From an uncultured Clostridia bacterium (GTDB taxonomy: Bacteria > Bacillota > Clostridia > Christensenellales > Borkfalkiaceae), in assembly GCA_947632505.1 (NCBI GenBank), contig CANRPN010000003.1:1-49021 (forward strand): a stretch of DNA of 49,021 nt. The letters run 5' to 3'. The translations under genes were made by a program, and so were the position numbers. Under the pieces are notes generated by a model. It did not search any database. It was not told the origin of the DNA and worked only from the letters and a program-made list of their open reading frames with translations. This document shows, one piece after another, positions 1 to 49,021 of this stretch (position 1 is its first letter; every line of letters begins with the position of its first letter).

Positions 1-55
1 CATCCCAAATCTTGTCGGGATCCCGATCTTTATCTTTGATCGAATAATTTACCAT
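1..55 (-). CDS. Start of a truncated gene, possibly a site-specific recombinase
   Basis: Seen: an ATG at 55 preceded by AGGAGGT (complement of 62-68) at ideal spacing opens a frame that reads MVNYSIKDKDRDPDKIWD and runs off the left edge. Only 18 residues are visible, so no domain can be assigned. Context: the next gene on the same strand encodes a small protein of the kind that precedes serine recombinases in clostridial integrative elements. A recombinase is therefore an inference from position only. The start call is good; the function call is weak. Confidence 0.5.
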   Translation of the reverse strand, partial: MVNYSIKDKDRDPDKIWD

Positions 56-150
56 AACATCCACCTCCGAAAGTCGGCAGATGTCATGAACTTTTAACAA
101 CACGATTATGATAACATACTGCCACAAAAAAATCAAGTGTTTTTCGGATA

Positions 151-396
151 TTATCTGCCCAAATTCGAGCGCATCATTTCTTCGATCTTAGTTTGCAATG
201 ATTCCTCACCGGCAAATTTGATCTTTACTACAATGTCTCCTACGCGAAACAGGTAAGGATCTTTGATCTGATCCAGATAGTCCCGCATCCTTTCGGTGAT
301 CGGCTTATTGTCGTCGATTTTGATATCTTTCAAATCGATCAGATCTTCATATCCGACCGTCGCAAAAAGAGTTTCCAAGATTTTTTCAGAGCGCAT
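151..396 (-). CDS. Small DUF6870-like protein
   Basis: A protein of 81 aa from the preferred start (ATG at 396, with GGGAG seven bases upstream); an upstream ATG at 441 with AAGGG would give 96 aa and cannot be excluded. The core has an acidic 'DLKDIKIDDNKP' stretch, then 'YLDQIKDPYLFRVGDIVVKI'. From memory this resembles the small DUF6870-type proteins found in clostridial integrative elements, often just before a serine recombinase gene. The molecular role is unknown. It lies about 95 bp upstream of the truncated gene at the left edge and probably shares its transcript. Family assignment is recalled, not searched. Confidence 0.6.
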   Translation of the reverse strand: MRSEKILETLFATVGYEDLIDLKDIKIDDNKPITERMRDYLDQIKDPYLFRVGDIVVKIKFAGEESLQTKIEEMMRSNLGR

Positions 397-500
397 TTCT
401 TTTCTCCCATGTGATGGATTCCCCTTTTCCGAAAAATTCATACCTGCAACCCTTCAAAAAGAAATACGCCGAGCGGTCTCAATTCTCATTGCAGTTTTTG

Positions 501-530
501 AATAAAAAAAGCAGCGAGTTTTCTCGCTGC
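501..530 (-). terminator. Rho-independent terminator of the surface lipoprotein locus
   Basis: Perfect 8-bp stem (511-518 with 523-530, GCAGCGAG/CTCGCTGC) and 4-nt loop, followed on the minus strand by seven U residues (504-510). It lies about 120 nt past the stop of the last lipoprotein gene and separates that locus from the small gene at 151-396. Confidence 0.85.
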
Positions 531-648
531 ATGTGAATCATACGGGAAACCGAGAGAGGCAACGGACGTTAGCCAGACGATCTCGGCGCTTATTCCGATA
601 AAAATATCTTTTACCTCCTCAATGTCACGATAGGAACAAATTATTTTT

Positions 649-2682
649 TTAACCGAGCGTAAACGTATAGATCACGCTGTAGTTATACTCGCCATCTTCA
701 TCGGGCTGTGTCGTTGTATCATGAAACGTGATAACCTGCTTTCCATCTTTGTCCTCAAAAATCGTGAAAATCATCGGTTGGTCGCGCTGTACACCGTCCC
801 CATATCCCTTCCAAGTAAATTCATACCCTTCTTGGGTCTTGTGTATATCCGACATTGTCAACGTGACCGACACACCTTTTATGTCATCGACAAGCGTAAG
901 ACTGTCCCTTGTAACGGTCAATCTTGCATCGCTTCCCAACGTATAGACACCAATGGTGAGGTCGAGAAATCCTTTCTCCCCGCGTCCTTCGATCTCCCGC
1001 ATAAATTCGTGGGAAATTCCGGGTGCGGTGAGGTATAGCACGTCGCCTCTCGTTCTGATCTCGTAGTATGCACCTCGCATGATGGCATTTATCAATAAGG
1101 AATTTGCACTTTTCTCGATCCGAAGGATCACCGCGCGGCTGTTTCCCCAGGTAACGCCATTCTCGCTGATGACGAGATCATCCTGCCCCGCCGAAGTCCA
1201 TGTGCCGCAATTTTCCGCGTCCAACTTAACTTCGGGAAGTATCACCCCCTCTCTCAAAAAATAAATATTTGTTGTCGAAAGAATGAGTCCGTTTTCATCG
1301 TAATGCACGTCGCTCAAAAACAGGAGATCTTCGTTCCCGATGTCAAGTCTGAACTCATAGAGCGTTTCCTTCCATGTAACGTCATAAGCACCGTACTGTC
1401 CGCTGATTTTTAGTGCTTCGCCGTCGATCGTGATTTTGTTTTCGGTGACGGTCATGACGGATTTCCCGCCGATCTCGTTCCAAGTCCCTTGGTAAATATC
1501 ATTGAGATAGATCACGTTTCTGTTGCGTGCCAAACGCTCTCCGTCGAGTACGGGATAATATCCGCCGTCCTCCGGCATCCACTTGAACGTGTGCGTCTCC
1601 CCGTCGATCGAAAACAGATAATTATAGAGTTTCTCGCTGTTGTTCCCGACATACCCAATATAAATCACGACATCAGAAGTCTTTTCATTCATGAAAACCT
1701 GCGTAGAATTGATTTTCAGGTCGAGCTTTGATTCGGGATCGACCTCTTCGTCGCCGTCCGCATCGTAACCCCATATTCCTTGAACGTTGATGTCGATTGC
1801 GTTTTGCGCTCCAAGCAGGTTCTCTGTGCCTTTGATATAGAGTTCTTCTTTGTTGCTCTCCGCTTCCCATACGTTGAGTACACTACCCGTCTGTTCTTCG
1901 AGCCAATTCAAAACATATTGTCCTTCTGCCGTTTTGACGCTATAATATACCCCGCCCGCGTCGGATCCTCTTTGGATCTCAACCGCTTGCGCCCCGTCCA
2001 ATTCAAAGGAGTTTTCGGCGATATTCAGTGTACGCTTCCCGTCTGCGGATCTCCACGTCCCGAGAAATGCTTCGTCGAACTTCGCGTTTTCGGGCAGGGA
2101 AGATACTGCCTCAAAGACCGCCGTGATCTCCGTGTCCTGCGTGACCGTGAAGGTGAAAATCCCGTTTTCGTCGGGAGAAACTTCCCCGCCGTTCACGGTG
2201 ACTGACTTTCGCGTAAATCCATTTCCTGCCTTGACCGTCACAGTGACTTCGGTATCTTTTTCGTACTTTCCGTCTTGCGCATCGGGAGAAAGTGTTATGT
2301 TCCCCTCAGAAGAGTCGTATTTGAGCGAAACAGAAAACTTCTCTGTCACAGACGGAGCTGTCTCTTTGAAAGTAACCTTTATCATCGTATCCGAAGTGAT
2401 ATGGAAAGAAAACGTTCCGAGATCGAGCGTCTTTTCCTCGTCGTTGACGGAGAAAACATCAACTTCATATCCTGCATTCGGCGTAACCGTCACCGTGACA
2501 TTCTCGTCCTTTGCATATCCGTTCGCATTTTCGGGCTGTGAGAGCAAGACGCTCCCCATTGCGCTTTCATAGCTTAAACTTACCTTGAAAAACGCTTTCT
2601 CCTCAGCGGGAGCGCACGCGACCGCGCAAACAAAGAACAATGCTATCAACAGGCTGCCGAATATCTTCTTGCTTATTTTCAT
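649..2682 (-). CDS. Surface lipoprotein with InlB-like repeats and repeated 'GTW' beta modules
   Basis: 677 aa. The N-terminus is a lipoprotein signal peptide with Cys23 as the lipidation site (AVAC). Residues about 30-190 hold two divergent InlB B-repeat-like units, each with 'VTVTVTPNAGY' type strands and a GTFSF/GIFTF end. The rest has at least four modules starting G-T/V-W/Y (FLGTWRSADG, YQGTWNEIGG, NCGTWTSAG, IGVYTLGS), each a short beta-rich unit ending in a variable tail. No catalytic motif is visible, so an adhesin or structural surface role is inference. It follows the TlpA-like gene by 2 bp and is the last gene of the locus, ending at the terminator at 501-530. Confidence 0.85.
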   Translation of the reverse strand: MKISKKIFGSLLIALFFVCAVACAPAEEKAFFKVSLSYESAMGSVLLSQPENANGYAKDENVTVTVTPNAGYEVDVFSVNDEEKTLDLGTFSFHITSDTMIKVTFKETAPSVTEKFSVSLKYDSSEGNITLSPDAQDGKYEKDTEVTVTVKAGNGFTRKSVTVNGGEVSPDENGIFTFTVTQDTEITAVFEAVSSLPENAKFDEAFLGTWRSADGKRTLNIAENSFELDGAQAVEIQRGSDAGGVYYSVKTAEGQYVLNWLEEQTGSVLNVWEAESNKEELYIKGTENLLGAQNAIDINVQGIWGYDADGDEEVDPESKLDLKINSTQVFMNEKTSDVVIYIGYVGNNSEKLYNYLFSIDGETHTFKWMPEDGGYYPVLDGERLARNRNVIYLNDIYQGTWNEIGGKSVMTVTENKITIDGEALKISGQYGAYDVTWKETLYEFRLDIGNEDLLFLSDVHYDENGLILSTTNIYFLREGVILPEVKLDAENCGTWTSAGQDDLVISENGVTWGNSRAVILRIEKSANSLLINAIMRGAYYEIRTRGDVLYLTAPGISHEFMREIEGRGEKGFLDLTIGVYTLGSDARLTVTRDSLTLVDDIKGVSVTLTMSDIHKTQEGYEFTWKGYGDGVQRDQPMIFTIFEDKDGKQVITFHDTTTQPDEDGEYNYSVIYTFTLG

Positions 2683-2684
2683 TG

Positions 2685-4370
2685 TTATTTCTCCTGAAAG
2701 CTCTTTTTCGGTTGAAGAGCCACCGTCTTTTTCGTATCAAACCAATCGGGAGCGGAGGTGAAGCGTTTGAAAACCTGGCGGAATCCTATTTCGCTGTCCG
2801 CTCCGTCATGCCTGTACGCTACAACTCCGTCGCAGTCGATGACAACGCTCTGCGGGGCACTGACAAACCCGAATTTGAGACAGAGATTGTTATATTTTTG
2901 AGAGTCCTCTCCCGTAGGTGTCCTGTCCTGAACGACATAGATCGAAGAAGGTACATTGTAAGGGTCAAGGAGTTCGCTTCTTATATACTGCGGCGTGTCA
3001 TAGGCCATGATGTCGAGCATGATGATCGCGATGTCCTCCTTGTAAGCCTCGTATGCGGCAAGAAGTCCCGGCATCTCCTGCTTACAGAAGGTACAATCGG
3101 CATAGAAGAAATTAAGAAGGACCATCTTCTTCGTCGCAAGAAGTTCGCTCAGTTTCACCTTCACCCCGAAGATCGTTTGAAATGTATAGTCGTGCATGAC
3201 GGAGCCAAGAGCGTAGCGGGTATCATTTGCCGCGGGCTCGGAGAGCAGAGATGCGTGTACGACAAGTTCCGTCACAAGACTGCCGGGGCGGATCGGGTAA
3301 CTCTCCTCTGCCGCATAGCCCGCGGGAAGTCCTGTTACCGTCGCGGTATAGTCGTCGGGGAAAAGTTCAGCTTTCATTACGCCGTCTTTGAAATTACTTG
3401 CGTCCGAGACGGCAACACTCTCTTTTTTCGCATTCCAAATTGTGACCTTGACTCCCGAAAGCCCGACTTTCAGTACATCTCCGCTTTGGCGGATGACGCG
3501 GAACTCATACATGACCTTTTTCTCCCGCTCGAGCTTGGGGACGGATTCGATGTCCTTGGTCTTTTCACACCGCTTGCAGTGAATGGAACGGCTTCCTTCT
3601 TGTTCGAAGGTAGGTTCCTTGTCATAGGTATATTCCGTCTGCCAATCGTGATCGAGTGCGGGGATCTCCCGTTCTTCTACTGCGGGGGATGTTCCCGTCT
3701 TTTCATTGATCCCGTCGCAATCCTTTCGGCCGCATGAAACTTCGAGGATCCCACTCTCCTCGCAGGTCGCTTCTTTTATAACTTTCCCGCTGCCCGAAAA
3801 GTCGTGCTCCAAAGCGGGCGTTATATTCTCTACTACCGTGCCGCAGACCTTGCAGATCTTGACTTCCATGCCCGCCTTTTCACAGGTGGCATTCCTGTTT
3901 TTTGGATTGTCGAGATCAAGCCTCAGATCATGCTCTTTCTTCTCCATGATGCTGTCCCGCTCTGTGCCGCATCGGGTGCAGATCTCGATCTTCTTCCCTT
4001 CTTTCGTACAGGTGGACTCCTCAACGATCTCTTTATCGATCCAATCATGCCCAAGCGCACTAATAAGCTCTGTTTCCGTCTTTCCGCAACGGGAACATCT
4101 CATGCTCTTTTCGCCCGCTTCCGTGCAGGTCGCACTCACCGAGTATGCTTGCATATCATGACCGAGCTTTGGCTCGTCAACACTTTCTTCCTTTCCGCAA
4201 AGCGTACATTTCCTTGTAAGCGTTCCCGCTTCTTCGCATGTCGACGTCGAGGAGACTTGCTCCCATTGATGCTTGCATTCGCTCTCCTCCTCGCAACCCG
4301 TCAGCGCAATCGTAGCAAGCGACGCACAGAGCACCATACCTAAAATGATCGCCTTTCTCAAAATCTTCAT
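2685..4370 (-). CDS. TlpA-type thioredoxin lipoprotein with six Cys-x2-Cys repeats
   Basis: 561 aa from ATG 4370, which has AAGGAGG seven bases upstream; an ATG at 4391 overlaps the preceding stop (ATGA) but lies upstream of that site. Signal peptide with lipobox LTGC (Cys26). Residues 31-280 are about six units of 40-45 aa with the pattern HDW...TC-x-E-x-G...C-x2-CG, likely small metal-binding or disulfide beads. A short beta-sandwich linker (about 285-370) follows. Residues 390-560 form a redoxin/TlpA domain with the CTFC active site (426-429) and a SAPQ cis-Pro region. It probably acts as an extracytoplasmic thiol-disulfide oxidoreductase anchored in the membrane. The combination with Cys-rich beads is unusual. 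Translationally coupled to the giant lipoprotein upstream. Confidence 0.85.
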   Translation of the reverse strand: MKILRKAIILGMVLCASLATIALTGCEEESECKHQWEQVSSTSTCEEAGTLTRKCTLCGKEESVDEPKLGHDMQAYSVSATCTEAGEKSMRCSRCGKTETELISALGHDWIDKEIVEESTCTKEGKKIEICTRCGTERDSIMEKKEHDLRLDLDNPKNRNATCEKAGMEVKICKVCGTVVENITPALEHDFSGSGKVIKEATCEESGILEVSCGRKDCDGINEKTGTSPAVEEREIPALDHDWQTEYTYDKEPTFEQEGSRSIHCKRCEKTKDIESVPKLEREKKVMYEFRVIRQSGDVLKVGLSGVKVTIWNAKKESVAVSDASNFKDGVMKAELFPDDYTATVTGLPAGYAAEESYPIRPGSLVTELVVHASLLSEPAANDTRYALGSVMHDYTFQTIFGVKVKLSELLATKKMVLLNFFYADCTFCKQEMPGLLAAYEAYKEDIAIIMLDIMAYDTPQYIRSELLDPYNVPSSIYVVQDRTPTGEDSQKYNNLCLKFGFVSAPQSVVIDCDGVVAYRHDGADSEIGFRQVFKRFTSAPDWFDTKKTVALQPKKSFQEK

Positions 4371-4387
4371 CTTGAAGCCTCCTTGTT

Positions 4388-7300
4388 TCAAGCACTTTCC
4401 ACGGTGATAAACCAGAACTCTCCGTTCTCCGCGGGAACGAGCATTCCCTGTGCATCCAAATTCCCGCTCTGCCGTTCTCCGCTTTCGTCAAGCACAATCT
4501 TCACCGTATAGACGTTATTCCCGTCCTTCACAACATAGCTATTCCCGTCTCCCTCTGCGGAATCAAACCGCACGTACACAAACCCGCCTTCGGATACAGC
4601 GAGTGCCGCAAGTTTTTCGATCTCACCGTTCTCATTTAAGAAGAAGTTCACGAGATACATGCCGTCAGCCGAAAGCGCCTGCTTCAAGGTGTATTCCGTT
4701 ACCTTCGCCGAGGTCGCTTTCCTGTCCTCAAAGGTAACATCTATCCAATACGCTTTGCCGAGTGTTCCCGTGCCTTCGAACTGATTATATGTTCCGAGGT
4801 CTATGACCCATGCGGCGTTTTGCTCGGGATAGCAGAACTGATTATACGCTACGATTGTTCCTCCTTCCGCTTTGTACACGACTGCGGCGCAGAAATCTCC
4901 TTCCCCGATCCCGGGGAAACTGAATCTGTTGGAATACAGGAAACTTCCGACACCCACTTCGTAAGGATCCGCCTCCACTTTCGTGTACTTCATCATCATA
5001 TAGAGCTCGAATCTTCCCGAGTTGGAATAGTAGCTCATTGCATAGAGTACGTTGTCCTTTTCAAAGGGTAAAAGATAAAGTTTTCCTTCCGAATAGTCCT
5101 CGCCGATAAGGGTCACGTCATTCGCTTTTGCCGTAAACGTAAAGGGCCTGTTGTTTGTCATAAGCGGCTGATAATAGAGTATTCCTTCGATCATCGGTTC
5201 GTCTAAGACGATCGGCCCGAATCCTTTGTATGTCGTCGTGAGGGTACTGATCGGATGATCGAGTTCCCCGTTGATCTGCGCCTCCGCTTCGTATCCGTCT
5301 TGCAAAACGGTCTTTTGGAAACCGCCTTCCGCTTCGAACGTGCTGTCTCCATCCGGAATATAGTGTACTTTTAAGGGGAAATAGTTCATGTTTGAATCGC
5401 GAAGATATGCTCCGCTCACCAAATCCTGTGCTCCAATATTCAGATACACAAAACTCAAACCGCTGTATTCCTGCTTTGTAGCACTCAAAATAGCCGAGGT
5501 GTCCAACCAAGGATTTCCGTCGAGCGTAACTGTGAGCGTCGCTTCGATCGGCTCCTCATTTCCGAAAGTGATCTTCCCCTTGAAGGTGACGACTTCGGTT
5601 CCCTTGTCCCAACGGAAATAAGTCTTTCCTATGTACTTATAATCCCCGTCCGTAGGCGCGGGGACCTCATGTCCTACATAATTGCCGGACATGTTGTCTC
5701 TTACAAAGACATGCGCACCTGCTTCATCTACGAAATACGGTCCGAACCCGAACGGGAAAGACGCGTTTCCGTCTACGCCGAACTCCACGCCTTGCAGATC
5801 TTCCGCATAGTACACCTGTCCGTATTTCGAATAGTCCAGCATCGAATAAGTCTTGTTCTCAGGATCAAGAAGCAGGAAATAGGTCACGTCGTAGTTGTTG
5901 TAGCTCGAAAAACATGCGAAGTCGTCTTCTTCGCTCAGCATTTCGAGATAGCCATAGTCTCCTGCATTTCCGTTCGCGTCATAGAACGTGCCGTAGCCGA
6001 GTCCGTCCAGTGCAAGTACGCTCATGTCATCCCCGCGGAAAATCCCATAGGTGTCGTCATCCCGTACCGTCACTTCCCGCAGTTCGATCTCCATCAGCGT
6101 GATGATGCGGAACTGCGCATAATAGTCCTTCGTCCCGTCCCCAATGTCGATCGTCAGAATACAGGTCATTTCTTCATTGCTTTCGATCGGCCGGTATGTC
6201 CCTTGGATCAAACGGACATCGTTCGCAAGCTCATAATAGAGCCTACATCCGCCCCGTCCGTCGAAAATGATCTCACCGTAGAAATGCCGAATCCCGTCAT
6301 AGAGATTCCACGTCCCGTATGCGCCGTCCAACGGCGTAAGTACACCCGCTTCGATCGAATAGGTCTTGCTCGTCCCGTTATCGGAGATGAAACCGAGCGA
6401 ACTTTCGTATTGGTCTACATAGTATTCCCCGTAAGCGTCACCGTCCGGTGCTTCAAGTCTTGCACGGTGGAATCCGTCTACTATGAGCGTGCCGCCTCCC
6501 TCTACCGAATAGGTTTTCGAAACGTCGAGACTGCTTGCCTTATAGTAAACCTTGATCCACATATCCTGCGGCGCATAATAGTAATTCTCCATCACAAAAT
6601 ACCACCGCAGACGTCCCGCTACCGTGAACTGATAGATCGTGCTGCCGAGAACCGTCTGTTCTTTTATCGGGGAAAATGCGCCCTTTTCAGGGGAACCCGC
6701 GTCAAGCCCGTTGCTGTTATAGATTGCCTCGCCGCCAAGATCTTCCGAACCCCGTACCGTAAAATATACCATCGGATCGAGTACGCCGTTTACCATCTGA
6801 TACACAGGACGCTCCCGTTCGTCTTCTTCGATGTGCCTGATTGTATATCCCGAGGTGTCATCCTCCATCATGAAATAGATCGCTCTGTATTCGCTATTCG
6901 CATAGTCTATCCATACGAACATTCCTTCAAAGCCACCAAAATAATCGCTCGCAGTATATGAGAAACTTCCTTCATACACAAGTCCGTTGCTATCAAAGTA
7001 CAAGGAACCCATGCCCTCGTTAAGCATCATGTGCCACAGCTTGCCGCCCGTAAGATTTCCCTTTGCGTCTACTTCCTTGTGTTCGGCATATCTCGCTTTT
7101 CCGTTGTATTCTAAAATATAAAATACATCGTAGTAGTTCACCCCGTCGGGTGTTGTGAGATTCGTCAGGAACTTGAACGTTAGATCCCTATACTCCCCTT
7201 TCCCTTCCGTTGCCGTAAACGCACTGCAAGCAAATGGCATGAAGTCCGCGCCTGTACCGAGACTTTCAACCGTGATATACCCGCGGGCCACTCTCTCGGC

Positions 7301-9496
7301 ACTCTCTCCGTTTCTTATCCAAAGCTCCGCGCTCTTTCCCGTTACTCCACCTTCCGTGAAGTCTGTATCATAGATCACAAGAGAGGTGAAGGGAGTCGCA
7401 AATGCAGGGGAGCCTCTCCCGTCGTCTGCTTCTTCATCATAGGTGAAAAGTAAATACTCGCCGAGTTTTTCCTCGCTCTGCAAAGCATCCTCTGCCGTAA
7501 AGCTCTCCCCATTCAGCGTGAATACATATCCGCGGCCTTCCGACGTCCCGCCTTCGGCAGGATAAAGCGTTGCCTCAATTTTGCTCCCGAATACTTCCGA
7601 ATAGGTGTACCTGTATGAACCTGTATATTTCTCGCCATCCTTCTCATAAACCGCGCTTTCCGAAAGCCGCCCGTAGCCGTCCAAGGTCAGTACCGAGCCG
7701 TCTGCTGCTATGTATCTTCCTTCTGTGTTGTCTCTTTGGATGAAATAGTACGCCGCGTCTAAGCCGTCTCCGTACTGCATCGTGATGAAGTCAAGTTTGA
7801 CGATATTCCCGGGTATGCCTGTCATGTTCCCCCAGTCGTCCGACACCAGCCCAACCATTTCATAGTAGATCACGCCTTCGCTGTCTACCTGTCTGCCTAA
7901 TACATAGTATATTCCCATGTAGGTATCCATGTAGTTGGTGTCTACGAGTATGAACGTGCCATAGCCGTCAAAGGTCACTGCATAGCTTCCGATCACCGCG
8001 CCTTCCCCGTGCGGAATCGCCTGATAGTAATAATCCGCCGCGTTTCCCTCTTCACCGCGCACAGAGAATGCCTCGACTTCTCCCTCACTGCTTGTGAAGG
8101 TCCCGAGCGTCAAATTCATACTCTCAGACCCTGCATCAAGAAAATAATCCCCGTATAAGGCGTCGAACGTCAGAGCGCCTTTGACCTCTCTTACGACCTT
8201 TCCGTCCGATCTTTCCGTATAAGTCGCCATGAGATATTCGTCTATATCAAGCGTAATATTTTCATTGAGCTTCTCCTCGTCCGTGCGGTCCGGGTCGTTT
8301 GCGACGTTGAATCCGACGTAGACATACTTTCGCGCAAGGTCAGTGTTGTAGTAGACGAACGTATTCCCACTGACTCTACCCCTGAGACCCGTTTCTTTGA
8401 AAAGAAAGTCGTTTCCGTCCCGCGTACCGTAGAACTCCGCGCCGCCGCGCTCCAAGATCGCAACGTCTTCTTCGCCCTCTGGGAAATAGATATAGTCGTT
8501 TCCGCCAAGACGGTTCGAATACCCTTTCTCCCATACGCCATAGAGGACGAGCGTATCTTCCAATACGATGGACTCTCCGGCATGATACATGACTTCTCCG
8601 TCGCTCGTGTCGCTCCAACCGAGAAATCTGTAACCGTTCGCATGAAAGCCGTTTTCTGAGATCTTTACCGTCGCGCCGAAAACCGATGTCACAGACTCCG
8701 TATTCCCCGTCACGTCCGCGTTCCCCGGCAGACCGTCTATATATGCGATCGTATAATTGACTCTGTCGTAACAGAAACGGAAAACATTCTCGTTTTCGGA
8801 CTCCGAAAGCGTGAGGCTCTTGATATTCTGTTCGCTGTTTGCGTTAAAACTGAATCCATGGATATTCGGAGCTTCGGGACTCGTTTCGATTCCCGCAAAT
8901 CCTTGTCCTGAAACCATTTGTTCGGAGGCTGAGACGTAGCCTGTGCCTGCAAGTGTCATCAGCCGTATGTCGATCGTATATCCGATCGTATAACGCGCAA
9001 TGAGTTTGAGTTCCGACGCGGGCATCTTAAACGTCCCGGATACCTGTACATTGTCCTCTGTAAACCATGCCCCAAATGGCATATACTTTTCGGGCGTGAT
9101 CCCCGAAAGCGCGTCTGATACGTTTGCGCCCTCTTTCAAATAGATCGTCGTCTCGCCCGCATAAGTGCCGCCGTTTAAATCGAGGCTCACGCGGTATCCC
9201 CGCGCCCACTTCGCTTGATAGGTCACGCTTTCGGCAGGAGCCGTGATCTTCCCGCGGTAGTCCTTCCCGTCTGCCGTCCAGCCGTCAAAGACGTACACTT
9301 CGTCCCCGACAACTTTGTTTCCGGACGGTTCGGGAAGTTCCACTTCTTCGCCGCTCGTAACCGTGACGGCTCCCACTGCGGGCCCGCCGTCTGTCTCGAA
9401 GCTCAGCTTTACTTTGCTCCCGCTGCACCCCACAACCATGCAGAGCGCGAACATCAACACACACAGCAATCCTATCTTTCTGCTCAATGCTTTCAT
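4388..9496 (-). CDS. Giant repeat-rich surface lipoprotein (about 1,702 aa)
   Basis: The start is ATG 9496, with AGGAGG close upstream; a longer frame to 9580 would bury the signal peptide. The signal peptide ends in a lipobox VVGC. The N-terminal 330 residues carry Listeria-Bacteroides (Flg_new/InlB-type) repeats of the 'VFDGWTADGKDY...YQAKW' form. The remaining 1,350 residues repeat a loose unit of the type L-x-LDG-x-G-x(n)-Y-x(n)-G-x-Y, for example VLTLDGYGRLSES and VLALDGLGYGTFYD, very rich in Tyr, Asp and Gly. No enzyme motif is visible. It is probably a long cell-surface rod or adhesin (inference). It is intact across 5.1 kb, which argues for good sequence quality here. Confidence 0.85.
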   Translation of the reverse strand: MKALSRKIGLLCVLMFALCMVVGCSGSKVKLSFETDGGPAVGAVTVTSGEEVELPEPSGNKVVGDEVYVFDGWTADGKDYRGKITAPAESVTYQAKWARGYRVSLDLNGGTYAGETTIYLKEGANVSDALSGITPEKYMPFGAWFTEDNVQVSGTFKMPASELKLIARYTIGYTIDIRLMTLAGTGYVSASEQMVSGQGFAGIETSPEAPNIHGFSFNANSEQNIKSLTLSESENENVFRFCYDRVNYTIAYIDGLPGNADVTGNTESVTSVFGATVKISENGFHANGYRFLGWSDTSDGEVMYHAGESIVLEDTLVLYGVWEKGYSNRLGGNDYIYFPEGEEDVAILERGGAEFYGTRDGNDFLFKETGLRGRVSGNTFVYYNTDLARKYVYVGFNVANDPDRTDEEKLNENITLDIDEYLMATYTERSDGKVVREVKGALTFDALYGDYFLDAGSESMNLTLGTFTSSEGEVEAFSVRGEEGNAADYYYQAIPHGEGAVIGSYAVTFDGYGTFILVDTNYMDTYMGIYYVLGRQVDSEGVIYYEMVGLVSDDWGNMTGIPGNIVKLDFITMQYGDGLDAAYYFIQRDNTEGRYIAADGSVLTLDGYGRLSESAVYEKDGEKYTGSYRYTYSEVFGSKIEATLYPAEGGTSEGRGYVFTLNGESFTAEDALQSEEKLGEYLLFTYDEEADDGRGSPAFATPFTSLVIYDTDFTEGGVTGKSAELWIRNGESAERVARGYITVESLGTGADFMPFACSAFTATEGKGEYRDLTFKFLTNLTTPDGVNYYDVFYILEYNGKARYAEHKEVDAKGNLTGGKLWHMMLNEGMGSLYFDSNGLVYEGSFSYTASDYFGGFEGMFVWIDYANSEYRAIYFMMEDDTSGYTIRHIEEDERERPVYQMVNGVLDPMVYFTVRGSEDLGGEAIYNSNGLDAGSPEKGAFSPIKEQTVLGSTIYQFTVAGRLRWYFVMENYYYAPQDMWIKVYYKASSLDVSKTYSVEGGGTLIVDGFHRARLEAPDGDAYGEYYVDQYESSLGFISDNGTSKTYSIEAGVLTPLDGAYGTWNLYDGIRHFYGEIIFDGRGGCRLYYELANDVRLIQGTYRPIESNEEMTCILTIDIGDGTKDYYAQFRIITLMEIELREVTVRDDDTYGIFRGDDMSVLALDGLGYGTFYDANGNAGDYGYLEMLSEEDDFACFSSYNNYDVTYFLLLDPENKTYSMLDYSKYGQVYYAEDLQGVEFGVDGNASFPFGFGPYFVDEAGAHVFVRDNMSGNYVGHEVPAPTDGDYKYIGKTYFRWDKGTEVVTFKGKITFGNEEPIEATLTVTLDGNPWLDTSAILSATKQEYSGLSFVYLNIGAQDLVSGAYLRDSNMNYFPLKVHYIPDGDSTFEAEGGFQKTVLQDGYEAEAQINGELDHPISTLTTTYKGFGPIVLDEPMIEGILYYQPLMTNNRPFTFTAKANDVTLIGEDYSEGKLYLLPFEKDNVLYAMSYYSNSGRFELYMMMKYTKVEADPYEVGVGSFLYSNRFSFPGIGEGDFCAAVVYKAEGGTIVAYNQFCYPEQNAAWVIDLGTYNQFEGTGTLGKAYWIDVTFEDRKATSAKVTEYTLKQALSADGMYLVNFFLNENGEIEKLAALAVSEGGFVYVRFDSAEGDGNSYVVKDGNNVYTVKIVLDESGERQSGNLDAQGMLVPAENGEFWFITVESA

Positions 9497-9576
9497 AAAT
9501 ACCTCCTCGTAGTTCGTTGATGAAAGTCCGCATAGGCTTACTAAAAAGCGGAGATATTTTCTACCCCCGCTTTTCC

Positions 9577-11760
9577 TCATAAGTCGTTCTCGGGAATGAA
9601 TGTGGCTTGCGCTCGTCGTCCATCTTGGTGGTAATCATACCAATCTTGTCTGACTGTAAACACCAAGGTAAAAGTTTTCATCCCATGCGTGGAGGAATAA
9701 CGGCTCATTTCGCCCATGGAATCCTCATAGACATAATCAATTACAAACCCTTCATTAGCAGTAAACGTAATGGTAATTTTCGTGCCGATCGGATAACCTT
9801 CCGCACGTTCTTCTGTACTCACCTCGCCATTGTACTCGATAGATATTGTATAGCTACCCCCTTCGCCGCAGTCTACCACGACCGGGAAAGGTTCATCATT
9901 ATACATCGTATAACTTTTTTCCTCATCATAGCCTTGATGTACCCAAACCACTCTTCCATAAAAGTCTACGTCCCATCTTCCGGAACCTGGAATCGTAAAG
10001 TAATAGCTCTTCATCGCTCCGCTGGAATCGTTAGAACGAATCTCATACTTCGTTCCATCGAAATAGAAGTTTCCGACCTCATCCACCTGTGCGGTGTGCG
10101 ATTCGTCGGTCGTTTTCCAACTTCCTGCGAGGTAAGGAATCATGACGGGTCCCGGAGGGATCTCTCTGTAGTATTCCACGGCTTTACTGTCAGAATCAGA
10201 CGGTGTAAAAACCAATCTATCGTTAGACTTTGTATACGTCAGAGTACCATCCAAGAGGACTATTTCATACGTCTCAGCATTGTAACTCAGAACGACAGCC
10301 GGATTGCCTCCATAAAGCAATTCTGTTTCCGTGATTTCAATCGGAAAACCATATGTGGCAGTCGGCACCCAATTCCCCACAAGAATAAGCGAACACTCAA
10401 AGGTATAGTAATCCACACCTTCTAACAGATAGTACGATTTTTCCGTTTTCCCATCTTCCGTGTAGCTCAAAACAAGAAGTTTTCCGCCGTTTACCGTGTC
10501 GAGGAATGAGAATGTGAACTCAGTTTCTTCATTTTCTTCATCTATTACGGTGAAAGTGTAACTACCATTCCCGGCATCGCGTACGGGATACTCTTTGGCT
10601 CCGTCCTCTGTCTCGGAGAAAATGACCGATTCACCCTTCAAAGTGAACTCATAACCAATCTCTCCCGCACTTAAAAGCGGCATCCATTTTCCTGTAAGCT
10701 CCGCGGCGAAAAAGCTTTCCCCAAATTCTATGACAATGACCATGTCTTCCGAAATGACAAAAGCATATTTCCCATTTATGAGCTCGACTTCCTCACCATC
10801 CACAGTAATAGAAGAGACATAGTATCCCTCCTGCGGAGTAATCGTAAGAAGCACTTCCGTACCGCTTGTATAAGGCTTTTCGGGCGAAAGAGTATAACTC
10901 CCCTCGCTTCCGCAAGTGACAAACACATTATAAGTGTCCGCATCTTCGCCCTTCTCTTCAAAGCTAATCGTGATTTGCGTATCCTCGGTGATATTGAAAG
11001 TGTAGGCGTTTTTGATGAGAATGATCTCCTCACCATTTACCGTAACACTTCCAATTCTCATGTCTGCATTGGGGTAGACGGTGAGCGTGACTTCCTGCCC
11101 GTCCGAATAGGGACCTACGTCAGAAAGACTGTATGTACCTCCGCTTCCACAGGTGACGTTCAGAGTATGCGTAATGATCTTCTCAAATGCAATATCAATG
11201 GTGACGTTTCCTTCAATCGTGAAGGAGTAGGTTCCGTCCTCGGAGAGCGAAACGGCATTCCCGTTCAGAGTGACGTCCCCAAATTCATAGTTTCGCCTGT
11301 GCGTGACGGTGAGCATAACCTCATCCCCTGCATAGTAGGCACTTTTATCCGGAGAGAGGGTATAACTTCCGCCTTCGCCGCAAGTAACGTTCACCGTGTA
11401 GGTGGCCATTCTGGTGTATTCGACATATATGTTCGTCGCAGCACTTACGGCAAAGGTATAACTGTTATTCTCGGTCAGTGAAACTTTTTCGCCGTTGAGG
11501 GTGACGGATTCCACCGAGTAGCCGCTGTAAGGCAAGGCTGTGAGCGTGACCTCGTCCCCATCGTGATAAGGCCCAAACGGAGACAGTGAATAAGTCCCGC
11601 CTTCCGAACAAGTTACTGTAACGGAGTATTCCTTGTTTTCCGGAGAAACGATAGTACCCCCGGAATCCGGATTCGGGGGCGTGTCACTGTTGTCGCAAGC
11701 TGTAAGCACAAGCCCGCAGCTCATGACAAGAGCGACCAAAATGGAGAATATTTTTTTCAT
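9577..11760 (-). CDS. Surface lipoprotein with five InlB-like repeats
   Basis: 727 aa. Strong start: AAGGAG precedes ATG 11760. Signal peptide with lipobox LTAC (Cys22), then four tandem divergent InlB B-repeat-like units of about 80 aa, each starting 'VTC-x-E/S-GG-x-YSLSP' and containing 'G-x-EV-x-LTV', followed by three 'G-K/N/S-W' beta modules (TGKWMPLL, VGNWVPTA, AGSWKTTD) and a fifth repeat at the C-terminus (VVDCGEGGSYTIS). It is closely related in plan to the 677-aa lipoprotein at the end of the locus, suggesting duplication. It is an inferred surface-exposed binding protein with no catalytic residues seen. The gap to the giant lipoprotein downstream is about 80 bp. Confidence 0.85.
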   Translation of the reverse strand: MKKIFSILVALVMSCGLVLTACDNSDTPPNPDSGGTIVSPENKEYSVTVTCSEGGTYSLSPFGPYHDGDEVTLTALPYSGYSVESVTLNGEKVSLTENNSYTFAVSAATNIYVEYTRMATYTVNVTCGEGGSYTLSPDKSAYYAGDEVMLTVTHRRNYEFGDVTLNGNAVSLSEDGTYSFTIEGNVTIDIAFEKIITHTLNVTCGSGGTYSLSDVGPYSDGQEVTLTVYPNADMRIGSVTVNGEEIILIKNAYTFNITEDTQITISFEEKGEDADTYNVFVTCGSEGSYTLSPEKPYTSGTEVLLTITPQEGYYVSSITVDGEEVELINGKYAFVISEDMVIVIEFGESFFAAELTGKWMPLLSAGEIGYEFTLKGESVIFSETEDGAKEYPVRDAGNGSYTFTVIDEENEETEFTFSFLDTVNGGKLLVLSYTEDGKTEKSYYLLEGVDYYTFECSLILVGNWVPTATYGFPIEITETELLYGGNPAVVLSYNAETYEIVLLDGTLTYTKSNDRLVFTPSDSDSKAVEYYREIPPGPVMIPYLAGSWKTTDESHTAQVDEVGNFYFDGTKYEIRSNDSSGAMKSYYFTIPGSGRWDVDFYGRVVWVHQGYDEEKSYTMYNDEPFPVVVDCGEGGSYTISIEYNGEVSTEERAEGYPIGTKITITFTANEGFVIDYVYEDSMGEMSRYSSTHGMKTFTLVFTVRQDWYDYHQDGRRAQATFIPENDL

Positions 11761-11810
11761 GTCTGCTCCTTGGATTTATTCAAAGCCTTTAATCTGCATG
11801 GAAAACTATA

Positions 11811-12989
11811 TCATGCTTCCACTTTTTCAATCTTGAAGGAAATTGTATCCAATACACCTTGAGATGAGCTTATATTGATTTTCGCAATTTCTGTAGTATA
11901 AGAAAAAGTCCTTATCCAAGTAGATTTATCCGACCCATTCTTATCTCTTTGAGTCAATGCATTTGTAATCGTTTTGTTATCGGATGTGATTCTAAGTTGC
12001 ATCCCGGTAGTGACGATATTGCCGACCGTTATTTTATATTGAGCAGTCGTATCCCAAGTAAATCCAAGTTGATACGTGCGCCATTCGAATGTTGTTGCAT
12101 TAGGTGCAATATGAATTTCATACTCTTGCCCTAATTCTATTATAGGAGCAACATATTTTTCCAATTTCAGCTTTACGGAAACCGCTTCACTTGATGCATT
12201 CTGAATGGAAATAGTAGTATCTGTTGTAAACGGTGTATCGTCACGAACAGATAAGACATAAGCAAAAGTATTCGAAATGGGGGAATACATATCGGCAGTA
12301 TATTTTTTGCCATATGTTGATGCGATTTTAAGTACATTTTGGGCGACGGGCGTATCGGTCACTGCCGTAATCAAATAGTCTCCTTCCGAAAGATCAGAGA
12401 CAGGTAAAATTTCCGACGCTGACGCCTCTAAAGTATATTCTGCGAAATAGCTCTCTGCGGCTGTCCCATCCGCACCTTTGATGTTGCCGATAGGCTCGCT
12501 GCTCCAACCTTCTGCCGTCTTTTCGTAGACATCCCATGTATCGACGTCAAGATAGAGATCCCCGTCTTTACCGAGATCGGCAGCAGGCGCGCCTTTCCCA
12601 TGCAAAAAAGAGGAGCCGTCTGTTCCATCGTCTCCCTTGGGACCTTGTTCGCCTTGAGGCCCTTGGGGACCCTGTTGTCCCTGTGCGCCATCATCTCCAT
12701 CTTCTCCGGGTTCCCCCTTGTCCCCTTTATCTCCCTTGGGCCCCTGAGGTCCCTGGGGACCCTGCGCTCCCGTCTCCCCCTTTGCCGAGGCGAGAAGCTC
12801 TTCGTACCACTCGTTATAGGAGAGTTTTCCGCCGTTTTCCTGATAGGCGGCGTAGACAGCTTGAATATCGGGATCGAGATCAGATGTTGTATTATTACTC
12901 TCACCGCAAGCAGAGAGTCCAACGGTGCTACCGACTAAAAGTGTCGCACCGAGTGTTAATGCCAAAAATTTATTTTTGAACTTTTTCAT
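11811..12989 (-). CDS. Collagen-like (Gly-X-Y) surface lipoprotein
   Basis: 392 aa from ATG 12989, which has AAGGAG seven bases upstream; an upstream start at 13016 lacks a site. Lipobox LSAC (Cys28). Residues 36-70 form the spacer 'DIQAVYAAYQENGGKLSYNEW' that often precedes collagen-like stretches in Clostridia, followed by about 19 uninterrupted Gly-X-Y triplets (71-127) rich in GPQ, GDK and GPK. A beta-rich C-terminal domain of about 260 aa follows and could trimerise or display a head (inference). The triplet DNA (about 12610-12780) is a low-complexity repeat prone to length change. It is separated from the gene before it by a strong hairpin terminator, so its expression may be lower or independent. 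Confidence 0.87.
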   Translation of the reverse strand: MKKFKNKFLALTLGATLLVGSTVGLSACGESNNTTSDLDPDIQAVYAAYQENGGKLSYNEWYEELLASAKGETGAQGPQGPQGPKGDKGDKGEPGEDGDDGAQGQQGPQGPQGEQGPKGDDGTDGSSFLHGKGAPAADLGKDGDLYLDVDTWDVYEKTAEGWSSEPIGNIKGADGTAAESYFAEYTLEASASEILPVSDLSEGDYLITAVTDTPVAQNVLKIASTYGKKYTADMYSPISNTFAYVLSVRDDTPFTTDTTISIQNASSEAVSVKLKLEKYVAPIIELGQEYEIHIAPNATTFEWRTYQLGFTWDTTAQYKITVGNIVTTGMQLRITSDNKTITNALTQRDKNGSDKSTWIRTFSYTTEIAKINISSSQGVLDTISFKIEKVEA

Positions 12990-13014
12990 TCTATTGCTCC
13001 TTATAACAAATTGC

Positions 13015-13060
13015 AAAAAAGCGCCGACCCCGAATTGCCCGAAGGCAATTCGGGGTGGCA
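13015..13060 (-). terminator. UUCG-capped hairpin between the first two surface genes
   Basis: A perfect 12-bp stem (13028-13039 with 13044-13055), capped on the minus-strand RNA by a C(UUCG)G tetraloop, is extended by an A-T pair and a bulged GCC/GGC. Six U residues follow at 13015-13020. It lies 9 nt after the stop of the 770-aa gene and just before the collagen-like gene's ribosome-binding site. It fits an intrinsic terminator that allows partial read-through. Confidence 0.8.
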
Positions 13061-13068
13061 GTGTTAAT

Positions 13069-15381
13069 TTATGCTTCCTCTACGGAAGATGCGAACAAAA
13101 CATCAAAGGTCACGGAATCAGCGCTATCGTTTGTAAAGAATAGAACTACATTCGCTCCATCACTATTGACCTCATAGTCCTCCGAAACTCCATTGACCGC
13201 TTCATAGCTAATTCCAAAATTATCAGAAACAGTTACAGACAAGGTTTGTGTAGAGCCATCCGCAAGTGTCAGCGTAATTTCGTATGTCCCTTTGGAAAGG
13301 GAAGCGAGAACATAGGAAGCGCTGTCATTTCCTTCAAGCGTGATAGTCTCCGAGACGTCCGGGATAAGCACACCGTCAGCCGGAGTAAAGGAGACATTGA
13401 ACGATACGGTCTCTCCTCCATCATTGTGTAAGACAATGAGTGCATTCCCGCCATATTCATAGTCGGTTCCGAGCACGATCCCGCCTACGGGAAAGCCGCT
13501 TTCCACAACGGTCGTCGGACCCAGCGTTAAGGAAACAGACATCGAATCGCCGTTTTCAACGGAAATGAGATATGCCTCGACATCTTCGGAAAAGTTGCTG
13601 ATGAAATATACACGCGTTTCGCCTGCGGCAAGAGATGTTACTGCAAGAGGAGTGGAGATATCGTGATTTTCAATCGTCTCTTTCGTAACCGTAACATAGA
13701 AGGAAACGGAACTTTCTGTGCTGTGATTTGTAAAGACCACAGCAACATTTTCCACAGGTACGCCCTCTTCGGGAACCGATACACGGAGCGCTCCGTACTG
13801 TGCGCCGTTAGGAACAATCACACCCTGACTTCCCGTGACCTCAATGACGTTCTGTCCGTTCATGATGGAGAACAGATAGTCACCTTCAGCGGGAGTTTCC
13901 AAATAGTAAATGCGGGATTCCCCGGCGCCGAGCGTAATGTTTTTCTCTTCCCCAAGCTTGAGAACAGTATCTTCTTCCGCAAGGAATACGCCGCCCACAA
14001 AGAGTTCACCGTATGTAGAGGTGAAGGAAAGGCTTTCCGTTCCCGTCAGTTCGATATAGACAGTATAATCATTTGCAGCGGTCAGTCTGAGGCTGCTCAA
14101 GACGCCATTTACATACAAATTCACGCTTACGCTTTCCACCTGCTCTGTTTCGGGATTGTCGATATAGGGAATATTCACCATAGTAAGCAGATAGGAACCT
14201 GCGGTAACGTCTACCTTGACGGGATATCTCGTCGTACTACTTGCGGGAACAACAGGCACATTTGCGATATCTTCCGTCCCAATAGCGGAGTTATTGGCAT
14301 CCCATACGCCCGCCGTGAACAGCAAGGAGACGTTACTAAGATATTGGATATCCTGATCTGCATCGAAATAGTAGGCCGAATACACGGTAATATCAAAATA
14401 GAGCGTTGTTACACCCGCAGAAACATAAATCGGATAGTTATTTCCGCTCATATACGTACCGCTGAGGTTATTCGGGTTTGTCTTTACATTGATACCGTAA
14501 TCGACATAAATCTCCTGTGTGGTTTCCGTGGAGGATGCCGCAGTAAGGTTAACGGTATAGAGCTCGCCTGCCGTAACAGAAAGCATATACCTCGCGGTCT
14601 CCGTGCCGTCCGCCAAATAAGACGTTGCCGTTTCAGGGAAAGCTGTGTAGGACGAAGGAGCCACATAAGGGTACAACGCAACGTTCACTGTGAGAGCATT
14701 GGTAGATCTAATCGAGAGCGTTTTTACTCCTGTAAGGTCAAGCTCTACATAGTAGGATCTGTCCATTGTCAATTCGCCGTAATCGAGTTTTGTGGTGCCC
14801 ACATAAATTTCCTCGCCTGCATTGAGGACATCACAGTAACCGGATACGACCACATTATATCTCCCAGAAACGTCTAAGAGATCGACCGTCACCGCCGTGT
14901 TGCTCACTTTGAGTTCCGAAAGGATATAAGCGTTAAGGGCGCCGATCGCGGGATACCCAAGGGACACGGTAACATTCAATGTTGCCAATTCAATGTCATA
15001 GTAGCTTGCTTCGAAAGAGACGTTTGTACTATTCAAAGTAATATCGACCATTGAATAAAATTGTTTTGATTCAAAGTCAAAATACAAATAGTACACTTCT
15101 CCCGTCGAGAATGTGGCAGTTATAGAAATATTCCAATATGCGTCATCGGACAATGTATCATTGACCTTTACATAGAGGAAATATTGTCCCGCTGTTGCAT
15201 TCACGGTAACGGTTTCGGGAACTCCGTTTTCAAGGACAATGTTCTGCGATTGTCCAACTTCCACATCCCCTTCGGCCGCGAATGCCGACAGTTCGGCGAA
15301 ACCGGAAAGACCGATTGCGCCAAGCGCCATGACGAAAGCAAGCATCATGGCAGAGATACGAGCCTTCATGGATTTTAACAT
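13069..15381 (-). CDS. Large secreted beta-rich protein (770 aa)
   Basis: The start at ATG 15381 has AAGGAGG at good spacing. A classical signal peptide ends near 'AFAAEG' (about residue 36) with no lipobox. The mature part repeats units of about 100 aa containing 'AGE-x-R-x-Y-x-I/L' and 'GSYLLTM / GDYLFSI / GTYEITL' strands, like pre-peptidase C-terminal (PPC) domains of bacterial exported proteins. No sortase motif or transmembrane anchor is visible at the C-terminus (FASSVEEA), so it may be released or held non-covalently. It is the first gene of the surface locus, behind a roughly 280-nt leader. The specific function is unknown. Confidence 0.8.
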   Translation of the reverse strand: MLKSMKARISAMMLAFVMALGAIGLSGFAELSAFAAEGDVEVGQSQNIVLENGVPETVTVNATAGQYFLYVKVNDTLSDDAYWNISITATFSTGEVYYLYFDFESKQFYSMVDITLNSTNVSFEASYYDIELATLNVTVSLGYPAIGALNAYILSELKVSNTAVTVDLLDVSGRYNVVVSGYCDVLNAGEEIYVGTTKLDYGELTMDRSYYVELDLTGVKTLSIRSTNALTVNVALYPYVAPSSYTAFPETATSYLADGTETARYMLSVTAGELYTVNLTAASSTETTQEIYVDYGINVKTNPNNLSGTYMSGNNYPIYVSAGVTTLYFDITVYSAYYFDADQDIQYLSNVSLLFTAGVWDANNSAIGTEDIANVPVVPASSTTRYPVKVDVTAGSYLLTMVNIPYIDNPETEQVESVSVNLYVNGVLSSLRLTAANDYTVYIELTGTESLSFTSTYGELFVGGVFLAEEDTVLKLGEEKNITLGAGESRIYYLETPAEGDYLFSIMNGQNVIEVTGSQGVIVPNGAQYGALRVSVPEEGVPVENVAVVFTNHSTESSVSFYVTVTKETIENHDISTPLAVTSLAAGETRVYFISNFSEDVEAYLISVENGDSMSVSLTLGPTTVVESGFPVGGIVLGTDYEYGGNALIVLHNDGGETVSFNVSFTPADGVLIPDVSETITLEGNDSASYVLASLSKGTYEITLTLADGSTQTLSVTVSDNFGISYEAVNGVSEDYEVNSDGANVVLFFTNDSADSVTFDVLFASSVEEA

Positions 15382-16033
15382 ATAAAATCCTCCTTGAAAA
15401 AGTGTATTTTCTTAAAACTGCACTTACGCATTTCCCCCGTTGGCATACAGAAGCAAGCAAAGAATTGCCACAGGCGAACACCGCAAAAGAGCAGCTTCGA
15501 GAACAAGATTGAAATTTCCTCGGCCTTCTTTTTATCACAGAGAACCCAAAAGATATACTTTGAATTTCCTCAGCAAGGCAGTCATTTCTATTTCAATATT
15601 GATTTGACACATATTTGTTTTGGCAATAGAGACTAAATTTTTCTTGAAAATTTTTATTTTTCATATTATACCATTATTTTCCATTCCCATGTCAATTAAA
15701 TATTTTTGATTTTTAATAACTATTTTTGGTATGCCATATAAAAAAATATAATACTTTATCTTTTTCACAAAAAATGTTTCATTTTATCTTTTTTCGTTCT
15801 CGCCAATATTTGCGGCTTAACTCAGCCATATTTTGTGAAACAAAATAGCCGCTCCCAAAAAGAGCCGCCCTCTCGCTTAATGTTGTATAAAATGCCCACG
15901 ATATCGGTTACAAGTAAAATGCCCATTATTACTCCCATACTGAAATCAGCTCGCAAATTCGTTAAATTGATTGCCTCTGGAGTATTGTATTGTGTAAATT
16001 TTCGGAGGAATGAAATCATGTGCTTAAATTATG
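15382..16033. other. Long AT-rich intergenic region upstream of the surface locus
   Basis: No convincing gene. 15640-15800 is extremely AT-rich and holds the promoter of the locus. Two direct copies of TTGAAwTTTCCTCrGC-like sequence (15509-15524 and 15560-15574, about 51 bp apart) lie in the leader and may be regulatory sites. A minus-strand frame at 15822-16019 with an internal GGGAG-ATG could encode a peptide of about 34 aa, but support is too weak to call. Confidence 0.5.
15665..15695 (-). promoter_or_regulatory. Promoter of the surface protein locus
   Basis: Minus strand: TTGACA (15690-15695), 19-bp spacer, TATAAT (15665-15670) with an extended -10 (TGGTATAAT). The spacer is 2 bp longer than optimal, which the TG extension would offset. 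It leaves a leader of roughly 280 nt before the start at 15381. Confidence 0.65.
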
Positions 16034-16070
16034 AAAAAAACACCGCTCGAAATTTATCCGAACGGTGTTT
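16034..16070 (-). terminator. Terminator after the resolvase-like gene
   Basis: Outer stem AAACACCG/CGGTGTTT around an imperfect inner part, followed on the minus strand by a U run (16034-16040). It lies 80 nt past the stop at 16150. Confidence 0.7.
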
Positions 16071-16149
16071 GCTACCATTACTTACTTCTTGCGCACCATT
16101 GTTATGAAACTCTTGACCCAAATAGCGCATCTTCATGAAAGCGTACCCG

Positions 16150-16515
16150 TCATCTCCTATAAATCATCTCAATCGGATAATCCAAGTGCGCGGGTTCAAG
16201 CGACTCTCCCAAATACTGATAAATGGTGATACCATTTTTTTGAAAGAGTTTGACCAAGCTTTGGGTGTTCTCAGCGTTCCTTGACAAACTCGCAAATTCC
16301 TTGACCACAATCGCCTCCACAGCTCCAGCCGCACAAGCAGAAAGCAAGTCGTGTAAAGCGGGGCGATCAATGTTCAATCCGTTATAGCCGGTATCGACAT
16401 AGCAGCCAACAAGTTTCCAATCTGTTTGTCCCGCTACTGCATTTTGTAGCCGTGCTTGAAGATCAAGGCACAGTGCTTCGTTTGCGCAACGGACATATAT
16501 TGCTACTTTCTTCAT
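16150..16515 (-). CDS. Stand-alone serine-recombinase-like domain lacking the catalytic serine
   Basis: 121 aa from ATG 16515 (AGGAGG six bases upstream; a TTG at 16521 is less likely). The fold features of a resolvase N-terminal domain are visible: MKKVAIYVR at strand 1, 'GYNGLNIDRPALHDLL' matching the usual G-x-SG-x-x-x-x-RP motif, and 'VKEFASLSRN' matching the D/E-RLSR motif. At the place of the nucleophile the usual R-V-S is R-C-A, so the serine is gone. There is no DNA-binding C-terminal domain. It is probably catalytically dead; it could be a decayed recombinase fragment or a repurposed regulator. It has its own ribosome-binding site and terminator. Confidence 0.75.
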   Translation of the reverse strand: MKKVAIYVRCANEALCLDLQARLQNAVAGQTDWKLVGCYVDTGYNGLNIDRPALHDLLSACAAGAVEAIVVKEFASLSRNAENTQSLVKLFQKNGITIYQYLGESLEPAHLDYPIEMIYRR

Positions 16516-16619
16516 CGACAACCTCCTCTTAACAAAAAACTATTATTAACCATATAAATATCTCCTAAAACATACTGCATATCAATGCAATTATATTTCT
16601 TGACTATAATTATCGGCAC

Positions 16620-16644
16620 AAAAAAAGAGGAAGCGACTCCTCTT
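16620..16644 (-). terminator. Terminator after the HipA-like pseudogene
   Basis: 7-bp stem AAGAGGA/TCCTCTT (16625-16631 with 16638-16644), with a 6-nt loop and a U run on the minus strand. It is the next hairpin past the stop at 16700. Confidence 0.75.
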
Positions 16645-16699
16645 CTTTGGTTTGCCTTGGCATCATCTTAACTCTACCGTTTAATTTCAAAGTTCCTTC

Positions 16700-17836
16700 T
16701 TATTTGGCAACGCTCAAAAGTTCCCGAACGCGTGTCTGCAAAAACTCTTCGAGTCTTTTTAGCCTCAGCAGCGGAAGATTATAACGCGAATGCTTTTTGA
16801 ACTTGAAATTGATTATTTTGCGAAGTTTCTCTCTTTGCCGATCGGTCATGAATTCCTGCGCGATATCCGAATAAGGCCCCCGAAACGCCGAAGACCTCGA
16901 TTCTGCGTATTCCGACAGATTTTCGATTTCATCGTCCATTGCATAGTTAAAGAGAGAAAGACCGTTATCGAAGATTGGGGCAAATGCGATCGGCTTGTTT
17001 GTGTGGTTATCCACTAAAAGCCCGAAGTTGCCACTATGCCGATCGGTATTATAGATCAAAGCATCGAAGATCATCATATCGGCAAATGCGTCATAATATT
17101 CTTTGTCGAGCGACTTCAGGTACTGCTCGATCTCAGGCAGAGTCCCCTTCTCCACGAACCGGTACATTGGCACATACGCCGTCTCCTTATCGGTGAAGAG
17201 TTCGCATGTCGAGCAAAGAATTCCCTGCCATTTCTTGAGATTATAAGAAACATGCTTAAGTTCCATCCTCTCGGCGATCTGAGCAGCATAAAATTCCGAA
17301 TACGGCTCCTTACCCGCATTGGCTGCGCCCGATGTTCCGCCTTTGTAAAGGACGATCTTTCCCCGCTCTCTGCGCCAACATTTGCGGAGCATACCGTTTG
17401 TCGTATATTCGGGAGAAAACCGTGGACGCCTTGCGCTACTCGTTCCGTATCCAGTGTAGGCAATCAATGCCAAGGTGTTTGAGAAACGATTGTCGTACAA
17501 ATTGTATTTTGGAAAAGCTTCCTTGAAAGCCCCGCTCTACGACCCAATAGCTGTCGTTTAATGACAGACCTTTGCAAAGTTCGATGATCCCAAGAGTGTC
17601 GTTCTCCGATAACCCGGAACGCGACAGAATTTGGTGTACAAATTCGCGGTTCTTCGGGATCAATCTTGTTTGCAGCCAATCTAAAACACCTTCATCCGAA
17701 ACCGTCATACCGATAGGCAACAGCCCCCTCTTTCTTCATCGATCGAAATGAGACGACAGATCTGCCCTTCCATGTATTTGGTTTTCAGTTCAAACACGGC
17801 AAGCACCGTATCATATTGTTTTAATTCAAAAACCAC
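16700..17836 (-). pseudogene. HipA-like kinase, broken by two frameshifts
   Basis: Three frames join into one HipA-type protein of about 378 aa. A GTG at 17836 (AGGGG upstream) opens VVFELKQYDTVL... to about 17730. The second frame, from about 17720 to 17510, contains 'LSLNDSYWVVERG'. The third, to 16700, contains the kinase core with 'NTDRHSGNFG' (catalytic) and 'FDNGLSLF' (metal binding). Shifts fall in a G5 run near 17727-17731 and an A4 run near 17507-17510; the 1,137-nt span is divisible by three, so the two cancel. HipA-family kinases phosphorylate translation components and act as toxins. The catalytic half remains readable from an internal start, but without the N-terminal half it is probably inactive. 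A homopolymer sequencing error is an alternative. Confidence 0.8.
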
Positions 17837-17884
17837 ATATTCAGCCCCTAATAATTTTTTGACAGACCCGAGTTTCGCTTTTCA

Positions 17885-17913
17885 ATTATAACCTATTTCA
17901 AAAAGAATTTCAA
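17885..17913 (-). promoter_or_regulatory. Promoter of the HipA-like pseudogene
   Basis: Minus strand TTGAAA (17908-17913), 17-bp spacer, TATAAT (17885-17890), about 50 nt before the GTG start. The promoter is intact although the gene is broken. Confidence 0.75.
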
Positions 17914-17963
17914 CTTTAAGTTTTTGTCCCGATACAGGAAGTCCCGAGATAAGCTCCGAGACA

Positions 17964-18626
17964 CTACACTTCTTCTATGTTCGTCGTGTCGTACTCTAAG
18001 AGATCTCCTATTCGGCATCCCAACACGGAAGCGAGAGCAACCATCGTAGATACCGAAGCTTTATTGATATCCTTTGCTCTCGTTTCGTATTGTTGCAAGG
18101 TGCGCAATTTTACTCCAGACCTAACCGATAGCTCCTTTTGGGTCAAACCGCAGAGTTTTCTTTGTCTTTGCAGTCGCGTCGAGGTGTTTCGTCTTTGGAT
18201 CATGACATTGGCTACATCAACAAATTTATCTTCCGATGCTTCATGCAACGTAGGATACATCTTCATGATCTCGATAACGGAAAGATTTGCTTCGATGTCC
18301 TTGAATGTTCTTCCTGTTTTCCATTGGTAGTATGCGAGAATCCAACCACACCAATATTCGGGGGAATAATCATATTCGATCTGCGGGGCCGGAAAGGAAT
18401 ACTTACCCCCCGCTTTCCCCGCCACTTCCATGACTAATTCCGTTCCGGATAAGCCGGAAACAACTTTGGGAACGCCTTGGCCAAATAAGTCCGCATAGCC
18501 GCTTGCAAGAAACAGTCCCATAAATGTTTCTATCTCTATATGGCATGCATTTACCGCATAATCAAAGGCCTCGCCCAAATTTCTCATCGAATCGTTCAAA
18601 TATTCTTCACCGTAAGCGGGGGTCAT
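17964..18626 (-). CDS. XRE-type antitoxin of DUF3990 module 1
   Basis: 220 aa. Residues about 1-130 form a domain with 'YSPEYWCGWILAYYQWKTGR' that is shared with the second module's antitoxin. Residues about 150-210 are an XRE helix-turn-helix (LCGLTQKELSVRSGVKLRTL). The start ATG 18626 lies inside the 3' end of the toxin gene (20-nt overlap), so the two are translationally coupled. By analogy with type II modules it should bind the DUF3990 protein and repress the promoter at 19319-19347, whose palindromes are candidate operators. It is closely paralogous to 39881-40528. The antitoxin role is inference from architecture. Confidence 0.8.
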   Translation of the reverse strand: MTPAYGEEYLNDSMRNLGEAFDYAVNACHIEIETFMGLFLASGYADLFGQGVPKVVSGLSGTELVMEVAGKAGGKYSFPAPQIEYDYSPEYWCGWILAYYQWKTGRTFKDIEANLSVIEIMKMYPTLHEASEDKFVDVANVMIQRRNTSTRLQRQRKLCGLTQKELSVRSGVKLRTLQQYETRAKDINKASVSTMVALASVLGCRIGDLLEYDTTNIEEV

Positions 18627-19284
18627 CCGATTTCATTGCCTCTCTTATTATATCTCTCATATAGATCCCGTCCATATCTTCTTTTTCTATCTCTTTACGA
18701 TAAGCAGCACGCGCTTCCTCATCGCGCACTTTTCTTTTGAAATAATAGATGCTATGATCGGCTATCGTATAGTCGAGAAACTTTATGGAATCAAACGCTT
18801 TTTGCGACTTCAAGACAAACTGTTCTCCAAGTTTACCGAGTCGCATTGCGCAGCTTAATTGTTTCAGGGAAATTTCGTTTAACACGAACGATCTCGCAAA
18901 TGAAAAGTAGGAATCATCTGCCCTGTACCCAATGATAGCATCATAGTTTTCAAATCCAGGCAGAAAGTTCTCAATGAGATACTCCCTCCCTCGCACAGCT
19001 AACGATGTGGATAATCGACCTTTTCTGTGTATCATCAAAATTGCCAACCAGTTTAAGATCGTGTATTCCGGCGAGGATAAATTTAAGATGCTTAGGTTGC
19101 TTGTTTCGATTTCGTATCTGTTAGCGTAACCGTCAATGCCCTCAGAACAAGCCCACTCTTTGGCAAGTTCAATGTGTTCCGTACAATAAAACCCTTTTCC
19201 ATAGTCGTTGTACGACTTCCCCTTTCCAAATTCGGGGCACTCTACGATCTTGGATGAACCATGGAACAGGATCAACTTGCTCAT
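18607..19284 (-). CDS. DUF3990 (ADP-ribosyltransferase-like) toxin of module 1
   Basis: 225 aa. The N-terminus 'LILFHGSSKIVECPEFGKGK' and 'NDYGKGFYCT' are the DUF3990 hallmark, matching the H and Y motifs of the ADP-ribosyltransferase fold. A 'YDAIIGYRADDSYF' strand and 'GEQFVLKSQKAFD' (possible Q/E motif) follow. DUF3990 proteins are predicted ART-fold toxins; the target is unknown. The coding frame is intact. It is expressed first, from a consensus promoter, with the coupled XRE antitoxin overlapping its end. It is paralogous to 40494-41192. Confidence 0.82.
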   Translation of the reverse strand: MSKLILFHGSSKIVECPEFGKGKSYNDYGKGFYCTEHIELAKEWACSEGIDGYANRYEIETSNLSILNLSSPEYTILNWLAILMIHRKGRLSTSLAVRGREYLIENFLPGFENYDAIIGYRADDSYFSFARSFVLNEISLKQLSCAMRLGKLGEQFVLKSQKAFDSIKFLDYTIADHSIYYFKRKVRDEEARAAYRKEIEKEDMDGIYMRDIIREAMKSDDPRLR

Positions 19285-19293
19285 TTCTCAAAG

Positions 19294-19347
19294 TACTCCT
19301 GTAGAGTTATTATTCTCTATTATACTCCCATGAGTTCACAATGTCAA
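19294..19347 (-). promoter_or_regulatory. Promoter and two palindromic operators of DUF3990 module 1
   Basis: Minus strand TTGACA (19342-19347), exactly 17 bp, TATAAT (19319-19324). One inverted repeat, TACTCCCATGAGTT (19323-19336), sits in the spacer; a similar one, TACTCCTGTAGAGTT (19294-19308), lies between -10 and the start. Paired sites of this kind fit autorepression by the XRE antitoxin. Confidence 0.75.
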
Positions 19348-19367
19348 TCACTTTCGTATAAAAATGT

Positions 19368-19436
19368 TCATTCGAAGTGTGTAACTACTTTAAAGTCGCT
19401 GATTGCAGTTTCGGTCATCACTACGTTGCAGCACAT
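19368..19436 (-). pseudogene. Remnant of a RelE/ParE-type toxin after the Phd antitoxin
   Basis: 22 codons from ATG 19436, preceded by CGGAG. The reading MCCNVVMTETAISDFKVVTHFE resembles the first strand and helix of RelE/ParE toxins (x-V-x-x-TETA-x-x-D). The frame then stops, and the promoter of DUF3990 module 1 begins. It lies 3 bp downstream of the Phd stop, exactly where the toxin of a phd/yefM operon belongs. Short, so moderate confidence. Confidence 0.5.
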
Positions 19437-19439
19437 GGC

Positions 19440-19727
19440 TCACTCCGATATAGACTTTATGATCTCGTCGAACGTTGTATCGAGGGGTTTCACTCTTCCG
19501 AGCCGAACGTCGTTCTCCGATTGAGCCAAATGCGCATACAGTTCAAGCCGCTCTTTCATTTCTTGTAGAGCAGCCTGTTGCGCAAGAAAATCTTCATGGC
19601 TCATGAGGACAGTATCCTCTCTTCCGTTGACGGTGATCGCAACGGGGTTCTGCCGTGTCAGCGCGGAGATCTGCCTGTAGTTGGTACGAAGGCCTTTCGA
19701 AGGTCTGATAGAAATTCCGATCGACAT
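19440..19727 (-). CDS. Phd/YefM-family antitoxin, orphaned
   Basis: 95 aa. It has the Phd/YefM N-terminal DNA-binding fold: 'RTNYRQISALTRQNPVAITV' followed by 'NGREDTVLMSHEDFLAQQ', and a helical C-terminal tail (LQEMKERLELYAHL) that normally wraps the toxin. The start ATG 19727 has AAGGAG eight bases upstream, and a promoter stands at 19753-19781. Normally it represses its operon and neutralises a RelE-type toxin; here only a 22-codon toxin remnant follows. It may persist as a repressor or by neutralising a toxin elsewhere (inference). Confidence 0.88.
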   Translation of the reverse strand: MSIGISIRPSKGLRTNYRQISALTRQNPVAITVNGREDTVLMSHEDFLAQQAALQEMKERLELYAHLAQSENDVRLGRVKPLDTTFDEIIKSISE

Positions 19728-19752
19728 GATAATTTCTCCTTTTGGTAGTCAT

Positions 19753-19781
19753 ATTGTAGCACAGTTTGTCTACTATATCAA
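19753..19781 (-). promoter_or_regulatory. Promoter of the phd gene
   Basis: Minus strand TTGATA (19776-19781), 17-bp spacer, TACAAT (19753-19758), 26 nt before the start codon. GTAG...CTAC half-sites flank the spacer. Confidence 0.65.
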
Positions 19782-19845
19782 GGGTATTTTATGCAATATC
19801 CGGGTAAAAAGACCACAAAGCATTTATAAGTATAACTTTCATTAT

Positions 19846-20445
19846 TTACTCTTCCTCCAATGCCGAAATCAACTCGAGCCAAAAATCAATGTCACGGTTA
19901 GGAGCAGACCATAAACGAATCGAGATGACGGAGATTGCCTGCTCACGCAATCTATAATAGTGGCGTGAGGACAAATTCAGTCGATACAGTAATTCGTTAT
20001 GATTGAGTGTCTCCGGAGCAATATACGTCAAGTATAAGAGTTCATAGAGTCGCTCGCCCTCTCCCGGCATCTTTTTAAGAACGGTCAGTGCGTCATTGAT
20101 GCGATCAAGAATCATACGTGTCTTCTTCATGCTTTCGATACGATTTTCAAGGCGGCTGTTTCCAAAAGCTGTTTCAATATCAACATGATCGATCAGTTCA
20201 TCAACTGTTTCAAAAGGCTTGTCAAGCTCCTCGGCAATTGAATCCGGGAAGCATTCCAGGATCCAAGCAATCGTTCGATACTCCTTCAGCAAGCTTAACG
20301 TGTTATGATAGACGTTGAATTTCTTTTTCTGCGACCTCCTCGCAGCATCTCCAGCTTCTGTTCCTTTGGCGATAAGTCCTCTCTGCGTAAAAAGCTTCAA
20401 AATAGCATTTGTTTTTGCATCAGCTGTTTTAGATAAATTTGCCAT
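19846..20445 (-). CDS. Hypothetical protein, possibly an ArpU-like regulator
   Basis: 199 aa if started at ATG 20445 (GGAG at nine bases); an ATG at 20454 is too close to that site. It is mostly helical. The C-terminal third has 'LLYRLNLSSRHYYRLREQAI' followed by 'SVISIRLWSAP', resembling the sigma-region-4-like helix-turn-helix of ArpU/phage late regulators. The N-terminus 'MANLSKTADAKTNAILKLFT' may be a second small helical unit. It could be a prophage-derived transcription regulator. No partner gene is apparent. The family link is from memory and needs a profile search. Confidence 0.6.
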   Translation of the reverse strand: MANLSKTADAKTNAILKLFTQRGLIAKGTEAGDAARRSQKKKFNVYHNTLSLLKEYRTIAWILECFPDSIAEELDKPFETVDELIDHVDIETAFGNSRLENRIESMKKTRMILDRINDALTVLKKMPGEGERLYELLYLTYIAPETLNHNELLYRLNLSSRHYYRLREQAISVISIRLWSAPNRDIDFWLELISALEEE

Positions 20446-20569
20446 TTTAGCCATCTCCGCTTTTATTCGCGAAATTTTTCCGCGTTCACAAGCAAGAACG
20501 ATGTAAAAATAAAAAGTCTAATCGCTTACACTCAAAATACATAAATTAAGTCAAATGTTTGAAGTCGCA

Positions 20570-20598
20570 AAAAATAAAGGCCCATCTCGGGCCTTTTT
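20570..20598 (-). terminator. Terminator after the AraC-GT8 gene
   Basis: Stem AAAGGCCC/GGGCCTTT (20576-20583 with 20589-20596), 5-nt loop, with U-rich flanks on both strands. It is placed directly after the stop at 20615 on the minus strand and could work in both directions. Confidence 0.75.
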
Positions 20599-20614
20599 AC
20601 GTTCAATCTGTTAT

Positions 20615-22366
20615 TTATGTCTGAAAAGGATCGAAGAGGCATCGTGGCTGCTGGCTATCCACGCCGAATTGCTTCAAAGCCCACGAGTTGCCACTGGCAT
20701 ATTTCCAATAATAATCCCCGTACTCATTCAGCATGACTTTCCACGGTTTCTCAATGGTAAAATGAACAATGCGCGGGGTTTGGATCTCCGCCACAAGATG
20801 CTTGATTTTTGCGGTGAATTTATTTGGGGTGCAAAGGTTGTTCCATTGCACATTCCAGGAAGGTTCGATAATACCAATGTCCCCTTCACAGATTTGATTC
20901 AGCACGTCTTGGTCTACATAACGGTATTGCTCTTTACGCTCCATGCATTTTACGGCTTTTCCAAAATAATCGTATTGAAGATAGCGTTTGCAATCGATCA
21001 CCATCACCCCTGCGTTGATGTAGGTCATCGTATCCAATCCCAAAGACTTTATGTATCTGTCATCTCGCCTCGTGGAATAATTCAAGACAGCGTTGACCGT
21101 CTTTGACGGATCGGCTTCGGTAAGAATATCACCGATGTCACTGTTTACGACCAAATCAACATCGAGGTAGATGAAACGTTCGTATAGTCTCCCTAAAAAC
21201 AGCGGAATAAACAACCGATAATATGACTCTTTTGTGTAGTGCGCACATGTATAGAACAAATCCTCATAAGGTTGCATCTGTTCCTTGAGATCTACAAATT
21301 TGATATCCACATTGCGGCTCTTCAAGCAACGCAACAGCTCAATGCTTTTTAATGACAAACTCGAATAGAAAACAAAGACGACATATTCCTTATTGGGGTC
21401 AGAATTGGCAATTACCGAATAAATCGCGGTAGAAAGATAAGGCGCGTACTCCTCATTCGTTACAAATGCAATGGGAATCTTCTTGATCAATTCATTTCTT
21501 GTATTTTCGCGATATTCTTCCGGAGAGCATTTGCAATATTCTCGCATCCACTTCCGCAGTTTTACATCATTGTATCCAACCTTTTTAACGATCTCCTCTA
21601 CCGATAAATCGGTTTGCCATAAAAGATCTTCTGCCGCTTGAATTCTTTGCGATGATATGTAGGAAGCCGGAGCCCTATAGAGTTCCTCATTGAAAAGTTC
21701 TCGAATATCATCCGGATATACATGAAATTGCCTGCTCAAGAATGGAACGCTTAGCGATTTATCCAGATTTGAAAAGATATACTGTTGGAGATGTTCCCGC
21801 AGCTCCGGGTCGGGATAAATAATCTTGCTGCACGCATTGAAAACGCACTCCTTTCCCGATTCAATTATGTCGTGGATCTGTTTCGTGGTTAATACGGGGA
21901 TATTGCCGGAAAGCTCCGGATTAGATTTCACACAACGCTCATCATAATATTGTCCGACCACGAGATAACCGATCAAGGCATAATCCCGCCAAAGAGAAGC
22001 CGTGGCAACCGACATATTATCGGGCAATATCCATAAATCTGTATCGGGGTGCTTGATTTCCTCTCCAGGTTGTCTGACCGATGCTCCCTCCCATAGCCAT
22101 TGACGCAATTTGGCTTCTTTTGCCTGGCTAATTTCGGGATAATCTCCGGCGAACAGTGTCGATTGGGATATGGAAATAGGGACATGCTTCAAACGATACT
22201 TTAATTTTGCCCCCCATAATCTTGCATCTATTTTTGCCGTCTGCGCAACGAGCTCTGACTTCGGGTCGAACACCGCAATAGACACATTCGATGAGGCTGC
22301 TAAACCGGAAATCGCAGAAACTAACGCCTTCATATCATATTCCACAATCGCTCTCCGAATATACAT
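20615..22366 (-). CDS. Fusion of sensor domain, AraC helix-turn-helix and GT8 glycosyltransferase
   Basis: 583 aa in one unbroken frame. Residues 1-185 form a sensor-like domain with no recognised motif. Residues about 190-290 are an AraC-family double helix-turn-helix: 'ELYRAPASYISSQRIQAAED', 'DLSVEEIVKKVGYND', then 'SPEEYR'. Residues 297-560 are a GT8 glycosyltransferase starting IPIAFVTNEEYAPYL, with the nucleotide-sugar DxD at 402-404 (YLDVDLVVN), 'YINAGVMVIDCKR' and 'VHFTIEKPWK'. GT8 enzymes transfer sugars from UDP-sugars with retention. A regulator fused to a glycosyltransferase is unusual. ATG 22366 has AGAGGT; a promoter TTGCTT-17-TATAAT lies at 22399-22427. The target gene and acceptor are unknown. 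Confidence 0.85.
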   Translation of the reverse strand: MYIRRAIVEYDMKALVSAISGLAASSNVSIAVFDPKSELVAQTAKIDARLWGAKLKYRLKHVPISISQSTLFAGDYPEISQAKEAKLRQWLWEGASVRQPGEEIKHPDTDLWILPDNMSVATASLWRDYALIGYLVVGQYYDERCVKSNPELSGNIPVLTTKQIHDIIESGKECVFNACSKIIYPDPELREHLQQYIFSNLDKSLSVPFLSRQFHVYPDDIRELFNEELYRAPASYISSQRIQAAEDLLWQTDLSVEEIVKKVGYNDVKLRKWMREYCKCSPEEYRENTRNELIKKIPIAFVTNEEYAPYLSTAIYSVIANSDPNKEYVVFVFYSSLSLKSIELLRCLKSRNVDIKFVDLKEQMQPYEDLFYTCAHYTKESYYRLFIPLFLGRLYERFIYLDVDLVVNSDIGDILTEADPSKTVNAVLNYSTRRDDRYIKSLGLDTMTYINAGVMVIDCKRYLQYDYFGKAVKCMERKEQYRYVDQDVLNQICEGDIGIIEPSWNVQWNNLCTPNKFTAKIKHLVAEIQTPRIVHFTIEKPWKVMLNEYGDYYWKYASGNSWALKQFGVDSQQPRCLFDPFQT

Positions 22367-22540
22367 GATGCACCTCTTGGATCAGATATTTATGGAATAT
22401 TATATCACTCTTCAAAGTAAAAAGCAAACAAAATTTTACCAATGCCTATCATTTAGTTCTTTCTTCACAAATCAAAACGGAAAAAACTGATTCAATCTGG
22501 GAGGAGTTTCAATCCCCGTATAATTTCTTTCGAGCAATCA

Positions 22541-22581
22541 AAAAACCCGCCAGAGCCGTTTAATGGGCTTCTGTCGGGCTT
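22541..22581 (-). terminator. Terminator after hicB
   Basis: Imperfect stem GCCCGACAGAAGCC / GGCTCTGGCGGGT around an 8-nt loop, then six U residues on the minus strand, 25 nt beyond the stop at 22606. Confidence 0.8.
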
Positions 22582-22605
22582 TTCAATTATTCAGTATCCG
22601 GTGCG

Positions 22606-23091
22606 TTATAACGCGCCTGCGCTGTCGGCGTAGAAAATACGCCAATCAAATCCGAGCAGCAATCCGATCCGTTTTGCCATATCCGGCGCGGGCGTTTTCT
22701 TCCCATTCAGGATATGCGTGATATAGGAACGATCAACCGCCAAAATAACAGCAGCTTGGTTTTTACTGAGCCCCCGTTCTTTCAGCCCTTTTTCGATTGC
22801 TTCTTCAATGAAAAACTGTTTCGCGCCATCGCTTAAATACGGTGCGGGTTGTACCATCTGGACGATCGCCGCCTCCTCGGTTTTGATTTCCATTATAGGC
22901 GTAGGTTTAGGACGGTCTGTTGTGGTATCCGCAAACCAGCAATCGAGTGCATCGCCGGCCATAAGGAATGCTTCTTCCAATGTTTCCCCCTCCGTAACGC
23001 ATCCGGGAAGATCGGGAAACTCTACCCAGTAGCCGTGTCCCGTCTCTTTGGCTTGGTGGAAAACTGCGGGATAGATGATGATTTTTTCCAT
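22606..23091 (-). CDS. hicB: HicB antitoxin with a C-terminal helix-turn-helix
   Basis: 161 aa. The N-terminal HicB partial RNase-H fold reads 'IYPAVFHQAKETGHGYWVEF', then 'PDLPGCVTEGETLEEAFLMA'. Residues about 90-150 form an XRE-type helix-turn-helix (LSKNQAAVILAVDRSYITHI) used for autorepression. In HicAB systems HicB neutralises the mRNA interferase HicA, usually encoded just upstream. Here no intact hicA is present; only a possible 3' remnant lies at 23114-23190. A perfect palindrome at 23212-23226 is a likely operator. The gene is intact and has its own terminator. Confidence 0.88.
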   Translation of the reverse strand: MEKIIIYPAVFHQAKETGHGYWVEFPDLPGCVTEGETLEEAFLMAGDALDCWFADTTTDRPKPTPIMEIKTEEAAIVQMVQPAPYLSDGAKQFFIEEAIEKGLKERGLSKNQAAVILAVDRSYITHILNGKKTPAPDMAKRIGLLLGFDWRIFYADSAGAL

Positions 23092-23113
23092 AGCGTTTAA
23101 CTTCTTTCAGATT

Positions 23114-23190
23114 TTATTTTGCGCAGGTCGAGGCTTTTATCAATCCGGCCTGCTTTAGGATCGCCTGCTCCAGTCCTTGGCTTAATGCTA
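23114..23190 (-). pseudogene. Possible 3' remnant of hicA
   Basis: A frame without a start codon reads LALSQGLEQAILKQAGL... and stops at 23114-23116, about 22 nt before hicB. HicA proteins end in a similar 'P-x-GTL-x-SILKQAGL' motif, and hicA normally sits exactly here. Only about 25 codons support it. Confidence 0.4.
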
Positions 23191-23211
23191 GCACTTCTAT
23201 GATACTACCAT

Positions 23212-23226
23212 GTTGACTGAGTCAAC
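23212..23226. promoter_or_regulatory. Perfect palindrome, candidate HicB operator
   Basis: GTTGACTGAGTCAAC is a perfect 7-1-7 palindrome and includes a TTGACT-like -35 element on the minus strand. It lies about 120 bp upstream of hicB. Overlap of operator and -35 fits autorepression. Confidence 0.55.
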
Positions 23227-23330
23227 GTTTTTTGGATATTATTTCCCCAAAACTTTTTTCTTCGCAGGCAAAATACTGACAACCTGATCATTTCTCTTTA
23301 CGCGCCGCAACGAGAAATTCTCTTTTAATA

Positions 23331-23364
23331 AAGAAACCTGCCGGAAGTCATCACTTCCGACAGG
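23331..23364 (-). terminator. Terminator of the two-gene hypothetical operon
   Basis: 12-bp stem with one mismatch (23337-23348 with 23353-23364, loop CATC), followed by UUUCUUU on the minus strand, immediately after the stop at 23371. Confidence 0.8.
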
Positions 23365-23370
23365 CCGTTT

Positions 23371-23778
23371 CTAATTAAGTTTTTGTTTCCTGATACGCTT
23401 TTGTTCTTCAATTGGAAGAAGTTCAAATTCAAAACTCCTTATCTCTTTGTTAAGTCCGCCCATAAAGCGACCGAGGATGTTGACAGCGACCTCTTGCGGC
23501 GACAAATTATTTTCGATATAAGCATCGCCTAACTCAAAGACCTTTTTGATCTCTTCAAATTCTTCATCGGTAATAAAATCATATCCCCATGCCTCATGCG
23601 CCTCATCGAGACTTCTATATTCACGGGCTGCACGGACTTTCTCTCTCCTTTTTTCGAGGTTTGAGTCGGCTTGTTTCCTTAAACGCTTAAAAGCATTTTC
23701 CACCTTCTTCAGTACTTCTTTTCTTGCTTCGATCTCCAATTTGATGGAAGCGCGCTCTCGCAGTTCTTTTTCTGTCAT
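23371..23778 (-). CDS. Hypothetical coiled-coil protein
   Basis: 135 aa, no recognised domain. Residues 1-55 are a highly charged, heptad-rich helix (LRERASIKLEIEARKEVLKK...), likely a coiled coil, followed by 'WGYDFITDEEFEEIKKVFEL' and a helical tail. The start ATG 23778 has GAGGT and lies 9 bp beyond the stop of the preceding gene, so the two form an operon ended by the terminator at 23331-23364. Function unknown; the pair looks like accessory-element cargo. Confidence 0.7.
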   Translation of the reverse strand: MTEKELRERASIKLEIEARKEVLKKVENAFKRLRKQADSNLEKRREKVRAAREYRSLDEAHEAWGYDFITDEEFEEIKKVFELGDAYIENNLSPQEVAVNILGRFMGGLNKEIRSFEFELLPIEEQKRIRKQKLN

Positions 23779-23787
23779 ACTGTTACC

Positions 23788-24276
23788 TCATGAAACTTTT
23801 CCGTTATTGAAGGACTCATAGAAGTAAGGATCATCTGAATCCGAACTGCATACGCCGATACACAATTCCTTACCGGTTTCCCGTTGAGTATTATACTCAA
23901 CAAAGCAGACTGATTTTTCGTCCGCATCCGAAGTTTGCAGCCAAATGTTGACTGCCGGGAAATCCTCGTTGTCTACAGCGTCAGCCCTTAATTGCGAACC
24001 GTCTGGAAGTGTCAGACAGACCGAGGGATGCTGCGGAGCAGTTATAAGGTCATCAGATAGGGAAAACCTTCCCTTCCCTTTCGCAGCACTTTTGAATCGT
24101 TGATATGTGCGATCCAGCTCACTTTGAAGTTTCTGGAAAACCTTCTCGACTTGCTCTTCCGTGTACTCATATGTACCCTTGAATGAGCAGTTGCCGAGCA
24201 GCCCCAGCATGCTTAAAATTTTGTTTACCCGCGCCTCCGCCAAACGCTTGAAGCGCTCTTGTTTTGATTCTCGCAT
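23788..24276 (-). CDS. Conserved hypothetical accessory-element protein
   Basis: 162 aa. The N-terminal 40 residues, with 'RLAEARVNKILSMLGLLGNC', and the following 'YEYTEEQVEKVFQKLQSEL' resemble small proteins commonly carried on clostridial integrative elements and plasmids (recalled, unnamed). The C-terminal 70 residues are beta-rich with acidic patches (SDSDDPYFYESF) and no catalytic motif. Strong start: AAGGAG before ATG 24276. First gene of a two-gene operon with 23371-23778. Confidence 0.7.
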   Translation of the reverse strand: MRESKQERFKRLAEARVNKILSMLGLLGNCSFKGTYEYTEEQVEKVFQKLQSELDRTYQRFKSAAKGKGRFSLSDDLITAPQHPSVCLTLPDGSQLRADAVDNEDFPAVNIWLQTSDADEKSVCFVEYNTQRETGKELCIGVCSSDSDDPYFYESFNNGKVS

Positions 24277-24288
24277 TTTTATGTCTCC

Positions 24289-24435
24289 TTAAAATTTGAA
24301 ATGAAGCGTAAGATATTCTTTGCTTTTGTATTCTCCATAATCCAATACAAGCTCAGCTTCGAGCAAGTACGCTTCTCTTAATCCGAAATCGGCCAGCATT
24401 TGTTTGAATAGATGATAGTTGTTGTACTCCTTTTG
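24289..24435 (-). pseudogene. 3' fragment of an unknown gene
   Basis: An open frame reads KEYNNYHLFKQMLADFGLRE and continues in coding-like composition through 'EAELVLDYGEYKSKEYLTLH' to a stop at 24289-24291, 13 nt before the operon start at 24276. The frame has no credible start; the only ATG (24399) lacks a ribosome-binding site and would give 36 aa. It looks like the tail of a gene whose 5' part was replaced by the repeat-like sequence to its right. Confidence 0.4.
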
Positions 24436-24784
24436 TATTTTTTAACGGGCAAACCGTCATGTGTATATAAAAACGGCAGTCCGGGAAAACCGCCGGTGTT
24501 ACTTTTGAAAGCCAAGAAACAAAAAAATGCCGACACTCCGAAAGGATTGCCGGCTTTCTTCCCGTCATGGGCTGTAAATAAAGAAAGTGCCAATTACAAG
24601 TAGTAATTGACACTATGAGACTCTGGTACTTTGTCGGTTAAACCGAACAAGAAACTTTATGATGATATTATACCAAATAGTAAAATATAAGTCAATATTA
24701 TACCCATGGCATACTTCGTCGAATATTGACGATTTTGCACTTATCGTTATCGGCGAAGGATATATGCGGGATCGTGCGTAAATA
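24436..24784. other. Intergenic stretch with a long hairpin
   Basis: No gene is supported; open frames on both strands are without ribosome-binding sites and have low-complexity translations. It contains an inverted repeat AGTGCCAATTAC / GTAATTGACACT (24586-24597 with 24603-24614, one mismatch). The rest has the look of a non-coding repeat, but no second copy lies in this window. Confidence 0.4.
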
Positions 24785-25696
24785 TTATTCGGATTCAAAA
24801 AGGCGGCTTTGAATAATAACGTTTAGGGCCTGTATCGCCCGATCATACGGAACATCCTCATACAACATCTTTGCAGTGACGTCCTCATAGTCCCTTTGAT
24901 AGATTTTCGACTCGATGATTTCCTGCAAAATCTTGTTGACGTCCATGCCGTCCTGCGCCGAAAGACACTTCTGCCGTTTCTTCCTGTCCTCACGGACTTC
25001 GCACACCAGCGCCCTCAATGTATCGTCGATTTCGACATGATCCAATAGCCGTAAAATATCATAGATATGTCTTGAATTCCGGGAGATCTCATCTGACAAT
25101 TTATAGTCGCACAGGGCGAAAACCTTATCAACCAACGTTCTCGTCAACGACTGTACAACGATCTCAAACGGGTGCAAGTCCTCGTACCGGTCTGCCGCCT
25201 CACCGTCTATGGAATGCAGATGATCATACAGGATCGAAGTCGCTGTCTTCATCTCATTCGGATACACTCGCCCCATAAAGACAGTTTCGGCATTGATGAC
25301 GGGCTTGATCCCCTCGGAATAATATTTCTTGGGATACTCGATCTCGTAGTTGTTATAATCCATGCCGTATAGGATTTTATCAAAGTTGGTTATGCGCAAA
25401 CCCAATTCATCGCAAGCTTCCCGAACTGCGAGCATCACCTTCTTTTTTGCCGACTTCGGAAATGTATCTCCGCATATCGTGAGATCGATATCCTCGGAGA
25501 ATCTACGGATCACCTTGTGGCATTTCGAGAGCGAAGTACCACCTTTGAACAATAAATTTGGCAGCCGCTTCGTCAATTCTCTTAGAAACAATGATACATA
25601 GTAGTCCTTCTCGATCAGCGCCTCATTGATCTTGAGCTTATCTGCCGTAATCAAAATAGAACGTTCGAACAATTCTTTGTCGTCACTTAATTTCAT
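24785..25696 (-). CDS. AbiEii/MenT-type nucleotidyltransferase toxin
   Basis: 303 aa. The nucleotidyltransferase signature is plain: 'LLFKGGTSLSK' at 49-57 (the GS/GT motif) and 'RFSEDIDL' at 65-72, giving the paired aspartates 69 and 71. Downstream are a basic 'KTATSILYDHLHSI' helix and a helical C-terminal domain. AbiEii toxins transfer NTPs to tRNA or other RNA and cause growth arrest on phage infection; the partner AbiEi acts by repressing the operon. Its start overlaps the antitoxin gene by 14 nt, so it is translationally coupled. All motif residues are kept, so it should be active. Confidence 0.88.
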   Translation of the reverse strand: MKLSDDKELFERSILITADKLKINEALIEKDYYVSLFLRELTKRLPNLLFKGGTSLSKCHKVIRRFSEDIDLTICGDTFPKSAKKKVMLAVREACDELGLRITNFDKILYGMDYNNYEIEYPKKYYSEGIKPVINAETVFMGRVYPNEMKTATSILYDHLHSIDGEAADRYEDLHPFEIVVQSLTRTLVDKVFALCDYKLSDEISRNSRHIYDILRLLDHVEIDDTLRALVCEVREDRKKRQKCLSAQDGMDVNKILQEIIESKIYQRDYEDVTAKMLYEDVPYDRAIQALNVIIQSRLFESE

Positions 25697-26303
25697 AGAT
25701 TACTCCACATATTGTCATTTTACTTAAAGTCTTTGACGGAAACGCATCGGCGATGCCCATAACCTGCTCTCTCGTGATATTTTTTGCGCGTATGAATTGC
25801 ACGATTTTTTCCCGAACTGTTTCAGTGTATTCTTTTAGTTCCATCCAACGAAAGAGTTCAAGCAAGGTATAAGCGTCCGCATTATCTTTCGTAATCGGTA
25901 CAAGCGATCTTCGTAAAACAACTTTCCGTCCCCGCATTTTAATACAACGGATATCGCTCTTCTCATTGTTCGTGATGATCTCAAGTGTATTGGGCACTTG
26001 CGTACTTAAAGCGAAATTAAGGTCGATAACCGTTTTCCCATAAATGCCGAAAACCTCTTTCCCTCTTTGAAGATACTTTTTGGCAACAACAGCATTGAGA
26101 GAAGGCACAGAAACACCAAAAATTGTTTGTGCGGGCATGTAATAAATGCCGCGCCCATAGCGCACAAGTTCCTTCCTCTGCTCCGCTTCCGAAATCATCT
26201 GATAAATTCGTTGACGCGAATAATCCTTCATGATCTCCATGATTTCTGCAAGGAGAATCGGGTCATCTTGAGTATATTTTGTTTTTAGCCTTTCAATCAG
26301 CAT
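25683..26303 (-). CDS. AbiEi-like antitoxin/repressor (DUF6088 type)
   Basis: 206 aa from ATG 26303, with GGAAGG close upstream; a TTG at 26324 is less likely. The N-terminal winged helix (residues about 15-55) contains 'YSRQRIYQMISEAEQRKELV' followed by 'RYGRGIYYMP', a typical AbiEi DNA-binding region. The remainder is an alpha/beta domain (VFGIYGKTVIDLNFALS) as in DUF6088 proteins. It precedes the nucleotidyltransferase gene with a 14-nt overlap, the standard AbiE order. It probably represses the consensus promoter at 26362-26390. Confidence 0.85.
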   Translation of the reverse strand: MLIERLKTKYTQDDPILLAEIMEIMKDYSRQRIYQMISEAEQRKELVRYGRGIYYMPAQTIFGVSVPSLNAVVAKKYLQRGKEVFGIYGKTVIDLNFALSTQVPNTLEIITNNEKSDIRCIKMRGRKVVLRRSLVPITKDNADAYTLLELFRWMELKEYTETVREKIVQFIRAKNITREQVMGIADAFPSKTLSKMTICGVIYEIK

Positions 26304-26361
26304 ACTCACCTTCCGATTAGACAAAAATTTAGAAAAAACCTTATTGATTGTCTACCCTATT

Positions 26362-26390
26362 ATTATAACCATCTTCAAGCATTTTGTCAA
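26362..26390 (-). promoter_or_regulatory. Promoter of the AbiE-type operon
   Basis: Minus strand TTGACA (26385-26390), 17-bp spacer, TATAAT (26362-26367): a perfect consensus, about 60 nt before the AbiEi start. It diverges from the leader-RNA promoter at 26488-26516. Confidence 0.8.
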
Positions 26391-26487
26391 CACTAATCAT
26401 GCGAGATTTTAGCGTAAAATTGGGTATCTTTGGAGAATCCAATAGAAAATTTTTAATTGTAACTTCGATCTGAATGACTCTTTCTGG

Positions 26488-26516
26488 TTGATATTTCTCC
26501 GTAAACGTGCTAAAAT
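26488..26516 (+). promoter_or_regulatory. Promoter of the structured leader RNA
   Basis: TTGATA (26488-26493), 17-bp spacer, TAAAAT (26511-26516). The predicted transcription start (about 26522-26524) coincides with the first bases of the long closing stem at 26521, so the RNA would begin with its own P1 helix. Confidence 0.7.
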
Positions 26517-26520
26517 ACTA

Positions 26521-26714
26521 TTGCGACGTCATAAAGAATCACCTCATTACTTCTCCCCTCATGGGGGAGTGCTTTATGTGTGTTATGGAAAATCCGTTAC
26601 CCGCCGGTAGTATCACCTGTTCCGAACGGATTTCCACAAGAATGAGGTTTATGGCGTCGCAACCATGGAACGGTGTTCTATAGGGTGCCGTTCCCTCGGG
26701 AGCGGCACTTCTTT
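26521..26714 (+). ncRNA. Structured leader RNA, riboswitch-like, upstream of a SLOG gene
   Basis: Seen by base pairing: P1 closes the element with 26521-26528/26655-26662 (8 bp), 26529-26535/26648-26654 (7 bp, one G-U) and 26542-26548/26641-26647 (7 bp), interrupted by a 6-nt bulge. Inside are P2 (26553-26558/26564-26569) and P3 (26592-26598/26625-26631 plus 26587-26590/26632-26635). After P1, two hairpins compete for 26688-26694: P4a (26667-26673/26688-26694) and P4b (26685-26690/26703-26708, extended to a CUCG loop). P4b would bury the GGGAG before the start codon at 26715 and is followed by UUCUUU. A ligand- or protein-responsive switch, or a processed small RNA, is inference. It does not match a class I recognise. 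Confidence 0.65.
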
Positions 26715-27191
26715 ATGTCAGGAACAGAAAAAGTCTGCTCATGCTTTGGTCATTTTACCGTTGAAATAACAGATGAATTGAAGGCAAGCACGAGCAAAGA
26801 AATTGACAAGGCGATCGATCGCGGGATTCGCATTTTTCTCTTCGGCGGCCGAAGCGATTTTGACGACCTTGTGTATGATATTGTTTCGGAAATCAAATCA
26901 CAAAACTCACAACTGAATTTGAAAAGAATATTTTGCTTTCCGCTCGATAAGCAACTGCGCAAACCACCGAATTGGTTCCAACGGAAAGCATATGAAGGCT
27001 ATGAATGCCCGGCAAAAGATTTTGACTGGTGGTACACCTCTATCTATTATCGCAACTGTGCAATGATAGACCAAAGCGATTTTGTCCTATTCTACGCTGA
27101 AGAACGTGAAAATAGCGGCGCATACAAAGCATACAAATATGCCGTGAAAGTCCATAAGGATCTTGTAAATTTCGCTTTAAATAAACCGTAA
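26715..27191 (+). CDS. SLOG-like nucleotide-binding protein
   Basis: 158 aa from ATG 26715; a GTG at 26673 would extend it through the leader hairpins and is less likely. 'VCSCFGHFTVEITDELKAS' at the N-terminus and 'IFLFGGRSDFDDLVYDIVSE' near 40-60 are typical of the YpsA/DUF1273-like branch of the SLOG Rossmann superfamily, proteins that bind or process nucleotides or act as sensors in conflict systems. 'DWWYTSIYYRNCAMIDQSDF' and 'YAEERENSGAYKAYKYA' complete the fold. There is no obvious effector domain. Expression is probably controlled by the structured leader directly upstream. The ribosome-binding site is the GGGAG at 26698-26702, 12 nt from the start. Confidence 0.75.
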   Translation: MSGTEKVCSCFGHFTVEITDELKASTSKEIDKAIDRGIRIFLFGGRSDFDDLVYDIVSEIKSQNSQLNLKRIFCFPLDKQLRKPPNWFQRKAYEGYECPAKDFDWWYTSIYYRNCAMIDQSDFVLFYAEERENSGAYKAYKYAVKVHKDLVNFALNKP

Positions 27192-27315
27192 ATGGTTATT
27201 TCGGCGGCGCAACGAACATATTCTATCCGAAGCAACCGATGTGCTTGAGCCTTGTCCAAGGCGACTATCGTTTCAGCTCGGTCTCACTATTCTAAGGCGT
27301 CGTTCGTTATAAAGG
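27192..27315 (+). other. Structured 3' region after the SLOG gene
   Basis: A 7-bp helix AACGAAC/GTTCGTT (27211-27217 with 27302-27308) encloses two small hairpins, AAGCA/TGCTT near 27230-27247 and GCCTT/AAGGC near 27249-27262. No open frame with a ribosome-binding site is present. It could be a 3' untranslated structure or a second small RNA. Confidence 0.35.
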
Positions 27316-27349
27316 CAAGTATCGGTTTTATACCGATGCTTGTTTTTTT
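27316..27349 (+). terminator. Terminator of the SLOG transcript
   Basis: 11-bp stem with one G-U pair (27316-27326 with 27332-27342), 5-nt loop and seven U residues (27343-27349). One of the strongest terminators in the window; it closes the RNA-SLOG unit. Confidence 0.9.
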
Positions 27350-27457
27350 GCAGCAAAATGCCAACGGAAAACATGCTAAAAATAAAAGCGGCAGATAAAC
27401 TACCGCTCTTATGATTGTATAAGTATATCATATTTCTTCTTTTTTCAACTATTTTAT

Positions 27458-27892
27458 TCACTCCTTTTGCCTCCACAGCAGTTTTTTTAGTTGATCTTCG
27501 ATAATATTAGGACGATACTTCGCATTAAATGCTCTGTAATCAACCCACTCTTGATTATCAAAAATTCTTGTAGCATGAAGCCGAAGTGCATACTCCTTGC
27601 GTTCCGTCTCACTCGTACACCATATTGATCTCTCTTTTACCCATTCGAGTAGATTGTGATACAACTCAATTTCGTGCGATTTCTTGATAAGGAATTCGAC
27701 GATTTGCATCCAAACCGATTCTTCGATGTCACCGATTTCGGTCATGACTCCACATCGGTATGTCGTTACTTTCCCATGTACCGTTGTAAAAGTGTTAGAG
27801 CGACCGGTCCCATACAGAAATTTCACCTTTCCAAAAGTCAAGCTGTCCTTTATGCTTTCTATTTCAGAAAAGTTATTTATTAAAATCTCCAT
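27458..27892 (-). CDS. Hypothetical protein
   Basis: 144 aa with an excellent start (AGGAGG five bases before ATG 27892). Unrecognised. The N-terminal half is beta-rich with 'VKFLYGTGRSNTFTTVHGKV'; the C-terminal half is helical and rich in aromatic and charged residues ('YHNLLEWVKERSIWC', 'NQEWVDYRAFNAKYRP'). It is a single gene between the SLOG terminator (opposite strand) and the remnant of a toxin module. Accessory cargo of unknown role. Confidence 0.65.
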   Translation of the reverse strand: MEILINNFSEIESIKDSLTFGKVKFLYGTGRSNTFTTVHGKVTTYRCGVMTEIGDIEESVWMQIVEFLIKKSHEIELYHNLLEWVKERSIWCTSETERKEYALRLHATRIFDNQEWVDYRAFNAKYRPNIIEDQLKKLLWRQKE

Positions 27893-27958
27893 TTGTTCCT
27901 CCTATTGTAATTTTGCGATAAGTGTAATTTACTTGACTTTTTTTAGCAGGTCTTAAAC

Positions 27959-27997
27959 GCAAAAAAGCGCCCAAAGGATCTCTCCTCTGAGCGCTTT
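27959..27997 (-). terminator. Terminator of the RelB/YafQ module
   Basis: Stem AAAGCGC/GCGCTTT (27964-27970 with 27991-27997), extended through a broken inner helix to a 4-nt loop, with a U run on the minus strand. It follows the YafQ stop (28033). Confidence 0.75.
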
Positions 27998-28032
27998 ATG
28001 TCTCTTGTTTAGGCTCTGTTTACATTGTTACT

Positions 28033-28305
28033 TCAAAATAGATTGGCAAGCGATCCCGTCCTTGATAAGAACAAGATCAGTTGTCCCCTATCCACGCGAT
28101 ACACGAGCAACCAATCAGGCTGAAGATGACATTCGCGGAATCCGGCATACTCGCCGATAAGGTTATGATCTCTGAACCTCTCGGGCAAAGTCTCTTAGTT
28201 TGCAAGACTTGTAACAACGGAATCCAGAAGTTCGAGATCGTACCCGCGCTTTGCCGCAAGTTTCAAATCGCGCCTGAATTGGTTTGACATGACGATTTCA
28301 AGCAT
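28033..28305 (-). pseudogene. YafQ/RelE-type toxin with a nonsense codon
   Basis: The frame starts at ATG 28305, overlapping the antitoxin stop, and reads 90 codons: MLEIVMSNQFRRDLKLA..., then TAA at 28195-28197 (codon 37), then 'ETLPERFRDHNLIGEYAGF' and 'RECHLQPDWLLVYRV' to a stop at 28033. The second half is an unmistakable YafQ with the H..PDW catalytic region, so the stop is a single lesion. In addition, the usual catalytic His in the closing 'TG-T/S-HSDLF' is replaced (TGSLANLF). The toxin, an mRNA interferase in this family, is therefore doubly inactivated while its antitoxin gene is intact. Confidence 0.85.
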
Positions 28306-28579
28306 CTTCCAGCACCTCGCTCATTGCCGCTTTGAATGTGGGATACTTCTTGTAAGCGCCCGGATTTCTTTGCATTTCCATGAACTCGTCCATCGCTGCG
28401 ATCGTGACCGCATTCGGGGTCCTCACATTCACGTCAAACGGGATCCCTTGCTCAAGCAAAATCCTTTTGAGATACATATTGATCGCGGCAGTCATGGTCA
28501 AGCCCATCTCATCCAGAAGAACCTCTACCGCCTCCTTCGTGCCCTTGTCCACATTGACATTGATTTTTGCGGAATCCAT
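28298..28579 (-). CDS. RelB/DinJ-family antitoxin
   Basis: 93 aa from ATG 28579 (AAGGAGG six bases upstream); a longer frame to 28633 crosses the promoter. N-terminal ribbon-helix-helix: 'MDSAKINVNVDKGTKEAVEV' and 'LLDEMGLTMTAAINMYLKRI', then 'LLEQGIPFDV' as in DinJ/RelB. The C-terminus wraps YafQ-type toxins and the dimer autorepresses the operon. Its stop overlaps the toxin start by 8 nt. The toxin carries a nonsense codon, so this antitoxin is functionally orphaned. Confidence 0.88.
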   Translation of the reverse strand: MDSAKINVNVDKGTKEAVEVLLDEMGLTMTAAINMYLKRILLEQGIPFDVNVRTPNAVTIAAMDEFMEMQRNPGAYKKYPTFKAAMSEVLEDA

Positions 28580-28611
28580 AAAATCCCTCCTTGCTCTTTT
28601 TGTCTGCTTAT

Positions 28612-28640
28612 ATTCTGCCACATTATATTCCATTTGTCAA
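28612..28640 (-). promoter_or_regulatory. Promoter of the RelB/YafQ module
   Basis: Minus strand TTGACA (28635-28640), 17-bp spacer, CAGAAT (28612-28617). A second TATAAT-like sequence lies inside the spacer. Confidence 0.55.
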
Positions 28641-29096
28641 TAGTTATGCGCATGAAAGTATATATTGTGTAGAAGATTAGACAATCTCGTCACCGATATC
28701 CGTCAGCGCGTACTTCCAGCTTTTTTCAATCTTTTCCTGCTGACTTTATCTTGAAACGGAAACTTGCGCTTCCGGGGAACAATTTTAATCGGCGAACAAC
28801 GCCGAATCTATGTCAAACGTCTGATGATATCGGTCAGGACGTGATATTGTCGATAAGAACCACTTTTAGCCCGCTTCGAAGCAACAAAAAATATCCGAAC
28901 AACTGCTCGGATACTACTTTAAACTCGGATAACTGTAATCGCCTCGCGGCAATCAAAGAAACTTTCTATGAATAATGTACCACAAAAATAAAAAAATTGC
29001 AAGGGTTTTTGCGGAAAAAAATTTAAATTCTTCTTTTAACTACATACCGCTTCCCCTTTCTCCAATATACCGTCCAGAAAATTGATTCATTTGGTC
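28641..29096. other. Intergenic stretch with one terminator
   Basis: No supported gene. It contains a minus-strand terminator (28886-28914: stem TATCCGA/TCGGATA, then a U run) that has no obvious gene in front of it, suggesting that a gene has decayed here. Open frames over 29000-29260 on the minus strand lack ribosome-binding sites and cross the FRG promoter. Confidence 0.45.
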
Positions 29097-29125
29097 TTGC
29101 CAAAGGCATCTTCATGTGATATAAT
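29097..29125 (+). promoter_or_regulatory. Promoter of the FRG-domain gene
   Basis: TTGCCA (29097-29102), 17-bp spacer, TATAAT (29120-29125), 35 nt before the start codon. Confidence 0.7.
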
Positions 29126-29160
29126 TTATCAAGTATTCCCACTTTTGATGAGGAGCATTT

Positions 29161-30297
29161 ATGATAGTTTATCCTAAAACACCCAAATTGCAAAATGCGA
29201 TGGATCTGATTGGCCATTGGGGCGGTTCCCCCATCCCCATTTTCTATGTGCATTCCATGCATGCGTTAAACCAGTTGGTCGGATATGTAAAACATATAAA
29301 TTCAGGCAATGGAACGGTTCTTTACAGAGGGCAATGTGAACTGTATGATAAGATGGCTCCGAATATTTTGCATCAAAAAAAAGCCGTTCTGCAAAAACAA
29401 AATACGGAGCTTCTCGATGAAGCAATTACACAAATACAGACTGATCCACCCTTGATGAAATTTTTTAACTTCGATGAAGAGACAAGCGGGTGGGATCTCT
29501 ATCGACGTTTGATTATTGAAGCAACCTTTCAACACTATGGAGCCAAAACTTACTGCATCGATTTCGTAGACAATCACTGGACCGCGCTCTGGTTCGGGGT
29601 GAATAGGTGGAATGCACAAAATAATAGATATCATCTCCGTAGTGACATTGAACCAGAGAGCGGGAAGAATTTCATAGTCTTTGAGGACAACTATTCTCTT
29701 AAAACTCTGCCGCCGGAGCCGACATTGCAAACAACGCAATTAACGCAGCGGCTACTCGAAAAAATTCAAAAGAATGCTTCCAGCTCCATATCATTTAAGG
29801 AATTATATGATATCCATCTAAAAAACAAATTCAAAGGTGAGCATAAAAAATGGGAATCCGCATGCAAGAAGATTGAGGATTTCAACAAAACATATAACCA
29901 AAATGAATCGGCGGCGCACATGTACTTGTTTCTGTATGTGGCAGAAACGAACGCAAATTGTATTCACGGATTATATCTCGGAGAAAATACCTATACCATC
30001 GACCTAAGGAAAGCGTTGCCTTCCACTTTTTTACGCCCTTGTTCTCAGCATGGTTGGATTGTCCGCAGTAAAAAAGATGATTTTTCGTTCAATTCTAACG
30101 TAGCCTGCGTTATTTGAATTGATGTAAAACTCGTCAAGGAGCTGCTTGGAAGCGGTGCTTTGCTTAGTCAGGATAATTTCTTTCCGAGTTATGAGATTGA
30201 TAATGGCTATCATGTCCTTCTTGAACGTCAAATAAACTCTATCTTAAAATCAAATAATTCCAAAATTATCCCGGAAAATTTTATAAAAACATACTAA
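29161..30297 (+). pseudogene. FRG-domain protein interrupted by an in-frame TGA
   Basis: AGGAG precedes ATG 29161. The first 318 residues contain the FRG hallmarks: 'GTVLYRGQCELYDKMAPNIL' near 55, and 'QHYGAKTYCIDFVDNHWTAL' near 123. At 30115-30117 a TGA stops the frame, but the same frame continues for 59 codons in clear coding sequence (IDVKLVKELLGSGALLSQDN, then FFPSYEIDNGYHVLLERQ) to a TAA at 30295-30297. FRG proteins usually end in just such an 'L-x-x-LGI-x-x-x-x-LFP' region. The domain is found in phage-defence and toxin contexts; its reaction is unproven. The 318-aa form might still fold, since the FRG core is complete. Confidence 0.78.
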
Positions 30298-30308
30298 TTT
30301 GAAGTAAG

Positions 30309-30335
30309 CAGCGGGAATGGCTCTCCCACTGTTTT
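30309..30335 (+). terminator. Terminator of the FRG gene
   Basis: Stem CAGCGGGA/TCCCACTG with one mismatch (30309-30316 with 30324-30331), then UUUU. It lies 11 nt after the second, distal stop codon, supporting 30297 as the true end of the gene. Confidence 0.65.
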
Positions 30336-30372
30336 ATATAGGTCTACATTGATTGACCTCTTCTTAGACTGA

Positions 30373-33093
30373 TTACTTAACCGCTTTATCTTTTATCGCC
30401 CCCTCCCTCCTTTCTTTCATCGACTGCGCTCTTTGCTTAATTGCGAAGTTGGCATCGTGAATCAAAGCGTCTATTATACGATCTGCCAATTCTTTGTCTG
30501 GGAACTGTGCAGCAGTACACGCATTGAGAAGTGAATTCCGCACTAAGGGGGCGGGATCAGTTGTAAAGTCAATCATCTGCCTTTCTGCCATATCGTTGTG
30601 TCCCGCAGAAAGCACAAGAGTCAAACACTCCATGCCCTTAAGTCGGATCAAATAATCCTTATCTTCACAAAACTGCAGAACCACAGACAAGACCATCATT
30701 TCTCGAGCCACTTGAGCGTTCCCCCTTAAAAGCGAGAGAATACAGTCTGCCATGGACTTTCTGTCGGCATCACCTTTTCTCGGATACTCATAGAACTGTT
30801 CGAATAAGGTCTCCGGACTCGCCACCCCAGCCAATACTTTAAGGAATTTAAGATTTTGTTCAACGCTTTCCATTGTTTCCGATGTAAATAACATAAATAA
30901 TGTATCGTCATGGATTTTACATTTTTCTATTGCGTTTTGTAATTCTAAAGATATACCATATTTTCTATCCACAAATTTTGCGACAATACGACGCAAGGAA
31001 CATAGGCATTGATTTATCAAGATTAGTGAAGTAGCGTTTGCTAAAATTTCGCCGCAAATGGGGAAATATGTTGCCGTAACTTTTTTTGCGATTTCATCGG
31101 AAAAGTAGTCTTCAACGATATCGGCTATCATGGAAAACGAGTTCATCCTAAAACTTGTATAAGAACCCGCAGACTTATTCTTCTCATATTGAATATTCGC
31201 ACTTTTGAAGAGCGAATCGAGTACATCAATCCAGTTTTCCGTCCCCATATTGAGAGCATAGTAATGCTTCTGCATACCAACCAATCCATTATCCGGGTTC
31301 TCATATAACGGCTGAAAAATTTGGGGGCGATGTTTCATCAAATAGGCAATTAGCTGCGGTTCTCCGTTGCGCTCCATGATGAATTTCAGTTTCTCATTTA
31401 GCGCACGGCTTAATTCCATCAAATCTGAATCGGGTATTTTTTCAAAATCCAAATTCAGCAAAAAATGACAAATGGGTCCCCCCATATTGAATCGCCCTTC
31501 GGAAATGATAGGCATTACAGCCTTGAACAACTTATAATGATCCAATCGCTGTAGTAATGAAGTAATGCAATCGAAATAAGTCTCTGCATTATCCTGAGTG
31601 ACAGACGGGGCAAAGTTAATCAAATAATTCTCCGCAACGCCAAAACTTTTATCGCACAGATACAACCCCAATTTTGATAGAAAAACCTGTTTCGCTGAGT
31701 CTCTGTTTTCATATCCTACCCTATCGGTGATACAAAACATATGCTCAGAGTTTACAACCAACAAAGAATAGAGAGAGTCCCACTCTTCAAGGAGAATGTT
31801 TTTATATTCCTTGGTCTCGCCATTTAAGAGAAAGAGATATATTGATGCAGCTTTAAGATTGACATCGGATAATGACCGCCCATAAGAATATAAAATTTGC
31901 CCCAAAACACGACGGCTCATAGTCAAATGTGTAAAGGAACCATAAATAGCCGAGATGAAAAAATAATTCTCAAAATTGGTGATTGCTTCTCTAAAATTAT
32001 TCCCGTATTGGTTTCTTCCATGAGGGAGAGTATTTATACTGATATTTTCCTGAAGAAAACTATTGTATGCCCGTTCCAACGCCCTGTCTGCCACGGGAAA
32101 GCACACGAACGACGTCATCCTATCCAATTCTTCCTGATGCTTTCCATATGTCTTCCCACGGGTTTTTATGGTTTCCAAATTTCTACAATCAATAAGGATC
32201 TCATGGCAAATCCACTCGGGGAGTTTGCTTTTTCTTGCTAATTCTAACGCATCTTCTTCGGTCCGAAGTGCCGCAGAAATATCATCGTTCATGTACCATT
32301 TGAACGCGTCCCAGCGTTTAATCAACCATTCAACGTTATGGAAAATTTCTTTTTCTTTTTCAATGAAACTTGACAACCGCCCTACGTCGCGGATCCTCTC
32401 GCCCAAAATCAGCCATCTTAAAAGCTGTTCACCTAAATCGTGAAATTCTGATAATTCATCTCCCTGCGATCTCTTCAGATACTTGAGCCCTAATAAATCA
32501 TATATCGTTTCGTAACAACTTCTAAAAAACGCCAAATCACTCTTAGCGGGCATAAAGTTTGTGGATGGCGATATTTCGCCCAATGAGACAGGCGCTACCG
32601 CCTCATCCTGCGCCCAAGCCATTTCACCATGGTTGACTAGATAAAACTGAATTGTATTTTCAATGATATCATGAAGAATCCTCTCTTCAACCGCCTCAAG
32701 TGGGTCAAGACAGCCACAATATGTGCAGATATCATACTTTTCAATTTCTCTTCTTATCTTGGTAATATCGAGGCTCGGATTATCATCTTTGAAAAAGTAA
32801 ATCAGAACCGGTTTTTTGTACTTTTTGCAAATGCTGAACTCCGTCGCTGTACCCGGTCTTAGCTCACCCTTGAAAAGCATAACAATAAGATCAGATCTCG
32901 TGACCTGATATGTAAACAATTGGGAAGACGGAATCTCACAAGTATCGTCCTCAATAATGAAAGGTGAAATATACGGGCATTCACCCAGCTTGTCCTTGAT
33001 CTTCCGCCTAGTTTTCGCCCAATCAAACCCTTTTTCTTCTCTTTGCGCGGAACTAATAAATACTCTCAGTGTATTTTGAGGGGAATATGCCAT
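30373..33093 (-). CDS. DUF4062 protein with a long helical, HEAT-like body
   Basis: 906 aa from ATG 33093 (AGGAG six bases upstream; TTG at 33111 less likely). Residues about 8-110 form a DUF4062 domain: 'LRVFISSAQREEKGFD', 'SDLIVMLFKGELRPGTATEF' and 'KKPVLIYFF'. This is a TIR/SLOG-like Rossmann unit found at the N-terminus of many STAND and defence proteins. The rest (about 170-900) is almost wholly helical, with HEAT-type repeats near the C-terminus ('YLIRLKGMECLTLVLSAG', 'DPAPLVRNSLLNACTA'). No P-loop is visible, so it is not a STAND ATPase. It is likely a single-gene immune or stress sensor (inference). Own promoter at 33126-33154. Confidence 0.75.
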   Translation of the reverse strand: MAYSPQNTLRVFISSAQREEKGFDWAKTRRKIKDKLGECPYISPFIIEDDTCEIPSSQLFTYQVTRSDLIVMLFKGELRPGTATEFSICKKYKKPVLIYFFKDDNPSLDITKIRREIEKYDICTYCGCLDPLEAVEERILHDIIENTIQFYLVNHGEMAWAQDEAVAPVSLGEISPSTNFMPAKSDLAFFRSCYETIYDLLGLKYLKRSQGDELSEFHDLGEQLLRWLILGERIRDVGRLSSFIEKEKEIFHNVEWLIKRWDAFKWYMNDDISAALRTEEDALELARKSKLPEWICHEILIDCRNLETIKTRGKTYGKHQEELDRMTSFVCFPVADRALERAYNSFLQENISINTLPHGRNQYGNNFREAITNFENYFFISAIYGSFTHLTMSRRVLGQILYSYGRSLSDVNLKAASIYLFLLNGETKEYKNILLEEWDSLYSLLVVNSEHMFCITDRVGYENRDSAKQVFLSKLGLYLCDKSFGVAENYLINFAPSVTQDNAETYFDCITSLLQRLDHYKLFKAVMPIISEGRFNMGGPICHFLLNLDFEKIPDSDLMELSRALNEKLKFIMERNGEPQLIAYLMKHRPQIFQPLYENPDNGLVGMQKHYYALNMGTENWIDVLDSLFKSANIQYEKNKSAGSYTSFRMNSFSMIADIVEDYFSDEIAKKVTATYFPICGEILANATSLILINQCLCSLRRIVAKFVDRKYGISLELQNAIEKCKIHDDTLFMLFTSETMESVEQNLKFLKVLAGVASPETLFEQFYEYPRKGDADRKSMADCILSLLRGNAQVAREMMVLSVVLQFCEDKDYLIRLKGMECLTLVLSAGHNDMAERQMIDFTTDPAPLVRNSLLNACTAAQFPDKELADRIIDALIHDANFAIKQRAQSMKERREGAIKDKAVK

Positions 33094-33125
33094 TTTTTTC
33101 TCCTGTAACAATAATTCGACAAAAA

Positions 33126-33154
33126 ATTGTAGCAGAAATATACCAAAAAGTCAA
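33126..33154 (-). promoter_or_regulatory. Promoter of the DUF4062 gene
   Basis: Minus strand TTGACT (33149-33154), 17-bp spacer, TACAAT (33126-33131), 33 nt before the start. Confidence 0.75.
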
Positions 33155-33213
33155 CGACAATGGCAGACTTATCGATATTATCTTAATCCGTCTGTCTAAT
33201 GCTGAAAATTTTT

Positions 33214-33453
33214 TTAGAAATTTGATTGTAAACGCATTGTCGTCTTTGAAAAAGTAGAGAAAAGAGAAAAGAAATTCGCGCAAGACTTTCGGGTCATTTC
33301 CGTTGAAGGCGGGTAGCGCTTTCTCCGAGAATTTGGAAAAGGCTTCCTTGGACACGCTGTCGAGCACGTTCTTTCCCCCTTTTCCAATCCGAGTTTCGCC
33401 ACAATATTTTTGGGAATGGTTATCTGCGACTTCGCCCTCAATTTCGCTATCAT
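33214..33453 (-). pseudogene. AbrB-type antitoxin fragment, frameshifted
   Basis: ATG 33453 has AGGAGG at six bases and opens MIAKLRAKSQITIPKNIVAK, then LGLEKGER, nearly the same as the intact AbrB-type protein at 34208-34468. The frame then turns to low-complexity, Arg/Ser-rich sequence. The next frame continues sensibly as 'VLDSVSKEAFSKFSEKALPA' with 'FLFSFLYFFKDDNAF', so a shift near a G5 run (about 33379-33383) is likely. No toxin follows; the DUF4062 promoter begins within 60 bp. Confidence 0.65.
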
Positions 33454-33498
33454 ATCCTGCCTCCTATAGAAAGGTGGGAAATCCCTTCCTTTCTTCTG

Positions 33499-33912
33499 TT
33501 ACTTTTTCTTCTTTTGCTCATGGATTTCTATGAGGTCATCGATTGCCAATTCGGGCGACAGCGTATGGAACATGAGGTAGTTGGTTTTCATCGTTTCGAC
33601 AGGCGCTTGGCGATAGATTTTCTTGCTCTCTTCGCCTTTGTAAAAGTGCCAATACCGATAGATGTATCCGATCCAGAACATCATATCTTTGGACAGCGGC
33701 TTGTCGGTTTTCCCGATTTTTGTCCCGCACTCATCGGCTATCTCTTCGAGCAGATATTCTTCTCCTGCCCATTGCATACGGTTATAAACAGAGTCGAGGT
33801 ATCTTGCGACATTCGACCGCATGAATTCTCTCACAAAATCTTCGCTCTTATATCCCGCATCGACTGACAGTTTGAACAACCTCCCTTGAATATCGCAGAG
33901 TTTGGCATCCAT
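33499..33912 (-). CDS. Conserved hypothetical protein of a toxin-antitoxin context
   Basis: 137 aa. Residues 'LDSVYNRMQWAGEEYLLEEI' and 'WIGYIYRYWHFYKGEESKKI' with 'TMKTNYLMFHTLSPELAIDD' belong to a family I recall from clostridial genomes beside toxin-like genes, but I cannot name it. It has no clear ribosome-binding site; instead an 8-codon frame (MAQLTEIL, 33912-33938, with AGAGG upstream) ends in TAATG that includes this start, pointing to translational reinitiation. That leader may be the remnant of an upstream partner gene. Reading is intact. Confidence 0.7.
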   Translation of the reverse strand: MDAKLCDIQGRLFKLSVDAGYKSEDFVREFMRSNVARYLDSVYNRMQWAGEEYLLEEIADECGTKIGKTDKPLSKDMMFWIGYIYRYWHFYKGEESKKIYRQAPVETMKTNYLMFHTLSPELAIDDLIEIHEQKKKK

Positions 33913-33963
33913 TAGAGTATTTCAGTCAGCTGTGCCATCGTAGAATTCCTCTCATCACCACCT

Positions 33964-34208
33964 TTAATACTTCTTCAAGATATCGTGATGCCCCACGTCA
34001 ACAAGGATGATCATGGTATCGCCTTCATAATACCAAATGATTCGGATGTCCATTCATCTGTTCCTTGTATGCGTTTCGTTCGCAGGGACGGGTGCAGAGG
34101 ATTTTCGGCGAGAATCGCCAACTTATTGCGAAGTTGTTTCTTCTCGATTTCCGTCAAATCACTATAGTGTTTCTGAAACCTTTCGGTAAAGGTTATTTGA
34201 AACGCCAT
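33964..34208 (-). pseudogene. RelE-type toxin with an internal deletion and frameshift
   Basis: ATG 34208 overlaps the AbrB-type antitoxin stop. The first part reads MAFQITFTERFQKHYSDLTE... and 'AENPLHPSLRTKRIQGTDE', typical RelE/YoeB-like. Then the frame shifts: the correct continuation 'MDIRIIWYYEGDTMIILVDV' and 'GHHDILKKY' lies in another frame and ends at 33964. Family comparison suggests that about seven codons plus one base are missing (245 nt here versus about 267 expected). The ribonuclease fold is broken, so no active toxin is expected. Confidence 0.8.
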
Positions 34209-34468
34209 CACTTGCCCTCCAGCTTGTCAAACAGAGAATCGATTGAACTGAAAACGGGCCGCTTGCCGCTGTCGATATCCGCCCTCACCCCATCGATCTC
34301 GCGCCGAAGCTCCGCGACATAGCCTCTGGGATAAACCGTCACGGGCATGAGGCAAATCATCCCATCTTTCGAAAAGACTTCAAGTTTATCCCCTTCCTCT
34401 AAACCGAGTCCCGTTACGATCTCTTTGGGAATGGTAATCTGCGATTTGGTTCTGAGTTCCGCTAACAT
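34208..34468 (-). CDS. AbrB/MazE-type antitoxin, orphaned
   Basis: 86 aa. The SpoVT-AbrB swapped-hairpin DNA-binding domain is plain: 'LAELRTKSQITIPKEIVTGL', 'GLEEGDKLEVFSKDG'. The acidic C-terminal tail (LRREIDGVRADIDSGKRP) should bind the toxin. Strong AGGAGG before ATG 34468, a consensus promoter, and an inverted repeat in the leader. It overlaps the toxin gene by one base. Because the RelE-like partner is frameshifted, this antitoxin is orphaned. A degenerate second copy lies 0.75 kb downstream. Confidence 0.88.
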   Translation of the reverse strand: MLAELRTKSQITIPKEIVTGLGLEEGDKLEVFSKDGMICLMPVTVYPRGYVAELRREIDGVRADIDSGKRPVFSSIDSLFDKLEGK

Positions 34469-34486
34469 ATCACACCTCCTGTTGAA

Positions 34487-34544
34487 AAGTAGGAATTTCT
34501 TACTTTCCTACTTACATTATACCCACTTGGCGGCCGTTTGTCAA
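34487..34544 (-). promoter_or_regulatory. Promoter and operator of the AbrB/RelE module
   Basis: Minus strand TTGACA (34539-34544), 17-bp spacer, TATAAT (34516-34521). A perfect 9-bp inverted repeat AAGTAGGAA/TTCCTACTT (34487-34495 with 34505-34513) lies just downstream of -10 and is a likely binding site for the antitoxin. Confidence 0.75.
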
Positions 34545-34563
34545 CGGATTTCGGAAAAATTAT

Positions 34564-35484
34564 TTGATTATGCCCCCTTTCTCCGCCGCGATTTATTCCT
34601 TGATCGTGAACCGAGACCGCAGGAAACAGTATGCTTTGTACGTTTTCTATTCGTCCTTGTGTCAAAAAAATATCGACAGGCTCTCTTCTTTGCAGACCGA
34701 TCATGTGACGATGCACTTTGTCAATCTTGACGAATACACCAAAGACTATGATTCTCTGTTTTACACTTGGGCACACTACACGAAAGAATCCTATTATCGC
34801 CTGTTTTTACCCAAATACTTCGGTGAAAACTTTGGCAAATTCCTCTATCTCGACGTGGATCTCGTCGTGAACTGCGACATTGGTGAGCTGCTGCTTGAAA
34901 CGAATCGTCCCTTCACCGTTTTTGGCGCTCTCAATTACTCCACGAATGAGGATGCCGATTATATCCGCTCTCTCGGACTATCTTATCTGAACTACATCAA
35001 CGCCGGCGTTATGGTGATCGACTGCAAACGCTTCAACCAAATGGGCTATTTTGAAAAAGCAGCAGAAATCATCGCGCAAAAGCGGCAATTTACCTATATC
35101 GATCAAGACATTTTGAACCTTGCTTGCAGCGGTGATATAGGACTTGTCGATCCCTCGTGGAATCTGCAATGGAACAATATGGATTACCCCGAACAGTTTA
35201 TGCCAGAGGTGAGGAATGCAGTAACAAAAATTATAGAGCAGCGCATCGTCCACTTCACGATTGACAAACCATGGAAGCGTATGCTGAACCGTTTCGGAGA
35301 GTACTACAACAAGTACACGATGCAAAATCCCGTCTATGGGTATTTCAACTCCCCAAAATTTTTTCCGCAAAAATTAAACTTGAACAAAAATCTAAACTTT
35401 TCCCAAAAGGAATGTGATACAATGGAGAAAATCCATTTTAAGGAGAAAAACATGAAAAAAATTATTAAAGGAGTACGAAAATGA
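34564..35484 (+). pseudogene. GT8 glycosyltransferase, 5'-truncated paralogue of the AraC-GT8 gene
   Basis: The 306-codon frame starts at a TTG without a ribosome-binding site and matches the GT8 half of 20615-22366 at well over half of residues, including 'FLYLDVDLVVNCDIGELL' (DxD), 'YINAGVMVIDCKR' and 'IVHFTIDKPWKRML'. Similarity begins at 'SAAIYSLIVN'. The preceding DYAPFL lies in another frame, so about two bases are missing near 34581, and the first strand (IPIAFVTNEE) and all regulator domains are gone. The break falls 20 bp from the -35 of the AbrB/RelE module, as if that cassette replaced the 5' end. The C-terminal tail is lysine-rich and overlaps the next gene. Confidence 0.75.
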
Positions 35485-37199
35485 AATATGAAGAAGTCTT
35501 AAAAAGAAAGTTGCAACTCGGTCCCAAAGCTAAGGATGTCGAATACGTAGCAGGCATTGATGATTTAAGAAGGGGAATTATTGCAGTTTCGGCTATTCTG
35601 AATAAATATCCTTCCGCTACGTTATATTTCGATGTAAAAAACGACGGACAGGGATATAGATGTACACCGATAAGAGCCTTTGATAAATTCTTCCAATGGT
35701 ATGGCTTGGATGTTTATTTATATGCTGCTGCTCCGAAAGGTGCATTACCTGTTGAATCACTACCTTTTTACGCAAAAGATTTCATCATCGACGAAATTCG
35801 TAAAGCAATTTCGCCGTGCGTGGAAGTTGAGTTCGAGGTTGAAAAGCGTTGCAGTTGGCAGGAATTAAAAAGATTGACAAACACAGATGGTCTCCCAAAC
35901 CCTCCCCAAGAAGGCATGACATGGGAGCAGATCGGGGATTTCGGTGTAATGCGATTCACTATTACGGGAGGAAAACCGCTGTATTCCGCATACGGTCAAT
36001 ATTATATGCGTAAAGGCACAACGATCTGCCCGTTACAGAGCAGTCGTTGGGTACTTCCTGATGCGCCGAAGAAGCCGGTTGTTAATATTGGTCCAAAATC
36101 AAAGCAAACGGTATACATTGAATCTTTTGAAGATATCGCTGAAGGAATAGCCGGCGTTTGGTTTATTCAGAAAGAATATCCCTACGTGATGATCTATGTC
36201 GGTGTAAAAGAAGATGGTACGGTGATCGATCCGCGCACCGTTGAAGAAACAGAAGCGGACATTACAGATAATGTTATGCATTTTGTTGGCGCATTTGCGG
36301 CTCGGCTGACGGCGAAGAATGAACACATATATTTCAATGCGGATAAGATCAATGGAATCGGCGTTGTGCAGCTCGCAGTGCCTCGTCAAAAATACCACGG
36401 TCTCGGAAATCCACTTATGCGCGAAAAGAAAGGGTTATTTGATTATATTGAAGATGCCCCAACCGATCAAACAGCGCAGACAAGATACACAATTTATAGC
36501 TTGGAGTCTCCTGCACGGGAAGTAACCTTTGAGACTTTAATAGATTTGTTGGCAGAAAAAGGGATTTCTTGGGAAGATTTTGAGGCGAAAATCGGAGTAC
36601 CGCTATATAATGATGAAAGTCGGTTTAATCTTTTCTCATTTTTGATCGGCGATAATGTCGCCTCACACTTACACTTCAACATCATTATTGATGATGAACA
36701 AACATTAAAAGAAGGTTTGGAGTGGTGCGAATTTAAGCGACTGACTTTATTTGATGGCATGAACTACATGCTTGATTGTGTCCAAAGAGGAAATCAAGTT
36801 TGGACGAAAGTAATCGATGGGACGGAGGTGCAAGTTCAGCAGTACGACTTTGAGGATCTGCGTCAAGTTTTTCTGTATGCTTGTATGCATCATGATTGGA
36901 CGAATTTGGATGTTCCCGTAATAGAAACAACTGAAAAGTCCATTGATGTTATATTTCATCCCATTGCGGGCGAAGGTGACGATCTTGTCGGCCCTAATGC
37001 AGACAAAAACACATTGGAAGATTCCGTGCCCAAAGATAATGAGATACTGGTTAAATTGATGAAGTTATGGGGGGTATGGGATGGAGAGAAAATCACCTTA
37101 ACGAAGATCCGTGAGAAATATGGTCCGTGGTTCTACCGCCACGAACCTAACGGCTATTTGCGGATCAAGTTGCCGGTGAATTCACGCCCCGCCGATTAA
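35481..37199 (+). CDS. Unknown 572-aa protein with an internal duplication
   Basis: Strong start: AGGAG seven bases before ATG 35481, overlapping the GT8 stop by 4 nt. I do not recognise it. Two related segments are visible: residues about 20-55 (YVAGIDDLRRGIIAVSAILN...TLYFDVKNDG) and about 212-248 (YIESFEDIAEGIAGVWFIQK...MIYVGVKEDG), so the N-terminal 400 residues seem to be two copies of an alpha/beta domain. The C-terminal third contains 'EVQVQQYDFEDLRQVFLYAC' and a separate domain ending 'IREKYGPWFYRHEPNGYLRI'. No signal peptide or membrane segment. Ends at a terminator at 37225-37259. Confidence 0.75.
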   Translation: MKYEEVLKRKLQLGPKAKDVEYVAGIDDLRRGIIAVSAILNKYPSATLYFDVKNDGQGYRCTPIRAFDKFFQWYGLDVYLYAAAPKGALPVESLPFYAKDFIIDEIRKAISPCVEVEFEVEKRCSWQELKRLTNTDGLPNPPQEGMTWEQIGDFGVMRFTITGGKPLYSAYGQYYMRKGTTICPLQSSRWVLPDAPKKPVVNIGPKSKQTVYIESFEDIAEGIAGVWFIQKEYPYVMIYVGVKEDGTVIDPRTVEETEADITDNVMHFVGAFAARLTAKNEHIYFNADKINGIGVVQLAVPRQKYHGLGNPLMREKKGLFDYIEDAPTDQTAQTRYTIYSLESPAREVTFETLIDLLAEKGISWEDFEAKIGVPLYNDESRFNLFSFLIGDNVASHLHFNIIIDDEQTLKEGLEWCEFKRLTLFDGMNYMLDCVQRGNQVWTKVIDGTEVQVQQYDFEDLRQVFLYACMHHDWTNLDVPVIETTEKSIDVIFHPIAGEGDDLVGPNADKNTLEDSVPKDNEILVKLMKLWGVWDGEKITLTKIREKYGPWFYRHEPNGYLRIKLPVNSRPAD

Positions 37200-37224
37200 T
37201 CCATCCAATTCCTTTAGTTTAGTG

Positions 37225-37259
37225 CAAAAAGCCGAAGCAGTTTTGCTATCGGCTTTTTG
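37225..37259 (+). terminator. Terminator of the 572-aa protein gene
   Basis: Stem AAAAAGCCGA/TCGGCTTTTT with an inner AGCA/TGCT helix, followed by a U run; 26 nt after the stop codon. Confidence 0.85.
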
Positions 37260-37260
37260 T

Positions 37261-37400
37261 GGCTGACCGAGTTGGACGTAAATGAATGAAAAATGAGCCG
37301 AGCTGAAAATCAGTTCGACTCATTCCTGCTTGGCTGACCGAGTTGGACGTAAAATGAATGAAAAATGAACCGAACTTAACAGTTCGACTCATTCCTACTT
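37261..37400. repeat. Two tandem copies of a 69-71 bp hairpin repeat
   Basis: Unit 1 (37261-37331) and unit 2 (37332-37400) share GGCTGACCGAGTTGGACGTA and an inner inverted repeat (AATGAGCCGA... with ...TCGACTCATT). They differ by a few substitutions and small indels, so the duplication is not recent. No gene overlaps. Confidence 0.8.
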
Positions 37401-37435
37401 GTGAAAGATAAATGATTTTGATACAATTTCGGTCA

Positions 37436-37493
37436 ACCGTTCAAATCGCTACTTGACCGTTCAAACCGCTGCCCGACCGTTCAACTGCCATGA
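37436..37493. repeat. Three tandem 20-bp repeats
   Basis: Units begin at 37436, 37456 and 37476, each with ACCGTTCAA; the first two continue as AyCGCTrCyyG and the third is degenerate. Spacing of 20 bp would put the copies on nearly the same face of the helix. Iteron-like in form, but no replication gene is nearby. Confidence 0.6.
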
Positions 37494-37518
37494 ATGACAT
37501 TGATTTAATCGGTTAACT

Positions 37519-37557
37519 CCCCCGCAGCACAATCTGTTAGATTCGAGGGGCCTTTTT
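37519..37557 (+). terminator. Possible terminator
   Basis: CCCC/GGGG outer pairs around an inner AATCT-GTT-AGATT hairpin, followed by UUUUUCUU. It faces the plus strand and precedes the convergent small gene. Confidence 0.4.
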
Positions 37558-37558
37558 C

Positions 37559-37714
37559 TTATTTTGACAGTTTGTCTAAAATCTGTTTCAGTTCATAAAT
37601 GGCGCGTCCAACATCCTTATTAGGATTGCTACCATTGCCAATTTGAACACCAACCAAAATATCCTTTACATTATCCAAACTTTTTATTATATCTTCCAAA
37701 TCCTGCTGATTCAT
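37559..37714 (-). CDS. Small helical protein (51 aa)
   Basis: The frame reads MNQQDLEDIIKSLDNVKDIL and continues through 'GVQIGNGSNPNKDVGRAIYE' to 'LKQILDKLSK'. It is amphipathic and entirely coding-like. A consensus promoter (37777-37805) lies upstream, and AGGAGG is present near 37732, but it is 17 nt from the ATG at 37714; a non-AUG start at ATT 37723 would give better spacing, so the exact start is uncertain. Function unknown; it may be a small antitoxin-like or regulatory protein (inference). Confidence 0.55.
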   Translation of the reverse strand: MNQQDLEDIIKSLDNVKDILVGVQIGNGSNPNKDVGRAIYELKQILDKLSK

Positions 37715-37776
37715 AAGAGAAATTTTCCTCGCCTCCTATTTGAAAGCTCGCAGTGACAGACTTGCTTTTCAAAAAT

Positions 37777-37805
37777 ATAATATCACCTTAACACGGGCTT
37801 GTCAA
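37777..37805 (-). promoter_or_regulatory. Promoter of the 51-aa gene
   Basis: Minus strand TTGACA (37800-37805), 17-bp spacer, TATTAT (37777-37782), about 60 nt before the start. Confidence 0.7.
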
Positions 37806-37902
37806 TAAATTTTGCGCTTATTTCCAAATTCGGTTTTATCTCCCGCCATTCGCGTTGACTATAAAAGCGAAAAGAGGTAAAATGGAAACGGAGGTAAAAA
37901 GT

Positions 37903-39307
37903 ATGCGAGTCGTATCTACTCATCTTCGTATGACCGAAAACTTCACATCGGATGAATACTTTTCGGTGATTATCCAATGGCTCAAAGACACCTACCAATG
38001 CCGTGACGTTGGCGAGCTTTTCGAGCAATCGGATAGAAAGGAATCCACCCGCGTAATTGCGGGCTACTACACTCTGGAAACTCTCTCAGCCGACAAAGAC
38101 GGTGCGCACTACCAACTGACGAAGTTATCGCAAATTTCGCGCAGGCAGAATTGGGAGACGGAGATTATCCTCAAATCATCCGGCAGCGGGAAAGACCTAT
38201 ATATCAATATCGAATGCGTGGGTGATGCCACTCAGTTCTATGGGATACCGAATGCCCGAAGCGAGGTCATCCGCGCCTTCGTCCAAAGCGGCAAGGTGCT
38301 ACCGGACGGGCTTCCGATCCAAAGCACACCCATTGAGGCAACATACCAAAATCAGCACATCATCGCTGATGCCATCAACGGCAAAAGCAGTCTCCTCCAC
38401 CCTCTCGTTTTCATAACGAAAATACGGAACACCCAGGGCTATGAGATTGTACCAGATGATTTGGCATTCCAACTCAGCGGCATAGCCCATGTCGTGATTG
38501 AAACCGATGACGACTATTCCTATTCCCTGCGAGACTTCACGAACGGAACGAATCTATATAACGGTCGCATAGGTATCTATTACACGGACGGCAAATCAAA
38601 GGTAGTACGAAAAGAAGAGGGAATCGTCCACCCAGTCGAGCGCATCATTTTCGATGCGGTGGTCAGATCCGTAACTGCACAAGTCAGCCTCTCCGCGCCC
38701 ACCTGGGATGAATTCTACCGAGAAAAATTGCAGGATGAAGCCCGCAAAAGCGAAGATCTGATGTTGGAAGCAATCGGTGTCAACGGCTCTCTCGAAGATC
38801 GGCTGAGGAAGGCAAAAGAACAGATACGGCGACTGACGGAAGAGACCCTTCAGCTCAAAGCAAAAAATGAAAGTTTGCAAGCCGCGTTCACGGAGCGCGA
38901 AGGCGATGCCCTCCTACATAATCCCCCATCGAAGAATGGTACGAAGGCGAGCAGAACGATCTCATCGTTGGAATGATGCAACGAACGTTGAGGGACACAG
39001 CCCCCGATTCACGGGCTTACGAACTGCTGTCGGAGATTTGTTATCGCGGAGCCCCGAAGTCGGCGCAGGACGGGCGATTTTTGGGCGACTAAAGGCGATC
39101 CTGGCGCGAAGCGAAACCATCATCGAGCGCACCTTCCGGGATTTGCAGGAATTGGGCTTGGAGGTCGTAAGCGAAAACACCCACTACCGCATAACTTTTC
39201 GTGGAAACGAGTTTTACAAATTCACCCTTCCGAAAACCCCCAGCGACTACCGTGAAGGCAGAAATTCATTGTCAAATATCACCATGCGATTGAGTATTTA
39301 TAAATGA
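37903..39307 (+). pseudogene. Hypothetical protein of about 468 aa with two single-base frameshifts
   Basis: The start is ATG 37903 (GGAGG eight bases upstream; weaker starts exist at 37882 and 37855). The first frame, to about 38926, reads MRVVSTHLRMTENFTSDEYF... and ends in a coiled-coil stretch (LRKAKEQIRRLTEETLQLKA). At a C5 run (38926-38930) the sense passes to 'IEEWYEGEQNDLIVGMMQRT', and at a T3 run (about 39042) to 'RSPEVGAGRAIFGRLKAILA' and 'SETIIERTFRDLQELGLEVV', ending at 39307. Adding the two missing bases gives 469 codons. The protein is unrecognised; the C-terminal part looks like a winged-helix. Either a decayed gene or two homopolymer errors. Confidence 0.7.
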
Positions 39308-39385
39308 GGTGCGACGGGGAAATAGCCGAAAGAAGTCGAATATAGACGGATACGAGAAGATAGAATCCGTTTCGCACACACATGA

Positions 39386-39412
39386 AAAGCACCGGCGATT
39401 TGTCGGTGCTTT
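39386..39412. terminator. Bidirectional terminator
   Basis: Stem AAAGCACCG/CGGTGCTTT (39386-39394 with 39404-39412) with a 9-nt loop. T-rich on both sides; serves the plus-strand pseudogene end (39307) and the minus-strand gene ending at 39418. Confidence 0.7.
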
Positions 39413-39417
39413 GCTTA

Positions 39418-39771
39418 TTAGCAGTTGGCAATGTAATTTTCAATTTTATATTTCCTCAGAAAGACAAGTTTCTGATTATAGTGACTCCGCAATGCGGAAG
39501 CATGACTATCGACTACTAAATCCGGCGTGTATTGAATTTCCTTTAATACTTGTTTTCTTAGGCTCGTTGTAAATGGTACAACCACTACTTTATACGGCTC
39601 ATCTTCGTCAAGGATAGGCACACCGTTGGCTAAGCGATAAAAGTACAATCTTATTCTTTTCTCTATGCTACAATTTGTAGTTACATGCTTTGCGAGTTCC
39701 TCTTTGGGGTATTGCTTGGTCATTGAATATTCTTCAAATCGATAGGCATTGCGAATCATGAAACTTGTCAC
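39418..39771 (-). CDS. Hypothetical protein, start uncertain
   Basis: Up to 117 aa; ATG 39771 and ATG 39723 (101 aa, MTKQYPKEELAKHVTTN) are both without a clear ribosome-binding site. The body reads 'YRLANGVPILDEDEPYKVVV' and 'PDLVVDSHASALRSHYNQKL', plausible protein sequence with no family I recognise. It ends just before the terminator at 39386-39412. It may be the 3' part of a larger gene; a coding-like plus-strand fragment of 32 codons starts opposite its 5' end (39758). Confidence 0.4.
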   Translation of the reverse strand: MTSFMIRNAYRFEEYSMTKQYPKEELAKHVTTNCSIEKRIRLYFYRLANGVPILDEDEPYKVVVVPFTTSLRKQVLKEIQYTPDLVVDSHASALRSHYNQKLVFLRKYKIENYIANC

Positions 39772-39880
39772 AAATCATGAATTTAAATTACTATTCGATG
39801 ATGACATTTACTACAAGGGATATCCCACATCAAAAGCATGGGTACAGTTGTGAGGGAACAACAAAAAATCAATCAACATC

Positions 39881-40528
39881 CTATTCTTCCGGATTTTCAA
39901 GCAAGTCCTCTATCATGCAGCCTAATGCTCGCGAGAGCTTATAAAGTGTTTGTGCCTGCGCCTTATCAATGTCGTTTACCTTCTGCTCATAGAGCTGGAT
40001 GGAACGAATCGATACGCCTGACATCGTTGCAAGTTCCCGCTGTGAAATCTGCCTCGACTCCCTGATCGTCTTTAATTTTGTTTCCAATACAACTGCGTTG
40101 AATCGCTTCTCCATGGATTCTACGAAATTGCTTACATCCATCTCATGAAAGACTCTGTACATTCTAAGAATTTCCGAAAGCGGAATGCGCAGAAAGATCT
40201 CCTTGAATCTTTTGCCCGTAACCCATTGATAATAGGCAAGCGCCCAGCCTGCCCAGTATTCGGGGGAGCGATCTTCAGAAAAACACGGATCGGGACACTT
40301 CTCTTCCGGCATAAGATTTCTCAGCAATTCCTGCACAAGCTCTTCTCCGGACATGCCGGAAATGATCGCGGGATTCCCCCTCTCAAATTGCGAGGACAAC
40401 TTGGACTGCACGAATAACTTTACGAACCAATCGGGTAATAGTCTGCAGTCGTTGATTGCATAATCAAATGCGTTGGCGAGATTGTTTTGCGCGTCAGCCA
40501 AGTATAATTCGTTGTATGCGTGGATCAT
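39881..40528 (-). CDS. XRE-type antitoxin of DUF3990 module 2
   Basis: 215 aa. Same plan as 17964-18626: an N-terminal domain beginning 'AYNELYLADAQNNLANAFDY' and containing 'RSPEYWAGWALAYYQWVTGK', and a C-terminal XRE helix-turn-helix (RQISQRELATMSGVSIRSIQ) at about 155-210. The start (ATG 40528) overlaps the 3' end of the toxin gene by 35 nt in the same relative position as in module 1. The palindromes at 41208-41251 are candidate operators. Intact. Confidence 0.82.
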   Translation of the reverse strand: MIHAYNELYLADAQNNLANAFDYAINDCRLLPDWFVKLFVQSKLSSQFERGNPAIISGMSGEELVQELLRNLMPEEKCPDPCFSEDRSPEYWAGWALAYYQWVTGKRFKEIFLRIPLSEILRMYRVFHEMDVSNFVESMEKRFNAVVLETKLKTIRESRQISQRELATMSGVSIRSIQLYEQKVNDIDKAQAQTLYKLSRALGCMIEDLLENPEE

Positions 40529-41192
40529 TGTTCTTGATTTCCTCCCTCAAAATATCCATGACAAAGATATCATCTCTATAAGACTTACTTTTCTTGATTT
40601 CAGTTTGATAAGATTGCCTTGCGGCAGTGTCTCTTGCAATGAACTTCGGATAATATATTTCTTTACTGACAGGTTCAGCACCAATAAACTTGATTCTGTC
40701 GAATGCTTTTTGAGAGACCAATACCGTCTGTTCTCCCAGCTTTCCAAGGCGAAGAGCTTTATTCAAACTATGAAGAGGCAATGTGTTGCTCACAAAGGAT
40801 TGTGCGTAGGAAAAATACGAATCGTTCGCACGATATCCGACTATCACATCATAGTTTCTTGTATCAACGGAAAAATGTTCTATGATGTACTCCCTTGCGT
40901 CTCTTGCGATCTCATCTTGAATAGTGAATATGCGATGTTGCAAAAGCAGCGCAATCCAATTCAAGATCGTGTGCTTTCCATCTAATAAGTTCAAAACTTT
41001 CAGACCATTGTCATCAAGGAGATATTTGTTGGCAAAACCATCAACGTTGTCTTTACAGGCCCACTCTTTTGCCATTTCAAGTTGCAATGTGCAGTAAAAG
41101 CCCCTGCCATAATCGTTCGTCTCTTTTCCTGCTGCAAGATTCGGTGTTTTGATAATGTGATCTGATCCATGGAATAAAGTAAGATTTGCCAT
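40494..41192 (-). CDS. DUF3990 (ADP-ribosyltransferase-like) toxin of module 2
   Basis: 232 aa from ATG 41192 (GGAGG five bases upstream); a longer frame to 41246 reads through the promoter. Hallmarks: 'NLTLFHGSDHIIKTPNLAAG', 'NDYGRGFYCT', 'YDVIVGYRANDSYFSYAQSF' and 'GEQTVLVSQKAFDRIKF'. Predicted ART-fold toxin with unknown target; paralogous to 18607-19284, with all motif positions shared. It is followed by an overlapping XRE antitoxin. Expressed from a perfect consensus promoter with operators. Confidence 0.82.
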   Translation of the reverse strand: MANLTLFHGSDHIIKTPNLAAGKETNDYGRGFYCTLQLEMAKEWACKDNVDGFANKYLLDDNGLKVLNLLDGKHTILNWIALLLQHRIFTIQDEIARDAREYIIEHFSVDTRNYDVIVGYRANDSYFSYAQSFVSNTLPLHSLNKALRLGKLGEQTVLVSQKAFDRIKFIGAEPVSKEIYYPKFIARDTAARQSYQTEIKKSKSYRDDIFVMDILREEIKNNDPRIQRIILG

Positions 41193-41207
41193 AGTCGCCT
41201 CCAATGC

Positions 41208-41260
41208 CATTGTTACAACGATAGCACAATAATTATATCGTCGCAACGATACTTTGTCAA
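41208..41260 (-). promoter_or_regulatory. Promoter and two operators of DUF3990 module 2
   Basis: Minus strand TTGACA (41255-41260), exactly 17 bp, TATAAT (41232-41237). On the plus strand TATCGTCGCAACGATA (41236-41251) fills the spacer and CATTGTTACAACGATA (41208-41223) lies below the -10. The geometry matches module 1 although the operator sequence differs. Confidence 0.8.
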
Positions 41261-41542
41261 GTGCCTTTGGATAAGCAATTCTGTCGGAGTTTGGATTTTT
41301 TCAAGATGAAACTTTGTTTCCCGCTTATTGTGAGGCAAAATTTAAGAACAAGTATATGCTAAGAGCGCATAAACTGCCGCTCCCGTGATTTATTCCTGGC
41401 ATTCTTCTAAAATAGTGGCATCTGCTTTTTCATAAAAAGTCAGCATTTTATATCTCCAAATTTTAATTTTTTTATATCTTTTTGAATGGCTTATACTGGC
41501 TGCGAGTCTACAAAATAAGGTGCTCCTAATATGAATTGGGTC
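41261..41542. other. Intergenic stretch with one possible tiny ORF
   Basis: No firm gene. On the minus strand ATG 41446 with GGAG seven bases upstream opens an 18-codon frame (MLTFYEKADATILEECQE) ending at 41390. This may be a leader peptide or the remnant of a gene; nothing supports a function. Confidence 0.3.
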
Positions 41543-42598
41543 TTATAAATCGTTACGCGTGTAAAAGGTCCCCCTTCCCGTACCGTGCATCGTGATCTCA
41601 TCTCTTTCCGTCAATTCCTTCAATGATTTCTCGACGGAACTTTGGCTTAGCGACGGACATAGCTCAATGATATCGCACTTCTTGAATTTACCAATCTTGC
41701 CCGAAATCGCTTGGCGCACCATTTCAACGGCAGTTGTGTTATCTGAAACGATATTGATCCGCTTCTCCAAATCTTGATATGCGGATAGGAATGTCGTTAG
41801 AAGATACTTAATGAACGGGGTTGCGTCCTCTCTTCCTTCGTGCCAACCATTTTGACTTGCCGCGAGCGCGTCGTAATAAAGATCCTTGTGTTTCGCGATT
41901 TTTGTCTCCAAAGAAATATACTTTCCAACATAGAAACCGCAACGATACAAAAGCAAAGTCGTAAGCAACCGCGACATCCTTCCGTTTCCATCTAAGAAAG
42001 GATGGATACAAAGGAAATCATGAATGAAGATGGGAATCAATATAAGCGGATCTACTTCTCCGTTTGCGATTGCTTCGGTAAAAGATGAACAAATCCTTTC
42101 GATTGCTCCAGGCGTTTCATAAGGGGCAAGCGGCGTAAAGAGCATGACCGAATGTCCCTCGGCATCCGTTGCAGTGATATAGTTTTGTACGCTTTTGAAT
42201 TTCCCGCCGAAGGCCAAAGACTTGGCGCTATGCGAATACAAGATATGGTGCAACTGTAAAATATAGTTCGGTGTAAGCGGAATATGCTCGTAGTTTTCAT
42301 GGATAAGGCTGAGAACATCCCTATAACCGGCGATTTCTTCTTCATCGCGACCCCTTGGCGTTGTTTTTTCCGCAACTATCTGCTTGAGCCGCGTGTTCGT
42401 CGTGCGGATACCCTCTATGGCGTTGGATGCCTCAGTGCTCTGAATTTTCGCAATTTCCACGAGTCTCTTCAACTCAGCGGGTTTCCGCTGCAGATACATA
42501 TCCTGTCTACCCTGCATTAAACGGATTTGCGCGATGTAATTGACAATCTCCGAACTCCACATAGCATCCTTGAGCTTCCGATAATCAAAATTACGCAT
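41543..42598 (-). CDS. Fic-domain AMP-transferase, class II (self-inhibited)
   Basis: 351 aa. The catalytic Fic motif HPFLDGNGRMSR is at 199-210, complete with His199 and Arg210, and the flap region is present (YITATDAEGHSVMLFTPLAP). The N-terminal inhibitory helix carries SNAIEG (58-63), matching (S/T)xxxE(G/N), so the enzyme should be held inactive in cis. The C-terminal 75 residues are a winged helix-turn-helix (CDIIELCPSLSQSSVEKSLK). Fic proteins transfer AMP to Tyr/Thr/Ser of targets such as topoisomerases. Start ATG 42598 with AGAGG; promoter at 42622-42650. Single gene, intact. Confidence 0.9.
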   Translation of the reverse strand: MRNFDYRKLKDAMWSSEIVNYIAQIRLMQGRQDMYLQRKPAELKRLVEIAKIQSTEASNAIEGIRTTNTRLKQIVAEKTTPRGRDEEEIAGYRDVLSLIHENYEHIPLTPNYILQLHHILYSHSAKSLAFGGKFKSVQNYITATDAEGHSVMLFTPLAPYETPGAIERICSSFTEAIANGEVDPLILIPIFIHDFLCIHPFLDGNGRMSRLLTTLLLYRCGFYVGKYISLETKIAKHKDLYYDALAASQNGWHEGREDATPFIKYLLTTFLSAYQDLEKRINIVSDNTTAVEMVRQAISGKIGKFKKCDIIELCPSLSQSSVEKSLKELTERDEITMHGTGRGTFYTRNDL

Positions 42599-42621
42599 AA
42601 TCGCTTTCCTCTTTCACGTAA

Positions 42622-42650
42622 ATTATAACTCATTTTACGAGAAAAGTCAA
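42622..42650 (-). promoter_or_regulatory. Promoter of the fic gene
   Basis: Minus strand TTGACT (42645-42650), 17-bp spacer, TATAAT (42622-42627), 24 nt before the start codon. Confidence 0.75.
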
Positions 42651-42713
42651 CTTAAAATCGAAGCTCCGAACAATTTTTTGCGTGGCATTCTAGACAAGAG
42701 CGTAATAATTAGA

Positions 42714-42748
42714 AAAAATCGGGGCGTGAATAATATTCACGCCCTTTT
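42714..42748. terminator. Bidirectional terminator at the island edge
   Basis: Perfect 10-bp stem GGGCGTGAAT/ATTCACGCCC (42722-42731 with 42735-42744), 3-nt loop, T runs on both sides. It ends transcription from the truncated spoVAD on the minus strand. Confidence 0.85.
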
Positions 42749-42816
42749 GAAATCGATGTCTATTGATCTACCCTCCTTTTGCTATTCATTTGTTGTTAAA
42801 AGTCCATAGACATCTC

Positions 42817-43452
42817 CTATGGTTTTATTATACCTATGGCAGGAGCCATGGCGGCGCCCATGTTGTTGACGTCGGTAATGCCGAAGTCCACCACCTTTCC
42901 GAGGGTCGCCGCCGTGATCTTTACACCGTTTCCCTCCCGCGCAAGCAGTGCGCCGCCCGCACCTGTCACCGTCCATTGGGATTGCGGCGGACGGGTGGTG
43001 CCAAGCTCCAACGGATAGCGGTACTGGCGCTCCGCCGAGGCGAAATGGCTGCCCGTTGCAGCCACCACGCGGTCGCAATAGCCGCCGTCGAGGAAGGTCG
43101 CGGCGACGGCAAGGCTCTCTGCCATCGTCGAACACGCGCCGTAAACCCCCAAAAAAGGGACCGAAAAATCGCGTGCGGCAAAACTCGCCGAAATGATCTG
43201 GTTGAGCAGATCGCCCGAGACGATCATATCCACCTCGTGCCGTTTGAGACCGGCATTTGCGATCGCGCCGTCGATGACATGGGAAAGCATTTTACACTCA
43301 GCCTTTTCGTAGGTGCTTTCGCCGTACATGTCGTCGGAGAGCGCAGTTTCCACATAGCGGCCGATGATGCCTGCGCACTCTTTCGTTCCCGCGATCGTGC
43401 TCGTTGCGACGATACGCGGTTCATTTTTGAAATAGATCGTTTGATGTTTCAT
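42817..43452 (-). pseudogene. spoVAD: spoVAD, 3'-truncated
   Basis: 211 aa from ATG 43452 (KHQTIYFKNEPRIVATS). The thiolase-like SpoVAD fold is unmistakable: 'GDLLNQIISASFAARDF', 'VPFLGVYGACSTMAESLAVA', 'SSAERQ'-type region as 'SHFASAERQYRYPLELG', and 'NNMGAAMAPA'. SpoVAD is about 338 aa and helps import dipicolinic acid during sporulation; here the last third is missing after AMAPA. A ribosome-binding-like AAAGGAGG (complement near 42774-42781) remains downstream without a gene, as if the next spoVA gene was lost. The accessory island begins here, so truncation by recombination is likely. The start codon lies directly behind the tsaD terminator. Confidence 0.82.
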
Positions 43453-43454
43453 AC

Positions 43455-43495
43455 AAAACCCGCCCGAATGCAGTGTTTGCATTCGGGCGGGTTTT
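43455..43495 (-). terminator. Terminator between tsaD and spoVAD
   Basis: Perfect 14-bp GC-rich stem (43459-43472 with 43478-43491) and 5-nt loop, followed by UUUUG on the minus strand. The spoVAD ATG (43452) directly abuts the U tract, so the only Shine-Dalgarno-like bases are inside the hairpin. Confidence 0.85.
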
Positions 43496-43509
43496 ATGAG
43501 TTCTTCCGG

Positions 43510-44544
43510 TCAGGAAAGCGGGATATATGCCTCCGCGTTGAGGGTGAGCGGGGAGAACAGCCCGGCGCGGTAGCGGAGCAGCCCCTCCGAAGCGATCATG
43601 GCGGCATTATCCGTGCAATGTTTCTTGGTGGGCAGCACGAGCTTGAATCCTTCGCGCGCACACATCTTTATCAGTTCCTCGCGCAAGTAACCGTTCGCGA
43701 TCACGCCTCCGCCCGCTGTTACTGTCGCCGTCCCCATTTCATGAGCGGCTTCCGCGGTCTTTTTCACAAGAATATCGAGCGCAGCATGCTGAAAAGAACA
43801 TGCAACGTCCGCGCGGCTCCAAGTCTCCTTTTTCTGCTCTTTGTTGTGGACATAATTTATGACGGCGGTTTTGAGCCCGCTATATGAAAAATTGTAACCG
43901 CCCTCTCCTTTGAGCATGACGGGGAGCGGCACAACGTTTGCTCCTTCACGAGCGAGCGCCTCCACGTGCGGGCCGCCCGGGTAGGGAAGGGAGAGCACGC
44001 GCGCAACCTTATCGAAGGCCTCGCCCGCCGCATCGTCGAGAGTGGAACCGAGCACTTGAAACTCCGTCGCCGTCTTTGCATAGAGAATCGCGGTATGGCC
44101 GCCGCTTGCAAGCAAGGTGACAAAAGGCGGCTCCAAGGTCTCGTCTTCGAGGTATGCCGCCGCAAGGTGCCCGCGGATATGATTTACCCCGATGAGCGGG
44201 ATATTGAGGCCGTAGGCGAGCGACTTTGCAAAGGATAACCCCACAAGAAGCGCGCCCAAAAGTCCCGCGCCGTATGTGACGGCCACGGCGTCGAGCTGCT
44301 CCTTCTTCACCCCCGCGCTCTTTAAGGCACGATCTACCACCTCGTCGATCGCGTCCGTATGGGCGCGCGAGGCGATCTCGGGAACGACCCCGCCATAGAG
44401 CGCCTGCGTGGGCGCAGAGGAAATGATCTCATCGGACAAAAGTTTCCTCTCGCAGATGATGGCGGCTGCCGTCTCGTCGCAGGAGGATTCAATTCCAAGA
44501 ATGATTGCGTTTTTTGGGCTTTTACATAGTACTATGTCTGACAT
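43510..44544 (-). CDS. tsaD: tRNA N6-adenosine threonylcarbamoyltransferase TsaD
   Basis: 344 aa, full length for the family. Residues 14-30 'IILGIESSCDETAAAII' and the metal-binding HIRGH at 122-126, plus 'ASGGHTAILYA', 'GEAFDKVARVLSLPYPGGP' and 'GGGVIANGYLRE', are the TsaD signature. It transfers the threonylcarbamoyl group to A37 of ANN-decoding tRNAs with TsaB and TsaE. It starts 3 bp after prfB and is probably co-transcribed with it; only a weak ribosome-binding site (GTGAG) is seen, suggesting coupling. Ends at a strong terminator. Confidence 0.95.
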   Translation of the reverse strand: MSDIVLCKSPKNAIILGIESSCDETAAAIICERKLLSDEIISSAPTQALYGGVVPEIASRAHTDAIDEVVDRALKSAGVKKEQLDAVAVTYGAGLLGALLVGLSFAKSLAYGLNIPLIGVNHIRGHLAAAYLEDETLEPPFVTLLASGGHTAILYAKTATEFQVLGSTLDDAAGEAFDKVARVLSLPYPGGPHVEALAREGANVVPLPVMLKGEGGYNFSYSGLKTAVINYVHNKEQKKETWSRADVACSFQHAALDILVKKTAEAAHEMGTATVTAGGGVIANGYLREELIKMCAREGFKLVLPTKKHCTDNAAMIASEGLLRYRAGLFSPLTLNAEAYIPLS

Positions 44545-44547
44545 AAC

Positions 44548-45645
44548 TCACGACTTTTTCAAATAATCAATGATAAATCCCTGAATATTGCCGTCCATCA
44601 CCGACTGAACGTCTCCCACTTCATAGCCCGTTCTGTGGTCTTTAACAAGGGTGTACGGGCAGAAAACATAAGATCGGATCTGGGAGCCCCACTCTATCTT
44701 TTTGGTTTCCCCTTTCAGCGCAGCCTCTTCCGCCATGCGCTGTTCGATCTGTTTTTCGATCAATTTGGAGCGCAGATACTTGAACGCCATTTCCTTGTTT
44801 TGAAGCTGGCTGCGCTCGTTTTGGCAGGTGACGACGATGCCCGTGGGATAGTGCGTGATCCGGATCGCCGTCTCGGTTTTATTGACTTTCTGTCCGCCCG
44901 CGCCCGAGGAGCGGTACACGTCGATGCGGATATCCTCGTCCTTGATCTCGATCTCGGAATCGTCGTCCACTTCGGGCATGACTTCGAGGGAGGCAAAGGA
45001 GGTCTGCCGCCGCTTGTTTGCGTCGAAGGGAGAAATGCGCACGAGGCGGTGCACGCCGATCTCCGCTTTGAGATAGCCGTAAGCGTTCTCCCCTTCCACT
45101 TTGAAATCCACCGATTTCAGCCCCGCGGAATCGCCGGGGAGACGGTCGAGCTCGGTCACCTTGAACCCGTTTGTCTCGGCATAGCGGCAGTACATGCGGT
45201 AGAGCATGGCGCACCAGTCGCATGCCTCCGTCCCGCCCGCGCCCGCATGGAGAGCGAGAAGGGCGTTGCTGCTGTCGTATTTTCCGCGAAGTAACGCGCG
45301 GATGCGCATCTCTTCGATGTCTTTTTCGGCGACAACGAGCATTTTGTCGAGTTCGGGAACAAGCTCCTCCTCTTCGGTCTCCTCAATGAGGTCGATGATC
45401 TCATAGGCGTCGTCGAGCGCCTTTCTGCCCGTGCCGTAAGAGGCGACTTTCCCCTCGATGGAAGAAATTTCGCGCGCGATTTTTTTGGAGCGCTCCAAGT
45501 CCTGCCAAACTTCGGGGAGTTCCTGTTCCGCTTTTAATTTTTTAAGCTGCTCGGCACGGTTGTCGATATCGAGCGCATATTTTGCCTCTCCGAGCATTTC
45601 TTCGAGGCCTTTGAGTTTTAATCTGTAATCGTCTGCTTTGAACAT
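44548..45645 (-). CDS. prfB: Peptide chain release factor 2
   Basis: 365 aa. It shows the SPF codon-recognition tripeptide at 205-207 and the universal GGQ at 250-252 (AGGQKVNKTETAIRITHYPT). Hydrolyses peptidyl-tRNA at UGA and UAA codons. It is one continuous frame: the +1 programmed frameshift near codon 25 used by many bacterial prfB genes is absent, so it lacks that UGA-dependent autoregulation. No good ribosome-binding site precedes ATG 45645. Followed by tsaD after 3 bp. Confidence 0.95.
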   Translation of the reverse strand: MFKADDYRLKLKGLEEMLGEAKYALDIDNRAEQLKKLKAEQELPEVWQDLERSKKIAREISSIEGKVASYGTGRKALDDAYEIIDLIEETEEEELVPELDKMLVVAEKDIEEMRIRALLRGKYDSSNALLALHAGAGGTEACDWCAMLYRMYCRYAETNGFKVTELDRLPGDSAGLKSVDFKVEGENAYGYLKAEIGVHRLVRISPFDANKRRQTSFASLEVMPEVDDDSEIEIKDEDIRIDVYRSSGAGGQKVNKTETAIRITHYPTGIVVTCQNERSQLQNKEMAFKYLRSKLIEKQIEQRMAEEAALKGETKKIEWGSQIRSYVFCPYTLVKDHRTGYEVGDVQSVMDGNIQGFIIDYLKKS

Positions 45646-46040
45646 AATGGTTTTTGTGGGTGATGATTTTTTGGGTGGCGAACGAAGCGAGACAGGTGGG
45701 GGTACACAACACGTACATCAACCCCCACCACCGCCTAACGGCGGAGCCGCCCCCTTCAAAGTGGGCAGCTCTTCATGCCCCCCCAACAAGTTGGGGTATG
45801 GTTTATTCCATAATTACTTGCACGAGCAAAACCACGCTTTTGCGCTGTGCGACAACATTTGTTGCACACTTGCAACTTCTTGTAAGACAACGCGACCGTG
45901 AGGACAAATAAGTTAAACCGCGTATGCTCGTTTCTTCGCACGATTATTTGCGGAGCGACACCCCCCTCAGTCACCTTTGGTGACAGCTCCCCCTCAAGGG
46001 GGAGCCAAGGGGTGGAGTGAGAAAAGAATCGTGCGAACTC
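45646..46040. repeat. Non-coding repeat element with nested hairpins between prfB and secA
   Basis: No gene. A chain of perfect inverted repeats: CCGCC/GGCGG (45731-45735 with 45740-45744), CCCCAAC/GTTGGGG (45781-45787 with 45790-45796), GTCACC/GGTGAC (45970-45975 with 45979-45984) and GCTCCCCC/GGGGGAGC (45986-45993 with 45998-46005). From memory, a 'CAGTCACCTTTGGTGACAGC'-type sequence is a dispersed repeat in many gut Clostridia genomes; copy number cannot be checked here. The last hairpins may also terminate secA. Confidence 0.6.
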
Positions 46041-48971
46041 TTAGTACGGTTTCCCGTGGCACTTCTTATATTTGAGCCCGCTGCCGCAAGGACAAGGATC
46101 GTTGGGCCCGATCTTTTTCTGCTTGGGCATGGAGGCGGGATTGAATTTAGCGGACCCGCTCGTCTTTAAGCTGTCCACATCTACTGCCGTGGGGATCTGC
46201 ATTCCCTGGGTCTCGACGCCGCGAAGCGATTGCGGCGAACTCGGCACGGCGGGCGCGGCTACGGGAGCGGCAGGCGCCTGAGCGGATTGCGCATCGGGAC
46301 GGGGCTGAGGCGTAATCGTCGGCATGATGCGTTGTGCGGGCTGCTGGCGCACTTCCACGCGCACTTTGAGCAGCATGGCCACCGTATTCGTCTGAATGCG
46401 CTCGATCATCTCATTGAACATCGCCGAGCCCTCTTGCTTGTAGGCGATCACCGGGTCATTTTGGCCATAGGCGCGCAGCCCGATCCCTTTCCGGAGTTGA
46501 TCCATGGCGTCAATGTGGTCGATCCAGTTGCGGTCTACATTGCGGAGCAGGATCTGCCGTTCCACATCGGAGAAGTTGATCCCCGTCTCCTCTTTGAGCT
46601 TTTCGATCTTCTCCTCATACGCCTTCTCGGTGCGGGCTGAGATCTTTTGGAGCGCCTTGGGATAATCCCATTTTTCCAGCTTTTCGCGGGTGACGTAGTT
46701 CGTGCCCTCGGGCAGAAGTTTTTGTTCGAGCGCCTTGTTGAGATCTTCCTCGTTCCACTTGTCGGGGGTGTCGTCCGCATTCACTGCGGTGCGGATCACG
46801 CTTTCGGCATAGTCGGGAATGTATTTGAGAATTTGCTCATGGACGTCCTCGCCTTTGAGAACTTTCATGCGCTCTGCATAGATCAGCATACGCTGCTTGT
46901 TCATCACGTCGTCATATTGGAGGACGGTCTTTCTTGCGCCGAAATGCTTGCCCTCGATCTGCTTTTGGGCATACTCGATGAGGTTGGAGAGCATTTTGGC
47001 TTCGAGACATTCATCCTCCTGCATTTTGGAGCGTTCATAGATGCCCTTCATGCGCTCGCCGCCGAACCGCTTCATCAGATCGTCTTCGAGAGAAATGAAG
47101 AAGATAGAGGTACCTACGTCGCCCTGACGGCCGGAACGGCCGCGCAGCTGGTTGTCGATACGGCGCGCTTCATGGCGTTCGGTGCCGATAATGCACAGAC
47201 CGCCCGCCGCGATCACTTTCTCCTTTTCCTCGTCAGTCTGCTGCTTATAGCTTTGATAGAGCTTTTGATAGCGTTCGCGGACGGCCATCGTCTCCTCGTC
47301 CACTTCGGCATAGCTTGTGGCAAGCTCGATCGTCTCGTGCTCGATCCCCTCCTCTCTGAGCCGCTTCTTGGCAAGGTATTCGGGGTTGCCGCCGAGCAAA
47401 ATATCGGTACCGCGGCCCGCCATGTTGGTGGAAATGGTCACTGCGCCGAACCTCCCTGCCTGCGCGACGATCTCTGCTTCGCGCTCGTGGTTCTTTGCAT
47501 TCAATATATTGTGCTGAATGCCGTTGCGGCGCAGAAGGCGGGAGATCTCCTCCGACTTGTCGACGGAGACGGTACCGACAAGGATGGGCTGCCCCTTTTC
47601 ATGGCGTTCCACGATCTCGCGCACGATCGCCTTCTTCTTTCCCTCTTCGGTGGAGAAAATTTTGTCGTGCAGGTCCTCGCGCTTGACGGGCTTGTTGGTG
47701 GGTATCTCGATGACGTCAAGGGAGTAGATCGTGCGGAACTCACCCTCTTCGGTCTTGGCGGTACCCGTCATACCCGAAAGTTTGCGGTAAAGACGGAAAT
47801 AATTCTGGAAGGTGATCGTCGCATAAGTCTTATTCTCCTCGCGGATCTTCACGCCTTCCTTCGCCTCGATGGCCTGGTGCAGACCGTCCGAATAGCGGCG
47901 GCCGATCATCTGGCGGCCGGTAAACTCATCAACGATGATGATCTCATCGCCGATCACCATATATTCTTCGTCGCGGTGGAAGAGCTTGTGCGCCTTCAAA
48001 GCCTGCTGGATGTGATGGTTGAGGGTGAGGTGGGAGACATCGGCCACGTTGTCGATGTTGAACCACTTCTCGGCCTTCTCCGCGCCGTACTCGGTGAGCT
48101 GCACTTGCTTATCCTTGCGCTCGATGACGTAGTCCCATTGCAGTTCCTCCGCCTTGGCGAGCTTCCGCTCCCCCGCTTCCGACTTTTTCATCCGCTTCTC
48201 GTTTTCGAGGTCTTTGAGGTCGTCGTCGAAACCGCCCGTGAGGGTGCGCACGAATTTATCCACCTGCTCATAGAGCTCGGAGGACTGCTCCCCCTTGCCC
48301 GAGATGATGAGAGGCGTTCTCGCTTCATCGATGAGAATGGAGTCTACCTCGTCGACAATCGCGAAGTTGAGTTCCCGCTGCACCATGAGGCGAAGATCGG
48401 ATTTTAAGTTATCGCGCAGATAGTCGAAACCAAACTCGTTGTTCGTGCCGTAGGTGATGTCGCTCTGATAGGCCTTGCGTTTGAGGTCGTCATCCATGCC
48501 GGGTACGACAACGCCGACGGTGAGCCCCATGAATTTGTGTACTTTTCCCATCCACTCAGCGTCGCGGCGGGCGAGGTAGTCGTTGACGGTGACGATATGC
48601 ACGCCCCGTCCCGAAAGCGCTTCGAGATAGCTCGGAAGGGTTGCGACGAGGGTCTTGCCTTCGCCGGTCTTCATTTCCGCGATACGTCCCTGGAAGAGAC
48701 AGATACCGCCGATGATCTGAACGTGGAAATGCTTCATGCCGAGCACGCGCCAGCTCGCTTCGCGCAGAGCTGCAAAGGCGTCGTACATGATGTCATCGAG
48801 CGTCTCTCCGTTTGCAAGCCGCCCTTTGAGAACGGCGGTCTGCTCTTTGAGTTCGGCGTCGCTCATCTTTTGATATTTCGGTTCGAGTTTTTCTACCTCG
48901 CACGCCATTTTATCAAGTTTTCTAAGGCTTCGGCGACTGTCGCTGTTGGCCAAATAACTGAAAATGCCCAT
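46041..48971 (-). CDS. secA: Preprotein translocase ATPase SecA
   Basis: 976 aa from ATG 48971 (GGAG five bases upstream; GTG at 48977 overlaps it). Walker A 'MKTGEGKTLVATLPSYL' near 101-117, Walker B 'FAIVDEVDSILIDEARTPL', the helicase motif 'TNMAGRGTDILLGG', and the C-terminal zinc-binding tail 'CPCGSGLKYKKCHGK' that contacts SecB or lipids. It drives Sec-dependent export, the route the six exported proteins of the surface locus must use. A Pro/Ala/Gln-rich linker (RPDAQSAQAPAAPVAAP) precedes the zinc tail. Core gene with no lesions. Confidence 0.97.
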   Translation of the reverse strand: MGIFSYLANSDSRRSLRKLDKMACEVEKLEPKYQKMSDAELKEQTAVLKGRLANGETLDDIMYDAFAALREASWRVLGMKHFHVQIIGGICLFQGRIAEMKTGEGKTLVATLPSYLEALSGRGVHIVTVNDYLARRDAEWMGKVHKFMGLTVGVVVPGMDDDLKRKAYQSDITYGTNNEFGFDYLRDNLKSDLRLMVQRELNFAIVDEVDSILIDEARTPLIISGKGEQSSELYEQVDKFVRTLTGGFDDDLKDLENEKRMKKSEAGERKLAKAEELQWDYVIERKDKQVQLTEYGAEKAEKWFNIDNVADVSHLTLNHHIQQALKAHKLFHRDEEYMVIGDEIIIVDEFTGRQMIGRRYSDGLHQAIEAKEGVKIREENKTYATITFQNYFRLYRKLSGMTGTAKTEEGEFRTIYSLDVIEIPTNKPVKREDLHDKIFSTEEGKKKAIVREIVERHEKGQPILVGTVSVDKSEEISRLLRRNGIQHNILNAKNHEREAEIVAQAGRFGAVTISTNMAGRGTDILLGGNPEYLAKKRLREEGIEHETIELATSYAEVDEETMAVRERYQKLYQSYKQQTDEEKEKVIAAGGLCIIGTERHEARRIDNQLRGRSGRQGDVGTSIFFISLEDDLMKRFGGERMKGIYERSKMQEDECLEAKMLSNLIEYAQKQIEGKHFGARKTVLQYDDVMNKQRMLIYAERMKVLKGEDVHEQILKYIPDYAESVIRTAVNADDTPDKWNEEDLNKALEQKLLPEGTNYVTREKLEKWDYPKALQKISARTEKAYEEKIEKLKEETGINFSDVERQILLRNVDRNWIDHIDAMDQLRKGIGLRAYGQNDPVIAYKQEGSAMFNEMIERIQTNTVAMLLKVRVEVRQQPAQRIMPTITPQPRPDAQSAQAPAAPVAAPAVPSSPQSLRGVETQGMQIPTAVDVDSLKTSGSAKFNPASMPKQKKIGPNDPCPCGSGLKYKKCHGKPY

Positions 48972-49021
48972 AGTCACTCCATTTTGGATAATAATGTTAC
49001 TTGACTATTTTACAATATTTC

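Follow-up and report, generated by a model that had tools for sequence, protein, structure and literature searches.

The leader that precedes a SLOG-type gene in the analysed DNA of an uncultured Clostridia bacterium (the whole stretch of 49,021 nucleotides is referred to here as the window) is probably a cis-acting transcription attenuator and one copy of a class-wide RNA family, as judged by comparing its sequence with those of its relatives. We propose that transcription would begin at helix P1 and that four segments, A, B, C and D, would be synthesized in this order. When A captures B, the latter would be unavailable for the antiterminator hairpin P3 (B:C), and therefore C would pair with D to form the terminator-like hairpin P4 and RNA polymerase would stop at the subsequent U-tract, which represents the off state. 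When A is held elsewhere, either in its local hairpin or by a bound ligand, protein or RNA, B:C would block P4, which represents the on state. Before SLOG genes, formation of P4 would in addition bury the ribosome-binding site. The direction of the switch, its action in cis and the existence of a signal are what we infer beyond the parts described below and, as the trigger, we tend to favour either a small ligand or a protein reading the conserved foot of P1.

All parts of the leader lie on the forward strand. A sigma-70-type promoter (26488-26516) with the -35 element TTGATA (26488-26493) and the -10 element TAAAAT (26511-26516), spaced by 17 nt, had been proposed in the initial annotation and was recovered by the promoter scan, in which it matches at 10 of 12 positions and has a TG upstream; the same scan detected 6 promoter-like sites around the leader as compared to 2.9 expected. 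The -10 element ends 6 nt 5' of the first G of P1 (26523), and the transcript start is predicted at 26521-26524. The 22-bp discontinuous helix described earlier corresponds to P1 (26521-26534/26649-26662), identified by fold and pair counts, together with P2 (26541-26548/26641-26648), identified by fold. Both are separated by an A-rich one-sided bulge (26535-26540), and 97 of 146 copies examined for this feature share a 5' bulge of this kind. The two inner hairpins said to lie within this helix are also seen in the fold, namely P2a (approximately 26553-26569), which by eye is optional across the family, and P2b (26586-26636, with the strands 26586-26598 and 26625-26636), the apical region of which carries segment A (26608-26623, limits approximate; UAG...CACC-U-GUUCC), which was identified by energy tests as the complement of B. 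The 3' strand of P1 leads into a conserved linker, R-R-C followed by A at position 5 as counted from the partner of G26523 (26661-26665), and segment B (26667-26680, limits approximate, derived from energy and overlap tests), which is the partner of either A or C. This pairing of the P2b loop with the linker adds to what had been noted before. The hairpins P3 (26667-26694, -13.6 kcal/mol alone) and P4 (26685-26708, -22.5 kcal/mol alone) are each possible but mutually exclusive, as claimed initially, and the ribosome-binding bases GGGAG are indeed found within the 3' arm of P4, followed by TTCTTT. In the window, TTCTTTATG lies directly 3' of P4 and the U-tract is short. The SLOG-type protein encoded downstream (26715-27191, ATG at 26715-26717) is YpsA-like and comprises 158 aa.

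The free energy predicted for the 197-nt leader (26521-26717) was -86.3 kcal/mol (z -6.71) as compared to a mean of -55.4 kcal/mol for shuffled sequences, and no fold of equal stability was obtained from 200 dinucleotide shuffles. When the whole leader was folded, the minimum-energy structure contained P4 and a small local hairpin that includes B, but not P3; among the folds of growing transcripts, P3 appeared solely at length 26698. The A:B pairing is missing from all computed folds because pseudoknots are outside the model of the folding program. A scan of the window for tRNA and tmRNA detected none.

Similarity to the SLOG protein of the window led to 23 loci, and the RNA was found directly upstream of the SLOG gene in 15 of them, was missing in seven and was cut by the contig end in one (L021). 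The SLOG genes of L016 and L017, which lack the RNA, are preceded instead by TATGGTTGCA-type inverted repeats, perhaps a repressor site. Among the SLOG matches of the genus, the RNA adjoins all five that rank nearest, including that of the window, and the genomes of the five distant ones did not show a match to covariance model R1, which was built from 21 leaders. At E 0.01, R1 matched 21 of the 103 genus genomes and, in a sample of 396 genomes from the order, 59; at E 0.001, it matched 9 of 391 sampled from the class. A second model, R2, was built from 28 mostly shorter members, among them L104a, which was retained despite its misalignment in alignment A4 (a further alignment, A5, fell short of A4 and was discarded). 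At E 0.001, R2 matched 53 of 297 genomes of the order and 56 of 371 genomes of the class, 51 of the latter being outside the order of the window, whereas in the phylum sample only the window's own genome was matched (1/249), which doubles as a specificity control for R2. The homologue search suggested at the outset has found relatives in Clostridia, which often precede SLOG genes. In viral contigs, a 16-base pattern of B occurred in 37, none of which showed an R1 match at E 0.01, a 33-base pattern gave no matches, and the sole viral SLOG relative (L031) was without an R1 match.

Altogether, 149 distinct copies were counted, identical RNAs being entered once. The most matches within one genome were eight. 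The genome of the window contains three at E up to 1, the third being weak (E 0.022). The second copy (L173:3402-3533, reverse strand, equivalent to G000:C12:24901-25032) has no convincing gene 3' of it. Tandem copies occur at 13 loci, and the 17 pairs compared were 53-93% identical (median 0.72). Three consecutive leaders are found at L101:1484-2632, the third of which heads a full-length SLOG protein, while the frames after the first two comprise only about 83 aa, the first clearly corresponding to the start of a SLOG protein. Inner-region lengths vary freely among members, and the shorter ones (about 150 nt) lack P2a, as judged by eye from the folds.

The fold is conserved across the family. 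Among 18 aligned leaders, 94.7% of the cells of P1 and 93.4% of those of P4 were paired, pairs were changed on both sides at 6 of 12 positions in P1 and 7 of 11 in P4, and the covariation score of the whole structure was 0.373 as compared to 0.096-0.151 when slid. P2 (57.5% paired) and P2b (48.3%) were poorly aligned in this set. The helices P1 to P4 outlined initially fared differently in this respect: covariation is clear for P1 and P4, and P3 is supported by comparison of the energies of cognate and swapped partners, but not by its column counts, which were negative. The 144 of 149 RNAs with at least 9 of 12 P1 pairs, each in the register maximising pairing, revealed pair 3 of P1 as GC in 74, CG in 46, AU in 19 and UA in 5 copies, pair 4 as A-U in 137, a G opposite position 7 in 140, and the linker bases C3 and A5 in 138 and 132 copies, respectively. 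In the 17 copies examined from outside the order, 11 or 12 of the 12 P1 pairs were formed in the register maximising pairing, and the A-U pair 4, the G opposite position 7 and the linker C at position 3 were kept in all of them. The near-constancy of these bases within a helix that otherwise covaries suggests that the foot of P1 may serve for recognition or for a tertiary contact. No compact group of unpaired bases stood out as invariant.

The position of the promoter is conserved as well. Of 149 copies, 134 have a best sigma-70-type match with a spacer of 17 nt, and in 134 the end of its -10 element is separated from the first G of P1 by exactly 6 nt, whereas the commonest promoter distance in shuffled controls occurred seven times. 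All 17 out-of-order copies have a -10 element of the form TAnnnT, and in 15 of them the -35 element starts with TTG. T residues average 6.9 in the 9 nt that follow P4, as compared to 2.1 further downstream.

With regard to the pairings that would be exchanged, segment A of SLOG leaders mostly reads GGUAGNAAUACC plus a tail, and A and B change together, as seen in L106, which has GGTAGCAATACCACCCGC with GCGGGTGCGTATGCTAT. For the energy test, 103 RNAs were dereplicated to 74. The cognate A:B pairing had a mean energy of -19.0 kcal/mol as compared to -15.2 kcal/mol for swapped partners, and its z was below -2 relative to shuffled inner regions in 63 of 74 RNAs. The cognate pairing was matched by an average of 18.6% of all swaps (9.0% of swaps with RNAs of dissimilar B) and ranked within the best 5% of all swaps in 19 of 74 RNAs. 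P3 behaved similarly (cognate -16.2 kcal/mol versus swapped -11.7 kcal/mol; a mean of 19.0% of swapped partners as good as the cognate; 18 of 74 in the best 5%). In the columns of the MAFFT alignment A1, A:B showed double changes in 3 of 15 pairs, a covariation score of 0.132 versus 0.127 at slide -1, and 82.2% of cells paired versus at most 50.9% when slid. For the P3 columns in the given register, 490 of 500 shuffles had at least as many double changes, and at slide +1 four pairs had double changes; we think, by eye, that two clades are offset by one column in that alignment. Outside the order, z for A:B was -2.0 or lower in 8 of 17 copies tested, which is weaker than inside the order. Non-random pairing of both A:B and P3 is therefore supported by the energy tests, while the column counts lend weak support to A:B and none to P3 in the given register. 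In 114 of the 115 RNAs (of 144) that entered the overlap and energy means, A:B also uses at least half of the 5' strand of P3, which makes both pairings mutually exclusive. A count of mimicry, i.e., of local partner bases of A identical to the base in B (0.83), was not used as it is near-tautological, since both bases must pair with A.

Downstream of the RNA, 124 of 149 copies have a frame of at least 60 aa starting within 130 nt, some of which are spurious, and 110 of these frames were passed to Pfam and BLAST analyses; the 14 excluded ones were apparently spurious, truncated or cut and include the disrupted SLOG frame of L008 as well as two short frames from L101. Single-linkage BLAST clustering of the 110 proteins separated 47 SLOG-like proteins, a mixed cluster with 30 members, which are surface lipoproteins or, in some cases, begin with a zinc ribbon instead, 11 zinc-ribbon proteins and 22 others. 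In Pfam (E 0.01), YpsA was assigned to 23, LRR_5 of the BspA type to 21 and zinc ribbons to 14 of them. When the loci fetched with the SLOG query were left out, 33 of 107 frames were SLOG-like (L008 is kept among the 107, although it was fetched in that way). The start codon follows P4 by 3-13 nt in 41 of 48 SLOG frames and by 21-42 nt in 48 of 76 non-SLOG frames. Before SLOG genes, the ribosome-binding bases lie within P4, as seen by eye, and this position together with the short distance to the start implies that translation would be gated as well. The special tie of the leader to a ligand of the SLOG protein that had been suspected is not supported in that form, as the same RNA also precedes surface lipoproteins, zinc-ribbon proteins and others. 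The wider idea of an unrecorded, class-wide sensor RNA gating one regulon of genes for SLOG proteins (probably nucleotide-binding), surface lipoproteins and zinc-ribbon proteins through loop-linker exchange in response to a shared nucleotide-type signal, with gene-less tandem copies acting as sensors or sponges, is compatible with the sequences, and we consider it rather doubtful. The SLOG protein of the window itself matched Pfam YpsA with E 3.6e-4 and 21 bits, i.e., under the cut-off of 27.7, and single-linkage BLAST clustering groups it with proteins that exceed this cut-off, reach up to E 6.8e-28 and have the same RNA upstream. Its subfamily had an unrelated best match in PDB (E 0.11), and the protein itself was without a match in PADLOC.

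The decision between P3 and P4 might be made by a protein bound to the foot of P1, which would be a special case of the attenuator. The near-fixed pair 4, position 7 and linker C3 and A5 within a covarying helix, and the retention of the first three in all 17 out-of-order copies examined, would fit such a protein, but the same bases could also engage the A:B helix through tertiary interaction or belong to a ligand pocket, and we regard this explanation as possible, if somewhat improbable. It is unlikely that the RNA is mainly a free-standing small RNA that acts in trans, with its own promoter and terminator and with genes reached by leaky read-through. Promoter and U-tract at constant places, the 25 of 149 copies without a frame of at least 60 aa within 130 nt (some at contig ends) and tandem neighbours that still match the family at only 53-93% identity (17 pairs, 13 loci) would be expected of it; however, most copies do have a frame, if at times a spurious one, SLOG frames mostly start shortly after a P4 that holds their ribosome-binding bases, by eye, and an antiterminator that excludes a terminator makes little sense in trans.

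Classical attenuation, in which a ribosome on a short frame through A would free B, might be read from the window, where by eye a frame preceded by GGGGGAG starts at 26576, spans A and has its stop codon (26681-26683) bordering B. We consider it very unlikely: among the few copies inspected by eye, L004 has no matching start, P2a, which holds the ribosome-binding bases of this frame, is absent from short members, and the inner lengths vary freely. Least credible of all is a MITE-like mobile repeat carrying promoter and hairpins by chance; tandem copies, up to eight matches per genome and varied downstream genes are what such an element might produce, but the sequences have diverged while base pairs and spacing were kept, and the genome of the window has only three matches at E up to 1. 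This explanation is already largely refuted by the covariation.

The proposed attenuator resembles several known systems. In trp-type attenuators, segment 1 pairs with 2, 2:3 forms the antiterminator and 3:4 the terminator. The leader shares this four-segment logic, including antiterminator 2:3 and terminator 3:4, but its segment 1 belongs to the loop region of an extended closed domain, which would make A:B a pseudoknot, and inspection of a few copies by eye revealed no conserved leader peptide. Pseudoknotted transcriptional riboswitches such as those for preQ1, fluoride and ZTP set a loop-linker pseudoknot against an antiterminator before an intrinsic terminator. They likewise comprise one class before several gene families with tandem copies, whereas few invariant unpaired bases were noticed in the RNA described here, which has the most strongly fixed of the counted bases in P1 and the linker and differs in having a promoter at a constant distance. 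In type III toxin-antitoxin systems of the ToxI type, an RNA and a terminator lie between promoter and gene. The layout of promoter, RNA, terminator and gene is common to both; however, an array of short direct repeats is missing from the window leader and the downstream genes are diverse. For B. subtilis YpsA of the SLOG superfamily (PMC6459960, PMC7376506), the relation is to the downstream proteins, which include YpsA-family members; the protein of the window differs in scoring under the Pfam cut-off.

As a kind, the leader appears to be a transcription attenuator and, as a class, it appears to be unrecorded. The initial remark that no known class was recognised in it agrees with the outcome of cmscan: no match in the whole window reached an Rfam 15 gathering cut-off, and the best sub-threshold match in the leader was Ref64 with 22.6 of 44.3 bits. 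For 39 further loci (E up to 1 or 0.5), two tRNAs passed, neither of them on the RNA, and in L010 matches far below the cut-off overlap the RNA. Identity with a T-box was discarded, as there was no Rfam T-box match in the window or in the 39 further loci. The RNA is not described in the titles and opening lines of abstracts of the papers found, and a nameless entry for it may be present in candidate lists such as those of PMC8040213, PMC11109978 and PMC8632094. An RNA present in 56 of 371 genomes of the class, at up to eight matches per genome, and reaching no Rfam 15 cut-off in 40 sources would constitute a sizeable gap in the catalogue. One switch would tie the poorly understood SLOG proteins to cell-surface proteins, and what gut Clostridia sense via this RNA becomes a testable question. 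Due to the constant position of the promoter, transcripts are easy to seek in RNA-seq data.

Several neighbouring genes in the window were also noted. The product of 30373-33111 on the reverse strand (912 aa) had no match in Pfam (E 0.1) or PADLOC (E 0.01). An FRG-domain protein encoded on the forward strand (29161-30117) is similar to the PADLOC candidate defence family PDC-S15. On the other side of the leader, and oriented away from it, an AbiEi/AbiEii type IV toxin-antitoxin pair is encoded on the reverse strand (24785-26324), for which a sigma-70-type promoter-like sequence with 12 of 12 matches was detected at 26390-26362.
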